Shown: piece after piece, positions 1-54,390 of the stretch
Numbering within the stretch: the stretch's first letter is position 1
Layout of the letters: each line of letters begins with the position of its first letter
DNA from: Candidatus Nitrosocosmicus agrestis
GTDB lineage: Archaea > Thermoproteota > Nitrososphaeria > Nitrososphaerales > Nitrososphaeraceae
Reading direction: 5' to 3'
Assembly: GCF_008389435.1 (NCBI RefSeq)
Contig: NZ_VUYS01000007.1
Coordinates: 1 to 54,390 of the forward strand
DNA length: 54,390 nt
Position numbers and translations under genes: made by a program
The notes under the pieces: model-generated
The model's database searches: none
What the model saw: the letters and a program-made list of their open reading frames with translations, nothing else
Told to the model about the DNA's origin: nothing

Positions 1-129
1 GATAGAACCGAATGCTTTGATGACTACTTTCCGTGTAGAATGAAGAATTGTAAGTTAAAGCATGTAAGCAACTGGTTAAATCTCTTTGTCGTCGATTATC
101 ATAACAAGGAGTTAAAACGCGTTAACTAA
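1..129 (+). CDS. Transposase, C-terminal fragment (IS6-like DDE family)
   Basis: An open frame enters from the left edge and ends at TAA (127-129), giving 42 residues. The peptide contains DRTECFDDYFPC and then KLKHVSNWLNLF, which resembles the C-terminal end of archaeal IS6/IS240-type DDE transposases (an R-T-x-x-F-D-D-Y-F-P segment followed by a W-L-N-L-F helix). The catalytic part lies outside the window, so intactness cannot be judged. No terminal inverted repeat can be assigned; the only nearby palindrome is GCAAATTTGC at 146-155. The family call is from pattern memory; that it is a transposase tail is fairly secure. Confidence 0.7.
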   Translation, partial: DRTECFDDYFPCRMKNCKLKHVSNWLNLFVVDYHNKELKRVN

Positions 130-204
130 ACAGAGCCAATTATTTGCAAATTTGCACTTACCAGTATCGATAGAAGATATCGAATTGAAAAGATACGGCA
201 AAAA

Positions 205-741
205 CTAATCGTTATTCTTTTTCAATTTTTTTGGTCGCCAAATATTGACTATTTCAGGTTTTGATCCAGAATGATGGATCACTTTATTCCAACTTGCTAC
301 ATTAAGCTTAATTTGTACAAGTGTGCAGGTAGGGAGGCTCACAGTTTTATTTGTTAAAAGACTTAACAACTGTTCTAAGGTTGGGTTGTGTCCAACTATC
401 AAAAGTTTATTTTTATCTTCATGGGAAGTAGTAATAGCTTGAATATAAGAAGTGGTATCTCCCTCATGCAAAGAAAAATTTACTTCAACTATCCCATCGT
501 AGCCGCTTTGTCTACATAGGAGTGTAGCAGTTTCTATAGCACGAAGAGCAAAAGATGTAATAATCATATCAGGCATTAAATCCATACTCTTTAAATATTC
601 ACCCATCTTGACAGCTTCGTTTCTGCCTCGCTTATTAAGAGGTCTATCAAGATCATTCAACTTTTTGTTTTTCCAGCTTGATTTTGCATGTCTAAGAATT
701 AGTAAAACTTTGTTACTATTTTGCTCCCTGTTTACATGCAT
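205..741 (-). CDS. SixA-like phosphohistidine phosphatase (histidine phosphatase superfamily)
   Basis: A 178-residue protein with the histidine-phosphatase signature LILRHAKSSW near residues 14-23; His18 is the expected phospho-acceptor. The second catalytic region, VGHNPTLEQLLSLL, carries the other conserved His. The R-H-A-K-S-S-W form and small size match SixA-type enzymes, which remove phosphate from phosphohistidine in signalling or phosphotransfer proteins. No signal peptide or membrane segment is seen, so it is probably cytoplasmic. It starts at ATG (739-741). It stands alone, divergent from the small gene at 924, and its true substrate cannot be read from context. Confidence 0.88.
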   Translation of the reverse strand: MHVNREQNSNKVLLILRHAKSSWKNKKLNDLDRPLNKRGRNEAVKMGEYLKSMDLMPDMIITSFALRAIETATLLCRQSGYDGIVEVNFSLHEGDTTSYIQAITTSHEDKNKLLIVGHNPTLEQLLSLLTNKTVSLPTCTLVQIKLNVASWNKVIHHSGSKPEIVNIWRPKKLKKNND

Positions 742-923
742 GAACTAATTATCAAAAACATCTTAAAAAGTTTACCTTAGTTTTTTAGCTTTTCAATTTT
801 ATTTGCTCCATTGACTTTCCTATATAAAGAAATAGAGTGGATGAACTTAACAGTCACAATATCTATATGATCTATATTCAATTCAGATAATAGTTATGAT
901 GTGATATAGAAGATAAGAGACAA

Positions 924-1178
924 ATGAAAAAAATATTTAATGGATCAAGTTTGAGAGTCTCTGATATTCTAACAGAGATCTTTATAGATATTCACGGTCA
1001 TGAGATTCAATTTGAAAAGACAGGAAAATTTCAATATTCATCCGTTTACAATATTAATTGTAACCGTAAATATGAAATTGATTTGAGTTATTTAAGAGTT
1101 AATGTTAAAGAGATAAAAATTCCCTCAGATCAGGTTGTTTACAACGATAACTACTACCCAAATAACACACAAAATTAA
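924..1178 (+). CDS. Hypothetical protein, 84 aa
   Basis: Not recognised. It begins at an ATG preceded by AT-rich DNA with a TATA-like TGATATAGA near 900-909. The residues are mixed polar and hydrophobic with no signal peptide, membrane helix or cysteine pair; the middle alternates in a beta-like way (HGHEIQFEKTG) and the tail is Asn/Tyr-rich. There is no same-strand neighbour close enough for an operon. It may be a lineage-specific small protein, but a chance reading frame is possible. Confidence 0.45.
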   Translation: MKKIFNGSSLRVSDILTEIFIDIHGHEIQFEKTGKFQYSSVYNINCNRKYEIDLSYLRVNVKEIKIPSDQVVYNDNYYPNNTQN

Positions 1179-1948
1179 GAATCACAGATTGTTAGAAAGT
1201 AACAATTTTACTTTAAATTTTTTCTTGAATCTTTTGAATATACAGTTCAAGTCTGTATTTAGGTTATAAGAATCGACGGACGTCTAATATTGATTAAATG
1301 CATATGAATGGCTCATTTCAAGGAGGAATATATTTAATAGTTACTAAATCAGTAAAGTTGACTGACTTAATTCGTTATAGCATTCGCTTTAGATTACTGT
1401 CACTATCTATGTGTTCGGAATCTTTTACCACAATAAATTGATTCTTGTAATATCTTTGAATATTTTCATAATTTGAGTAGATCCATTCGTAGTCATTTTT
1501 TTTAATTTATAACTTGTCTATCTCAGAGTTCATCAAGCAATTTGGATCCATATATGTTGATACTTTCTAGTTACGATTCCTAATAATCTTAATGCATATA
1601 ATCTACATATATGGACCTAATATTTATAACAAATTTAGTTGAAATTGACCTTTGTCAACCCCCAACTTTCAGAAATTATATATCCAAAGACTAGAGGGAT
1701 TTTTGCTGAAGAAACTGTCCACTTGTCTCCGGATATCTTTATTTAGTCAATTTTTTGTTCTTTTTAAATTATTCATCATTATTTCAAATATTTTTTTGGG
1801 CTTTGTTCTGCAACTTTTCCACAAAATGTATCGACCATCTTATTTTGGTTAAGCTGAAAAAACAATATTATTACTCAAACTAATAACAAATAGATTAACT
1901 ATCAAATTTTAATCAAGATTTTTATTATAATTGTATCATGAAAATATC
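1179..1948. other. Gene-poor stretch, about 770 bp
   Basis: No convincing gene is present. A TTG-initiated frame at 1652-1852 is very hydrophobic and unlike a real protein. The stretch contains an 11-bp inverted repeat (TCCATATATGT at 1547-1557 and ACATATATGGA at 1605-1615). Its right end holds the promoter of the next gene, with TATA-like TTTATTATAA at 1921-1930. It lies 1 kb inside a transposase remnant and may be worn-down mobile DNA, though nothing proves that. Confidence 0.5.
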
Positions 1949-2308
1949 ATGATAGAGAATAGTAATAGTAATAGTACAAGTACTAGACGAAATTCTACAT
2001 CCAAAGTTAAGAAAGACAATAAAAATTCATTAGATTCTACAAAGAACTCAAAAAAGCCTGCAGTAATTGCAGCACCTTCAACAGGTCACACCAAAGTTAA
2101 GAAAGACAATAAAAATTCATTAGATTCTACAAACGACAAAAGCACTAGTATTACATCTGTAGATTTAGACAAAATAACTAATACAAAAAAAGAAAACAAG
2201 GAAAAAGAGCAATTATCCTATTTCGAGAAACAAGTATTAAAAGAGTTAAAAGGTATTAAAAAGGCTTCAAAGAATATCCTCAAAACGATAAAAAAATTCA
2301 ATGTGTAA
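1949..2308 (+). CDS. Low-complexity Lys/Ser/Asn-rich protein with internal repeat
   Basis: The 119-residue product is dominated by Asn, Ser, Thr and Lys, is probably disordered in its first two thirds, and has a more regular amphipathic C-terminus (EKQVLKELKGIKKASKNILK). An exact 43-bp direct repeat makes the peptide KVKKDNKNSLDST appear twice. I chose ATG 1949 because TTTATTATAA lies about 24 nt upstream, fitting a leaderless transcript; an upstream TTG at 1931 is less likely. The very basic composition suggests binding to nucleic acid or another polyanion, but this is inference. No family is recognised. Confidence 0.55.
   Translation: MIENSNSNSTSTRRNSTSKVKKDNKNSLDSTKNSKKPAVIAAPSTGHTKVKKDNKNSLDSTNDKSTSITSVDLDKITNTKKENKEKEQLSYFEKQVLKELKGIKKASKNILKTIKKFNV
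2001..2133 (+). repeat. Exact 43-bp direct repeat within a gene
   Basis: Two identical 43-bp copies at 2001-2043 and 2091-2133, offset by 90 bp (30 codons), both in the same reading frame of the low-complexity gene. Identity at synonymous positions shows recent duplication. Confidence 0.95.
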
Positions 2309-2500
2309 GAAAATTGCAATGGTGAGTAGTTACCTCTTCACTCTCAACGTGCATTAGAAAACCAAAGCAATATAACTTTAATTTTAGTAACATAAATCAA
2401 TTGTAATAAATAAAAATATTTGACTTCAAATATCTAAATAATACATATCTGTCAACAAAAAGGGACAGGATTGTTAAATGTCTCTTTCAATAATTCTTGA

Positions 2501-3166
2501 CTACATCCTAAAGGCCCTGCTTAACATAATTAACTCAGGTCCAGTGGTTAATGTTCCAACTATCAAGGATCTTGAATTCCAAATCATACCAGAAGATAAG
2601 TATGGAATACCGCCATTGATGGTCAATGGTTCTGCCTCAACCTTTAGAACTGATGAAATTACGTCCACTTCTTGTTCTGTTGCTTTAGGATGCACGGCTG
2701 CACCAGTATTTGTAGAAACCACTGTCGAACCAGTTTGATTAAATTCAGCAACTGACATAGTATGAACCTCAACTCCCAAAATGTCGCCTATATATTTGTC
2801 AAATTCACCCTTAAAAAGAGGAGATATTATTGCCCCTTTGTCATTAGTAGAAATAAGGTTGCCAACAGCTGTATACTTAGAATCGAGTTTAGCTACATTC
2901 AATCCTGTCAAGCGTTTAAGGTAAATCAATTCATCTTCAGACGCAGTCGATGGAAGTATCATCCCATTGTTATTTAATACTACCATCGGACCAATAATTC
3001 GATTTCCTGCGATCGAAACATAAATGGGTTCAGTTTCCATAATTTCTGTAATTTTCTTTAATTTTGTCTCAGCATATCCGAAAGGTAAAAGTACAAATTT
3101 ATCATTGGACTTTGCAAAGATACCTACGTTAGGGCTTTTGTACAAGTCATACCTGAAAATTCCCAA
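2501..3166 (-). CDS. eif6: Translation initiation factor 6 (aIF6)
   Basis: A 221-residue protein colinear with archaeal aIF6, the anti-association factor that binds the large ribosomal subunit near L14/L24 and blocks premature joining with the small subunit. Hallmarks are the N-terminal Y-K-S-P-N-V-G-I-F motif and repeated five-fold pseudo-symmetric segments such as SIAGNRIIGPMVVLNNNG, KYTAVGNLISTNDKGAIISP and GTLTTGPELIMLSRAF. The length matches the family (about 220). The first usable start is TTG (3164-3166), which places the YDLYKSPNVG motif exactly at the N-terminus; no ATG is available nearby. It stands alone on this strand. Confidence 0.95.
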   Translation of the reverse strand: MGIFRYDLYKSPNVGIFAKSNDKFVLLPFGYAETKLKKITEIMETEPIYVSIAGNRIIGPMVVLNNNGMILPSTASEDELIYLKRLTGLNVAKLDSKYTAVGNLISTNDKGAIISPLFKGEFDKYIGDILGVEVHTMSVAEFNQTGSTVVSTNTGAAVHPKATEQEVDVISSVLKVEAEPLTINGGIPYLSSGMIWNSRSLIVGTLTTGPELIMLSRAFRM

Positions 3167-3279
3167 ATAATTAAGAACAGTAGTAGATTATCATATGAAC
3201 TTATTGATTAAAAATACGTGAAAAATAATTGGTAGAAATGTAAAAAAGTACTAATTATAATTAACTTGTACATCTTATT

Positions 3280-3930
3280 ATGCCTGTAAAAAAAATCAAT
3301 GTAGTTATTCTTGCTTTGACTTTTTCTCTTTCTATAATATTCATAAATTTCACTTTCGAATCCAATTCTGAAGTAGATAAGACAGAATTCTCATCATTTT
3401 TACTTGGCAATAAAGAAGCATTAGCTCAGCAATTAAGCTGGACTAACTATACGACGGACAATGGTGTTGACTGGAAGCTTAATACCAATGTTCCTCCTGA
3501 CTGGCAGATTACAGAAGACGAGAAGAATGAATCAGGACTGACTACCAATACGGTTGTTTTAATTTCTCCCAAGGAAAACCCCAATGATTTGTTTCAGGAA
3601 AATATTGTTCTTAGTATCAAATCGTTTACTGATAACATAGGGTCCAATGAAACTCTAAATACCCAAGATATCATAGAAAAACTCCAAAGCCAATACACCA
3701 TGTTTAAATTTAATAATATTTCAAAAACAAAAATAGACAATCTAAGGAACCTCGGCGATAGCATAGTATATGAATTTAAAGACTCTGGATTACTTTTTAA
3801 AACCAAACAAGTTTTTCTAACAGAGGGCAAAACTATCTATATATTTTCTTTGCTAGCAGAACAGAAGGAATATAGCAAGTACTCTTTGATTTTTGACCAG
3901 GTGTTAAAAAGCATTCATTTCTCAAACTAG
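3280..3930 (+). CDS. Exported PsbP-like protein
   Basis: The 216-residue product starts with a basic, hydrophobic signal sequence (about residues 1-27), so it is probably exported or lipid-anchored outside the membrane. The body begins VDWKLNTNVPPDWQI and continues with alternating strands and LSIKSF, and it ends with a helix that includes LIFDQVLKSIHF. This order resembles PsbP-like/DUF1795 proteins, common as small extracytoplasmic proteins in ammonia-oxidising archaea. No catalytic residues can be named and the function is unknown. The gene is monocistronic, starts at ATG, and has AT-rich promoter sequence just upstream. Confidence 0.7.
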   Translation: MPVKKINVVILALTFSLSIIFINFTFESNSEVDKTEFSSFLLGNKEALAQQLSWTNYTTDNGVDWKLNTNVPPDWQITEDEKNESGLTTNTVVLISPKENPNDLFQENIVLSIKSFTDNIGSNETLNTQDIIEKLQSQYTMFKFNNISKTKIDNLRNLGDSIVYEFKDSGLLFKTKQVFLTEGKTIYIFSLLAEQKEYSKYSLIFDQVLKSIHFSN

Positions 3931-3959
3931 CAGGAAAAGGTCTTTTGGTATACAAAGAG

Positions 3960-4268
3960 CTAATTTTCAGTATTCACCAAACCAGTGTAAATTTGGGTAT
4001 CTATGATATTAGTAAAGCTAGCCGTTAAAACATCCGTCATTTCCGCTTTACTGTATGATGGCGAAGATGAAGACAAATCCAGTATGTTGACATTTGTAAA
4101 TTGGGATGCAGATGATTTTTCAATATTGCCGATTTGATCAGTAGCTGTACTGTGTATCGAATCTAGCAGGTAATTATTTGCAAAGGCGGATTGGACAACT
4201 GTCAAATTTCCAATAACAATAATCGACAAGATCATTAAGAGAGACGATTTTAGTGTAAGTATCTTCAT
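3960..4268 (-). CDS. Small exported protein, 102 aa
   Basis: It has an N-terminal signal peptide (MKILTLKSSLLMILSIIVIG..., with a likely cleavage region after QSAFA near residue 30). The remaining 70 residues are rich in Ser, Thr and Asn with no cysteines or recognised domain. It is convergent with the preceding exported protein. Probably a small extracellular or pseudoperiplasmic protein specific to the lineage; function unknown. Confidence 0.6.
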   Translation of the reverse strand: MKILTLKSSLLMILSIIVIGNLTVVQSAFANNYLLDSIHSTATDQIGNIEKSSASQFTNVNILDLSSSSPSYSKAEMTDVLTASFTNIIDTQIYTGLVNTEN

Positions 4269-4390
4269 ATCTTACAGACAGTATTTTATTTCTTATAAGA
4301 AACTCTTCAATTGTTACAATAGCAAATCTAATTAGATTTTACCTTTACAAAAGTAATTAAATTTTCTTTAAGAATATTTTCCCTTAATGT

Positions 4391-5002
4391 TTATAATAAA
4401 GTGTTTGGCTTTACGGTAAGAATTCTATTTATATCCTGCTTCTCGTAGTCTTTAATGTAATCCTCAAGTTGCAAAGTCCTCGATATTTCATCCGTCCCAT
4501 TTTCTAATGAACTCTTTAAAGTAGGATCGATTTCAAATCGATATATTTGAGAATTTATTGTTATTTGTTGTTGTGACAAATCAATATCAAACACATAATT
4601 TGTTTTGGTAGAGAAAAAATCTTCGATTATTTCTTTATCCATCTTAATAACCAAAACTCCGTTTTTGAAGCAATTATTATAAAAAATATCTGCAAACGAT
4701 ACACCCAATACTACTTTGAATCCATAATCCTTAAGAGCCCAAACAGCATGTTCTCGGGAGCTACCGATACCAAAATTTTCACGAGTCAAAAGTATCTGCC
4801 TTCCTTGGTATTCGGGTACGTTTAATGCAAAATCTTTGGTCGGAATCCCTTCTTTATCATATCGCCAATTAAAAAACAAATACTCGCCATATCCGGTCTT
4901 TCCCAAAAGTTTCAAAAACTGTTTAGGAATTATTTGATCAGTATCAATATTGGCAATATCCAGAGGAACTACCTTGCTTTTCAGATTCTTAAATGGTTCC
5001 AT
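4391..5002 (-). CDS. leuD: 3-isopropylmalate dehydratase, small subunit
   Basis: A 203-residue swivel-domain subunit that pairs with LeuC to interconvert 2- and 3-isopropylmalate in leucine synthesis. Diagnostic segments are DIANIDTDQIIPKQFLK near the N-terminus, the FGIGSSREHAVWAL substrate-recognition loop (G-S-S-R-E-H), and SFADIFYNNCFKNG. The length is that of the long bacterial-type LeuD rather than the roughly 165-residue form common in archaea. It lies 48 bp downstream of leuC on the same strand and is almost certainly cotranscribed. Confidence 0.96.
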   Translation of the reverse strand: MEPFKNLKSKVVPLDIANIDTDQIIPKQFLKLLGKTGYGEYLFFNWRYDKEGIPTKDFALNVPEYQGRQILLTRENFGIGSSREHAVWALKDYGFKVVLGVSFADIFYNNCFKNGVLVIKMDKEIIEDFFSTKTNYVFDIDLSQQQITINSQIYRFEIDPTLKSSLENGTDEISRTLQLEDYIKDYEKQDINRILTVKPNTLL

Positions 5003-5050
5003 AATAATTCAAGTACCTCTGTTTAACAAATTGAAAATAGTTATTTGAAT

Positions 5051-6475
5051 CTAAACCCACTCCCTAACATCGACGAATTTTCCGGCAATAGCTGCAGCTG
5101 CAGCCATCAATGGACTGACTAGATGAGTACGTCCACCGGCTCCTTGTCTTCCCTCAAAGTTTCTATTAGAAGTACTTGCACACCTTTCACCTGCTTGTAG
5201 AATATCAGGGTTCATACCTAAACACATACTGCATCCAGGTTCTCGCCATTCAAAACCCGCTTCAGTAAATATTTTGTCCAATCCAAGTTTTTCAGCGGTC
5301 ATCTTTACTTGTTGTGATCCAGGGACAACCATTGCCTTAACGTGTGATGAAACTTTTTTACCCTTCACCACCTGAGAAGCCTCTATCAAATCCTCTAGTC
5401 TTGCGTTGGTACAAGAACCTATAAACACTCTATCAATAGAAATATCTGTTATCGGGACTCCAGGCTTTAAATCCATGTACTCTAAAGCTTTGACAGCAGA
5501 TTTTCTTTCTTCATCATTTCCTTTAGAAAAATCATCGGGTGATGGAATCACAGAATCCACATCAATAGTCATGGCGGGATTAGTGCCCCATGTAACTTGA
5601 GGAGCAAGATGATCTATGTCTATAGAAAAGGTCCGATCGTATTTGGCACCATTGTCGGACCTCAAATTCTTCCAGTCACTAATCAATTGTTCAAACAGTT
5701 CTCCTTTGGGAGCGTATATTTTTTCTCTCAAGTATTCAAAAGTGGTATCATCAGGTCCTACAAGTCCAGCCCTAGCTCCTCCTTCGATTGACATATTACA
5801 TATGGTCATGCGTTTTTCCATTGACAAAGATGAAACATAATCTCCCTTGTACTCAATTACTGATCCAGATCCACCAGATGTACCTATTTTTCTAATAATG
5901 TTTAAAATAACATCCTTAGATGAAATGCCATTTTTATTATTTAGTCCGCCGTTTAATACGATTTCAAAATTTTTGGATTTTTTCATCCACAAACATTGGG
6001 TCGCCAGCACGTGTTCAACTTCACTGGTGCCTATACCAAATGCCAAGGATCCGAACGCACCATGTGTTGAGGTATGGCTATCTCCACAGACTATCGTACT
6101 TCCAGGAAGTGTTAATCCTAATTCTGGACCGATTACATGTACTATTCCCTGATATTTGTTATGAATATCAAACAAAGGAATTCCAAACTCTTTACAATTA
6201 TTTTCTAAAGTCTTGATTTGAAGTGATGAGGTTTGATCGATAATTGGCAAGGATCTATCAGTAGTAGGAACGTTATGATCCACAGTAGCAAAGGTAAGAT
6301 CTGGTTTTCTAACTCGTCTGTTATTGATCCTAAGACCGTCAAAGGCTTGAGGTGAAGTAACCTCATGTACATAATGCCTATCGATATATAATAGCGAAAG
6401 ATTACTACTTTCATCAGAGTATACTACATGATTATCCCAAATCTTGTCATACAGTGTTTGTGGCAAATATAACAT
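5051..6475 (-). CDS. leuC: 3-isopropylmalate dehydratase, large subunit
   Basis: A 474-residue aconitase-superfamily enzyme binding the catalytic [4Fe-4S] cluster. The cluster cysteines are in [14 protein letters not shown] and in [13 protein letters not shown] (C-x2-C). Other family blocks are [44 protein letters not shown] and [19 protein letters not shown]. The length and the N-terminal [12 protein letters not shown] match bacterial-type LeuC (about 470) rather than the 420-residue archaeal form. First gene of the leuC-leuD unit; AT-rich promoter sequence with TATA-like runs lies immediately upstream (6477-6507). Confidence 0.97.
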
Positions 6476-6536
6476 ATATTATAACAAAAGTGATATAATA
6501 TTATTTTGTAATCAATACCTAAGAAGAATTAACAAT

Positions 6537-6547
6537 GCTTAAATGTA
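6537..6547 (+). promoter_or_regulatory. TATA-like box of the proteasome beta gene
   Basis: GCTTAAATGTA is centred about 27 nt before the ATG at 6569, so transcription would begin at or next to the start codon (leaderless). Sequence inference only. Confidence 0.45.
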
Positions 6548-6568
6548 GTCTTTCATCACCAGATCTAA

Positions 6569-7231
6569 ATGCACGTTAAAGATGAGCGATATCCTCAATA
6601 CATTTTAGATCAAATTAAAAAGGGAACGACTACTTGTGCTCTGACATGTAGTGACGGTGTTGTATTAGCTGCTGATACAAGAGCAAGTGCAGGGTTATTT
6701 ATTGCAGACAGGCATGTTATGAAAATACAAAAGGTTGACAATCACTTAGGCATGACCATAGCCGGTGGTGTTGCAGATGCCCAGAATCTCGTCGATACAA
6801 TGAGATATAATTCTAATATTTACAGATTATCTAAAAGAGAGCCAATACCAGTAAGCTCTGCTGCAAGACTATGTTCTAATATTTTGTTTAATCAAAGATA
6901 TTTTCCATATTATGTACAAATCATCATGGGAGGATTTGATTATCGTCAACAAAAGGGACAAATCTACAACATAGACTTGTTTGGTTCCATAACTACAGAA
7001 AGTTTTATTTCCACAGGTAGTGGATCACCCGTAGCTTATGGATATCTCGAATCAGAGTTTAGAGAAGGTATGAGCGTAAACGAGGCATATAAAGTGGCAA
7101 TCCAAGCAATTGCAGCAGCAATACGAAGAAATGCAGGCACTGGAGATAGCATAAATGCCGTAATAATCGATAAAGACGGATATAAAGAACTATCTAAAGA
7201 AATAAAGGATAGTGTGGGCGCAAAGTTCTAG
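6569..7231 (+). CDS. psmB: Proteasome subunit beta
   Basis: A 220-residue N-terminal-nucleophile hydrolase forming the inner rings of the 20S proteasome. A 19-residue propeptide ends at Gly19, leaving Thr20 as mature Thr1 (KKG/TTTCAL). In mature numbering Asp17 (AADTRAS) and Lys33 (DRHVMKI) are in place, so the active site looks complete. The C-terminal half carries GSGSPVAYGYLES and the GTGDSINAVIIDKDG block. It is a single gene flanked by leuC (divergent) and tgtA (convergent). The Cdc48 encoded at 46914-49088 ends in a possible proteasome-docking motif. Confidence 0.96.
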   Translation: MHVKDERYPQYILDQIKKGTTTCALTCSDGVVLAADTRASAGLFIADRHVMKIQKVDNHLGMTIAGGVADAQNLVDTMRYNSNIYRLSKREPIPVSSAARLCSNILFNQRYFPYYVQIIMGGFDYRQQKGQIYNIDLFGSITTESFISTGSGSPVAYGYLESEFREGMSVNEAYKVAIQAIAAAIRRNAGTGDSINAVIIDKDGYKELSKEIKDSVGAKF

Positions 7232-7241
7232 AAATCCAATT

Positions 7242-8861
7242 TTACCTTAATTTTACTTTAAAGCTTTCAAAGTCTTCGATTTTTACTTCTGTTGATTCAG
7301 GGGTTCTCAAATGAGGAATTAGGCCATTCATAAATTTGTTTGATACAATGTAAATCGATTTAAATGTATGATTTTTCAAAAATGAATTTAGCAAATTTAA
7401 GAACTCTGTGTAATCAGTGGATCTATATTCATCAAAATTTTTTACAAATACATTATGTGATGCCGGGTATATATCAGAAATTTCTACAGGAATTAGGCCA
7501 AAAAAAGGGTTGTAAAGACAAATAGAAGTATCAGGAAATTCTTCATAAAGTCTTTTGAGAATTGATGATGAATAAAAAGGCCTTACCGCATGGTCTGGAT
7601 ATAATAATAGAGAATTCCTTTTCGCCGGAAAACTATAGTTATTAATCAGCATTTTTCGAAAGTTCTTAAGTTCTGGTCGAAATTGGTCGATTGGTTCAAA
7701 TAGGTATATGGCTTTCTGCTTGAATAACGGAGTACCCTGTTGTATATATTCAAAGTTCTTTATAGCATGGATGGCGTCCATTAGTTTTGGATGAGATCGT
7801 GCTTTTTGAAGCACATATTCCCATAATCGGCCATCATAAATAGCTTGTTTAACTGCAGACATTTCCTGTTTTAGAACATACAAATTGTGTTTAGCAATAT
7901 TTATGGTTCGTGTTATATCATCTTCTTCGTTTAATTCCTTAACTGTGTAATAGGAACAGACAGGACAGCAACATGGTAAATAGGTAAGATCTTCTAACCT
8001 TAGCGTTCCAGCAGAGCTCATGTATCTATTGGCTTTAGCATACAGTATGTAGGACGCAGAATCAAAAGTATCACAACCCAAAGCAACTGCCAAAGGTATT
8101 GTAAGAGGATGACCCGCACCGAACAAATGTATAGGCTTGTTGGATATAGTCAATTTAGTTGTCTCTATGAGTCGAGATAAAATAGAAAACTCATAAGATT
8201 CCATCAACTCTACTGGACTACCAATAGCAAAAAATGAAAACCCTCTTTTATCCAAAAATGAGGCAGATTGTCTGACCAAATCAAAATGCTCAGCGCCTTG
8301 AATAGTTCCAGTCCATAACTCACCTTTTGAGGATAACGGATCGTCTTTTGAAATTATATCGGGAGTATTAGTGTTGTAATCCCCCGCATTTTTAGATTTA
8401 TTATTTCTTATTACTGCTATTGTTTCATCAACATTTGAATTAGTTTCATTCACATAAGATTTTGCAATATCAAATGATAAACCGTAACCAGTTGGTTTGT
8501 CCAAGGGTACGGGTACATCACTTCCTATATCAAGTTCAAACTGAGCCATAGTGGAAGGTGTAACATTAACTTTACCATATTCAAGTACTTGATATCCACC
8601 AGAATCTGTCATAATAGGACCATCAAAATTGACGATATCATGAATTCCTCGTTTTCTTGCTTCATCCCCATAGTGCTTGAATGTGATATATGCGTTAGTG
8701 ATGATACATTGAAAACCAAGGGACTTCAAAAAATTAGGAGTGATTTGTTGCTTTACCGGATGAATAACCGGTACAAAAGCGGGAGTCTCAAATGAGCCAT
8801 GAGGAGTAGATAATTTTCCAATTCGGGCCGCTAAATCGGTACATTTCACCTCAAATACCAA
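7242..8861 (-). CDS. tgtA: Archaeosine tRNA-guanine transglycosylase
   Basis: A 539-residue enzyme exchanging guanine-15 in archaeal tRNA for preQ0, the first step of archaeosine formation. The N-terminal TIM-barrel has PIMTDSGGYQVLEYG (catalytic Asp region), GTIQGAEHFDLVRQSA and ALGCDTFDSASYILYA (nucleophile Asp region). A cysteine-rich zinc segment follows (YLPCCCPVC, with a downstream His in IAKHN). The last 200 residues correspond to the archaeal C-terminal extension, although the PUA domain may be shortened or encoded elsewhere. It starts 2 nt after the stop of the Lsm gene, so the two are a tight operon. Confidence 0.94.
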   Translation of the reverse strand: MVFEVKCTDLAARIGKLSTPHGSFETPAFVPVIHPVKQQITPNFLKSLGFQCIITNAYITFKHYGDEARKRGIHDIVNFDGPIMTDSGGYQVLEYGKVNVTPSTMAQFELDIGSDVPVPLDKPTGYGLSFDIAKSYVNETNSNVDETIAVIRNNKSKNAGDYNTNTPDIISKDDPLSSKGELWTGTIQGAEHFDLVRQSASFLDKRGFSFFAIGSPVELMESYEFSILSRLIETTKLTISNKPIHLFGAGHPLTIPLAVALGCDTFDSASYILYAKANRYMSSAGTLRLEDLTYLPCCCPVCSYYTVKELNEEDDITRTINIAKHNLYVLKQEMSAVKQAIYDGRLWEYVLQKARSHPKLMDAIHAIKNFEYIQQGTPLFKQKAIYLFEPIDQFRPELKNFRKMLINNYSFPAKRNSLLLYPDHAVRPFYSSSILKRLYEEFPDTSICLYNPFFGLIPVEISDIYPASHNVFVKNFDEYRSTDYTEFLNLLNSFLKNHTFKSIYIVSNKFMNGLIPHLRTPESTEVKIEDFESFKVKLR

Positions 8862-8863
8862 GA

Positions 8864-9277
8864 TTAATTCTTTGACTCCCTAAGGAATTCATCGTAAATG
8901 GCTTTGACACGAGTGGCTGATAACCCTGAACCTTCTTCGATTCCAGACTCGGTAACCTTGATCTTATCCATTACAATAATAGCCCCAACATCCTCCCGGA
9001 TCTTAACCAGACCTGGAAATACTCGGGATAATCTTTCAGCGAGAGCCTTTAAATTAAATGGTCTTTCCAAAAGTTTTACCTCTTTTACAAATAAACCGTT
9101 AATCATCAATTTTTGAATTTGTGGAGAATCCACATTATCTAAAATTAAATCAAATTTTTCATTGAGGCCGGTTAGAACGCCAGAATAAGTTTTATTGTCC
9201 GAAGTTTCAATAGAAACTTTTTTTCCTAAAAATTGTACGCTTTCTTCAGCAAATTTTCTTGAAATTAAAGCAGCCAT
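8864..9277 (-). CDS. Lsm/Sm-like RNA-binding protein with C-terminal domain (SmAP3-like)
   Basis: 137 residues. Residues about 10-70 form an Sm fold: Sm1-like KVSIETSDNKTYSGVLTGLNEKFDLILDNV and an Sm2-like IQKLMINGLFVKEVKLLE. The remaining 65 residues form a second alpha/beta domain, as in the two-domain archaeal SmAP3 type. These proteins assemble into rings that bind U-rich RNA. It is immediately upstream of tgtA (2-nt gap), suggesting a shared role or shared regulation in tRNA/RNA metabolism. It starts at ATG with TATA-like repeats about 27-37 nt upstream. Confidence 0.87.
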   Translation of the reverse strand: MAALISRKFAEESVQFLGKKVSIETSDNKTYSGVLTGLNEKFDLILDNVDSPQIQKLMINGLFVKEVKLLERPFNLKALAERLSRVFPGLVKIREDVGAIIVMDKIKVTESGIEEGSGLSATRVKAIYDEFLRESKN

Positions 9278-9303
9278 AATCCAAGAGGATAAATATCTTA
9301 AGG

Positions 9304-9314
9304 TATATATATAT
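9304..9314 (-). promoter_or_regulatory. TATA-like promoter of the lsm-tgtA operon
   Basis: A TATATATATAT tract lies 27-37 nt before the Lsm start codon on the minus strand, the usual distance for an archaeal TATA box driving a leaderless or short-leader mRNA. Confidence 0.45.
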
Positions 9315-9318
9315 GAAA

Positions 9319-9915
9319 TCAGTTTAGGTGAGATTTAACTAAGTATTCCAACATGTCTGGATCATTTTGAACTAATGATAGCCAGTCTACTTCACCAAAT
9401 GACCTTAATTTTTCATTTGAAATCATGGTGATAATTTTTTGTGCAGATAATGAAGGCAAAATATTAATGGAGTTTATTAATTCTGAAAGTTTTGAAAATT
9501 CGAATGTTTTTGACGAATCATATGAAATAAATCCTAAAATTTCGGCATTCATATTATCCTTGGTCTTAGAGGGCGAATATGATCTCTCATCATAAATTTT
9601 TTTTAGTTCGTAAGGAGATCTTCTCAAAATAATTACCAAGTCAACCAATTTAGAATCGATTACATACGGTGCAAGATGTCCCACTATTATCGAATTTTGA
9701 GATTTCCCCTCAGAAAGAATCAAAGAAAAATGATCCCTGGTTCTATCGGTATCCACCTCTAAACCTTCCGCATCATGAGAGGATATAGTCAATAAATTTT
9801 CTGAAAAAATAATCTTATTTATATCAAAGACGGATGCGTTGTCCAAAAAATTTGAAAGAGACTCAGCAACGGTGTGCTTTCCAACGCCGGGTGTGCCGGT
9901 AATCACAATTTTCAA
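9319..9915 (-). CDS. AK6/Fap7-type adenylate kinase-like NTPase
   Basis: A 198-residue P-loop kinase starting MKIVITGTPGVGKH. The P-loop is followed by an NMP-binding region and by HLAPYVIDSKLVDLVIILRRSPYELKK, which matches the archaeal/eukaryotic AK6 (Fap7/hCINAP) family rather than classical Adk. Family members have adenylate kinase and ATPase activity and act in small-subunit rRNA maturation. The usual Ser/Thr after the P-loop Lys13 is His14, followed by Thr15. The C-terminal tail of about 40 residues (SFGEVDWLSLVQNDPDM) is longer than in typical AK6 and looks lineage-specific. Confidence 0.82.
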   Translation of the reverse strand: MKIVITGTPGVGKHTVAESLSNFLDNASVFDINKIIFSENLLTISSHDAEGLEVDTDRTRDHFSLILSEGKSQNSIIVGHLAPYVIDSKLVDLVIILRRSPYELKKIYDERSYSPSKTKDNMNAEILGFISYDSSKTFEFSKLSELINSINILPSLSAQKIITMISNEKLRSFGEVDWLSLVQNDPDMLEYLVKSHLN

Positions 9916-9980
9916 CCTACATTATCATTTCCATATAGGTTGTAAATTTTTAGATTCAATGATTTAATTGCGCCAGTCCA

Positions 9981-10178
9981 TTAAGAATAATCATTAAAGA
10001 AATTATTTATATAATCAGTCAGGTCATCTCTTAATTTGATCACCTTTGCCCTCTTGTCACCATCCAGATTGGTGTGAAGCAATACGTCTAAACCTTCCAC
10101 TAGATATTTTATATTGGAGAAAGTTAGCAAAGTCTTTTGATTGCTATCGGCATTTTCTACCACGATGATAATGGCCAT
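9981..10178 (-). CDS. Hypothetical protein, 65 aa
   Basis: A short acidic protein with a beta-like N-terminus (MAIIIVVENAD) and two amphipathic helices (FSNIKYLVEGLDVLL and KVIKLRDDLTDYINNFF). Composition is protein-like and the start is ATG. It lies 66 bp upstream of the AK6 gene on the same strand and may be cotranscribed. No family recognised. Confidence 0.55.
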   Translation of the reverse strand: MAIIIVVENADSNQKTLLTFSNIKYLVEGLDVLLHTNLDGDKRAKVIKLRDDLTDYINNFFNDYS

Positions 10179-10319
10179 TTGGAATTGTTAAAGTTTATGG
10201 TCGTAAATATTCTCATCAATTGCCATGATCATCATCCCGATCGTTGACTATTGAACTGGATGTATCATATAGAAAAATCTTGTCAAACTTTAATATATAT
10301 ATAATCATGCATTTCATTC

Positions 10320-11276
10320 ATGATAAAAAGACTTGGGGTAATTTTTTCAGGACTTTTAATACTGTTATTATTATCAAATATTGGTTACAATACAGGCTTG
10401 CATGTATTTGCGCAAAATAATACAAATGCTACTGATTCGGTAGGTACTGTTTCTTCCCCAATCAGTGCAACATCCAACGCAACAAAGTTAGATGGCGGTA
10501 TAAAAATTACTTCACCTGACAAAGGTGATCTAGTTCCCTTAAACTCCAATAAATCATTAGTTATTAACGGAGTTTCAAAAGATAATGCAACTTCTGATTG
10601 TGATGTAACTATCATATTAAATAATGTGAAACCATATCAGAATGTTCAACCAACAGGATTGGGAGGCTCCAATGACTATTCTTCATGGAAACATACACTT
10701 TCAAGCAATTACACCAGCATTAATGAGGGAAACAACAAGATAACATCTAAGATATACTGTGCAAACCTTGGAGGTCAGTCCTCTCAAGCTTATTATTCTG
10801 TTAACGTAACTGCAACCAACTTTACTCAAGCACAATTATCTAATTATGAAATGATGTTGAATTCATCAGCCAATTCAACAAACAGCAATGGTACTGCTGG
10901 AAACACTACTTTAGCTTCAGGAGTATTGCAACCAGCTGCACAAATCCAACAGTTCAATCAGAATACTGGAAGCGGACCAATCTGCTGCAATGTTGGCGGA
11001 GCTAGTACAACAACTCCAGTTGGCGGAGTCACATCTGCAACTGAATTAGGCAATGACGATACACCTGTGACTACTACTGACGACGAAGAGGAAGATGATG
11101 ACAGCAGCAGAAATGACGATAACGAAGATGACAACAGTAATGATGATGACAGCAGCAGAAATGACGATAACGAAGATGACAACAGTAATGATAACGATAA
11201 TGACAATGGAGGAGACATAATGGATAGTATTGAAGACTCGATAAGAGATAGCGGAATCGACTTTAGTTTCGATTAG
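10320..11276 (+). CDS. Exported protein with acidic, tandemly repeated C-terminus
   Basis: 318 residues with a clear signal peptide (about 1-31, ending near LHVFAQN). The mid-section (about 55-165) looks like a beta-sandwich: GGIKITSPDKGDLVPLNSNKS, then KPYQNVQPTGLGG and YSVNVTATNFT. A Ser/Thr/Asn linker with a cysteine pair (GPICCNVGG) follows. The last 60 residues are almost all Asp, Glu, Asn and Ser, built from a 16-residue unit present twice. There is no C-terminal membrane anchor. Probably a cell-surface or S-layer-associated protein whose acidic tail could bind cations; this is inference. Start ATG, monocistronic. Confidence 0.72.
   Translation: MIKRLGVIFSGLLILLLLSNIGYNTGLHVFAQNNTNATDSVGTVSSPISATSNATKLDGGIKITSPDKGDLVPLNSNKSLVINGVSKDNATSDCDVTIILNNVKPYQNVQPTGLGGSNDYSSWKHTLSSNYTSINEGNNKITSKIYCANLGGQSSQAYYSVNVTATNFTQAQLSNYEMMLNSSANSTNSNGTAGNTTLASGVLQPAAQIQQFNQNTGSGPICCNVGGASTTTPVGGVTSATELGNDDTPVTTTDDEEEDDDSSRNDDNEDDNSNDDDSSRNDDNEDDNSNDNDNDNGGDIMDSIEDSIRDSGIDFSFD
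11094..11189 (+). repeat. 48-bp tandem repeat, two copies, coding for an acidic 16-aa unit
   Basis: Two adjacent 48-bp units (11094-11141 and 11142-11189) encode DDDSSRNDDNEDDNSN twice. The copies are identical at the DNA level, pointing to recent in-frame slippage or unequal exchange. Confidence 0.93.
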
Positions 11277-11550
11277 CTATTACATCTGAAAGTCAGTCAA
11301 CTTTCAAATTTTTTGTAATATTGTAATATTTTTTTAATCATTTCAATTTAAAAAATCCTTTTTCACCCCAGTAGTTGAATATATCCTTACAAGTAGAGTA
11401 AAATTATTAGGACCGAACATCTCGGCATTGGAACCAAAACCATAATTCTTATTCACCGAATCGTATTAGTCGGCCATATTCCTACTACAAAAAAATGAAA
11501 TTTGACGGAAATGACGATATTTATAATATCCAATATTGCTCATCAATCTT

Positions 11551-13203
11551 ATGTTAAGCAAAGATCAAGCAGACCAAATTATTGAACATTATGTGCTAGG
11601 TTATGCTAGGGATGAAATAGCTACGATGTTGAGGGTATCAACAGGATCAGTGTCAAATATTATAGGCAGATGGAGGAAGAGAAATGAAATCCCTGATGTT
11701 GACGAAATAAGACAGTTCATGAGGATGTTAAGAAAAACAAAATTGACTTTAAAACAATGTTCAGAGGGATTTAGAATGTTCCAGCTTATGAATAGATTTT
11801 CAACAGAAGAAAATGAAAATATCGACTTTGACCAAAATAATTTTACCACTTTTGTTGAAGAACTTTATGATGTATGTATAAAACATCAACTACTGCCAAA
11901 CATGATAATATCTTGGTTCCGAGATTTAATAAAAATTTTATATGAATATCAACACAGAACAGAAAATAGTAATAACTCTAATCAACTCGAAGAGGATAAT
12001 GATTATTCAAAATTGAAGAAATCGATTCCTCTAGCAACTACAATTTCTTCTTTAATTGAAGAAATGAAACAAGAGGTACAAGTTTGCAGAAAGAAGAAAA
12101 GAGAATTAGTTAAAGAAATCGATTCATATGTGATTATTTTAGATAATCTAAATAAAGAAATATCAAATTTAAAGCAAGATAAAATCTACTTCCTTTCCAT
12201 GTATAGTACTTTTTCTATTGTAGACAAGTATCTGAAGGAGAATTGTAATATAGATCTGAGTACCGAATTAGAATTGTTTGCAAATGTGCTGAATGGTTTC
12301 AAGGAAAAAGGATATGATCTCAAGGCAATATTTGAAAAATACAATATAGCTACTGAAATTGATTGGGTAATAGATCAAAATAGAAAGACAGTAAACTCTC
12401 TACAAGAAGAAATAGAAGGATTACAGAAAAAGAAAAGCGATAATGAGGCACTTTTAGAGGCAAGTAGGAAGAATTGGGAGACATTCACTCAACTAGAGAT
12501 AATGAAGTTTGGCTTAGAAGAACTCAAACAATTGTGGCTAATTGTAACAGATATTGCAATAAGTAGAGGAATAGATTCACATGAAGCGATTTCAGTATTT
12601 ATTAGAGATGTAGAAGAAAACTATTATGAAAAGCTTCTATTCGAAAATAGAGTTATTCAGAAGAAAAAAGAATTAGAGATAACAAATAATCAGTTAATTT
12701 TAAATAGGCATATCCTTTCAGATCAACCTTTCATAGGAACATCAATGTCACAACTTTATCGAAACGGAATCACGGAGCATGACATTGTTGAACTTGTTCA
12801 TTTATTCCAGAATAGTTTTTTGCGAAATGAACGAGATAAAAAATTAAGAACTGAAGCTTATTCAAATGAAACCTCAAAGAATAATGGATGGAAAGCACTA
12901 GCAGAAGATTTAAAAAAATATGATGGAATTAAGGAGGCAGTTAGATGGGAGACAATTAATCTAAATAAACTAAGAGACAAATATTCGGTATTAATAAAAG
13001 ATATGAAGGATTTATCATACTTGTACCAAACTGCGTTTCATCTAATCAACTTATTAAATAATTCTTATTCTTATTTTAAAGGGTATTTTGATCAATGTCA
13101 AAACAAAAATATTTTTAATTTTATGCCTGGCAACAGACTAGTACCTCTTATCATCTTGGTATCCCACCCATCGAAGAACGATAAAGAGGAAGAAAGAGAT
13201 TAG
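11551..13203 (+). CDS. HTH protein with long coiled coil
   Basis: The 550-residue product begins with a helix-turn-helix of transposase/sigma-like type (about residues 8-43: YARDEIATMLRVSTGSVSNI, then WRKR), followed by about 430 residues of heptad-like, Lys/Glu-rich helix in several blocks (for example about 170-220 and 280-315), and a less regular C-terminus. I chose ATG 11551 rather than an in-frame TTG at 11536 because TTATAATAT at 11521-11529 lies about 26 nt before the ATG. An N-terminal DNA-binding unit on a long rod suggests a chromatin, recombination or multi-site regulatory role. It is convergent with radA. No exact family is recognised. Confidence 0.75.
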   Translation: MLSKDQADQIIEHYVLGYARDEIATMLRVSTGSVSNIIGRWRKRNEIPDVDEIRQFMRMLRKTKLTLKQCSEGFRMFQLMNRFSTEENENIDFDQNNFTTFVEELYDVCIKHQLLPNMIISWFRDLIKILYEYQHRTENSNNSNQLEEDNDYSKLKKSIPLATTISSLIEEMKQEVQVCRKKKRELVKEIDSYVIILDNLNKEISNLKQDKIYFLSMYSTFSIVDKYLKENCNIDLSTELELFANVLNGFKEKGYDLKAIFEKYNIATEIDWVIDQNRKTVNSLQEEIEGLQKKKSDNEALLEASRKNWETFTQLEIMKFGLEELKQLWLIVTDIAISRGIDSHEAISVFIRDVEENYYEKLLFENRVIQKKKELEITNNQLILNRHILSDQPFIGTSMSQLYRNGITEHDIVELVHLFQNSFLRNERDKKLRTEAYSNETSKNNGWKALAEDLKKYDGIKEAVRWETINLNKLRDKYSVLIKDMKDLSYLYQTAFHLINLLNNSYSYFKGYFDQCQNKNIFNFMPGNRLVPLIILVSHPSKNDKEEERD

Positions 13204-13276
13204 AATTATATGCCTTATATGACAAAAACAAAGAAGTAGGGATAGAAGGTTTCTCTATATCAAATCATTCGCCGTT

Positions 13277-14383
13277 TTACTTTCCTCTTTTTGAACTTGT
13301 CTCTTCTTCCAAATCATCTACTCCCCTCTCAGTTACTGTAAATTTAGTATCTGAGTAGGGATGATAAGGAGAATCGATCATCTTTGCAGTTCTATTTTCA
13401 CCAGACTTTCTGAGATAGATCCTGTAAGTTGAAGCATGACCTAAAACATTTCCTCCCGCGGCCTTAGTTGGGTCACCAAAGAAGGTATCGGGTGAGGACT
13501 GTACCTGATTTGTTATTACAACAGTAATGTTGTAAATTTCTGCGAGTCGGATGATTTTGTGTAACATTCCATTCAGTCTTTGCTGTCTATCGGCAAGGGT
13601 ACCTCTTCCTGCAAATTCTGCTCTATGTAATGATATAATACTATCTATTATAACTAGTCGTGCTTTGAAATCATTAATGTATTTACCGAGATCCTTTACA
13701 ATTAGTTCAAGATGAGAGCTATTGTAAACTTTACAAACTGCAATGCTCTTTAACACACTAGCTGGATCTAATCCTCTAGACACTGCAATTTGATCTATTC
13801 TTTCTGGTCTGAAGGTTCCCTCAGTATCGATATAGATAGAACCGCTTCCATATCCTCCTTCCGAAACTGGCTGGCTAGCCATCACACAAAGTGTATGACA
13901 TATCTGAGATTTTCCTGAACCAAATTCACCATAGAATTCAGTTACTGCTTGAGTTTCAACACCTCCAAGTAAAAGTCGATCTAATGCTTTTGATCCGGTA
14001 GTGCATCTTAACATCGATTTTCTTTTTTCTAAAGCAATATCAGCAGTAACGAATTCCTTGTCCAACAAATTGGAATCCCTCAATAGTTGTTGGGCTGCAA
14101 TGATAAATGCCGCTGCACTCTCTTTTGAAGAATTAATTTCAACTGAAAGTTCTTCTGCACTTGCAACAGCAAGATCCATTACTGTCAGTATACCTGCATC
14201 CCTTAATTTTTTAGCAGTGGTAGGTCCAATACCTGGAATATCTTGAATATCCAAATCATCAATCATTGTAGGAATAGGTTTTGATTCTAGTTCATCATTG
14301 GTTGAGATTTCTGGGCTTTCGCTGGAAAGAGCATTGATAGCATCTTCTTCCTTTATCCTTTCACTATGCTTTTTTTCTGCCAT
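13277..14383 (-). CDS. radA: DNA repair and recombination protein RadA
   Basis: The archaeal Rad51/RecA recombinase, 368 residues. An acidic leader is followed by a helix-hairpin-helix domain (about 44-105: DIPGIGPTTAKKLRDAG) and the ATPase core with Walker A GEFGSGKS at 152-159 and Walker B-like ARLVIIDSI. The DNA-binding loop region ITNQVQSSPDTFFGDPTKAAGGN is present. It forms nucleoprotein filaments on single-stranded DNA and drives strand exchange. The N-terminal acidic/Lys leader (about 40 aa) is a little longer than in many archaea. Starts at ATG; convergent with the HTH/coiled-coil gene. Confidence 0.97.
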   Translation of the reverse strand: MAEKKHSERIKEEDAINALSSESPEISTNDELESKPIPTMIDDLDIQDIPGIGPTTAKKLRDAGILTVMDLAVASAEELSVEINSSKESAAAFIIAAQQLLRDSNLLDKEFVTADIALEKRKSMLRCTTGSKALDRLLLGGVETQAVTEFYGEFGSGKSQICHTLCVMASQPVSEGGYGSGSIYIDTEGTFRPERIDQIAVSRGLDPASVLKSIAVCKVYNSSHLELIVKDLGKYINDFKARLVIIDSIISLHRAEFAGRGTLADRQQRLNGMLHKIIRLAEIYNITVVITNQVQSSPDTFFGDPTKAAGGNVLGHASTYRIYLRKSGENRTAKMIDSPYHPYSDTKFTVTERGVDDLEEETSSKRGK

Positions 14384-14462
14384 GATATACTATAACATGC
14401 TATACAGATAATTAAATGATTGCGTAGTACAGTAATATCTCAAATAGGAACTAACATCAAGT

Positions 14463-15278
14463 TTAGTCATCTTCTTCTAGTATCAATAATTCATCATTTT
14501 TGAAATTCTTAAAAGAATCAGTAATTCCAAGTAATTCATTATTATAAAATATGTTGGCCACCAGTGCATCCCTGATAGTCAAATTAACAGTATTAATCTT
14601 AAATAATTGAATAGTAATTGGAACCTTGTTCATAAATATCTCATTATCAATCTTTACATCAACAAATCCATTGATAGGTGTGCTAGAGAATTGATTAAAT
14701 CGGACAAGAGAATTATTGACACCATGGAAATTCAATAGTTCAACAAAATGCTTATCGATTCCATTAATAGTTATTAATTTGAAATTGGCGTGAAAATCAG
14801 TCACTAATCCTCTAGATACATTCAGAAACCAAACTCCCGAAACAAGTTTGGGATACAAGTAAAACAAATCAGTTTGTATGGTTTGGTTTCCATCAGCATT
14901 GCCTAGTTTTTGTTGGTAATTTTGTATTTCAACAGGCATGTGACTTTTTAAGTAACTTGGGCTTGGTGTTAGCACGGTTGCTAGTAACCCCTTTGTAAAA
15001 AAGGTATTAGAATTGTTGATAGCAGAAGAGGAGAAAGCGTTAGAGGATGGTTGGTTATTCGGATTTTGTGAGTATAGTGGGTTGCCCGGTAATAATAAAT
15101 CGTCGCCGATTTGTGCATAGATTTTAGGAAAAGAATTATTAAAAAAAGTAGATACAATCCCCACTCCAAAATATGAAAATGATGAAAAAAGGGACAATAA
15201 GGTAATCGCAGTCACAATAGTAGCTACAAAAATAGTTAAAACAAATAAGAAAGATGTGACAGAATATCGATTACACAA
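14463..15278 (-). CDS. Exported/membrane-anchored protein, 271 aa
   Basis: It has a hydrophobic N-terminal segment (about residues 7-33) that could be a signal anchor, then a Ser/Asn-rich spacer and a beta-rich domain (NADGNQTIQTDLFYLYPKL through FNQFSSTPINGFVDVKID). No cysteines suited to catalysis and no known motif. The only available start is TTG (15276-15278). It belongs to a run of exported proteins that leads up to amoC. Function unknown; probably extracytoplasmic. Confidence 0.65.
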   Translation of the reverse strand: MCNRYSVTSFLFVLTIFVATIVTAITLLSLFSSFSYFGVGIVSTFFNNSFPKIYAQIGDDLLLPGNPLYSQNPNNQPSSNAFSSSAINNSNTFFTKGLLATVLTPSPSYLKSHMPVEIQNYQQKLGNADGNQTIQTDLFYLYPKLVSGVWFLNVSRGLVTDFHANFKLITINGIDKHFVELLNFHGVNNSLVRFNQFSSTPINGFVDVKIDNEIFMNKVPITIQLFKINTVNLTIRDALVANIFYNNELLGITDSFKNFKNDELLILEEDD

Positions 15279-15600
15279 ATTTAGCTTTTAAATAAATCCA
15301 TAATATAAAATGTTATTTGTAAAAATATGATTTATTAAATGATTATTTCATTCTACTGTTCTACGATGTAATTGCTAAGTCATGATAGACAAAATAAGAT
15401 AAGATAAGATAAAAGAATTTGATCAATTTCGTATGGCAACCAATTAGCCGCTACTCCAAATTTTAGGAGTTGTTATCAGCAAGATAATATTATTGCTAGC
15501 AACTTAATTTGGCTTGATTTGACTTGACTGGACTTCTTACTGCACTTCCTATTTACTCGCCAATTACTCTAAATATCAAATATGGTATATCGCACTCCAA
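15279..15600. other. Intergenic stretch with short direct repeats
   Basis: About 320 bp without a gene, serving as the upstream region of the 14463-15278 gene. It contains a short (ATAAG)n-like run around 15392-15412 and a CTTGA/TTTGACTTGACTGGACTT-like run near 15512-15535. No RNA gene or ORF is supported. Confidence 0.5.
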
Positions 15601-16653
15601 TTACATAGGTGGCATCATAGACATGGTATGATTCATGGCTGTCCCCCCGCCCATTGCCATAGAGCCGTTTTTGGATGGCATTAGTGAAAAGGTCATCATA
15701 CCATCAGTCTTGTTGTCATTATTTTTTAAATAATCGTTTGCAATTTGAAGTACTATTGGTTTAGTCATCATAAAGTGCACTACGTCTTTTGTTTGATTGT
15801 TTCCATCAACCATCAAAACATTGGTTACATCTTTACCATTTGCAAATCCCTTATATGCTCCATCAGCTGAAAGTATACTGAGTTTTGGAACATCAACTTC
15901 CTGATGAACAAACACGGTATTCTTTGGATCATTTAGTCTTTTAAGATCGTAATTAAATGGCATTGTGAAATTAATCGAATTCGTATTCTTGTTATATGTA
16001 ATATTGCCTATCTCGTCATAATATGAAGTGACTTTTGTGAGTGTAGATTTACCATCTATATCTAAATTGACCGTCTTTGATGCTCCAATACTAAGCCAAC
16101 TATCAAACTCAGGCTGTTGGTCATCGGGAATAATAGTACGTGAGAAATCTACAGTCACTATTCTAACAATGAAATTATACAGCCCACCTTCATAAAACAC
16201 TGGCCCAGAAGCCACTACAGGAGAATTTGCTCTACTGGCGTATGCATTAAGAATCGGATCTAATTCACCATATACAGATATTCGATTTTGATTTTTGGGC
16301 TGCATTTCTATATACAAGTCACCGTCTGGATTAAAGAACCAGTCAGACAGCAAAGTTTTACCATCTTTTTTGATTGTAATGAAATAGGTAACCTCCTTAA
16401 ACGTTTGATTTGTATTAGAATCAAATAGCTTAAATTCCACTGTTGGTCTTTGGCCCAAATCTTTTATTGTTTCTGTGGTTACTATAGGTGGATTCATTTT
16501 TATTAATAGATCAGCCTTTCGATCACCCAAAGAAGCTGACAGCTGTTCCATAAATAGTCCATCACCAAAAGCACTCTTTGAAGAGAGATAAAATGTTAGT
16601 AATGGGCTAGATAGTAATATAAAAATGAAAACCAAAGAAAAAACAAATCTCAT
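15601..16653 (-). CDS. Exported protein with Met/His-rich C-terminus
   Basis: I place the start at ATG 16651-16653, giving 350 residues with a proper signal peptide (MRFVFSLVFIFILLSSPLLT, cleavage near KSAFG). The frame extends upstream to 16770 but would then overlap the divergent gene, and TATA-like sequence lies just before 16653. The body is beta-rich (KADLLIKMNPPIVT, FFNPDGDLYIEM, SRTIIPDDQQPEFDSW). The last 32 residues contain ten Met and one His (NGSMAMGGG, MNHTMSMMPPM). Such tails can bind Cu(I) in known copper proteins, so a copper role is possible but is inference. Unknown family; lies 1.2 kb upstream of amoC. Confidence 0.72.
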   Translation of the reverse strand: MRFVFSLVFIFILLSSPLLTFYLSSKSAFGDGLFMEQLSASLGDRKADLLIKMNPPIVTTETIKDLGQRPTVEFKLFDSNTNQTFKEVTYFITIKKDGKTLLSDWFFNPDGDLYIEMQPKNQNRISVYGELDPILNAYASRANSPVVASGPVFYEGGLYNFIVRIVTVDFSRTIIPDDQQPEFDSWLSIGASKTVNLDIDGKSTLTKVTSYYDEIGNITYNKNTNSINFTMPFNYDLKRLNDPKNTVFVHQEVDVPKLSILSADGAYKGFANGKDVTNVLMVDGNNQTKDVVHFMMTKPIVLQIANDYLKNNDNKTDGMMTFSLMPSKNGSMAMGGGTAMNHTMSMMPPM

Positions 16654-16739
16654 ATTATAAATTAAAAGTAATTTAATATATATAATTATTATCACAACTA
16701 TAATAAAAATTATATCAACCAAAATGTACTGCTTGGTTA

Positions 16740-17618
16740 ATGAATCGTTATTTACTTTTAGTCGTATCAATCACTTTAACTATTCAATTTCTCATACTTG
16801 CAGGTGGAATTTCGCCATTACAAAATGCATCAGGTCAGTCTAATTCAAGTGCAATAGCAACAACATCTGCTGCTGATACGACCGGCACGGTCACAGCAAA
16901 CTATTTTGCAAGATTCAATTGCGGAGCCATAAACGATGACAGTGGTCCTCTGAGACCAGGAAAATATGACTCTGATATTACAATATTTAACAAAAAAGAC
17001 TTCCCTGTAACAGTAATCTGGAAAGCAATTGCTGTAGACCAACAGTACAACAGCAATTACCACATCCTTACTGTGCCTTCAGAAAAAATAGTAAACGTTA
17101 ATTGTGAAAAGATCCAGCCTTTTTCACAACTTAATAATAATAGTAGTAATAGTAGCAACAATAGTTCTGCAGGTAGGTTTACTGAAGGTGTTGTGAAAAT
17201 CGAGATAAGTATAGACAACGGAATACTAGTAAATAATTTCCTTAATAATCAGAACAGCAATGAGATGATAAGTGCAGCAGAAATTGGAAATTTAGTGAAT
17301 GTTGACGTTTTGCATACCGTAAATACACTGGACGACCTTAACAAAGAAGTTCTGTATCTAAAGACAGACTTTTCCCTTCCTAGCGACAACGGTATGGGCA
17401 GAAACAATTTCACAGCGGTATTTCATATTAGTCCGGACAAAATAATCGACCCGATCTCACTTATAAAGACTAAACTAGAATCGACAATATCAAACAACAA
17501 CTCAACTATAAAAGAAAGGGTCTTGGATATACGGGTAACAGATAGTGAAGTTATCTCAGACACATTAACGGACAACCATGCACTAACCGTGCAAAGAGTA
17601 GAACCCATTATTTCTTGA
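16740..17618 (+). CDS. Exported protein, 292 aa, upstream of amoC
   Basis: It begins with a signal peptide (about 1-33, ending near QNASGQS), followed by a Thr/Ala/Ser linker and a beta-rich body with two spaced cysteines (FARFNCGAINDDSGPL and IVNVNCEKIQ) that could form a disulfide. An Asn/Ser run (NNNSSNSSNNSS) sits mid-protein. The C-terminus is soluble, with no membrane anchor. It starts at ATG 16740, divergent from the Met-rich protein; the two share an 86-bp AT-rich promoter region. It ends 12 bp before the amoC repeat block. Function unknown. Confidence 0.68.
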   Translation: MNRYLLLVVSITLTIQFLILAGGISPLQNASGQSNSSAIATTSAADTTGTVTANYFARFNCGAINDDSGPLRPGKYDSDITIFNKKDFPVTVIWKAIAVDQQYNSNYHILTVPSEKIVNVNCEKIQPFSQLNNNSSNSSNNSSAGRFTEGVVKIEISIDNGILVNNFLNNQNSNEMISAAEIGNLVNVDVLHTVNTLDDLNKEVLYLKTDFSLPSDNGMGRNNFTAVFHISPDKIIDPISLIKTKLESTISNNNSTIKERVLDIRVTDSEVISDTLTDNHALTVQRVEPIIS

Positions 17619-17775
17619 TATTATATAGTGATAATCATACACGTTTATCACTGATGTTTAACTTCAAATAATTTCTATAGGCGATAATATTATAATAATT
17701 ATTTAATAAAATAGAGGTAATAATATTAATTACATATAAAACTACCGTATAGTTTATAATTTCTTTATTAAATAT

Positions 17776-17784
17776 CTTATATAG
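17776..17784 (+). promoter_or_regulatory. TATA-like box of amoC copy 1
   Basis: CTTATATAG lies about 33 nt before the ATG, predicting a leader of a few nucleotides. The same box occurs in copy 2 at 31706-31714. Another AT-rich element (TTTATTAAATA) lies just upstream. Confidence 0.45.
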
Positions 17785-17812
17785 TAGATCAATGAAGATA
17801 GATTGAAGATAT

Positions 17813-18376
17813 ATGGCACAAATGCCAGCATTAATTCCAAAGGAAGTAGAAATTCAAAGACTGAAAAAGATCTACTTAATGGTCATCATGCTAGGATCTA
17901 TTGCTGCATCAGTAGAAGTTGATAACTTTGTTGATGGATCACTTCATCAAACAGCAATCAGAGACAGTGCATTCACACCTGCTCACTGGTGGTTATACAG
18001 CCACTTTATTGCATTACCATTAGGTTGGGGATTTGTAGCAATGTACGACAGAAGAGTACCAGTTTTAAGAGGACCAAACAATTCAATGAACACAGGTCTG
18101 AAGATAACCATTATCGGTTATTTGGCAACCATGTTCACAATTGGTATCAACGAAATGTGGCACTTCTGGTTTGTAGAAGAAATATTCTCAGTACCTAACC
18201 ACTGGATGTTCAACATGGGTGTAGTCGTAGCTTTCATGGGTGCATTAGCCTATGTAGTTAGAGTATACGCACGTTTGGTGGAGCTTGGTGCGGAAACGCC
18301 TGCCAGAAATCCATACGTAGCAGAAATGTACAAACTAGCATTAGAAGGAAAACTCTACAGCAGATCAGTTCCTTAA
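17813..18376 (+). CDS. amoC: Ammonia monooxygenase subunit C, copy 1
   Basis: A 187-residue integral membrane protein of the archaeal AmoC type, part of the copper-dependent ammonia monooxygenase that oxidises ammonia to hydroxylamine. Several membrane helices are visible (about 20-35, 58-78, 96-113, 132-152). Two metal-site patterns can be placed by spacing: D41-x3-H45-x12-H58, as in the Cu-C site of methane monooxygenase PmoC, and N113-x3-H117-x12-H130, close to the Cu-D site. The gene stands without amoA, amoB or amoX, as often seen for extra amoC copies in group I.1b archaea. The protein is identical to copy 2. Confidence 0.97.
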   Translation: MAQMPALIPKEVEIQRLKKIYLMVIMLGSIAASVEVDNFVDGSLHQTAIRDSAFTPAHWWLYSHFIALPLGWGFVAMYDRRVPVLRGPNNSMNTGLKITIIGYLATMFTIGINEMWHFWFVEEIFSVPNHWMFNMGVVVAFMGALAYVVRVYARLVELGAETPARNPYVAEMYKLALEGKLYSRSVP

Positions 18377-18380
18377 ATTT

Positions 18381-18480
18381 TTTTTTGTTTTTGTTCTAGT
18401 TCACTTTAATATCAATAGTTTTTAATTTTAGTTTTAATTATTTTTTGTTTTTGTTTTTGTTTTTGTTTTTACTTTTCTTT
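18381..18480 (+). terminator. T-rich termination region after amoC copy 1; remainder of gap to 18704 empty
   Basis: Downstream of amoC are several oligo-T tracts, including AAATTTTTTTTTG next to the stop and a run of about five GTTTTT units near 18446-18470. T-tracts without a stem are typical archaeal termination signals. The rest of the 328-bp gap up to 18704 holds the repeat boundary (18595) and no supported gene. Confidence 0.6.
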
Positions 18481-18704
18481 TAAATAATATAAATCAAATA
18501 GCAAATATCAAAAATCAATGTATCAGGATAACGTATTTGCAGTATTATATTATTAACGGCTGTTATCATCATTATTAATAATCCAGATCTTATGGTAGAA
18601 ATAGAGATAGATGTTGATACTCTATAACTAGTTTTATATAAAATAAAAGTTACGTAATTTATAAGAAATCGATTACGTAACATCCTATATGGGATTTTAC
18701 CTGC

Positions 18705-19160
18705 CTAAGATGGCTCATCAAGATCTGTATCCGTAGATTGCTTTAACTTTTCAGAAAAGCTTATGGTCTTACCATGATCAGATATGGAAATATTAGTGTT
18801 TACTCGGATGTTTAGTCCCAATGATCTATAGACGCTCAACATATCTCCACCAGATATTCTGGATATCTCTCCGAATCGTATTAATTCATTCAATCTCTTA
18901 ATAATCATTCTAGTTTGGAATGGATATTGTTCTTCAGCTAGTTTTAGAACCTCATCACCTCTATCATACATATATCGCAAAAGAAATGTTCGTTCTGCGT
19001 CATTTCCGTCGGATTTTTGCTTATTTAGTTTATCTTGGAGTTCCAAATTTTCCTTTTCACGTTCTTTATTCCTTTCTCGTTCTTTTTCTTTAAATGCCAT
19101 CTGTTCCTGTAACTTTTTCATCTTCCGTGCTTTAATACGTTCAAGATCCGGATCATCCAT
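18705..19160 (-). CDS. PDCD5/TFAR19-like DNA-binding protein
   Basis: A 151-residue protein starting MDDPDLERIKARKMKKLQEQ, matching the N-terminal helix of archaeal PDCD5-family proteins. A highly charged helix (about 20-55, rich in Lys/Glu/Arg) follows, then a three-helix body (FLLRYMYDRGDEVLKLAEE, TRMIIKRLNELIRFGEI). I prefer ATG 19158-19160, because the family motif begins there; a TTG at 19182-19184 would add eight residues. It directly follows rtcB on the same strand. Family members are small nucleic-acid-binding proteins of uncertain role. The longer charged linker and C-tail make this a divergent member. Confidence 0.68.
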   Translation of the reverse strand: MDDPDLERIKARKMKKLQEQMAFKEKERERNKEREKENLELQDKLNKQKSDGNDAERTFLLRYMYDRGDEVLKLAEEQYPFQTRMIIKRLNELIRFGEISRISGGDMLSVYRSLGLNIRVNTNISISDHGKTISFSEKLKQSTDTDLDEPS

Positions 19161-19185
19161 GACAGAATTCTTATCAGCGTCCAAT

Positions 19186-20664
19186 TTAACCTTTAATCAC
19201 TCCCAAAGGAACAAGTCTAACAACTTTAGTAGCAATGCCTACATTATGTGAAACATCAGCAACCAAATCCACATCCTTATAGGCATCCGGGGTTTCTTCA
19301 ACCAGTCCATTCTTTGTCAAAGATCTAACATATATTCCACGAGACTCTAATTTTTTTCTTACACCATCCAATGTATAGGTTCTTTTTGCTTCAGACCTTG
19401 ACATAGTTCTACCCGCACCATGTGCTGTTGACCCAAAGCTAAGATCCATTGATTTTGGTGAGCCCAAAAGAATCCAGCTTGCCGTACCCATTGATCCTGG
19501 AATTATTACAGGTTGACCTATTGAACGATATTTTGTGGGCAATTGTTCCATACCCGCTGGAAATGCCCGTGTGGCTCCCTTCCTATGCACAACTAAATCG
19601 CGTGATCCTTCCCCTTCAACTGTATGGCGTTCTACTTTCGCAATATTATGAGATACGTCATAAACCAAGTTCATTTCTAAATCCTGCTCACTAAGATTAA
19701 AAACACGTTGAAATGTCATCCTAGTCCAATGAGTTAGCATTTGTCTATTTGCCCATGCAAAATTCAATGCAGAAAACATTGATTTTCTGTAACTTTCGCC
19801 CTCTACAGAAGTATTAGGTACGCAGGCCAATTCTCTATCCACTACATTTAGCTCGTATTTCTTCATGGCTTGTTCAGATAACCTTAGGTAATCAGAACAC
19901 ACTTGGTGCCCAAATCCCCGCGATCCACAGTGGATCAAAATTTGTATCTCCCCTTCAAGTGTAATACCCATGGCTTTAGCAGCCTCTTTGTCTAAGATCT
20001 TATCTACTTTTTGGATCTCAAGGAAATGGTTTCCTGACCCAAGGCTTCCAAGTTGCATAGTACCCCTCTTTCTTGCATTTGTTGAAATATTAACAGGATC
20101 TGCTCCATGCATTTGGCCATTCTCCTCACATGATTCAAGGTCGGTTTCAATCCCATAACCATTTTCGACAGACCATTTTGCTCCATCAATTAACAGATCA
20201 TCTAATTCGGAACTTGTAAGTTTAATTGCACCTTCACTCCCGACGCCAGTAGGAATAGCAGAAAATAATGAATCTATCAATTTCTTGAGATTTGATCGGA
20301 TATCAGATTCTAACAAATTAGTTCTAATCAGCCTAACTCCACAATTAATGTCGTAACCAACTCCCCCTGGACTAATTATACCTTCTTCTAGATCAGAAGC
20401 AGCAACACCACCTACTGGAAAACCGTATCCCTCATGTCCATCAGGAAGTACTACCATATGTTTCCTGACACCGGGCAATGTCGTTACATTGACTGCTTGA
20501 TCTAACGTTCTATCAAGAGCCATTTTTGTTATCAACAAATCATTTGCATATATAGTGACTGGAACATTCATCCCCAACTCAGATTCTTTATTAATTTGAA
20601 ATTGGTTTTCCGAGATCTTGTTGACTACATGTTTACCATTTTTTGTTACTAATGAACCAGACAT
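19186..20664 (-). CDS. rtcB: tRNA-splicing ligase RtcB
   Basis: A 492-residue RNA ligase that joins 2',3'-cyclic phosphate ends to 5'-OH ends with GTP and Mn2+, needed for tRNA exon joining in archaea. Signature blocks are LPDGHEGYGFPVGGVAASD, SPGGVGYDINCGVRL (catalytic Cys), LGSLGSGNHFLEIQ, HCGSRGFGHQV, YDVSHNIAKVE, VHRKGATRAFP and STAHGAGRTMSRSEAKR, whose His is the guanylylation site. All metal-binding His/Cys/Asp positions appear present and no intein is seen. It is upstream of the PDCD5-like gene in a two-gene unit and divergent from purB. Confidence 0.97.
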   Translation of the reverse strand: MSGSLVTKNGKHVVNKISENQFQINKESELGMNVPVTIYANDLLITKMALDRTLDQAVNVTTLPGVRKHMVVLPDGHEGYGFPVGGVAASDLEEGIISPGGVGYDINCGVRLIRTNLLESDIRSNLKKLIDSLFSAIPTGVGSEGAIKLTSSELDDLLIDGAKWSVENGYGIETDLESCEENGQMHGADPVNISTNARKRGTMQLGSLGSGNHFLEIQKVDKILDKEAAKAMGITLEGEIQILIHCGSRGFGHQVCSDYLRLSEQAMKKYELNVVDRELACVPNTSVEGESYRKSMFSALNFAWANRQMLTHWTRMTFQRVFNLSEQDLEMNLVYDVSHNIAKVERHTVEGEGSRDLVVHRKGATRAFPAGMEQLPTKYRSIGQPVIIPGSMGTASWILLGSPKSMDLSFGSTAHGAGRTMSRSEAKRTYTLDGVRKKLESRGIYVRSLTKNGLVEETPDAYKDVDLVADVSHNVGIATKVVRLVPLGVIKG

Positions 20665-20752
20665 TATTCTCTTTAAGTTAGATATTCGAGTTTTGTCAAA
20701 TATTAATCATCCTAAATAATAAATTAGATTGTCCTTATTTGATTTTAGACTA

Positions 20753-22120
20753 ATGCCCATTTTACCTATAGACAGTGGAAGATATGGAACCAAAGAAATG
20801 AAGGCCATTTTTGAGGAAGAAAGTAAATTATTCTATGAGTTAACCTTTGAAGCATCAGTAGCTGATGCACAGGCCAAACTCAATATAATCCCTGCTGAAG
20901 CTGCAAAAGACATAAAGAATATTGTTTCATCTGGGAAAATAACTGTACAAAGAGTCAAAGAGTTAGAAAGCGCAAGTGATCACGACATTGCAGCTATAGT
21001 GGAGGCAATTAGCGAACTATGTTTAGACAGCTCCAAACCATGGATTCATTATGGTTTAACAAGTAACGATGTGGTTGACAGTAGTACATCCATGCAAATG
21101 CGAGATGTATTTAAGATTATTGAATCAAAGATAATACAATTAATAAAAGAGCTGCTAATTAAAGCGAAAGAATACCAAGATTTACCGTCAGTAGGCAGAA
21201 CACATGGACAGCATGCAAGCATAACATCATTTGGACTCAAATTTGCAATTTGGTCAAACGAGTTTCTGGATCATCTTACAAGGATAAAAGAAGGGGAAAA
21301 AAGATTTCTTCTGTGCAAGACCCTAGGAGTTGTTGGAACTGGGTCCTTAATGAGAGAGAAAGCGTTAGAAGTTCAAAAATTAGTTTCACAGGACCTTGAC
21401 TTGTACCCTACGGAGGCAGCAACACAAGTGGTATCAAGAGAAAGGTATGCAGAAATGATGTTTATCATTACTCTAATTGCTTCAACGTTGGATAAAATAG
21501 CCGTTGAGATTAGAAACCTACAGCGTAGCGAAATCGGAGAAGTCCAAGAATCATTTAAGAAAGGACAAATTGGAAGTAGCGCAGTGCCGGTTAAAAGAAA
21601 TCCCATAAAAAGCGAGAGAGTTTCCTCTTTGGCCAGGATTATTAGGTCAAATCTGAACGTTTCTTTAGAAAATATTACGCTATGGCATGAGAGAGATTTG
21701 ACAAATTCAGCCAATGAACGTTTCATAATTCCGATGGCCTCTATACTAATAGACGATATGATAGGAACAATGACAAGAATAATTTCTGGCCTCAAGGTAA
21801 ACACAGACAGGGTTATGAAAAACATAGAGCTTACAAAGGGTCAGATATTTGCAGAATTTGTACTTCAGGGTTTGATATTGAAAGGTGTACCTAGATTTGA
21901 CGCTTATAGAACTATTCAGTCAACAGCGTTTAAGGCATTAGAAAGCAATGAACATTTCTTTAAGGCATTAACGCTTGAACCAAGAATTATGGATAACATC
22001 AACGAAGAAGAGTTAAAAATGATCTTTAATCCCCAGACTCAGCTCTCAGCTTCAGAGAATATAATCGATAATATCGTATCCAAAGCCAAAACAATGAATG
22101 TTATACCTAACAAATCTTAA
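20753..22120 (+). CDS. purB: Adenylosuccinate lyase
   Basis: A 455-residue fumarase/aspartase-superfamily enzyme that cleaves SAICAR and adenylosuccinate in purine synthesis. It begins MPILPIDSGRYGT, matching the family N-terminus, so I use ATG 20753 rather than an in-frame TTG at 20729. Catalytic segments include HYGLTSNDVVDSS, VGRTHGQHASITSFGLK (catalytic His), and the signature loop GSSAVPVKRNPIKSE, with its mobile catalytic Ser. TATA-like TAAATAAT near 20713-20720 suits a leaderless transcript. Divergent from rtcB. Confidence 0.96.
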   Translation: MPILPIDSGRYGTKEMKAIFEEESKLFYELTFEASVADAQAKLNIIPAEAAKDIKNIVSSGKITVQRVKELESASDHDIAAIVEAISELCLDSSKPWIHYGLTSNDVVDSSTSMQMRDVFKIIESKIIQLIKELLIKAKEYQDLPSVGRTHGQHASITSFGLKFAIWSNEFLDHLTRIKEGEKRFLLCKTLGVVGTGSLMREKALEVQKLVSQDLDLYPTEAATQVVSRERYAEMMFIITLIASTLDKIAVEIRNLQRSEIGEVQESFKKGQIGSSAVPVKRNPIKSERVSSLARIIRSNLNVSLENITLWHERDLTNSANERFIIPMASILIDDMIGTMTRIISGLKVNTDRVMKNIELTKGQIFAEFVLQGLILKGVPRFDAYRTIQSTAFKALESNEHFFKALTLEPRIMDNINEEELKMIFNPQTQLSASENIIDNIVSKAKTMNVIPNKS

Positions 22121-22405
22121 ATCCAATAAACCATTTTCAACTACGGAATCAGATTGTTATCAGTGTACAATAGGTTTCATATTCCTAACGTCATTTAATC
22201 TTGCCAGAAAGTCAATGTCCTATGAAAAATTTTGGAACCAAACAAGTAAATGGTATAAAATCACACCATTACTAAAGGGCATACTTTGACAGAATACACA
22301 AAGAATCACTCTAGTTCTTGGTATCATAAATAACATTTTAAAAATAACATTAATAAGAAAGATGAGAAAATAAATCTATTTAAATATCAATACACGAAAG
22401 AATAG

Positions 22406-24871
22406 ATGGAGCCCAATTTTTGGTTGGGGTGGAAAATTGACTTGAGCACCAAAGGTTCTTCTACAAAGTATAAGAAGTGGACTTTTAACCTGAGGCATTA
22501 CGATTATGCCGGTATCTTTTTTATCTCTTTATCTTTTGCTTCAATGATTTCTACTGGGATTTTTGCTATTCCACTAATATCTGATTTTGTTTTAAATGAG
22601 AAATTTGATTGGTTTGAAGATTGGAACAATTTGTTATTTAGTATTACTAGCGCACTTGGATGTATATGGGGCATTATGGCGCATTCGCAGTTCGAATTTG
22701 TCACAAAATTGATCAGAAATACTTGGAATTCTTGTAGGAAACTAGATCCGCTAATAGGAGAATATGACTACAAAACACTAAATCCTGAAACAAACCAAAT
22801 GGAAGACGGATACGTTTATCATAGCTTGGTTGATTTTTGGGATAGAGAAAATGAAGTTCCGCACTGGCTTGACAAAGGTAAATACTGGAAGTTTTTCTTA
22901 GAATTGCAGAAAATAAATAAGAATGTAAAACTCGAAGTTGTAAAAGACATCAATTTACCATTTAAGATGGGAAAAGGCAACGTGACTGCGATCCTAAAAA
23001 AGACAGACAATGGTAATCAGATGACAAATAAAAACGGGTCAAGAACTGAAGATGTGTCGATATTTCAAATAGTTATTCCACAATGGCTGGTAATGAATAC
23101 TGAGTACAAGAGATTCAACATCTTCTCCCAATCAGAGATAAATACCATTACCAGCATAGTATCTGAAGTAAACAAAAATACACCAAGAATAATTGATGAA
23201 ATTATTTTCAATCAAAAGCCAGCACTAAAGAATTCAGGAAGCATATTTACTTCACTTTATACATACTTAAACAAAAGCTTACCAATAAGAATAGTTTACG
23301 GTAGGGTAAAAGAATTCCTACCAGGTGCCAAAAAGCGACAAATACAATATACTAATGAAAATCTTTCAAGGCTACCTTTAGATTATTTAATCGAATCAAT
23401 CCTAATTAAATCAAAAACACTTGGAATTAAAGAGACATCACTTGATAAATTATACTCCATTACGGAGTTCCTAAAGAAAGAGTACGATAAACTAGGATTA
23501 GGCGAAGGATCAAGTGAATATCATAATTTACATCATTCATTAGAAGTAGCATACATGAGTTTGAACATGCTACCAAGTGAAATACACGGCTATTCAATTA
23601 CAAATAAAGACTATGAGATTATGCTAGTTGCAGCATTATTGCATGATTATGATCCAGCAATGGGGTCATCTTCGCATTATGATCTGAAATATTCAAGAGT
23701 ACCTACTGTTGCAAGCACAATGGCAGAAATTAAGAAAAGGAAAATTCATGAGGCGTATTTTCAACTAAGTCCAGATGAATTAAGGAAGTTCTTCAGAAAA
23801 TACGAATCACCATTTGTTCCTGCTAAGGAATTTGCTACTACACATCCAGAAATGTTAGACGGGAAATCAAATAAGACCGAGAGCAAAATAATTGAGGCGC
23901 TGATATGGAGAACAGACTATCCATACAATGAAAATGCGTACAACAATTTTAATCAATTATTAAAGGAAATTGACGTTGAAGAGATTTCTGTAGAAAAGAT
24001 CAACTTAATTGCTGAGATCCTGTCATTAGCTGATCTATCAGTAACTTATTTGAGTTCAGATCCATTGTTGGCTTGGAACAGGGTGGTAAAATTATATGAG
24101 GAGTTAGATTTTCCCATAGTTGAGGCAGTATCAAGAACTGATCGATTCTTGTCATTGTTCTCAGAGGGATCATTGTTTAAAGATATTATTACAAGAAAGA
24201 ATTTCCCTGAAGCTTTTAGACAAAAATGGAACAACGTTTACCAATTCTTTCACGAAGGAAATCCGTCAAATAAGATAAACAATTTGATTCTTAATGCAAA
24301 AACAAAATATGACAAGGTAAACATGGATGCCATGACAATTAATTGTGATTTTTTGATAACTAATGCACTAAAAAATAAGAATGAATATTATATAGCGATA
24401 GTAAGAAACAAAGATGAAATAATAAACACCCAGTCAAAATTAGCGGGCCACCAGATTGACAATTTAGAAATTCTGCCAGGTAACAGTGAAAACATACTAC
24501 CGTTCATTAAAGATAAGGCCGTGGATAATTTCATCATTACTTTATTTTGTGACAAATCCAAAAAAATGATTAACAGAGAAAATATATTAAGAAACTTACT
24601 AACCGCGTATAGCTCAAAATTGAGTCAAGAAGGAACAATTCAGATTGTGATAGAAAATGATGTAGAGCTTAAAAGGATAATTCCTTTAATTTCGGAACAC
24701 GATTACAAAATTACTGAATCAAACGAGATGATTTTGACTAAAGTAAATAATCCAGAGATATTATTTGATAGTAGACCTGTTAAAATCATTACAATTCAAA
24801 ACCTGTATAAGAATACCAACAACAGGAATTTTAATAGTAATAATTTTGGCAGTTTTGATAATAATGCTTAA
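22406..24871 (+). CDS. Membrane protein with PDE-like HD domain and degenerate TrmB-like domain
   Basis: 821 residues. Two hydrophobic helices (about 34-58 and 74-92) anchor the N-terminus. After a mixed region (about 120-310), an HD-type metal domain follows with the layout of cyclic-nucleotide phosphodiesterases: YHNLHH (H373, H376, H377), LLHDYDP (H413-D414), LIWRTDYP (about 490-497, like the PDE A-T-D block) and LSLADLSVTYLSSDPLLAW (D543, like PDE A-C-D-L-S). Residues about 645-775 resemble the tRNA m7G46 methyltransferase TrmB (DNLEILPGNSENILPF, then VDNFIITLFCDKSKK), but the glycine-rich SAM motif and the F-P-D-P-W motif are lost. It precedes smc by 52 bp. Function not known. Confidence 0.8.
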   Translation: MEPNFWLGWKIDLSTKGSSTKYKKWTFNLRHYDYAGIFFISLSFASMISTGIFAIPLISDFVLNEKFDWFEDWNNLLFSITSALGCIWGIMAHSQFEFVTKLIRNTWNSCRKLDPLIGEYDYKTLNPETNQMEDGYVYHSLVDFWDRENEVPHWLDKGKYWKFFLELQKINKNVKLEVVKDINLPFKMGKGNVTAILKKTDNGNQMTNKNGSRTEDVSIFQIVIPQWLVMNTEYKRFNIFSQSEINTITSIVSEVNKNTPRIIDEIIFNQKPALKNSGSIFTSLYTYLNKSLPIRIVYGRVKEFLPGAKKRQIQYTNENLSRLPLDYLIESILIKSKTLGIKETSLDKLYSITEFLKKEYDKLGLGEGSSEYHNLHHSLEVAYMSLNMLPSEIHGYSITNKDYEIMLVAALLHDYDPAMGSSSHYDLKYSRVPTVASTMAEIKKRKIHEAYFQLSPDELRKFFRKYESPFVPAKEFATTHPEMLDGKSNKTESKIIEALIWRTDYPYNENAYNNFNQLLKEIDVEEISVEKINLIAEILSLADLSVTYLSSDPLLAWNRVVKLYEELDFPIVEAVSRTDRFLSLFSEGSLFKDIITRKNFPEAFRQKWNNVYQFFHEGNPSNKINNLILNAKTKYDKVNMDAMTINCDFLITNALKNKNEYYIAIVRNKDEIINTQSKLAGHQIDNLEILPGNSENILPFIKDKAVDNFIITLFCDKSKKMINRENILRNLLTAYSSKLSQEGTIQIVIENDVELKRIIPLISEHDYKITESNEMILTKVNNPEILFDSRPVKIITIQNLYKNTNNRNFNSNNFGSFDNNA

Positions 24872-24923
24872 TTAAAAGAAAAAGAAATAATAACTAAAGA
24901 GACTATTTAAGTACAATACAATT

Positions 24924-27900
24924 TTGGTTTATATTAAAAAATTAGATGTTTTTGGATTTAAATCATTTGGTTCAAAGAATATTTCATTAAATTTTCAAAG
25001 AGGTTTAATTGCAGTCACTGGTCCAAATGGATCAGGCAAAAGCAATATCCTTGATGCCATAATATTTGCATTAGGAGAGAACAGCCCTAAAGCACTTCGT
25101 GTAGATAAATTTCAATCACTGTTTCATGACAGTGAATCGAGCAATAACTCTAATAAAACAGTAAAAGTCAGTGTAACCTTTGATAATGAAGATCGTGGTA
25201 TTCCGATAGACGACAATTTGGTTACTATAACAAGGGAAATGTCCGGAGGAAATACAGGAGAAAGCCAATATTACCTAAATAGAAAAAAAGTTTCAAGAAG
25301 TAATATTTTGGAGTTAATGGAAATAGTGGTTGCTTCTCCAAACAAGCTAAATATTGTCCAGCAGGGTATGATCACAAGGATATCTGAGCTTAATTCGGAA
25401 GACAGGAGAAAAATTATTGAAGATATTATAGGACTGTCATATTTTGATGAAAAAAAAGACCAAGCCTATAAACAACTCGAAGAATCGGATAGAAGATTAG
25501 AAATAGCCTTAGCAAAGATGGGTGAGGTAAGAAATAGAATAGATGAACTGGAAGAGGAAAGAAACTACCAACTCAGATACTCACAAATAGAATCAGAAAT
25601 TAATAGGCTAAAAGCTATCAGACTGTCCGAAAACATCAATAGAAAAGCCAAGAAAATTGCTGAGCTCAAAGAGGAACAAAGAATCAAAGATGAAAAAAAT
25701 GCAGAGGTATCAAGGAAATTGGTAGAAATAAATAGCCAAATAGAAGAAATCAACAGGGAAAAAGAACAGTTTCTGATTCAAGCAAATGCCTCGACCAAAG
25801 TGAAAGGAGAACATGAAAAAAGAATCTCTGTTACAAACTTTGAGTATCAGAGAAATAGATCTATAATAAAAGAGACAGAGTTTCATTATAACCAATTAGT
25901 ACAAAAAGAACGAACAGACCGCTCTGAAGTAGAAATCCTACAAAATAAAATAAACGAACTTGATGAACAGATAATTAATTCAAAATCAGAAATTGATACT
26001 CTAGAAGATATTCTGAATGAATTACGCATGAAACTTGATGTAAAGAATTCACAAATTAACGAAATAAAAATATCGAATTCAGATGAAATCAATATCAAGA
26101 ATTTCTTATCTAAAAGGATCGGTAAATTGATACCCATTAAGAGCAAAGTTGAGATAAATACTGTCAGAGCAGAAGAGAATATAAAGAATTATTCTTCCAA
26201 AATAAGAGAAAACGATATTCAATTACTTAGTCTACTTACAAAAAATAGTCAAATCGAAGAAATAGTAAATGTTTCACGTTTAAAGATTAATGACATGAAT
26301 ATCGAATTAAACAATCTAAATATCGAAAAAGAAAACTTAGAGAAGAGACATCTAAAGCTATCAAGAGAGACAAATGCTTCAAAGAATGTCTTGGAAAATG
26401 CAGAAAAAGTGATAATAAAATATGATGAGAAAATTAAAATTGCTAAGGATAGCTTGGTAGAAGATTACGCAATTGCAACCTTATCCAAGGATTTTAAAGA
26501 ACTTGGAGTTATAGGATATGTTTTTAATTTGCTGTCATGGAATGAAAAATATCAAAAGGCCATTATTGCATCCGGAAATGAATGGATGAAAGCGATTGTG
26601 GTAAAAGATATTAAAAGCATGATCATTCTCGCTGAATTTGCAAAAAACCGAGATATACATTTTCTTAAAATCATTCCACAAGAACTGCTAGTTGGTGATA
26701 AAATAAATATGATTGAAGACAACCCATCAATCCTTGGAATTCTTTCAGATTTTGTAAGTAGCAAAATACCGAATTTGGCTGAATTTTTATTTGGAAACAT
26801 AGTATTAGCAAAGAATCCATTGACAGCATATTTGCTATCTAATAAAGGACTAAAAGCTGTATCTGTTACCGGTGAAATATTTTTTCCGGATTTGTCATTG
26901 ATGCAGTTTGACTATGGATCAAAGATTGCGGATATCACTAAAGATTTGTTACTGTCAGATTCCATTGAAAATTTAAAGAGTAATATTCATAAGTTAAAGT
27001 TACTTATCAGAGAACGAAATCAAGAAGTAAATAATCTTGGCAGTACAAAGTCAACCAAAGAAAAGGAGCTAGAAAGATATAATTTGGAGAAGTCTAATAT
27101 CATGAGAAAAATAGAGGAAGCAGAAGGTACATTATCTTTAAATCGCAAAAATATGATCCAACTATTTGGGATAAATAATAGTCACAGTAATCATATTGAA
27201 AAAACATTTTCTGAATTCAAACATTTTGAAAGAAGATTAAAGATCATTACAAATAGCATTGACAAAATCGATTTAGAAAGAAAGAGAATAGAGGAAAGAA
27301 TTGATCAGAAAGGATTAGAGAGAATAGAGGAAGAAAAAAACAAAATTGCTATTGAGATTGATCATAACAACAACAAGCTAAATCAACTCAAATTAATGCA
27401 TTCTATGGCGAAAAATAATTTAGAAAACACCACACGTTTACAAAAAAAAATGATCGGTGAGATAGAGAATATCCAACTGGAAAAAACTGAAAAAAAAAGA
27501 GTTCTCGAGACGGCTGTAAGTGAAGGACAAAAGATCGAAGAAGAGATGAAAATCTTAAGACAAAAAGAAGACGAAATGATTCAGTCAACCAGTTTGATTT
27601 ATACAAAAATACAAGAATATGAAAAATTGGCTAGAGGGCTTGCCGAACAAGAAAAAAGAATCAACAAAGAATCTAATCAGCTAGACAAAGATTTGGGATT
27701 TCTACGAAAAGACATTGTTGACTTGGAGAATCAATCCTCAGATCTAAATAATGAGCTTTTAAGATTGGGCCACAAATCTTTGTTAGAAAGTTTCAATGTA
27801 GATGAACTTTATCACGGATTAAAGGAAGAATATGAAAAAATCAAAGAAAATGTAAACTTTAGAGCTGATGAAACATATCAGGAAATCATAGATGGATATA

Positions 27901-28454
27901 GAGGTCTGTCAGATAAAAGAAATCAACTTGAAGAAGAAAGAAACTCGATAGTTAAATTCATCGAAGAGATTGCAAAGGAAAAAGAAAATCAGTTTACAGA
28001 GGCATTTAGAAAAGTGGATGACGATATAAGAAAAACATTTTCTGATATTACCGGAGGTAATGCATGGTTGGAATTAGAAGACCCAGAGAATATTTTTTCA
28101 GGTGGAATTTTGTTGATGGTACAATTTCCTAACAAACCTGCAAGAGAATCCACTTCATTATCCGGAGGCGAAAAAACCATGGCAGCGATAGTGTTTTTGT
28201 TGGCTTTGCAATCACTCAAACCATCTCCATTCTATTTAATGGACGAAGTGGATGCTCACCTTGATGCCCAAAATACAGACAGATTATCAAAAATACTTTT
28301 ACTTAGATCTGTGAACAATCAAATAATAATGGTCACTCTCAAGGATTCTACAGTTGCAAAATCGGATCTCATTTTTGGGGTCTACCCAAGAAATGGAATA
28401 TCTCAAGTGGTAAAGTATAATCATCCAAGTAAGGTAAAGCTAGAGGCTCAGTAA
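24924..28454 (+). CDS. smc: Chromosome segregation protein SMC
   Basis: 1176 residues, the usual SMC length. The ABC-type head is split: Walker A GPNGSGKSNILDAI (33-46) and Q-loop NIVQQG at the N-terminus; signature STSLSGGEKTMAA and Walker B FYLMDEVDAHLDA near the C-terminus. Between them lie two long coiled coils around a hinge (about 510-670). It forms a dimer that organises and separates chromosomes. The only start giving the conserved MVYIKKLDVFGFKSFG N-terminus is TTG 24924. No scpA or scpB gene follows. It may be cotranscribed with the preceding HD/TrmB-like gene. Confidence 0.97.
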   Translation: MVYIKKLDVFGFKSFGSKNISLNFQRGLIAVTGPNGSGKSNILDAIIFALGENSPKALRVDKFQSLFHDSESSNNSNKTVKVSVTFDNEDRGIPIDDNLVTITREMSGGNTGESQYYLNRKKVSRSNILELMEIVVASPNKLNIVQQGMITRISELNSEDRRKIIEDIIGLSYFDEKKDQAYKQLEESDRRLEIALAKMGEVRNRIDELEEERNYQLRYSQIESEINRLKAIRLSENINRKAKKIAELKEEQRIKDEKNAEVSRKLVEINSQIEEINREKEQFLIQANASTKVKGEHEKRISVTNFEYQRNRSIIKETEFHYNQLVQKERTDRSEVEILQNKINELDEQIINSKSEIDTLEDILNELRMKLDVKNSQINEIKISNSDEINIKNFLSKRIGKLIPIKSKVEINTVRAEENIKNYSSKIRENDIQLLSLLTKNSQIEEIVNVSRLKINDMNIELNNLNIEKENLEKRHLKLSRETNASKNVLENAEKVIIKYDEKIKIAKDSLVEDYAIATLSKDFKELGVIGYVFNLLSWNEKYQKAIIASGNEWMKAIVVKDIKSMIILAEFAKNRDIHFLKIIPQELLVGDKINMIEDNPSILGILSDFVSSKIPNLAEFLFGNIVLAKNPLTAYLLSNKGLKAVSVTGEIFFPDLSLMQFDYGSKIADITKDLLLSDSIENLKSNIHKLKLLIRERNQEVNNLGSTKSTKEKELERYNLEKSNIMRKIEEAEGTLSLNRKNMIQLFGINNSHSNHIEKTFSEFKHFERRLKIITNSIDKIDLERKRIEERIDQKGLERIEEEKNKIAIEIDHNNNKLNQLKLMHSMAKNNLENTTRLQKKMIGEIENIQLEKTEKKRVLETAVSEGQKIEEEMKILRQKEDEMIQSTSLIYTKIQEYEKLARGLAEQEKRINKESNQLDKDLGFLRKDIVDLENQSSDLNNELLRLGHKSLLESFNVDELYHGLKEEYEKIKENVNFRADETYQEIIDGYRGLSDKRNQLEEERNSIVKFIEEIAKEKENQFTEAFRKVDDDIRKTFSDITGGNAWLELEDPENIFSGGILLMVQFPNKPARESTSLSGGEKTMAAIVFLLALQSLKPSPFYLMDEVDAHLDAQNTDRLSKILLLRSVNNQIIMVTLKDSTVAKSDLIFGVYPRNGISQVVKYNHPSKVKLEAQ

Positions 28455-28571
28455 CTTTTAATCATTTAATAGACGATAGTAAAGTATGAATACAAATTTT
28501 ATTGCTTGAAATTTGATTTGGAAATATTGTGGTTAAATCATAGGAAAATATCATTTTAATTCAATTTAACA

Positions 28572-29549
28572 TCAAGCGACATTTTTATAGTAAAAACAAG
28601 AAACAGAATGTTTTTTGTTTATATGAAATTGTTTTATGTCTTGAGTGCATTCTTGAGTAGATACTTTACATCTATTGTAAAATTTGCATCCTCTCGATGG
28701 AAAACTAGTTACATTGGGTTCCAAATAGCCTTTATAAAATTTGGATTGAGTAAGGTTATACGAAACTGCATCTAGTAACATAAGGGTATATGGATGTAGT
28801 GGATTTTGCAATACTTCATCTATATCTCCGTATTCTATTATATTTCCTGCATACATTATACCAATTCTATCACCTATAAATCGTGATGTTGCAAGGTCGT
28901 GAGTTATATAAATAATAGAGATATTTAGTGATTTTCTCAAATCATTTATCAACGAGAGTATTTCAGCTCTAACGGAAATATCTAGCATCGATACTGGCTC
29001 ATCTGCTATAATCAATTTTGGATCTTTCACGATAGATCTAGCTATTGAAACACGTTGTCTTTGACCACCGGAAAGCAATGTTGGATATTTGTCCAAAATC
29101 TCATCCACAGGTTCAAGTCTAACTCTACTTAATGCAGTTCGTACTTTTTCCTCCTTTTCACTTCTATTTAGACCCTTCCCATGTATTTTCAGAGGTTCCA
29201 TTACAATATCTCTAATCTTCATATGCGGATTAAGAGAACTATATGGATCTTGGTGAATCATTTGTACCAAAGAGTAATAATTTTTTCTCTTCTTCAAAAT
29301 TTGTATATCTTCCCCTTCAAAATATATGGCACCGTGGTCAGGTGTCAATGCACCCATGATTAGTTTTGCCAAAGTAGTCTTTCCGGAACCAGATTCGCCA
29401 GCTAATACTAGTACTTCTCCTTTGTTAACTTCCAAAGAAACATCATCTATAACCTTTTTATTTGATTTGACTTTGGAAAAGAGATTTGATAAATTATTTT
29501 GAACAGGAAAACTCTTGCTAACATTCCTGAGGAGAAGAAAAGGCGCCAT
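28572..29549 (-). CDS. Oligopeptide-type ABC transporter ATP-binding protein (OppF/DppF-like)
   Basis: 325 residues with a complete ABC ATPase: Walker A GESGSGKTT, Q-loop MIHQDPYSSLNP, signature LLSGGQRQRVSIARS, Walker B LIIADEPVSMLD and H-loop IYITHDLA. The C-terminal extension (NPLHPYTLMLLDAV, then GCKFYNRC and two more Cys) is the Opp/Dpp type that carries a four-cysteine cluster. No permease, binding protein or second ATPase lies within the window, so its partners must be elsewhere or it has another role. An ArsR-like regulator gene lies 189 bp upstream. Confidence 0.9.
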   Translation of the reverse strand: MAPFLLLRNVSKSFPVQNNLSNLFSKVKSNKKVIDDVSLEVNKGEVLVLAGESGSGKTTLAKLIMGALTPDHGAIYFEGEDIQILKKRKNYYSLVQMIHQDPYSSLNPHMKIRDIVMEPLKIHGKGLNRSEKEEKVRTALSRVRLEPVDEILDKYPTLLSGGQRQRVSIARSIVKDPKLIIADEPVSMLDISVRAEILSLINDLRKSLNISIIYITHDLATSRFIGDRIGIMYAGNIIEYGDIDEVLQNPLHPYTLMLLDAVSYNLTQSKFYKGYLEPNVTSFPSRGCKFYNRCKVSTQECTQDIKQFHINKKHSVSCFYYKNVA

Positions 29550-29738
29550 GGATGAATTACTGCTTTTTGTTATTTATAATAATGCTCAACGGAAGAGGAG
29601 ATCGATACATGGTACTAATTTTGTATTACGGGATAAATTTTGAAAAAGGCAAACGGAGATCTCAAGAAGGTAAGGTATGTCCATTCTCTCAAATTTACCC
29701 GGTTGTGATATATTATAGACATTCACAATGCAAATGTG

Positions 29739-30299
29739 CTAATGCGTAGCTGGTAGAATCGATTTTAGTAGTTTTCGTACTATTTTTGCAAGTACCATAT
29801 TCACAAACATCAAAAAAAGATATTCAGCATAATGATAACTTTTACAAATCTTACATCTTGAATAGATGTCTGAAAAAATAATAGAAACAAGCTCCTTTTC
29901 ATTTAACAAGAGTTTTTTTAACATCTTATAAAATTTCGGATAAAGTGATCTGACAAGCTCCTTGTTATCCTTTGCAAATGTTAGAAAAGGATAATTTTCG
30001 TAAGCAAGTATTTTAACATTAGACTTGTAGTATTTTTCCAATGTGCCTTTAACTTGTTTAGTCCTCTTGATACTTATAAGATCGTTTTTCTTCAACATTG
30101 ATATATGATGTCTTAACGTAGTCATTGCGATATCGAATTTCGCTTTTTTCAATAATTCAAATAACTCCCTAGTTGAAAGACTTTTGTGGTATAAAAAATC
30201 TAAAATTTTTAGTCTATGTGGATCGCTTAGGCATTTTGCAATATTTTCATTCATCATGATGGCAATTAATGGTCCTTCATGGGTCAAGGTTTTTTGCAT
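29739..30299 (-). CDS. ArsR-like winged-helix regulator with C-terminal Cys motif
   Basis: 186 residues. The first 95 form a winged helix of ArsR type (SDPHRLKILDFLYHKSLSTRELFELL, MTTLRHHISMLKKNDLISI, then a basic wing with KYYKSN). The remainder is helical, with C-K-I-C-K-S-Y-H around residue 150 that could bind a metal, and a hydrophobic C-terminus (YLFLMFVNMVLAKIV) that might contact the membrane. ATG 30299 has TTAATTAAT about 27 nt upstream. The next gene downstream is the Opp-like ATPase, a plausible regulatory target. Ligand unknown. Confidence 0.75.
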   Translation of the reverse strand: MQKTLTHEGPLIAIMMNENIAKCLSDPHRLKILDFLYHKSLSTRELFELLKKAKFDIAMTTLRHHISMLKKNDLISIKRTKQVKGTLEKYYKSNVKILAYENYPFLTFAKDNKELVRSLYPKFYKMLKKLLLNEKELVSIIFSDIYSRCKICKSYHYAEYLFLMFVNMVLAKIVRKLLKSILPATH

Positions 30300-30384
30300 G
30301 TTTAATTTTTTTTTTTCAAATTAATTAATCTTGGCTATCGAATGTGGTAATAGTTATTTATTATGCAAATATGAAAAAAATACA

Positions 30385-30819
30385 ATGAGTAATAATAAAT
30401 GCGTATTTTGTGAAATAATAAAAGGAACAATAAAGTCTCGGAAAATACACGAAACAGAGCATTCAATAGGAATCTTAGACGCATTTCCTCTGAAAGAAGG
30501 TCATTGTTTGGTGATTTCAAAATCCCACAAATCTAAAATCCAGGATTTGAGCCCACAAGAGAATAATGATATTTTTAGTAATCTTCATTTTTTAACAGAA
30601 AAAATAGAAAGGGCAATGGAAGCCAGTTCGGCATTAATTAGTATTCACAATGGCAAGGATGCTGGTCAAGAAATCCCACACTTTCATATTCATATTATTC
30701 CAGCTTCACAGTCTAGAAAAAACAGGCCGATTCACTCATTATTTGACAAGAAAGATATTAAATCAGAGGAGCTCGACGAAAATTGGAGAAAAATAACTGC
30801 AGAGATACAATCAAGTTAA
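30385..30819 (+). CDS. HIT family nucleotide hydrolase/transferase
   Basis: 144 residues when started at ATG 30385, which puts the zinc-type N-terminus CVFCEIIKG in its normal place (an upstream TTG at 30331 adds an unrelated leader). The catalytic HIT motif is HFHIHIIP (His-phi-His-phi-His), with GHCLVISKSH and SIHNGKDAGQEIPHFH upstream as in Hint/PKCI-type proteins, which hydrolyse nucleoside phosphoramidates. TATA-like TTATTTATTA lies about 27 nt before the start. Its 3' end overlaps the convergent HAD gene by 4 bp. Confidence 0.92.
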   Translation: MSNNKCVFCEIIKGTIKSRKIHETEHSIGILDAFPLKEGHCLVISKSHKSKIQDLSPQENNDIFSNLHFLTEKIERAMEASSALISIHNGKDAGQEIPHFHIHIIPASQSRKNRPIHSLFDKKDIKSEELDENWRKITAEIQSS

Positions 30820-31514
30820 ATAAAACTTGATAACAGAAGAGGTAGTTCATTTACAGAACCTATAGTAAACTTTGGATATTCATTTTCATTTAATGGTGTT
30901 TGAATCTTATACAAGGAATCTAAAGTACGAATGGTCATCATTCCAAGTTCATTAGCTGGTAAAATATCAATATCGAGTCTATCGCCAACCATTATACAAT
31001 CATTAATGTTAGATTTAGATTCAACTAAAGCCTTTTGAAAAATTTTATGATCTGGTTTACGGATGCCTATATTCTCTGATAAACAGACAATTTCAAAATA
31101 CTTGTCCAAGCCATGCTGTATTAACAAATTCGCAGATCCGGATGAATTATTACTTATAATACCTAATGAAAAATCTTTAGAAAGTTGTGGTATGATTTCC
31201 TGAACATCTTTGAATAAGTTGACTAGCTTCCTCTTGTTTTTTAATAAATCATCTTTCAATCTTTCATTAATTGTGATGTCATATCCAATTGGCAGAGTTA
31301 ATCTAGCCATTAAAGACACCAGCTCCATAAATCCTGAAGATCCAAACTTTCTTTCTAGGATCAGATTATTACGCAAAGCAATGTAATTCCTGTGATCTAT
31401 TCTTGCACCATAATCATTTAACGTCATAAACAAAAGATTGTCAAAATAGGACACATAGTTCCATTCATCAATTAGCGTCTGTCCCAGGTCAAAAAAGATG
31501 AATGGTTTATCCAT
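30816..31514 (-). CDS. HAD superfamily hydrolase
   Basis: 232 residues with the HAD fold: motif I FFDLGQTL (Asp9 nucleophile; the usual second Asp is Gly11), motif II LGIISNNSSG, motif III with Lys in GIRKPDHKIFQ, and motif IV CIMVGDRLDIDILPA. The helical cap between motifs I and II (about 15-95) indicates subfamily IA. The D-x-G variant of motif I is known in some HAD proteins but may affect phosphatase activity. It starts at ATG, 46 bp from the left end of amoC repeat copy 2, and is divergent from amoC. Confidence 0.87.
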   Translation of the reverse strand: MDKPFIFFDLGQTLIDEWNYVSYFDNLLFMTLNDYGARIDHRNYIALRNNLILERKFGSSGFMELVSLMARLTLPIGYDITINERLKDDLLKNKRKLVNLFKDVQEIIPQLSKDFSLGIISNNSSGSANLLIQHGLDKYFEIVCLSENIGIRKPDHKIFQKALVESKSNINDCIMVGDRLDIDILPANELGMMTIRTLDSLYKIQTPLNENEYPKFTIGSVNELPLLLSSFI

Positions 31515-31705
31515 GTGTTTATAAATTTGCAGGTCACTAACTATTTATCGTTTGGACTCTATAATCATACACGTTTATCACTGATGTTTAACTTCAAATA
31601 ATTTCTATAGGCGATAATATTATAATAATTATTTAATAAAATAGAGGTAATAATATTAATTACATATAAAACTACCGTATAGTTTATAATTTCTTTATTA
31701 AATAT

Positions 31706-31714
31706 CTTATATAG
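31706..31714 (+). promoter_or_regulatory. TATA-like box of amoC copy 2
   Basis: CTTATATAG, identical in sequence and position to that of copy 1. Since the whole 180-bp upstream region is duplicated, the two genes should have the same proximal promoter. Confidence 0.45.
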
Positions 31715-31742
31715 TAGATCAATGAAGATAGATTGAAGATAT

Positions 31743-32306
31743 ATGGCACAAATGCCAGCATTAATTCCAAAGGAAGTAGAAATTCAAAGACTGAAAAAGA
31801 TCTACTTAATGGTCATCATGCTAGGATCTATTGCTGCATCAGTAGAAGTTGATAACTTTGTTGATGGATCACTTCATCAAACAGCAATCAGAGACAGTGC
31901 ATTCACACCTGCTCACTGGTGGTTATACAGCCACTTTATTGCATTACCATTAGGTTGGGGATTTGTAGCAATGTACGACAGAAGAGTACCAGTTTTAAGA
32001 GGACCAAACAATTCAATGAACACAGGTCTGAAGATAACCATTATCGGTTATTTGGCAACCATGTTCACAATTGGTATCAACGAAATGTGGCACTTCTGGT
32101 TTGTAGAAGAAATATTCTCAGTACCTAACCACTGGATGTTCAACATGGGTGTAGTCGTAGCTTTCATGGGTGCATTAGCCTATGTAGTTAGAGTATACGC
32201 ACGTTTGGTGGAGCTTGGTGCGGAAACGCCTGCCAGAAATCCATACGTAGCAGAAATGTACAAACTAGCATTAGAAGGAAAACTCTACAGCAGATCAGTT
32301 CCTTAA
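31743..32306 (+). CDS. amoC: Ammonia monooxygenase subunit C, copy 2
   Basis: Identical in protein and DNA sequence to the copy at 17813-18376: 187 residues, the same membrane helices, and the same two putative copper-site patterns (D41/H45/H58 and N113/H117/H130). No amoA or amoB is nearby. The lack of any synonymous difference means either very recent duplication or continuing gene conversion. The flanking genes (HAD hydrolase, dCMP deaminase) are unrelated to ammonia oxidation. Confidence 0.97.
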   Translation: MAQMPALIPKEVEIQRLKKIYLMVIMLGSIAASVEVDNFVDGSLHQTAIRDSAFTPAHWWLYSHFIALPLGWGFVAMYDRRVPVLRGPNNSMNTGLKITIIGYLATMFTIGINEMWHFWFVEEIFSVPNHWMFNMGVVVAFMGALAYVVRVYARLVELGAETPARNPYVAEMYKLALEGKLYSRSVP

Positions 32307-32310
32307 ATTT

Positions 32311-32410
32311 TTTTTTGTTTTTGTTCTAGTTCACTTTAATATCAATAGTTTTTAATTTTAGTTTTAATTATTTTTTGTTTTTGTTTTTGTTTTTGTTTTT
32401 ACTTTTCTTT
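32311..32410 (+). terminator. T-rich termination region after amoC copy 2
   Basis: The same oligo-T and GTTTTT run as after copy 1, with identical repeat number. It would also read toward the convergent dCMP deaminase gene. Confidence 0.55.
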
Positions 32411-32564
32411 TAAATAATATAAATCAAATAGCAGATATCAAAAATCAATGTATCAGGATAACGTATTTGCAGTATTATATTATTAACGGCTGTTATCATC
32501 ATTATTAATAATCCAGATCTTATGGCAGAGATAAATTACACGTCAAATTACCCAAACAAATTCC

Positions 32565-33089
32565 CTACACTTGTCCAAATAATTTCTTTGTCCAAAATTC
32601 GAGTTTGTGTTGATTCATCTCAACAATTTTTATGCCACCCTCTTCTAAAATCTGTGTTCCATCCTCTGAATACTTTGATAAAATTACAACTCGATCTATT
32701 CCTACAGTAATCGCCATCTTGCTACATTCTATGCAAGGTGAGAGAGTAGAATATAGAGTAGCATTTCTTGTACTTCCAGCATTCCCAAACATAACACACT
32801 GCATAATAGCATTAGCCTCGGCATGAACACAAATGCATCTTTCTAATCCCTCCCCGGATTTTATGGAGCCCTTTACACGGTCAGAACATCGTTTGCATCC
32901 CCCTTCATAACAATTGAGAAATCCAGAAGGAGTTCCATTATAGCCAGTAGATATTTGCCTATTGTTTTTTACAATTACTGCCCCAATTTGCCGGGTTAAG
33001 CAATTTGATCTTAATTTAGCCAAGATAGCTTGTATCATAAAATAGGCATCCCAATTAGGTCGCTCGAACCCATCCCCTGACTCACTCAT
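32565..33089 (-). CDS. Deoxycytidylate (dCMP) deaminase
   Basis: 174 residues of the zinc-dependent cytidine/dCMP deaminase family, converting dCMP to dUMP for thymidylate synthesis. Core motifs: CVHAEANAI (zinc His and catalytic Glu) and TLSPCIECSKMAI (P-C-x2-C zinc ligands). The N-terminal RPNWDAYFMIQAILAKLRSNCLTRQIGAVIV and YNGTPSGFLNCYEGGC are typical of ComEB/dCMP deaminases. An extra Cys group (GGCKRCSD and CIC) may form a second metal site, as in some family members. It starts at ATG and is convergent with amoC copy 2. Confidence 0.93.
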   Translation of the reverse strand: MSESGDGFERPNWDAYFMIQAILAKLRSNCLTRQIGAVIVKNNRQISTGYNGTPSGFLNCYEGGCKRCSDRVKGSIKSGEGLERCICVHAEANAIMQCVMFGNAGSTRNATLYSTLSPCIECSKMAITVGIDRVVILSKYSEDGTQILEEGGIKIVEMNQHKLEFWTKKLFGQV

Positions 33090-33373
33090 TAATTCTATAA
33101 TGAGCCACTAATCAATATAAAACAGTTCAGAGCTAGAAGGTTGTCATCATTACTGCAAAAAAAATATCAAATTTCATATATAAAAATATAATGAATAGAC
33201 CTCTTATTGTTTGGAATTTTATCAGAATTAGTATTAAAGTCCGTGGCTTCAATTTCACGATCTTGAGATTTTATCGAGAACAATTATGAGATATTTTCAC
33301 TCGAATTAAAACAATATAAAGAGTATAAAAAAACAAGTCAAATTGATAGGAACTATATAACTTACTTTTTTTA

Positions 33374-33520
33374 TTATTTTTTACTTCCTCCTATCTTAAA
33401 CATCTTTGTATTACATACAGTACATATTCCTTGAGTTGCAGGTCGTCCATTCTTCATGGTTACCTGTTTTTCATCTTTCATTTCTCTTTTTGCTTTGCAT
33501 TTAACACAATATCCTTCCAT
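33374..33520 (-). CDS. Small zinc-ribbon protein (DUF5679-like), 48 aa
   Basis: A 48-residue gene starting at ATG 33518-33520 and ending at TAA. The peptide starts MEGYCVKCKAKREM and continues TMKNGRPATQGICTVCNTKMF: two C-x2-C knuckles separated by about 30 residues with the conserved T-M-K-N-G-R-P-A segment, matching the small zinc-ribbon family DUF5679 found across archaea and bacteria. It probably binds one zinc ion. The role of the family is not known. It is upstream of the dCMP deaminase on the same strand, 284 bp away. Confidence 0.85.
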   Translation of the reverse strand: MEGYCVKCKAKREMKDEKQVTMKNGRPATQGICTVCNTKMFKIGGSKK

Positions 33521-33628
33521 CTGATTAACCTTCTGCATGAGTAGATAAAATACATGTAGTATAAAATTATTGTTATAATTACCTTAATAATAAGCACTAA
33601 AATTTACCATTTGACAAGATTACGATAT

Positions 33629-33638
33629 TTTATATAAG
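33629..33638 (+). promoter_or_regulatory. TATA-like box of glyA
   Basis: TTTATATAAG centred about 26 nt before the glyA ATG, predicting a leaderless transcript. One of the best matches to an archaeal TATA box in the window. Confidence 0.55.
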
Positions 33639-33658
33639 TAATAATTACAAAAAAAACT

Positions 33659-34987
33659 ATGTTGAAAGGAAAAGAGGCTCAAGATAATATTTTAAAATTA
33701 ATTAAAGAACATCATAATTGGTTTAATAGCTCCATTCCACTCATAGCTAGTGAAAACATTCCTAGTCCTGCAGTAAGAGAGGCAGTAGCTTCAGATTTTG
33801 GAAATAGATATGCAGAAGGCTGGCCGGGAGAAAGAGTATACGCAGGTTGTACATATATTGATCAGGTTGAGAATATTTGCAATGATTTGGCCAAATTAGT
33901 ATTTAAAGCAGAGTTTGCAGATTGCAGAGCTACTTCAGGAGTGGTGGCAAATTTAGCAATCTATTCAGCTTTCTCAAATCCTGGAGATACAATGATAGCA
34001 TCTTCAATTCCTACTGGAGGACACATTTCTCATGGAAAGAAAGAGCACTCTGGAACTGCGGGATTGGTACATGGTTTGACTATTGAACATTTTCCCTTTT
34101 CCAAAGAAAACATGACTATAGACGTTGAAGAAACAAAAAAGAAAATAGACACTCTCATCAATAATGGAAGACCCCCCAAAATAGCCATGTTTGGTGGAAG
34201 CCTTTTTCTGTTTCCCCATCCTGTAAAGGAATTATCGGATTACCTTCATGAAAAGAATATCTACATCAATTATGATGGGGCTCATGTTGCTGGATTGATT
34301 GCAGGCGGACAATTTCAAGATCCTCTACGAGAAGGGGCTGATTCCATGACCATGAGTTCTCACAAAACATTGTGGGGGCCCCAAGGAGGCATAATAGTTT
34401 CTGTCGAGAAATACGCTGAACCAATTAAAAAAGCCATATTTCCTGGAAATACCAGCAGTCATCATCTTCATCATGTAGCTGGAAAAGCTATAGCTTTAGC
34501 AGAGGCCTTAGAATTTGCAGAGGAATATGCAAAACAAGTAATAAAGAATGCCAAGATGTTGGCATATTCATTGGCAAATTACGGCTTTAAAGTATTGGGC
34601 GAAAAACGTGGATACACAGAATCCCATCAATTAGCTGTAGATGTGTCTAACTACGGTGATGGAGGAAATATTGAAAAGGATCTAGAAAAATGCAATATAA
34701 TATTAAACAGACAGTTATTGCCTGGCGATATAAAAGAAGGTAGAAATTACTTCCATCCAAGCGGAGTTAGAATAGGAGTTCCAGAAGTAACCCGACTAGG
34801 AATGAAAGAAAACGAAATGCAAGAAATAGCAACCTTCATTAAAAAGGTAGTTATTGATAAAAAAGATCCATCTAAAGTTTTGAAGGAAGTAGTGGAGTTT
34901 AAGAAAAACTTCCAAAAGGTACATTTTGCTTTCGATAATGATACAGAAGCTTATCAATATATCCAATTAGTAGGCACTAAAGGCTAA
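33659..34987 (+). CDS. glyA: Serine hydroxymethyltransferase
   Basis: A 442-residue fold-type I PLP enzyme interconverting serine and glycine with a C1 carrier. The PLP lysine is in DSMTMSSHKTLWGPQGG. Other blocks are SENIPSPAVREAV, NRYAEGWPGERVYAGC, SGVVANLAIYSAF and NYDGAHVAGLIAGGQFQDPLREGAD. The C-terminal SGVRIGVPEVTRLGMKE is conserved. Length is normal for archaeal SHMT. It is preceded by a strong TATA-like box and followed 168 bp later by the ferredoxin gene on the same strand. Confidence 0.96.
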   Translation: MLKGKEAQDNILKLIKEHHNWFNSSIPLIASENIPSPAVREAVASDFGNRYAEGWPGERVYAGCTYIDQVENICNDLAKLVFKAEFADCRATSGVVANLAIYSAFSNPGDTMIASSIPTGGHISHGKKEHSGTAGLVHGLTIEHFPFSKENMTIDVEETKKKIDTLINNGRPPKIAMFGGSLFLFPHPVKELSDYLHEKNIYINYDGAHVAGLIAGGQFQDPLREGADSMTMSSHKTLWGPQGGIIVSVEKYAEPIKKAIFPGNTSSHHLHHVAGKAIALAEALEFAEEYAKQVIKNAKMLAYSLANYGFKVLGEKRGYTESHQLAVDVSNYGDGGNIEKDLEKCNIILNRQLLPGDIKEGRNYFHPSGVRIGVPEVTRLGMKENEMQEIATFIKKVVIDKKDPSKVLKEVVEFKKNFQKVHFAFDNDTEAYQYIQLVGTKG

Positions 34988-35095
34988 AGAAAAATTCAAA
35001 TCCTTTTCCATTTCAAACAAATAACATTTTTGGAAGATATACTAGTAGATAGTCAAGCCTAATTTTGTAGAAAATATAAATACATGAGGAATTAA

Positions 35096-35692
<597 letters not shown>

Positions 35693-35847
35693 TATTTTTT
35701 TAGCCTAACACAAAAAAAGACATAGCGTACATACTTATATACTCATTTACAATAATTACAAATATTACAAATAAGCTACAAGAATTATTCTGATTTCATA
35801 GTAAAACTCTCAATATACTGCAATTATAATTAGTCTTAAAGCTAAAA

Positions 35848-36186
35848 TTACCAAATCATCCATGATTCTATTGTTTTTACGAATGAATTTAAAATAAACC
35901 TACAGTCTGCAGAAATGCTTGAAGGCTTCACATCTAGCAATTCACCTATACATTGAACAAATATAATCAAAGGAGAAGAAAATGACTCCAATTTGGTCCA
36001 ATCATCGCCACATTGTTCCAAAATAAAATCCATCTTTTGATTATAAGTTTTAGAAATCAATTGCGTCACCTTGTCTGATTCGGAACTTGAAATATTGTGG
36101 AAAAATAAGATAGATTTGAGATTTTCTAAATTTACGGCAAATGAATCAACATAATGGCTTTTAATTGATTTGGGTGTACGAGTCAA
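35848..36186 (-). CDS. Hypothetical protein, 112 aa, downstream of gatE
   Basis: A mostly helical, soluble protein (FAVNLENLKSILFFHN, SDKVTQLISKTYNQKMDFILEQ, SADCRFILNSFVKTIESW). No signal, no clear motif and no recognised family. It begins with TTG 6 nt after the gatE stop, so it is likely translated from the gatD-gatE mRNA by coupling. Function unknown. Confidence 0.65.
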   Translation of the reverse strand: MTRTPKSIKSHYVDSFAVNLENLKSILFFHNISSSESDKVTQLISKTYNQKMDFILEQCGDDWTKLESFSSPLIIFVQCIGELLDVKPSSISADCRFILNSFVKTIESWMIW

Positions 36187-36192
36187 AGTTAA

Positions 36193-38130
36193 CTAGGATC
36201 CTTCTTTAAGGAATTGTTCTAATTTATTCTTTAAATAATCACTAATCTTACTACCATCTACCTTTCCTCTTAAAATAGCCATGCTTTTGCCCATAAGGAC
36301 TCCTAAAGAATTATCTCCTTTTTCTCTAATTGTTTTAATATTTTCATCAAACACCTTGTCCAATATAGAATACATTTCGGAATCGTTCATTTTAGTTAGA
36401 TTTAGAGAATCAATAGCTTCCTGTACAGATTTAGATTCGTTTTTCATTAACTTTTCAAAAATCAGAATCACCGATTCTTTAGCAATCAAGCCTTTTTCGA
36501 GTCTTTCAAAGATGTCGACTATCATTTCATTAGTCATTAGACTCTTATCAAGATTATTTCGAGATAGACTTACAATATCCTCGGTCAATTTTGAAGCAAT
36601 AAATGTTGGCGATATGGAAGAGACTGATGTCTGAGAGTTTGAATTAACTATGATTTCAAACAAGTCGTAATAGTCAGAATCGAATATCTGTTCTGATAGT
36701 TTTTTATTTAAACCATATTTTTGCATAATCCTTTTGATCAGCTCATTCCAAGCAATGGGTGTCTTCTCTTTCAAATTATTAATGATTTTAGCATCAATAG
36801 GAATAGGCATTATATCAGTTTCAGGATACATTCGAGACGAACCAGGTCTTGGTCTGGAAAAAACAGTAGTACCATCGTTGGTAACTGAACGCGTTTCTGC
36901 TTGAACACCTTCCTTAAACAGAATTATCCTATTAATTAGTGGATCTATAACATTATTTATTTTATTTTTATTACCTCCAATTAGAATAAAAGCTGAATCA
37001 TCCTTCGAAGATATGTCAAGCAATTTCTCAATGCTTTTTATGTCATCATCCGTAATACCATAATTAGGCAATTCATCTGAATGAAATAGACCTCCAAAGC
37101 CAAAGAACCTAACAAATTCTCCTAATTCTTTTCCCATTCTAATACCCTTAACTGGTTCATATCCAATTAATCCTCTTAGTCTATTGAATCTGATACATTG
37201 AATGACAGGATCAGATTCTTTTAGTATTTTTTTAATAACATTTGAATGCGATTTTGAAAAAATATGTGTAACATCAACAATTTTGTCGCCAAAAAGCGAA
37301 TCATCAATATTCCTTTTTTTTAATTCTTCTGCAATCTTTATCATACCATACTGTCTTTTTGTCTCATAATCTAACACTTTTACTAGATGAGTCAATTGCT
37401 GCACCCCTTTGACTTCTACGACTTGGCCACCATTGACAGAGATATTCACATCTTGTCTTATACTGCCAATTCCCCTTGTTACCTTCTTACTACTACGAAG
37501 TAATCGACCGAGGGTAAGCGCAACATTTACGATTTCATCTGGTGTACCAGAGATGGGTTCTAATGCTATTTCTACTAGCGGAATTCCAAGGCGATCGAGA
37601 CCATATTCTTTTTGTTTGGAACTGGTTGAGATTAACTTGGCAGCATCTTCCTCTAAACAAATAGCTTGGACTCCCACGTTCTTAAAATTCTCCACTTCCA
37701 AATATCCACCGGTTGAAACCAACATTGTTCGTTGAAAGCCACTTACGTTAGATCCATCGATGACCAGTTTTCTCATCACATGTATTTCGTCGACGATATT
37801 AGAATGAAGAGCAAGGGAAAATAACAATGCAGTCTCTAGCCCATCCCTATTTACGTTGTGTGGTGGCTCTTCATCAGCTTCTACCAAACAACTATACCCT
37901 ATCTTTGAGTAGTATTTGATTGAACTCATTTTTGCGTGTTCAAATAGTGCTGCCCTATCAAAATCACCCAGCTCACTCCTTGTGGGTCTCAAAACACGGA
38001 TGAAATGAAAATCATATTCATCATCTGAACCTTTGCTGCTGCAGTCACAAAACAATTTTGACAAAGTCTTTAATTGTTGATGTATTTCAAATCCCACTTT
38101 TACATTTAAGTTATCTAGTTCTAAACTCAT
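36193..38130 (-). CDS. gatE: Glu-tRNA(Gln) amidotransferase subunit E
   Basis: A 645-residue archaeal GatE that phosphorylates Glu-tRNA(Gln) and accepts ammonia from GatD to make Gln-tRNA(Gln). The N-terminal GatB-like cradle includes VGFEIHQQLKTLSKLFCDCSS, VLRPTRSELGDFDRAA, EADEEPPHN and GGYLEVENFKNVGVQAI. A GAD-type insertion, specific to GatE, occupies the middle (about 275-405). The end has the helical and YqeY-like tail with GVLMGKSMAILRGKVDG. It starts 12 nt after the gatD stop, as the second gene of that operon. Confidence 0.96.
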   Translation of the reverse strand: MSLELDNLNVKVGFEIHQQLKTLSKLFCDCSSKGSDDEYDFHFIRVLRPTRSELGDFDRAALFEHAKMSSIKYYSKIGYSCLVEADEEPPHNVNRDGLETALLFSLALHSNIVDEIHVMRKLVIDGSNVSGFQRTMLVSTGGYLEVENFKNVGVQAICLEEDAAKLISTSSKQKEYGLDRLGIPLVEIALEPISGTPDEIVNVALTLGRLLRSSKKVTRGIGSIRQDVNISVNGGQVVEVKGVQQLTHLVKVLDYETKRQYGMIKIAEELKKRNIDDSLFGDKIVDVTHIFSKSHSNVIKKILKESDPVIQCIRFNRLRGLIGYEPVKGIRMGKELGEFVRFFGFGGLFHSDELPNYGITDDDIKSIEKLLDISSKDDSAFILIGGNKNKINNVIDPLINRIILFKEGVQAETRSVTNDGTTVFSRPRPGSSRMYPETDIMPIPIDAKIINNLKEKTPIAWNELIKRIMQKYGLNKKLSEQIFDSDYYDLFEIIVNSNSQTSVSSISPTFIASKLTEDIVSLSRNNLDKSLMTNEMIVDIFERLEKGLIAKESVILIFEKLMKNESKSVQEAIDSLNLTKMNDSEMYSILDKVFDENIKTIREKGDNSLGVLMGKSMAILRGKVDGSKISDYLKNKLEQFLKEGS

Positions 38131-38142
38131 AGTTTATTCCTC

Positions 38143-39615
38143 TCACTCACTCTTCAACGACACTAACGGTAAAGCAGTAGACATTTCATATGCGTAGTCG
38201 ACTGTCATTATCCTGATGAAATCCGAAGGACCTGAGCTATTGTGCAATGCCCACATGGCTTTGACAACTGCTGTTTCGGGTCCCATGTTAGAAAGCGGTA
38301 TCACCCCTAAACCCAATAGATCGCGCCCAGTATCATAAACAGTCATTTGTACCCTTCCAAAAATACACTGGGATGTCATAAAAACAAAGATCCCACAATT
38401 TATTAATTTTGATATTATGGGAAAGCAAGCTTTGTTTATGTGTCCTAATCCGGTACCTTCTAGGATAATTACCTTGTAATCTAAGTTCAAAAATGCCTCA
38501 AGAAATGAAGGATTAAGACCGGGATAAAATTTAAGGAGAAACACTTTATCATCAAAAGTTGTTCTTGGTGCAAAATTCTTTAAAGTTTCCTTGCGTTTTA
38601 TGAGATCTTTGTGTAAAATATCATTATATTTTATTTCACCCTTTTGATCAATTAAAGCAAAAGGAAGTGAGTCAAGTGATTTGAATGCATCACGTTTACT
38701 TGTGTGATTTTTTCGCACTCTAGTTCCCAAATGACACGCAATAACTTCATCGGAAGTATTATGGTGCATGCAGACAAAGATTCCAGAATATTTTGAGTCT
38801 TTAATAAAGCGAATTGCACCCACTAAGTTACTAAAGGCATCAGATGAAGGCCTATCTGAAGAACGCTGAGAGCCAACTAAAATAACGGGAATTGGTATGT
38901 TCTTAAGAGCAAAACTTAGAGCTGAAGAAGTATAATGCAAAGTATCAGTTCCGTGTGAAATAATAATACCATCAAAATGTTCTTTTGTAACTGCCTGTGA
39001 AATACGCTGTGCTATAATTGTCCAATGATCTGGAGTTATATTTTCACTATATTCATTCAATAAAAATTCTGGGTAAATATAGCCATGGTTTTCTAATTCT
39101 GGAAAGGCGCCATATAATTCTGATGCGCTCAATAGAGATGTCACTCCCCCAGTTCTATAATCAATCTTACTTGCTATTGTACCACCTGTGCTAATCAATA
39201 GTATTCTAGGTAACGTTTTAGAATGAGGTTTGGATTCAATTCTGTCAAAGATATATCGATTTTGCTTGGAAGAAGTTGATTGTAAAGATATCCCCTGATA
39301 TGAGATAGAATTAGACATATCAGAAAGATTTTGAATCTGTGGATTTGGGCTCAACTTGTTAGTTGATGAATTAATTTGTATTGCCTCAATTTTTTCAATA
39401 TGATTGATATCTATACCTATATTATAACCACTCTTTAATTTTAACACAATGTATTTGTCACTAAAAGTTTCGTATCGAGGTAAAATAATTCCAGAAAACC
39501 CTTCTTTACTTGTGATAATCCGTACCTCATCGCCCACACAGACTTTAAATTTTTCTAATAATTTTTGAGAATTTTGACTATACTCTTCAGATTTTTTTGT
39601 ATTATTCAAATCCAT
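38143..39615 (-). CDS. gatD: Glu-tRNA(Gln) amidotransferase subunit D
   Basis: 490 residues. An N-terminal beta-barrel domain (about 25-75: VGDEVRIITSKEGFSGIILPRYE) is followed by an L-asparaginase-like domain that releases ammonia from Gln or Asn. Active-site motifs are LISTGGTIASKIDYRTGGV (first catalytic Thr), ISHGTDTLHYTSSAL (T-D pair) and LVGSQRSSDRPSSDAF. Residues about 85-135 are an Asn/Ser/Gln-rich linker less conserved than the rest. It heads gatD-gatE; AT-rich sequence including AAATATATAG lies upstream of the ATG. Confidence 0.96.
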   Translation of the reverse strand: MDLNNTKKSEEYSQNSQKLLEKFKVCVGDEVRIITSKEGFSGIILPRYETFSDKYIVLKLKSGYNIGIDINHIEKIEAIQINSSTNKLSPNPQIQNLSDMSNSISYQGISLQSTSSKQNRYIFDRIESKPHSKTLPRILLISTGGTIASKIDYRTGGVTSLLSASELYGAFPELENHGYIYPEFLLNEYSENITPDHWTIIAQRISQAVTKEHFDGIIISHGTDTLHYTSSALSFALKNIPIPVILVGSQRSSDRPSSDAFSNLVGAIRFIKDSKYSGIFVCMHHNTSDEVIACHLGTRVRKNHTSKRDAFKSLDSLPFALIDQKGEIKYNDILHKDLIKRKETLKNFAPRTTFDDKVFLLKFYPGLNPSFLEAFLNLDYKVIILEGTGLGHINKACFPIISKLINCGIFVFMTSQCIFGRVQMTVYDTGRDLLGLGVIPLSNMGPETAVVKAMWALHNSSGPSDFIRIMTVDYAYEMSTALPLVSLKSE

Positions 39616-40477
39616 GTTTCAACCCTTTCTGTCAATTATAGAACTATCAGGTTAGAAAATATATAGTTAGATACACCATTGCTGTTTTTTTGAGTATATG
39701 TATTAATAATCTATATTTCCATTACTTGACTAACATATTTCCAACCATCCAACGATGAAAGAGGTGATTAAATTCAAAAAAAATTCGAAATGCTAAACAC
39801 AATATCAATGACCCTCTAAAAAAAATAATCAAAATTTTGTATTGTATATCTAAGGACAAAGTCCTGAATTTATGAATTTTTCATCTTCCAGTTAAATACA
39901 GTGCTTCGCTCTTGCGATGAATCTCTTATGAATAAGAAATAATCACAGTAGGAGTCAATACTCTTTTATTCAGCAGCATTGTCACGTGGGTTGTGTTATC
40001 AGTAATATCTTTTAAAGGTTTTCTTAAATTGTTTAAGGCAGGAATAAACTTTACAATATTTGGAACTAAAAACTTTACATCGATTTTCTCAAATGTTACC
40101 TAAATCTCCTATAATAGTACCAGTATGTGGATTTAGAAATTTAACCTCATTATACCAAGGAATACCATAACCAGTTTAATTTTCAATATATGATGGAAAT
40201 TAGCATATAATAGAACGGTATGATTTTCTTTTCCCCCTTTTTTCGCATAGTCAAACCCTCTTTTAGAGAAGATGAGGTCATTTAACATGATCTGACGGTC
40301 AAGTTTGTATACAATATAAGTATTATTACTACCATTACCATTATTCTCTGAGCAACTAAGCCTAAACAGCATTGAAAGATATTCGCTTTATTTATATATT
40401 AAATCGAGACATTATGAAAACATACTTATTTAAAATGTTGAATTATCTACACTTTTTTGACAAAAAATTAAACGGAA
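39616..40477. other. Gene-poor stretch, about 860 bp, possibly a decayed insertion sequence
   Basis: No convincing gene. It holds a perfect AGGAC/GTCCT hairpin at 39853-39865 and a short CTTAT-GA-ATAAG palindrome near 39925. On the minus strand a stretch before that hairpin reads RDSSQERSTVFNWKMKNS and a stop, which looks like the worn C-terminus of a TnpB-type protein. Reading frames at 40133-40372 (-) and 40372-40620 (+) have no recognisable features. The left end includes the gatD promoter. Confidence 0.4.
39853..39865. repeat. Short perfect hairpin, AGGAC-AAA-GTCCT
   Basis: A 5-bp stem with a 3-nt loop inside the gene-poor stretch. Subterminal hairpins of this size and base pattern are found at the ends of IS200/IS605-type elements, but the match is weak. 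Confidence 0.4.
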
Positions 40478-40744
40478 TTATGGTATTTCATCCTGGAATG
40501 ATTTTGATTCGATTAATTCTTGAATTTCTTCATTCATCTTTAAGAATCGGATACCTTTTTCTGTGGTTCTATATTTACCGTCAGGACCTAAAGAAAGCAA
40601 ATTATTCTCTAATAGAATAGGCAAATATTCTTTAATTTGGGCATACGAAAGAAAAGCCTTGTACATTATTTTGGTTTTTGAAATGCCCCCATTTGCAGCA
40701 TTTAGAATGTTAGAAATTATTTCGGTCCTATTCCGATATTTCAC
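40478..40744 (-). CDS. Winged-helix DNA-binding protein (archaeal HTH_45-like)
   Basis: 88 residues matching a small winged-helix family abundant in Thaumarchaeota: YRNRTEIISNILNAANGGISKTKIMYKAFLSYAQ forms the first helices and recognition region, then EYLPILLENNLL, and YRTTEKGIRFLKM is the wing. The start is GTG (40742-40744). It is probably a local transcription regulator. It lies divergently 164 bp from the HAD-his operon, which makes that operon a possible target, although this is only positional. Confidence 0.82.
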   Translation of the reverse strand: MKYRNRTEIISNILNAANGGISKTKIMYKAFLSYAQIKEYLPILLENNLLSLGPDGKYRTTEKGIRFLKMNEEIQELIESKSFQDEIP

Positions 40745-40908
40745 ACAATATTATAGAAGATTGTAATATATAACTTGTATTATTGATTATACTATATTAA
40801 TATACCATAACCAGCGCTTGGAATAACGGACCTATCTTACAATTTCATAACATGTGAATTCATATAATTATTATTTGCAATTGATATATTGAAAACCTGA
40901 GACTGATA

Positions 40909-42042
40909 ATGAAGTTGACCAATGACATGGAATTTGAAGCTATTATATTTGATATCGATGGTGTTTTGGTTGACGTAAGGAAATCATATAATGGAGCCAT
41001 TATAAAGACAGTACAGATAATACTTCAAGAGGTATTTGAGATTAACAATTCTACTGATTATCCATTTGAGGTTATGATTTCAAAACTTCGGAACACGGGA
41101 GGATTCAATAATGATATTGATACTACTTATGCCATTATTCTAATTTTGCTATACTGTGTTCTCATAAAAAAAATGGACTCTAATAAGACTATAGAAATGT
41201 TTGAAGATATAATAAAAAAACTAGATGAAAAAGGAAAGGATTCATTAGAGAAGGAACTTGAAAGAGACTCAGACATACAAAGTATAAGAGAAAAATTAAA
41301 TTATCCGTATGGCACTGAAGACTTAATTTCAAGTCGTTTTAACGAAATTTTTTATGGATCAAAGCTCTTTAAAGAACAGTTTAAGAAAGAGCCAATGCGT
41401 TACTTTGATAATCCTCTAATATACAATGATATTGTGATAATTAATGAAGAGACAATAAGATTATTGTCGCAGGCATTCAGCGGCAATTTGGGTCTCATTT
41501 CCGGACGAAGCAAAGTAGCTTCTTATTTTACACTGGGAAAGCTTATAAAATACTTTAATGAGGATGCGTGTGTATTCTTAGAAGATGAAAAGAGAGAACA
41601 TTCCAAGCCGAACACCTTTTCTTTACACAGGGTTTTTGATAAATTAAATTTGAAAAATGCATTATATGTTGGAGACTCAATGGCGGATTTATTAATGGTT
41701 GAAAATTTCAGAGAGGAAACAAACAAGGACAGGATATTCTTTTGTGGAATATACGGAGAAGGCGATGAGATCAATAAAAGTATAAAAAAAGATAAAATTG
41801 TGCGAAATGATGGAATTACAGATATTATTAATAATAGTCAAATAAAGATTAACAGAAGTGATATGAACATCACTACTACTTCTTCGTCTGCCAATACAAA
41901 GAATATTCATAAATCGTTTCTGATACAAAATAAAAATAGACTATCACTTCTCCGAAAGAAACTGTTTGAGTCAAAAAACGCAGATATTGTCATAGAAAAT
42001 GTGAATGATTTACCAAATATATTAAATATTACAAAAAATTAA
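40909..42042 (+). CDS. HAD hydrolase heading the his operon (possible histidinol-phosphatase)
   Basis: 377 residues. Motif I IIFDIDGVLVDV (Asp15, Asp17), motif II LGLISGRSK, motif III Lys in HSKPNTFSLH and motif IV ALYVGDSMADLLM are complete, so phosphatase activity is likely. A large helical cap lies between motifs I and II. The last 70 residues are Asn/Ser/Lys-rich and extend beyond the HAD core. The start is ATG 40909, or ATG 40927, six codons later. It is 9 nt upstream of hisB and clearly in the operon; together with the lack of any other phosphatase here, this suggests histidinol-phosphate hydrolysis. Related HAD proteins sit beside or fuse to hisB elsewhere (from memory). Confidence 0.8.
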   Translation: MKLTNDMEFEAIIFDIDGVLVDVRKSYNGAIIKTVQIILQEVFEINNSTDYPFEVMISKLRNTGGFNNDIDTTYAIILILLYCVLIKKMDSNKTIEMFEDIIKKLDEKGKDSLEKELERDSDIQSIREKLNYPYGTEDLISSRFNEIFYGSKLFKEQFKKEPMRYFDNPLIYNDIVIINEETIRLLSQAFSGNLGLISGRSKVASYFTLGKLIKYFNEDACVFLEDEKREHSKPNTFSLHRVFDKLNLKNALYVGDSMADLLMVENFREETNKDRIFFCGIYGEGDEINKSIKKDKIVRNDGITDIINNSQIKINRSDMNITTTSSSANTKNIHKSFLIQNKNRLSLLRKKLFESKNADIVIENVNDLPNILNITKN

Positions 42043-42051
42043 AAGCACATA

Positions 42052-42651
42052 GTGATTATAGAGGATCATCAGCGCACGTGTGAAATTGAAAGAAAGACTA
42101 AAGAGGTCAGCATCTTGGCTAAAATCAATTTAGATGGAAACGGTAATTCGGATGTGACGACGGGAATTGATTTTTTAGATCACATAATAGTTTCATTTTC
42201 AAAACACAGCAAAATTGATCTTGAATTAAATGCAAAAAGTGAAGATGGTATAAAGCATCACCTGATAGAAGATACTGGCATTGTGTTAGGACAAGCTATC
42301 GATAAAGCACTGGGTAAGCGAGAAAACATAAATCGATTTGGAAATGCGGTCATTCCGATGGATGAATCTATGTCAAGTGTAGCTGTAGACCTGATAAAAA
42401 GACAGCATAATCACATTGATATCAAGCTAGAACGAGAAAACATAGAGAATATCTCCCAGGAGGACATTATTCATTTTTTTCAATCATTTGGTAGCAATCT
42501 GAACTGCTGTTTGCACATTAATGTAGAATATGGTTCAAACGACCATCACAAAATTGAATCGGCGATAAAAGCAACCGCAGTTGCATTAAGAAATGCAATA
42601 AGAATAGATCCTACTAGCAAGGAAGAGCCCACTACCAAAGGAATGATGTAA
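42052..42651 (+). CDS. hisB: Imidazoleglycerol-phosphate dehydratase
   Basis: 199 residues; sixth step of histidine synthesis, a Mn-dependent dehydration. The di-metal motifs are TTGIDFLDHIIVSFSKHS, GIKHHLIEDTGI (H-H-x2-E-D) and the C-terminal GSNDHHKIESAIKATAVAL. It starts at GTG 42052, which gives the normal N-terminus ending in RKTKEVSILAKINLDG. The motif VAVDLIKRQHNHIDIKL is more divergent than in bacterial enzymes. It is 9 nt from the HAD gene and 3 nt from hisH. Confidence 0.95.
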   Translation: MIIEDHQRTCEIERKTKEVSILAKINLDGNGNSDVTTGIDFLDHIIVSFSKHSKIDLELNAKSEDGIKHHLIEDTGIVLGQAIDKALGKRENINRFGNAVIPMDESMSSVAVDLIKRQHNHIDIKLERENIENISQEDIIHFFQSFGSNLNCCLHINVEYGSNDHHKIESAIKATAVALRNAIRIDPTSKEEPTTKGMM

Positions 42652-42654
42652 GAT

Positions 42655-43275
42655 ATGGTAAAAATTTGTATTTTTGATTATGGGGCTGGAAATATTTACA
42701 GTCTTCAATCATCTTTGCAGAGAAATGGAGCTAAGGTATCGATAATTAATGATTTTGATCAAGAAGCAGAGGATGCTGACGGAATAGTATTACCTGGAGT
42801 AGGAAATTTTGATCCAGCAATTATTTCAATAAATAAATGTAAATCAGGTTTTTCAAAATTCTTGAGAAGTAACATTCCTATATTAGGAATATGTTTAGGA
42901 ATGGAAATGTTATTTGAGAAAAGTGAAGAGGGCAAATTAGCAGGGTTAGATATAATAAAAGGACAAGTATTATCACTACCAAAAAGATTGGTAAAAATAC
43001 CCCACATAGGATGGAATAGTTTAGAAATTATTAATAAGGAAAGCAAACTATTTGAGGGTGTACCAGACAAATCATGGGTATATTTTGTACATTCTTATTA
43101 TACAGCACCCAAAAATAGTGACATAATAACTTCAGAATCAAACTATGGAATAAATATCCCTGCCTCTATAGAAATTGACAATATTTATTGTACACAATTT
43201 CATCCAGAGAAATCAAGTACTGTAGGTGAAAAAATGATCCAAAACTTTGTAAAGATTTGTAAAAGATCAAAATGA
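42655..43275 (+). CDS. hisH: Imidazole glycerol phosphate synthase, glutaminase subunit
   Basis: A 206-residue class I glutamine amidotransferase that supplies ammonia to HisF. The catalytic Cys80 is in PILGICLGMEMLF and the His-Glu pair in YCTQFHPEKSS; the N-terminal IFDYGAGNIYSLQSSL and GIVLPGVGNFDPA are typical. The stop overlaps the hisA start by 4 bp (ATGA), indicating translational coupling. Confidence 0.96.
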   Translation: MVKICIFDYGAGNIYSLQSSLQRNGAKVSIINDFDQEAEDADGIVLPGVGNFDPAIISINKCKSGFSKFLRSNIPILGICLGMEMLFEKSEEGKLAGLDIIKGQVLSLPKRLVKIPHIGWNSLEIINKESKLFEGVPDKSWVYFVHSYYTAPKNSDIITSESNYGINIPASIEIDNIYCTQFHPEKSSTVGEKMIQNFVKICKRSK

Positions 43276-43988
43276 AGAGCATAGCAGCAATTGATTTGTT
43301 TGATGGCCAAGTTGTAAGACTGGTAAATGGTAAATTAGAGAACAAGACGATATACGAGGACAATCCTTTGGAGATAGCAAAAAGGTGGGAGTCTGAAGGA
43401 GTTGATATGCTGCATCTGGTAGACTTAAATGCGGCATTAAATGTAGGAAAAAGCAATAGTGAAATAATCTCAAAAATTATTGACTCTATAAATATTCCAA
43501 TACAGGTTGCTGGTGGAATCAGAACAATAAACAGCATTAACAAGTTTTTGGACATTAAAAAGCCGATTAAAGTAGTCATAGGAACATTTGCTTTCAAGCA
43601 ACCTGAAATAATACAAAAAATTTCTAAAAAGAAACTAAATCGAATTATTCTTTCTGTTGATCATAATAAGGAAAATGTAATGATAGCAGGCTGGAAAGAA
43701 TTCTCAGGTATAAGACTGTTTGATGCGATTCGATTTTATAAAGAATTAGGTATCAAAGAATTCCTTTTGACAAACATTGACAAAGATGGAACCTTGGAGG
43801 GTCCAGATATAGAAACATTAGTAAAAATACATAATTCATTCAAGGACATAAGAATAATATCTAGTGGTGGGATCAGTAATATTATTGATGTTTTGAAACT
43901 TAGAAATGTTAGTTGTTATGCAGCAATATTGGGAAAAGCATTGTATGATAAGAAATTGAAAATCGAACACGTCCAAGAACTGATCTGA
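43272..43988 (+). CDS. hisA: ProFAR isomerase (phosphoribosylformimino-AICAR-phosphate isomerase)
   Basis: A 238-residue TIM barrel. The catalytic Asp8 is in IAAIDLFDGQVVRLVNG, and the opposite catalytic/phosphate region is LLTNIDKDGTLEGPD. The phosphate-binding loops VAGGIRTI and ISSGGIS are present. It converts ProFAR to PRFAR, the substrate of HisF-HisH. It overlaps hisH by 4 bp and is followed after 1 nt by hisF. Confidence 0.95.
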   Translation: MKSIAAIDLFDGQVVRLVNGKLENKTIYEDNPLEIAKRWESEGVDMLHLVDLNAALNVGKSNSEIISKIIDSINIPIQVAGGIRTINSINKFLDIKKPIKVVIGTFAFKQPEIIQKISKKKLNRIILSVDHNKENVMIAGWKEFSGIRLFDAIRFYKELGIKEFLLTNIDKDGTLEGPDIETLVKIHNSFKDIRIISSGGISNIIDVLKLRNVSCYAAILGKALYDKKLKIEHVQELI

Positions 43989-43989
43989 T

Positions 43990-44790
43990 ATGGCAGTAGC
44001 GAAACGAATCATACCTTGCTTGGATGTCAATAAGGGAAGAGTTGTAAAAGGTATCAATTTTAAAGAATTAAAGGATGCAGGGGATCCCGTAACATTGGCC
44101 AAACAATACAGCGACGAGGGAGCCGATGAACTGGTATTTTTAGATATTACTGCAGCAGAGGAACACAGAAAAACAATGAAGGATATTGTAAAAAATGTAG
44201 CAAGTGTAATCAACATTCCGTTTACGGTGGGCGGAGGGATCAAAACCTTGGAAGATGCACGTGATTTATTATTAAGTGGTGCAGACAGAGTATCAATCAA
44301 TACAGCAGCAGTTGTAGAACCCGAATTAATTGAGGAGTTGATGTGTATTTTTGGAAAACAATGTATAGTGGTAGCTTTAGATGTAAAAAGGACTTTTAAT
44401 AAAAATGGAAAATATATGTTTTCAAAAGATGGAAAAAACTATTGGTTTGAAATTCAAATTTACGGTGGAAAAAAGTCTACAGGTATAGACGCAATTGAAT
44501 GGTCACAGAAGGTAGAAGCGCTAGGAGCAGGAGAAATTCTTTTAACAAGTATAGATGCAGATGGAACAGAAAACGGGTATGATATAGAATTGATCAATTC
44601 AATTTGTGACAAGATAAACATCCCTGTAATTGCTTCGGGAGGTTGTGGCTCTATTGACGACATATTACAAGTATACAAGAATACTGAAGTCGATGCCGCG
44701 CTAGCTGCTTCGCTATTTCATTTTAACAAGGCAAAATTAAAAGAAGTGAAAAAATATTTGGCTAAAAACGATGTTCTGGTAAGACCATAG
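43990..44790 (+). CDS. hisF: Imidazole glycerol phosphate synthase, cyclase subunit
   Basis: A 266-residue TIM barrel, the partner of HisH. Its catalytic Asp pair is in RIIPCLDVNKGRVVKG (N-terminal strand) and CIVVALDVKR; the phosphate sites are TVGGGIKTLEDA and ASGGCGSIDD. LLTSIDADGTENGYD is the HisA/HisF hallmark. It is the last gene of the HAD-hisB-hisH-hisA-hisF cluster; the following 237 bp hold no gene. Confidence 0.97.
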   Translation: MAVAKRIIPCLDVNKGRVVKGINFKELKDAGDPVTLAKQYSDEGADELVFLDITAAEEHRKTMKDIVKNVASVINIPFTVGGGIKTLEDARDLLLSGADRVSINTAAVVEPELIEELMCIFGKQCIVVALDVKRTFNKNGKYMFSKDGKNYWFEIQIYGGKKSTGIDAIEWSQKVEALGAGEILLTSIDADGTENGYDIELINSICDKINIPVIASGGCGSIDDILQVYKNTEVDAALAASLFHFNKAKLKEVKKYLAKNDVLVRP

Positions 44791-45027
44791 TTATGGATCA
44801 TTACTAACTAAATCAGGTCTACACGATGTGAATATACAAATGTCATGAATAAATAGATATTCACTGTCGTTGTCTTAAAAAAAATCAACCAAAGAGATGA
44901 TTTAAATTATTTTAACTAATAGGTAAGACTAAAAAATGGTCATTACATATATACACAGTTAAAAAGATGGAGTCAATTATTAATTATAAACACAGTCATA
45001 TAAAATAATGTATGAACATTGTTGTAA

Positions 45028-45315
45028 CTAGACCGTCTTGACTATATCAAAAGTGGTAAACTCAGATTCATATTCTTCGTTAAATATTTGTACTCCAGTT
45101 ACATTAGCATCTGCAGGTCCTTGCTTACACCAATTCAGTATCTTTCCAATGTTAACTTCATTTCCTTCCATTACCGATTCTACTCTACCGTCTGATAGAT
45201 TTCTAACCCATCCCTTTATATCTAATTCTTGCGCCTTTTGTGCAGTATTTTGACGGTAATATACACCCTGCACTTTTCCGCTAATAAAAATATGAACTCT
45301 GCAATTCGTGGTCAA
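45028..45315 (-). CDS. Acylphosphatase
   Basis: 95 residues, the normal size, with the two active-site signatures: FISGKVQGVYYRQNTAQKA (catalytic Arg) and IKGWVRNLSDGRVE (catalytic Asn). It hydrolyses acyl phosphates such as carbamoyl or acetyl phosphate. The only usable start is TTG (45313-45315), since a stop lies three codons upstream. It may share a transcript with the decarboxylase gene 58 bp upstream. Confidence 0.92.
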   Translation of the reverse strand: MTTNCRVHIFISGKVQGVYYRQNTAQKAQELDIKGWVRNLSDGRVESVMEGNEVNIGKILNWCKQGPADANVTGVQIFNEEYESEFTTFDIVKTV

Positions 45316-45373
45316 AATAAATTACCTCACCATCTTTGTTTGTAGATAGGTATAATCACATACACAAATAAAA

Positions 45374-46732
45374 TCACGGAATTAATCCGCCTTCTTCAGC
45401 AAACAAATCATCATATGAAGTGCCTTTTCTTATTAACTTCATTCCACCGTCAAAAGTCTTCATTAAAACTGGAGGTTTGGTTTGACAATGGAAAGGCATG
45501 TTAAAAACAAGAGAATAGGCCCCTACATTGTAAAACAAAACATAGTTACCCACATTCGCGAATGTTAAATCAGACATCTTTGATGTCGGAAAAATATCCA
45601 ATGTATCACAGAGACGGCCGGCTAGGTGAATATTCTTGCCCGTGAACTGTTTGTTAGTATTTGAAGAATAAAGATGACTGTTATTATGTGTATTTGTTGC
45701 CACTTCTTGAGGATATTCTTGTTTAAGTAAGGCACAATCCAATAATAAATGGTATCCAGTATCAAGGATTACTATTTTATGATCGTTATATTCTTTGGTA
45801 TTAACTATTTTTGCGATCATTATGGAAGATTCTGCTACGAGGAACCTTCCACTCTCTATCATTAGTGTAAAATCACCATGGTTAGACACCAAATTGTTCA
45901 ATTTATCTAAATAAATTGCGGCCATTTCCTTTGGAGACGGAACTGGTTCATTATAAAATACAGGTGTACCACCTCCGATATCCAAAGTTTTCAATGAAAA
46001 AGTGGGAATTTCTTTCTTTAGCTTGTTTAGCAGGGAATTTAATCGCTCTAATGCATTAATGTAGCACACAAAATTTGTAATTTGTGAGCCCAAGTGAAAA
46101 TGAAATCCTTCAAATTCCAGCATAGGATTGTCATAAATTGATTTTACGAGATAATAAGCCGAATCGACCTTTCCACCATTTAATGGGACTCCAAATTTCC
46201 CATTCCTGTAGGAAGCACGAACTTCTGCTTTTACCCCCACTTCAGGGTTCATTCTAACCATTACTTTTGGTACAATGCCCAAAATGTTTGCAGCCTGTGA
46301 TAAATTAATCAACCCAAAGTAAGAACTAACTACGATTCTTTTGATTCCATATGAAAGGACTTGTTTGTATTCCTCAAGTTCTTCAGTTACACTAGTATAA
46401 ATAACATTTTCGGGATCAACCTTTAATTTATGGATAAAGAACAGCTCGCCAAGGCTTGTCAGGTCGAATGTAATTTTATCCTTCATGAATGTCTTTATGA
46501 TGGATGGATTAAAATTGGCTTTAATTGAATAGACTATTTTTACTTGACCATCAAAATTTTGGTAAGCATCTCTTAATTCTAAAACCTTTTCATGTAAAGT
46601 TTGTTCGTCTACTAAATATAATGGCGTCCCATACTCATCAGCTAATTGATTAATTTCCTCGTTTGTAATAAAACGGTTTGTCTTTGATAACGTTACTTTG
46701 TTTTGAATAATCTGTACCACATTTTCAACCAT
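45374..46732 (-). CDS. PLP-dependent decarboxylase, fold type III (LysA/ODC-like)
   Basis: 452 residues. The alanine-racemase-like barrel carries the PLP lysine in VKIVYSIKANFNPS, with HFHLGSQITN, LKTLDIGGGTPVF and MIESGRFLVAES. The C-terminal domain contains LAGRLCDTLDIFP and VGAYS. In diaminopimelate decarboxylase the active-site Cys lies in a C-E-S-G-D context; here it is C-D-T-L-D, closer to ornithine/arginine-type enzymes. A variable Asn/Ser/His insertion (about 340-362) precedes it. Because these archaea are thought to make lysine by the AAA route, the substrate should not be assumed to be diaminopimelate. Confidence 0.8.
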   Translation of the reverse strand: MVENVVQIIQNKVTLSKTNRFITNEEINQLADEYGTPLYLVDEQTLHEKVLELRDAYQNFDGQVKIVYSIKANFNPSIIKTFMKDKITFDLTSLGELFFIHKLKVDPENVIYTSVTEELEEYKQVLSYGIKRIVVSSYFGLINLSQAANILGIVPKVMVRMNPEVGVKAEVRASYRNGKFGVPLNGGKVDSAYYLVKSIYDNPMLEFEGFHFHLGSQITNFVCYINALERLNSLLNKLKKEIPTFSLKTLDIGGGTPVFYNEPVPSPKEMAAIYLDKLNNLVSNHGDFTLMIESGRFLVAESSIMIAKIVNTKEYNDHKIVILDTGYHLLLDCALLKQEYPQEVATNTHNNSHLYSSNTNKQFTGKNIHLAGRLCDTLDIFPTSKMSDLTFANVGNYVLFYNVGAYSLVFNMPFHCQTKPPVLMKTFDGGMKLIRKGTSYDDLFAEEGGLIP

Positions 46733-46846
46733 TCTTTTTGTGAAATGTATTCAAAGGGACTAAACTTAAAAACATTGCCCCAAAAAATTATTTTCATTTC
46801 TTCAGTTATATTATGTAATTTATAAAAACAGACAAGAAAATCAAAT

Positions 46847-46872
46847 AAAAACTATAGGAATATAGTTTTTTT
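46847..46872 (-). terminator. Hairpin with T tail after cdc48
   Basis: A perfect 10-bp stem (AAAAACTATA/TATAGTTTTT) with a 4-nt loop lies 40 bp beyond the cdc48 stop codon. It is A/U-rich, so thermally weak, but it is followed by T residues on either strand and sits between two minus-strand genes, suiting a terminator or 3'-end signal. Confidence 0.45.
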
Positions 46873-46913
46873 CAAGTAATAAGAAAAATAAAAATTAAAA
46901 GAAAATAGAAAAA

Positions 46914-49088
46914 TTATCTATAGTAAGGTACCGTAACCTTTTCTCCTGATTTATTATCTCTTTGGGTCTTTATCTTCTTTACAGCATCCTCAAAATGCTT
47001 CATAGTAACATGAGCCTCAGAGGCATGTTTTGCTGCATCTTCAGGATTGCTGTATTTTTGAAGGTACTCGTGTAGCACTAATGAGATAGCAGTATTTGCA
47101 ACTGCGGACATATCAGCACCACTAAAGCCATCAGTGAGTTCTGCAATTCTGTCAAAGTCGACTACCTCAGAGATCGGCTTTTGGTTCACATGAATTTCTA
47201 ATATTTTCTTTCGAGTTGCTTTATCAGGTAGTGGGACATAAACAATCTTATCAAACCGACCTGGTCTCAATAATGCAGGGTCTATCATATCCGAGCGGTT
47301 AGTTGCAGCGATTATAACTACACTGCTTAGTTCCTGGATACCGTCTAATTCGGTTAAAAGTTGAGAGACCACTCTTTCGGTGACCATGCTATCTCCACCT
47401 AAGCCTCTTATAGGAGCAATAGAATCAATTTCATCAAAGAAAACAACGCATGGTGCTGCTTGTCTTGCTCGCCTAAAAATTTCTCTAATTCCTCTCTCTG
47501 ATTCACCTACCCATTTTGAAAGCAGCTCAGGTCCCTTTACGCTTATGAAGTTGGCTTCAGACTCTGTAGCAACTGCTTTGGCAAGCATTGTTTTTCCTGT
47601 ACCTGATGGACCATGCATCAAGATTCCTTTTGGATTAGAGTGACCCAATTTGGTATACAAGTCAGGATATCTTAATGGCCACTCCACTGCTTCTTGGAGT
47701 TCTCTTTTTACTTCGTCTAACCCACCAATATCTATCCACTCTACATCGGGGGATTCAAGGTACACTTCTCTCATTGCGGAAGGCATTACTTCCTTTATAG
47801 CATTTTCAAAGTCATTCATCGTAACAACTAATTTGTTTAATACATCAGGGTTGATTTTCTCCTCTTCAAGATTTAATTCAGGCAGTAATCTTCTTAGACA
47901 CTTCATAGCAGCCTCTTTACACAGATATTCTAAATCAGCACCAACAAATCCGTGACTTACTGATGCTATTTTTTCCTGGTTTACATCGGAGTCTAATGGC
48001 ATGTTTCTTGTATGGATTTGAAGGATTTCTAACCTGCCACGTTTGTCTGGAACCTTGATTTCTATTTCTCTGTCGAATCTACCAGGTCTTCTTAATGCTG
48101 GGTCTATGGCATTAGGTCTATTTGTGGCTGCAATAACAATAACTTTACCTCTAGCTTCTAAACCATCCATTAGAGATAATAATTGAGATACTACTCTTCT
48201 CTCAACTTCGCCTGTTACTTCTTCACGCTTTGGAGTTATAGAATCAATTTCATCTATAAACATTATAGAAGGAGCCTTTTCCTTTGTTTCTTTAAATATT
48301 TCTCGTAATCTTGCTTCTGATTCTCCGTAGAATTTACTCATAATTTCTGGGCCCGAGATACTTACAAAATGAGCATTACTTTCATTGGCAACTGCTTTTG
48401 CCAATAATGTTTTACCAGTTCCTGGTGGACCATAAAGCAGCACTCCTTTAGGAGCTTCTATACCTAATTTTTCAAATATTTCAGGATGTCTTAGAGGAAG
48501 CTCTATCATTTCTCTAACTTTCTGTGCTTCATCTTTTAGTCCGCCAATGTCTTCATAAGTTACTTGTGGTACTCCACGCAGTGTTTCTCCACGTTCAGCA
48601 ATGTGAAATACGGTTTTTTGTGTAACTAAAACAGCATCTACACCAGGTCCAGGTGTAACACCTATAACTTGAAAAGTAAGTCTACCACCAAAGTACGGTA
48701 CCATAACGTTGTCACCTTTGATAAGTGGTACACTTTCAAGAGCATCTGCTAGATATCGTTCATCTATTGGTGGAATAGCTTCTAATGGTGCTACAATTAC
48801 CTTTTCTGCGGGAACTGCTTTAATTTTTCTAACAATTACTGTATCACCAATCGCTACACCGGCATTATTTCTAACTAAACCATCAACTCTAATAATGCCC
48901 TTACCCTCATCTGAAGGATAAAGAGGTAAGCATTTTGCAACTGTTCGACGTTTACCCTTAATTTCCACGACATCACCTGTAGATGCGCTTAAAGCGTCCA
49001 TCGACTCATAATCAATTCTGGCAACACCACGACCAACATCTCGTGTGTATGCTTCAAGCACCTTAAGTGATATGGTGTTTTGGCTCAT
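46914..49088 (-). CDS. Cdc48/VCP-type AAA+ ATPase
   Basis: 724 residues: a CDC48 N-domain (about 1-185) that starts with a double-psi barrel, and two AAA modules. D1 has [29 protein letters not shown] and the arginine-finger region [13 protein letters not shown]2 has [30 protein letters not shown] and [11 protein letters not shown]. It unfolds or extracts proteins for proteasomal degradation. The protein ends V-P-Y-Y-R; hydrophobic-Tyr-X at the extreme C-terminus is the HbYX signal by which ATPases dock on the 20S proteasome. Monocistronic, divergent from rpl2. Confidence 0.97.
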
Positions 49089-49292
49089 ATTAACAATATT
49101 ATAATGTCATTAACTACTTATAACCTTATTTTCATTGACTTTTTAATTAAAATCAATAAATCTTGCAATTAGAATATTTTAATGTTAATTTTTGTTTTAC
49201 AAGCTTAATATTTACAGATTAAAAACAAAAGGCAAGTCTACAACCAAGAATAAATTTAATAGCGGGACTAATCGATCGATATTTAGATTTAA

Positions 49293-50024
49293 TTGGGAAA
49301 GAGGACATTAGTACGAAGAAGAGGTAGAGGAGGTAAACAATTTAGAGCAATTATTACAGGAAAAATAGCTCCCGCTAAATATCCTAATTTCGATAGTAAC
49401 GAGATTCACCATGGCACCGTAATGGATTTGATTCATGAACGAGGTAGAGATGCACCTGTTGCCAAAATTAAATTTGATGATAATAATTATTCTTATGTTC
49501 CGGCTACAGAAGGTACAGTAGTAGGAAGTAAAATCGAGATGGGAAATGGTGCAAAGCCTGTGCCCAAAAACATATTAGAAATTGGTGCAATTCCAGATGG
49601 AACTTTAGTTTGTAACATAGAAAAGAACTTTGGTGACGGTGGAAAGATGATTAAAGCAGCTGGATCATCAGCAATAGTTTTTTCACACGCAATTGATAGT
49701 GTTAAAGTAAAGTTACCTTCAGGAATGATATTAGACATGAATCCCAGGTGCCGCGCAATGATTGGAATTATAGCTGGAGGAGGTAAGGGAGAAAAGCCAT
49801 TCCTTAAGGCAGGAAATAAGGCAAAGTTTATGCAATCCCGGGGCAGGTTATATCCAGTTGTAAGAGGAATAGCCCAAGCAGCAGTATATCACCCCCACGG
49901 TGGAGGTAGACACCAACACATTGGTCATCCCTCTTCAGTTGGCAGAAACACTCCCCCTGGAGCTAAGGTGGGTAACATTTCACCAAGAAAGACAGGAAGA
50001 GCAAGAGTAAAGAAAAGACAATAA
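49293..50024 (+). CDS. rpl2: 50S ribosomal protein L2
   Basis: A 243-residue L2 with the archaeal N-terminus MGKRTLVRRRGRGG, the SH3-like domain and the conserved peptidyl-transferase-proximal segment HPHGGGRHQHIGHPSSVGR followed by the basic tail SPRKTGRARVKKRQ. The start is TTG 49293; no ATG gives this N-terminus. It is outside the usual S10-type ribosomal operon, since neither L23 nor S19 flanks it. The nth gene follows on the same strand. Confidence 0.97.
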   Translation: MGKRTLVRRRGRGGKQFRAIITGKIAPAKYPNFDSNEIHHGTVMDLIHERGRDAPVAKIKFDDNNYSYVPATEGTVVGSKIEMGNGAKPVPKNILEIGAIPDGTLVCNIEKNFGDGGKMIKAAGSSAIVFSHAIDSVKVKLPSGMILDMNPRCRAMIGIIAGGGKGEKPFLKAGNKAKFMQSRGRLYPVVRGIAQAAVYHPHGGGRHQHIGHPSSVGRNTPPGAKVGNISPRKTGRARVKKRQ

Positions 50025-50028
50025 GGAT

Positions 50029-50046
50029 ACAGTCAAAGCTGACTGT
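50029..50046 (+). other. Small hairpin between rpl2 and nth
   Basis: ACAGTCA/TGACTGT, a 7-bp perfect stem with an AAGC loop, begins 4 nt after the rpl2 stop. No T tract follows. It could mark the 3' end of rpl2 mRNA or be chance. Confidence 0.35.
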
Positions 50047-50096
50047 TAGCCAGATGGTTGGAGATAGATTTACCGGCAAGTCGTCAAGGACAAAGT

Positions 50097-50834
50097 ATGG
50101 ATAATCTATCAACAATTATTGATAAAATGGAACTTGCTTTAAGTTCCAACAATTTTTTGCGATTGACCGCTTTAGAGGATCTACATAAGAATGAGAATGG
50201 AGATCCATTCAAAATTTTGATAGGAACAATTCTTTCATCTAGGACGAGAGATGAAAACACATCAAAGGCCCTTGTAAAATTATTTAAAAAGTTCAAAGGA
50301 GCCAAAGATATATCTAATGCAGAGTTAGATGACATCAAAAAAGAAATATCATCAGTAGGGTTTTATAACGTCAAAGCTGTTCGAGTAAAAGAAGTTTCAA
50401 ATATAATCCAAAACAAGTTTCAAGGCAAGGTACCCGATACCGAGGAAGAATTATTGAAATTGCCTGGGGTAGGCAGAAAAACTGCAAATTGTGTGCTAGT
50501 TTATGCTTTTCAGAAATCAGCTATCCCCGTTGATACCCATGTTCATAGAATTAGTAATAGATTGGGCCTTGTTGATACAAAGATCCCTGCAGAGACCGAA
50601 AGGGAGCTAAGCAAGTTTGTGGACAAAAAGGATTGGATTAGGCTAAATTCTGCATTTGTGAGATATGGTCAAAATATTTGTGTGCCAATAAAACCTAAAT
50701 GCGAATTTTGTAATTTAAGAAAAATTTGCAAATACTACAATTATAATTATGATTATAACCATAGCAACAATCTTAACCTACAAAATAATGAGAAAACAAG
50801 TAACACAAAGCAAGATAAAAGGCTACAAAAATAG
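50097..50834 (+). CDS. nth: Endonuclease III (DNA glycosylase/AP lyase)
   Basis: 245 residues from ATG 50097 (an upstream TTG at 50058 is possible). Base-excision-repair enzyme for oxidised pyrimidines. The helix-hairpin-helix LPGVGRKTANCVLVYAF contains the catalytic Lys, and VDTHVHRISNRLGLV the catalytic Asp. The [4Fe-4S] ligands follow the pattern C-x6-C-x2-C-x5-C in CVPIKPKCEFCNLRKIC. A Tyr/Asn-rich tail of about 30 residues after the cluster is extra. It follows rpl2 on the same strand. Confidence 0.95.
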   Translation: MDNLSTIIDKMELALSSNNFLRLTALEDLHKNENGDPFKILIGTILSSRTRDENTSKALVKLFKKFKGAKDISNAELDDIKKEISSVGFYNVKAVRVKEVSNIIQNKFQGKVPDTEEELLKLPGVGRKTANCVLVYAFQKSAIPVDTHVHRISNRLGLVDTKIPAETERELSKFVDKKDWIRLNSAFVRYGQNICVPIKPKCEFCNLRKICKYYNYNYDYNHSNNLNLQNNEKTSNTKQDKRLQK

Positions 50835-50925
50835 AGCTTTGGTGTGGCATAGTCAAATATAGAAAATGCTGGATGAGATCCGTTTGACCCATTATCCTCG
50901 ATGAACCCTGATTAATAGCATCATC

Positions 50926-50975
50926 TTGTTTTGTATTGTTTTATTTTGTTTTATTTTGCTCTTTATTTACTAGTT
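50926..50975 (+). terminator. T-rich region after nth
   Basis: A string of T4-T5 tracts (CTTGTTTTGTATTGTTTTAT and on) begins about 95 bp after the nth stop, without a stem. This is a typical archaeal stop region between the convergent nth and the 51018 gene. Confidence 0.5.
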
Positions 50976-51017
50976 TTTTGCAAAAATTTAAAAAATATTT
51001 ATATATTATAGATGTTA

Positions 51018-51782
51018 TTATTCTGGATCTCTTTTCTTTTTATATATCAAAAATAATAAAATTCCACCAACTCCAACTATCATTCCAAGGGGCATATAGT
51101 AAAGGAATGATTTAGAATAATCCCCACTAAGTGTTTGAAATTCCAATGACCCAGCATAGGTAGAGTTAGGCATGGAAGAATCATCTTTCCCATAAACGCT
51201 GACGGAGCCAACATCAAAGCCATTCATTCCTAATTTGTCCAAGACTATTCTTTTTCCATTGGTTACAGACAGTCCTTGGACATTTGCATGAGAAACAGTT
51301 ATCGGACCATCAGTAGACCAACCATCCTGATTGTTTTCATACATTCGCATATATCCAGTTTCATTTGTGTTAACTGATACGATAAATCTCTTTGATTGGT
51401 CCCCGTATAGCATCAATTCAACGAATTTCTGACTTGGAGGTCTTTCCTGAATTTTAATAATTGTTTTTGAATCCGGACTATTGTAGTAACTTAGATTATT
51501 AAAAATAGAGATGATCCAATTACTTGTTTTTGGTTCGTCAAAAACATATTCTATGGGATGACGTCTATCATTATTAGTATCGTTAAAAGGGATTACAAAA
51601 TTCTCAGAGTTGTTAGTTTTGACCGTAGTAAAAGCAGTATCATTAGTTGTTGATTGAGAGAATGAATAATTTTGAAAAGCAATGTTAACCAAAGATATGG
51701 ACAAAACAACGATCAAAAGATAATAACAATATGACAAATTGGAGGAGGAGGAAGAAAAAAATCTTCCAAAATTCATTGGCAT
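51018..51782 (-). CDS. Surface protein with C-terminal membrane anchor
   Basis: 254 residues. An N-terminal hydrophobic signal (about 16-36) and a C-terminal helix (YYMPLGMIVGVGGILLFLIY) followed by KKKRDPE indicate an extracellular domain held in the membrane. The ectodomain is beta-rich (HPIEYVFDE, KTIIKIQERPPSQKFVEL, FIVSVNTNETGYMRM, LEFQTLSGDYSKSF). This layout is like archaeal surface proteins with a C-terminal sorting/anchor helix. No catalytic motif. It lies 68 bp downstream of sat and may share its transcript. Function unknown. Confidence 0.68.
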   Translation of the reverse strand: MPMNFGRFFSSSSSNLSYCYYLLIVVLSISLVNIAFQNYSFSQSTTNDTAFTTVKTNNSENFVIPFNDTNNDRRHPIEYVFDEPKTSNWIISIFNNLSYYNSPDSKTIIKIQERPPSQKFVELMLYGDQSKRFIVSVNTNETGYMRMYENNQDGWSTDGPITVSHANVQGLSVTNGKRIVLDKLGMNGFDVGSVSVYGKDDSSMPNSTYAGSLEFQTLSGDYSKSFLYYMPLGMIVGVGGILLFLIYKKKRDPE

Positions 51783-51850
51783 GATCCCTTACTTCGTAAA
51801 TCGATTATATATTTGTAGAATCAGTACATTTGTTAGACTGATTGTATTTT

Positions 51851-53071
51851 TTACTCTACAAATGGCCGCGGATATGTTAGAATAGTTTGTGAAATCTCAG
51901 GTCGCATTAAATGTGATGGTGGTAATTCCCCCACTGAAAACATCTTTCGCATTTTAGTTCCGCTTAATTCCTCTCTGAATTCCTGATCATGCGGACAAGT
52001 TCGCTCGTTAAAGTAACCTTGACACTTTTTACAAAAGTAAAAAGCTGGGAAAAATAAGGGCTGGATTTCAAGTTCAGGATACTCTTTAAAGATTTCGTGT
52101 GCAGCAAAAGGAGAGTAATAGTTACCAACACCCGCATGGTCTCTGCCGATAATGATATGAGAGCATCCAAAATTCTGACGCATTATTGCATGATGAATCG
52201 CTTCCTTTGGACCAGCATATCTCATCTCGGTGTGCAAAGTAGAAAATATAACTCTTGATTTTGGGTAGTAATTTTTGATCAAAACAGTATAAGAATTCAG
52301 TATAACGTCGTCTTTAAAATCTCCTGCCTTTTTTTTTCCTATCAATGGATTTATGAACAGACCGTCATAGATATTCAGAGCAGCTTTTTGTAACATTTCA
52401 TGAGCTACGTGAGGAACATTTCTAGTTTGAAAAGCCACGATGCTTTTCCAACCTTGCTCTTGGATAGTTTTTCTCGACTGTGATGGTGTCATACGAAATT
52501 CCTCATCAAAGTTATTGAGGGTAGAGGAATAGTTTTCAATACTACCATTATTGCTAATCCCTTTGTCATCATCACTACCACTACCACTACCACTACCATC
52601 ACTATCGTTGACTATCACTTTGACTTCACCTTCGATGAGTGTATCTTTCATCGACACATACTTTTGAAAGCCAGGGTGTGCAGGGTCGTCTGTTTGAAAT
52701 ACAGACTTTGCACTTTCGATTTTGTCAAATGCAAAAGTATCTCCAATGTCCATTAATCCAAATATCTTACCATCAGTGCGTAAAGCGACCTGTGTTGAAT
52801 CTTTAATTTTATTTGCTAGTTCAACATTTACGTCTAGCACAATAGGAATTGTCCAAGGCAAATCATTGGCAAGTCTGCCTCTTTTTACCACACTAGTAAA
52901 ATCTTGTTCATTTAAAAACCCCTTTAATGGACTGAATATTCCAAACGCAATATTTTCAATTTCTTTTTTTTGTCCTTTATCAATATCTAATATAAAAAGA
53001 TCCTTGTCTATCTTGGATCTCTCAATAAAATTATTTGTTAAGGTATTGCCACCATATGGTCTAGGCATCAT
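51851..53071 (-). CDS. sat: Sulfate adenylyltransferase (ATP sulfurylase)
   Basis: 406 residues; makes APS from sulfate and ATP. The active site has FQTRNVPHVAHEMLQK (Q-T-R-N at 215-218 and H-x2-H at 221-224) and IIIGRDHAGVGNYYSPFAA. The zinc-type segment FYFCKKCQGYFNERTCPH is present near the C-terminus. Compared with the family, residues about 155-188 are an extra Gly/Ser/Asp/Asn-rich loop encoded partly by a microsatellite. No APS kinase domain. It is downstream of cysH (51-nt gap, same strand); the two form a sulfate assimilation unit. Confidence 0.95.
   Translation of the reverse strand: MMPRPYGGNTLTNNFIERSKIDKDLFILDIDKGQKKEIENIAFGIFSPLKGFLNEQDFTSVVKRGRLANDLPWTIPIVLDVNVELANKIKDSTQVALRTDGKIFGLMDIGDTFAFDKIESAKSVFQTDDPAHPGFQKYVSMKDTLIEGEVKVIVNDSDGSGSGSGSDDDKGISNNGSIENYSSTLNNFDEEFRMTPSQSRKTIQEQGWKSIVAFQTRNVPHVAHEMLQKAALNIYDGLFINPLIGKKKAGDFKDDVILNSYTVLIKNYYPKSRVIFSTLHTEMRYAGPKEAIHHAIMRQNFGCSHIIIGRDHAGVGNYYSPFAAHEIFKEYPELEIQPLFFPAFYFCKKCQGYFNERTCPHDQEFREELSGTKMRKMFSVGELPPSHLMRPEISQTILTYPRPFVE
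52573..52596. repeat. Hexanucleotide microsatellite (CACTAC)4 inside sat
   Basis: Four perfect 6-bp units encode a Gly-Ser run (residues about 159-166) in a non-conserved loop of Sat. A 6-bp unit keeps the frame when copy number changes. Confidence 0.9.
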
Positions 53072-53122
53072 TTTAAAGCTAAATAGATAAGGCTATTTCT
53101 TTCTTTTTTTTGTTAGGTTATT

Positions 53123-53860
53123 TTATTTATTCCAGTGTAAGCCGCATTCCTTGTGGAAATCATTTTCCCACCACCATCTACCAGCTCGAAGATCCTCTCC
53201 AGGCTGTATGGCACGTGTACAAGGGGCACAGCCTATACTAGGATAGCCTTTGTCATGTAAACTGTTGTAAGGAATATTGTTATTTTTAATATATTCCCAG
53301 ACCATATCATTGCTCCATTCAACAAGGGGATTGACCTTTATAATATTGTTATTTGATGCATCAAGTTCCACTTTTTTTACATTTGAACGCGTAAAAGTTT
53401 GGTCTCTTCTTAATCCTGTAATCCAGGCATCCAAATCATCAAGCATCCTTCTTAAGGGGTGGACTTTACGAATTTCGCAGCACAATTTTCTTTCTTCAAT
53501 GCTATTATACATAAGATTAATACCCCTTTCTGTAACCATTTTTTGTACTTCAGTAGAATCAGGAAACATAGTTTCTATTCTGATAGAATATTTACTTCTG
53601 ATTTTATCCATAACGTCGTATGTCTCCGGGTTAAGTCTACCAGTGTCGAGAGTAAATACGCGAGCATTATCGCCTTGGATTTTATGCATCATATCTATTA
53701 TTACTACATCTTCCGCCCCGAAACTAGATGCAAAAGCTATTTTTGGAGAGAAATTTTTTATCATCATACCTAAAATTTCTTCTGCCGAGAGGCTCTCATA
53801 CTTGGCAGAATCGGCAGTATACGAAGACATAAATTCGTTAATTTTATCAGCTTTAGACAT
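53123..53860 (-). CDS. cysH: Adenylylsulfate (APS) reductase, iron-sulfur type
   Basis: 245 residues of the CysH family. The nucleotide loop is FASSFGAEDVVIIDM. The paired cysteines C127-C128 (RKLCCEIRKV) and C211-x2-C214 (GCAPCTR) are the [4Fe-4S] ligands that mark the APS-reducing rather than PAPS-reducing branch; C239 in ECGLHW is the catalytic nucleophile. It reduces APS to sulfite with thioredoxin-like donors. First gene of cysH-sat; starts at ATG. Confidence 0.94.
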   Translation of the reverse strand: MSKADKINEFMSSYTADSAKYESLSAEEILGMMIKNFSPKIAFASSFGAEDVVIIDMMHKIQGDNARVFTLDTGRLNPETYDVMDKIRSKYSIRIETMFPDSTEVQKMVTERGINLMYNSIEERKLCCEIRKVHPLRRMLDDLDAWITGLRRDQTFTRSNVKKVELDASNNNIIKVNPLVEWSNDMVWEYIKNNNIPYNSLHDKGYPSIGCAPCTRAIQPGEDLRAGRWWWENDFHKECGLHWNK

Positions 53861-54027
53861 AACAATAATAGAAGATTTAACTCATATAATATTATCTTCC
53901 AATCTGATTTAGATATTTAAAAAACAAGGTTTATTATCGATTTTCAAAGATTTCAAAAAAATGACAACTAGTTTATTAGGGAGGCTACCATAGTAAACAG
54001 AATTCGTGGTGAGATCTGGGTCTGAGT

Positions 54028-54390
54028 TTGAGTCTAGAAGAAAAATGGAAATTATTTGCAGAATACAGTAACTTGGGCTTTGATCCATTGAGATGGTTAC
54101 CAGATTGCTTTAACGAATTAAGATTTGAAGAAATTGAAAACATAACTAATGAATTAAAAAGAAGTAATCTTAAATTTATAATACCAAGTTACTATAGCTA
54201 TTTCCACTATCCAGAAAAAAAAGATGCAGAAATAATAAGAAGGGTCTATAAACTTGATGAGGAATTTCGACACGAAGACCTAAAGACAAAAAAGGCTGTA
54301 TCCATTTTAAAATTTCATAAAAATATAGTTTATGATGACGATGATGGTGCCCTTACCGAGCAGGTAAAGAAGATAGCAAACTCCTTTGAT
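54028..54390 (+). CDS. Hypothetical protein, N-terminal part, runs off the right edge
   Basis: An uninterrupted frame from TTG 54028 (the first likely start after an in-frame TGA at 54010) gives 121 residues to the window end. It reads MSLEEKWKLFAEYSNLGFDP and continues with soluble, Lys/Glu/Tyr-rich helical sequence and an acidic patch (YDDDDG). Not recognised; composition is like that of a real protein. Divergent from cysH with a 167-bp gap. Confidence 0.6.
   Translation, partial: MSLEEKWKLFAEYSNLGFDPLRWLPDCFNELRFEEIENITNELKRSNLKFIIPSYYSYFHYPEKKDAEIIRRVYKLDEEFRHEDLKTKKAVSILKFHKNIVYDDDDGALTEQVKKIANSFD

Follow-up and report, generated by a model that had tools for sequence, protein, structure and literature searches.

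A putative membrane-anchored, PDE-like HD protein with a degenerate TrmB-like domain in Candidatus Nitrosocosmicus agrestis and other Nitrososphaeraceae

The window, a 54,390 nt stretch of the Candidatus Nitrosocosmicus agrestis genome (contig NZ_VUYS01000007.1, positions 1 to 54,390), carries an ORF on the forward strand (22406..24871) that specifies a protein of 821 aa, with a start that is uncertain by about 5–20 codons, as relatives begin nearer residue 5–20. Also named from sequence in the same window are amoC (17813–18376), purB (20729–22120) and, downstream of the ORF, smc (24924–28454). The gap between the ORF and smc is 52 bp (24872..24923, + strand) and contains a weak TATA-like stretch, from which smc may have its own promoter. 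On recheck, the ORF, its coordinates, the distance to smc and every residue named in a preliminary description of this DNA were found to be correct. The encoded protein consists of a membrane hairpin, a linker, an HD domain and a TrmB-like domain, and we regard this anatomy as practically certain.

The N-terminus is a predicted two-helix membrane hairpin (residues 29–113; 22490..22744, + strand), recognized from AlphaFold helices at 29–62 and 69–113, and from hydropathy and charge in 25 orthologues, with hydrophobic stretches near residues 37–55 and 76–94. Two membrane helices had been proposed here previously, and both hydropathy and the model agree with this. In most of the 25 orthologues, the hairpin has an acidic loop and basic flanks. 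The basic flanks of membrane helices lie on the cytoplasmic side (positive-inside rule), and because the loop is acidic and the flanks basic, both ends of the protein, and hence the rest of it, are probably cytoplasmic. A conserved linker domain follows (residues 114–317; 22745..23356, + strand) which, by alignment and AlphaFold, has five strands and then long helices. A Pfam search with residues 1–325 returned zero matches.

Residues 318–636 (23357..24313, + strand) make up a PDE-like HD domain, identified by Pfam, by profile comparison with the PDB and by Foldseek. PDEase_I (PF00233) matched residues 372–416 of the full-length protein with an E of 4.9e-5 (23.6 bits vs a cut-off of 24.8), and matched the HD fragment with an E of 7.7e-6 (26.2 bits vs 24.8), with only 45 of 238 profile positions covered, while Pfam HD (PF01966) scored 14.3 bits, under its 22-bit cut-off. 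When the family profile was compared to the PDB, PDE1B (E 1.7e-4) and PDE9A (E 2.5e-4) were retrieved, with matches ranging to 1e-3. A separate AlphaFold model of residues 112–637 (pLDDT 72, pTM 0.62) was submitted to Foldseek, and the best 50 matches were all class I PDEs, headed by PDE9A (6lzz; E 6.7e-4, probability 1.0), with TM-scores to PDEs that were moderate (mostly about 0.4–0.55 of target). The H...HD...D arrangement of the HD superfamily is present within a helical core, as seen in the AlphaFold model and the orthologue alignment. Residues 478–637 alone gave no PDE match among solved structures; by sequence, the HD domain resembles PDEs only in its first half.

The active-site motifs are strongly conserved. 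In YHNLHHS (372–378; 23519..23539, + strand), which aligns with PDE1B and PDE9A, we take H373 to be the general-acid His of PDEs and H377 the first metal ligand. Predicted metal ligands H413 and D414 lie in HDYDP (413–417; 23642..23656, + strand), and beyond the conserved block LIWRTDYP (499–506; 23900..23923, + strand) is LADLSVTYL (541–549; 24026..24052, + strand), in which D543 would be the fourth metal ligand, as judged by motif, position and order. H373, H376, H377, H413, D414, D504 and D543 are unchanged in 25/25 full-length orthologues, all of which have the predicted two-metal ligand set (H, H-D, D) and the general-acid His in YHNxxH. The class I PDE signature is HDxxH, and the PDB matches read HDYEH and HDLDH; here it is replaced by HDYDP, with P417, at the position of the signature His, invariant in the 25 orthologues. 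Since the signature is absent, the protein is termed PDE-like and is not classed among the class I PDEs. No residue could be assigned as the Gln by which class I PDEs select the purine, the C-terminal half of the HD domain having no PDE sequence alignment; residues 588–590, near the invariant F591, vary among orthologues. Among close relatives the dN/dS of the HD part is 0.05–0.20. The preliminary description had listed the HD-type residues with the blocks around them and had read them as a phosphodiesterase-like hydrolase; all are present, and this reading, as a predicted activity, is upheld by the PDEase_I, PDB profile and Foldseek matches and by the predicted helical core.

The C-terminus (residues 637–800; 24314..24805, + strand) is a complete Rossmann, TrmB-like domain that has lost its catalytic motifs, as judged by Pfam, TIGR00091, AlphaFold, Foldseek and hhalign. 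As a fragment it matched Methyltransf_4 (PF02390) at residues 647–776 (E 3.1e-5) and TIGR00091 (TrmB) with an E of 2.1e-5, the latter at 20–24 bits and so far below the 112.65-bit equivalog cut-off. TrmB 1yzh was retrieved by the domain profile from the PDB (E 1.5e-6) and stood first among the methyltransferases returned by Foldseek (E 2.2e-6). The full-length AlphaFold model (pLDDT 78, pTM 0.73) has all strands of the class I methyltransferase fold at residues 637–799, including strand 1 (637–644), and MDAMTINCDFL (640–650; 24323..24355, + strand) aligns as strand 1 and a remnant of the SAM loop, where intact relatives have VELGxGDGRxL. It had been stated that this part follows TrmB from the second strand onward and lacks the SAM loop and F-P-D-P-W; the likeness and the losses hold, but strand 1 is not missing. 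The GxGxG SAM loop, the acidic residue (Glu) of strand 2 and LPDP/FPDPW are lost in 21/21 aligned orthologues, and the strand 2 region of the 821 aa protein reads YYIAIVRNK. Some orthologues, L024 among them, retain LEIGMRRGEML, compared with VELGMGDGRLL in intact relatives. Since these motifs have been lost everywhere, yet the dN/dS of the domain is 0.08–0.34 in close relatives, the sequence evidence points to a pseudo-methyltransferase maintained by selection. Decay was rejected on the dN/dS values, and TrmB activity on the absence of the catalytic motifs. The earlier proposal that a degenerate TrmB-like domain persists here in a non-catalytic role is borne out by the fold matches, the motif losses and the dN/dS.

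Orthologues, whole or partial, were found in 37/37 genomes of the same family in a first search; a wider search listed 45 such genomes, of which 44 have one. When 84,980 species, each represented by one genome, were scanned with patterns drawn from the HD part, 53 loci were obtained, all in records labelled as Nitrososphaerota; such patterns might overlook a very divergent fusion elsewhere. A few of these 53 loci are labelled Nitrosopumilus or Nitrosopumilales, some of them apparently loci of the same family. Within the searches made, the fusion is near-universal in Nitrososphaeraceae and was detected in no other family. In one MAG (L011, G012:C3), the C-terminal domain is out of frame with stops, reflecting either an assembly error or loss. 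A literature search turned up no paper describing a protein with this domain order, in agreement with the preliminary description.

The same genome specifies a soluble paralogue of about 450–520 aa, HD-GNAT (G000:C17:16585-18099; L050:3086-4600), and other HD-GNAT loci (L051, L160–L175) occur in families f1, f2, f3 and f9. It also carries about 11 class III cyclase domains (PF00211; best E 3.9e-19), at loci L149–L159 on contigs C4, C6, C10, C11, C28, C33 and C42. Both metal-binding Asp are retained in all of them, and the Asn-Arg pair in two (C28:29087 and C42:105846), with Lys replacing Arg in most others; these residues presumably have the roles usual in class III cyclases. Searches of this genome for a diadenylate cyclase (DAC) domain, a CYTH-type cyclase and a cNMP-binding domain (PF00027, CRP-type receptor) found none, and because no PF00027 protein was found, the scheme lacks a cNMP receptor. 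The substrate c-di-AMP was rejected, as there is no DAC domain in the genome and the fold matches are cNMP PDEs. Across 61 genomes, 42 have both a PDE-like HD gene (fusion or paralogue) and PF00211, one has the HD gene alone (a genome only 59% complete), four a cyclase alone and 14 neither. Counted by family (17), the corresponding numbers are 4, 0, 2 and 11 (Fisher p 0.006, ignoring kinship), the two with cyclases alone being f8 and f10. As phylogeny is uncontrolled, this co-occurrence is only suggestive of a link between the two. Class III adenylate cyclases (COG2114) have been reported in ammonia-oxidizing archaea (AOA), where the phosphodiesterase named is CpdA (PMC9289680).

From these computational results we infer the substrate, topology and regulatory role as follows. 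We lean, with some reserve, towards a membrane-anchored cAMP/cGMP phosphodiesterase resembling class I PDEs and regulated by a pseudo-methyltransferase, a reading drawn from sequence and models. The hairpin would anchor the enzyme, with its catalytic part in the cytoplasm, and the helical linker would connect it to an HD core having a two-metal site (H377, H413, D414 and D543) and H373 as general acid. Hydrolysis of 3',5'-cAMP and/or cGMP, supplied by the many class III cyclases of the cell, is the likeliest function on the sequence and model evidence, favored to a similarly modest degree, another nucleotide being the main rival. The C-terminal domain, presumably a descendant of a TrmB-like methyltransferase that lost its SAM chemistry, may now bind a ligand or a protein and in this way regulate or position the phosphodiesterase. 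More speculatively, these components could form a lineage-specific archaeal second-messenger module, in which class III cyclases are paired with a membrane PDE-like HD enzyme under the control of a pseudo-methyltransferase acting as a sensor of SAM/SAH, tRNA or a protein partner, together with an unrecognized cNMP receptor.

It is conceivable, though we consider it doubtful, that the HD core is a metal-dependent hydrolase acting not on 3',5'-cNMP but on, for instance, (p)ppGpp, dNTPs or modified nucleotides. Such an enzyme would fit the replacement of the HDxxH of PDEs by HDxDP, which is shared with a soluble paralogue that also has a GNAT-like domain, as well as the unlocated Gln and the two families with cyclases but no such HD protein. 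However, the best 50 fold matches are all cNMP phosphodiesterases, the general-acid motif YHNxxH is retained, and class III cyclase domains are numerous in the genome, where a diadenylate cyclase was not found. A catalytically dead receptor, with an HD core that binds nucleotide or metal and signals via the C-terminal domain, is unlikely: the C-terminal domain has itself become a pseudoenzyme and the paralogue in the same genome has Glu at the equivalent of D543, but the H/HD/D residues of the fusion are all invariant (25/25) and its HD part has a low dN/dS.

The position of the gene had also raised the question of a link to the cell cycle, and a factor acting with SMC in the cell cycle or on the chromosome would fit the 14/14 loci of its own genus (g1) that read into the next gene, the present one included, where smc is close and co-directional (spacing about 40–100 bp), and likewise the two loci of g7 (100–155 bp). 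Among the genera examined, however, smc adjoins the gene only in g1 and g7 and is more loosely linked to it in g4, while most others have a nitroreductase/BluB-like gene upstream and/or an inositol-1-phosphate synthase gene alongside. Because smc is not a neighbor in most other genera, the cell-cycle idea is without general support; the putative smc promoter in the gap also argues weakly against it, we judge it very improbable, and smc linkage was dropped as a clue to function. In the genome survey that had been proposed, the domain order recurred across Nitrososphaeraceae and the smc linkage was limited to a few genera. At loci of several other genera (L052–L065), a putative N6/N4 DNA methylase sometimes accompanies the upstream nitroreductase/BluB-like gene.

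The predicted cAMP/cGMP phosphodiesterase is of interest because this PDE-like protein occurs near-universally in one soil AOA family and, within the searches made, in no other, and because several further AOA families have a soluble relative; it offers a concrete, testable component for archaeal cNMP signaling. A methyltransferase fold that appears to have been selected for after losing its SAM chemistry, within a signaling hydrolase, would be an unusual regulatory arrangement.

The HD-GNAT protein shares the GLGxxYYGYHN and HD[YF]DP core with the fusion (38–40% identity there) and has a block related to LIWRTDYP, but no N-terminal membrane-hairpin domain could be aligned and its C-terminus is GNAT-like (weak, E 0.065). 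The fourth ligand is always Asp in the fusion, whereas in HD-GNAT it is Asp in f9 and Glu in f1, f2 and the paralogue of the same genome. As HDxDP is common to both, the fusion and the HD-GNAT paralogue appear from their sequences to represent a branch of PDE-like HD proteins in AOA. A stand-alone TrmB-like methyltransferase gene (G000:C17:7038-7622, L066) is present in this and most other genomes of the family, and its profile aligns with that of the fused domain over 164 columns (hhalign; probability 99.2, E 2.8e-19), but it is a separate gene with ELGxGDGR, GIE and LPxP intact. In the genus of the present genome, the HD-GNAT gene lies 2–12 kb from this stand-alone gene. TrmB itself, the tRNA (guanine46-N7)-methyltransferase (PF02390, TIGR00091), shares the full Rossmann topology and a domain-wide alignment with the C-terminus, from which the SAM loop, the acidic residue of strand 2 and FPDPW are gone. 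Class I PDEs (PF00233; PDE9A and PDE1B) resemble the HD part in the YHNxxH and HD motifs, the H-HD-D ligand order and the helical fold, but differ in having HDxxH, in a purine Gln that was not located here and in a second half that is unrecognizable here by sequence; the present protein is archaeal and has new partner domains. Among eukaryotic PDEs, rhodopsin-PDE (PMC12004702) and CAPE, a fusion of cyclase and PDE (PMC5159850), are likewise reported to join a class I PDE to a membrane part or another signaling domain, but they have other partners and no methyltransferase-like domain.
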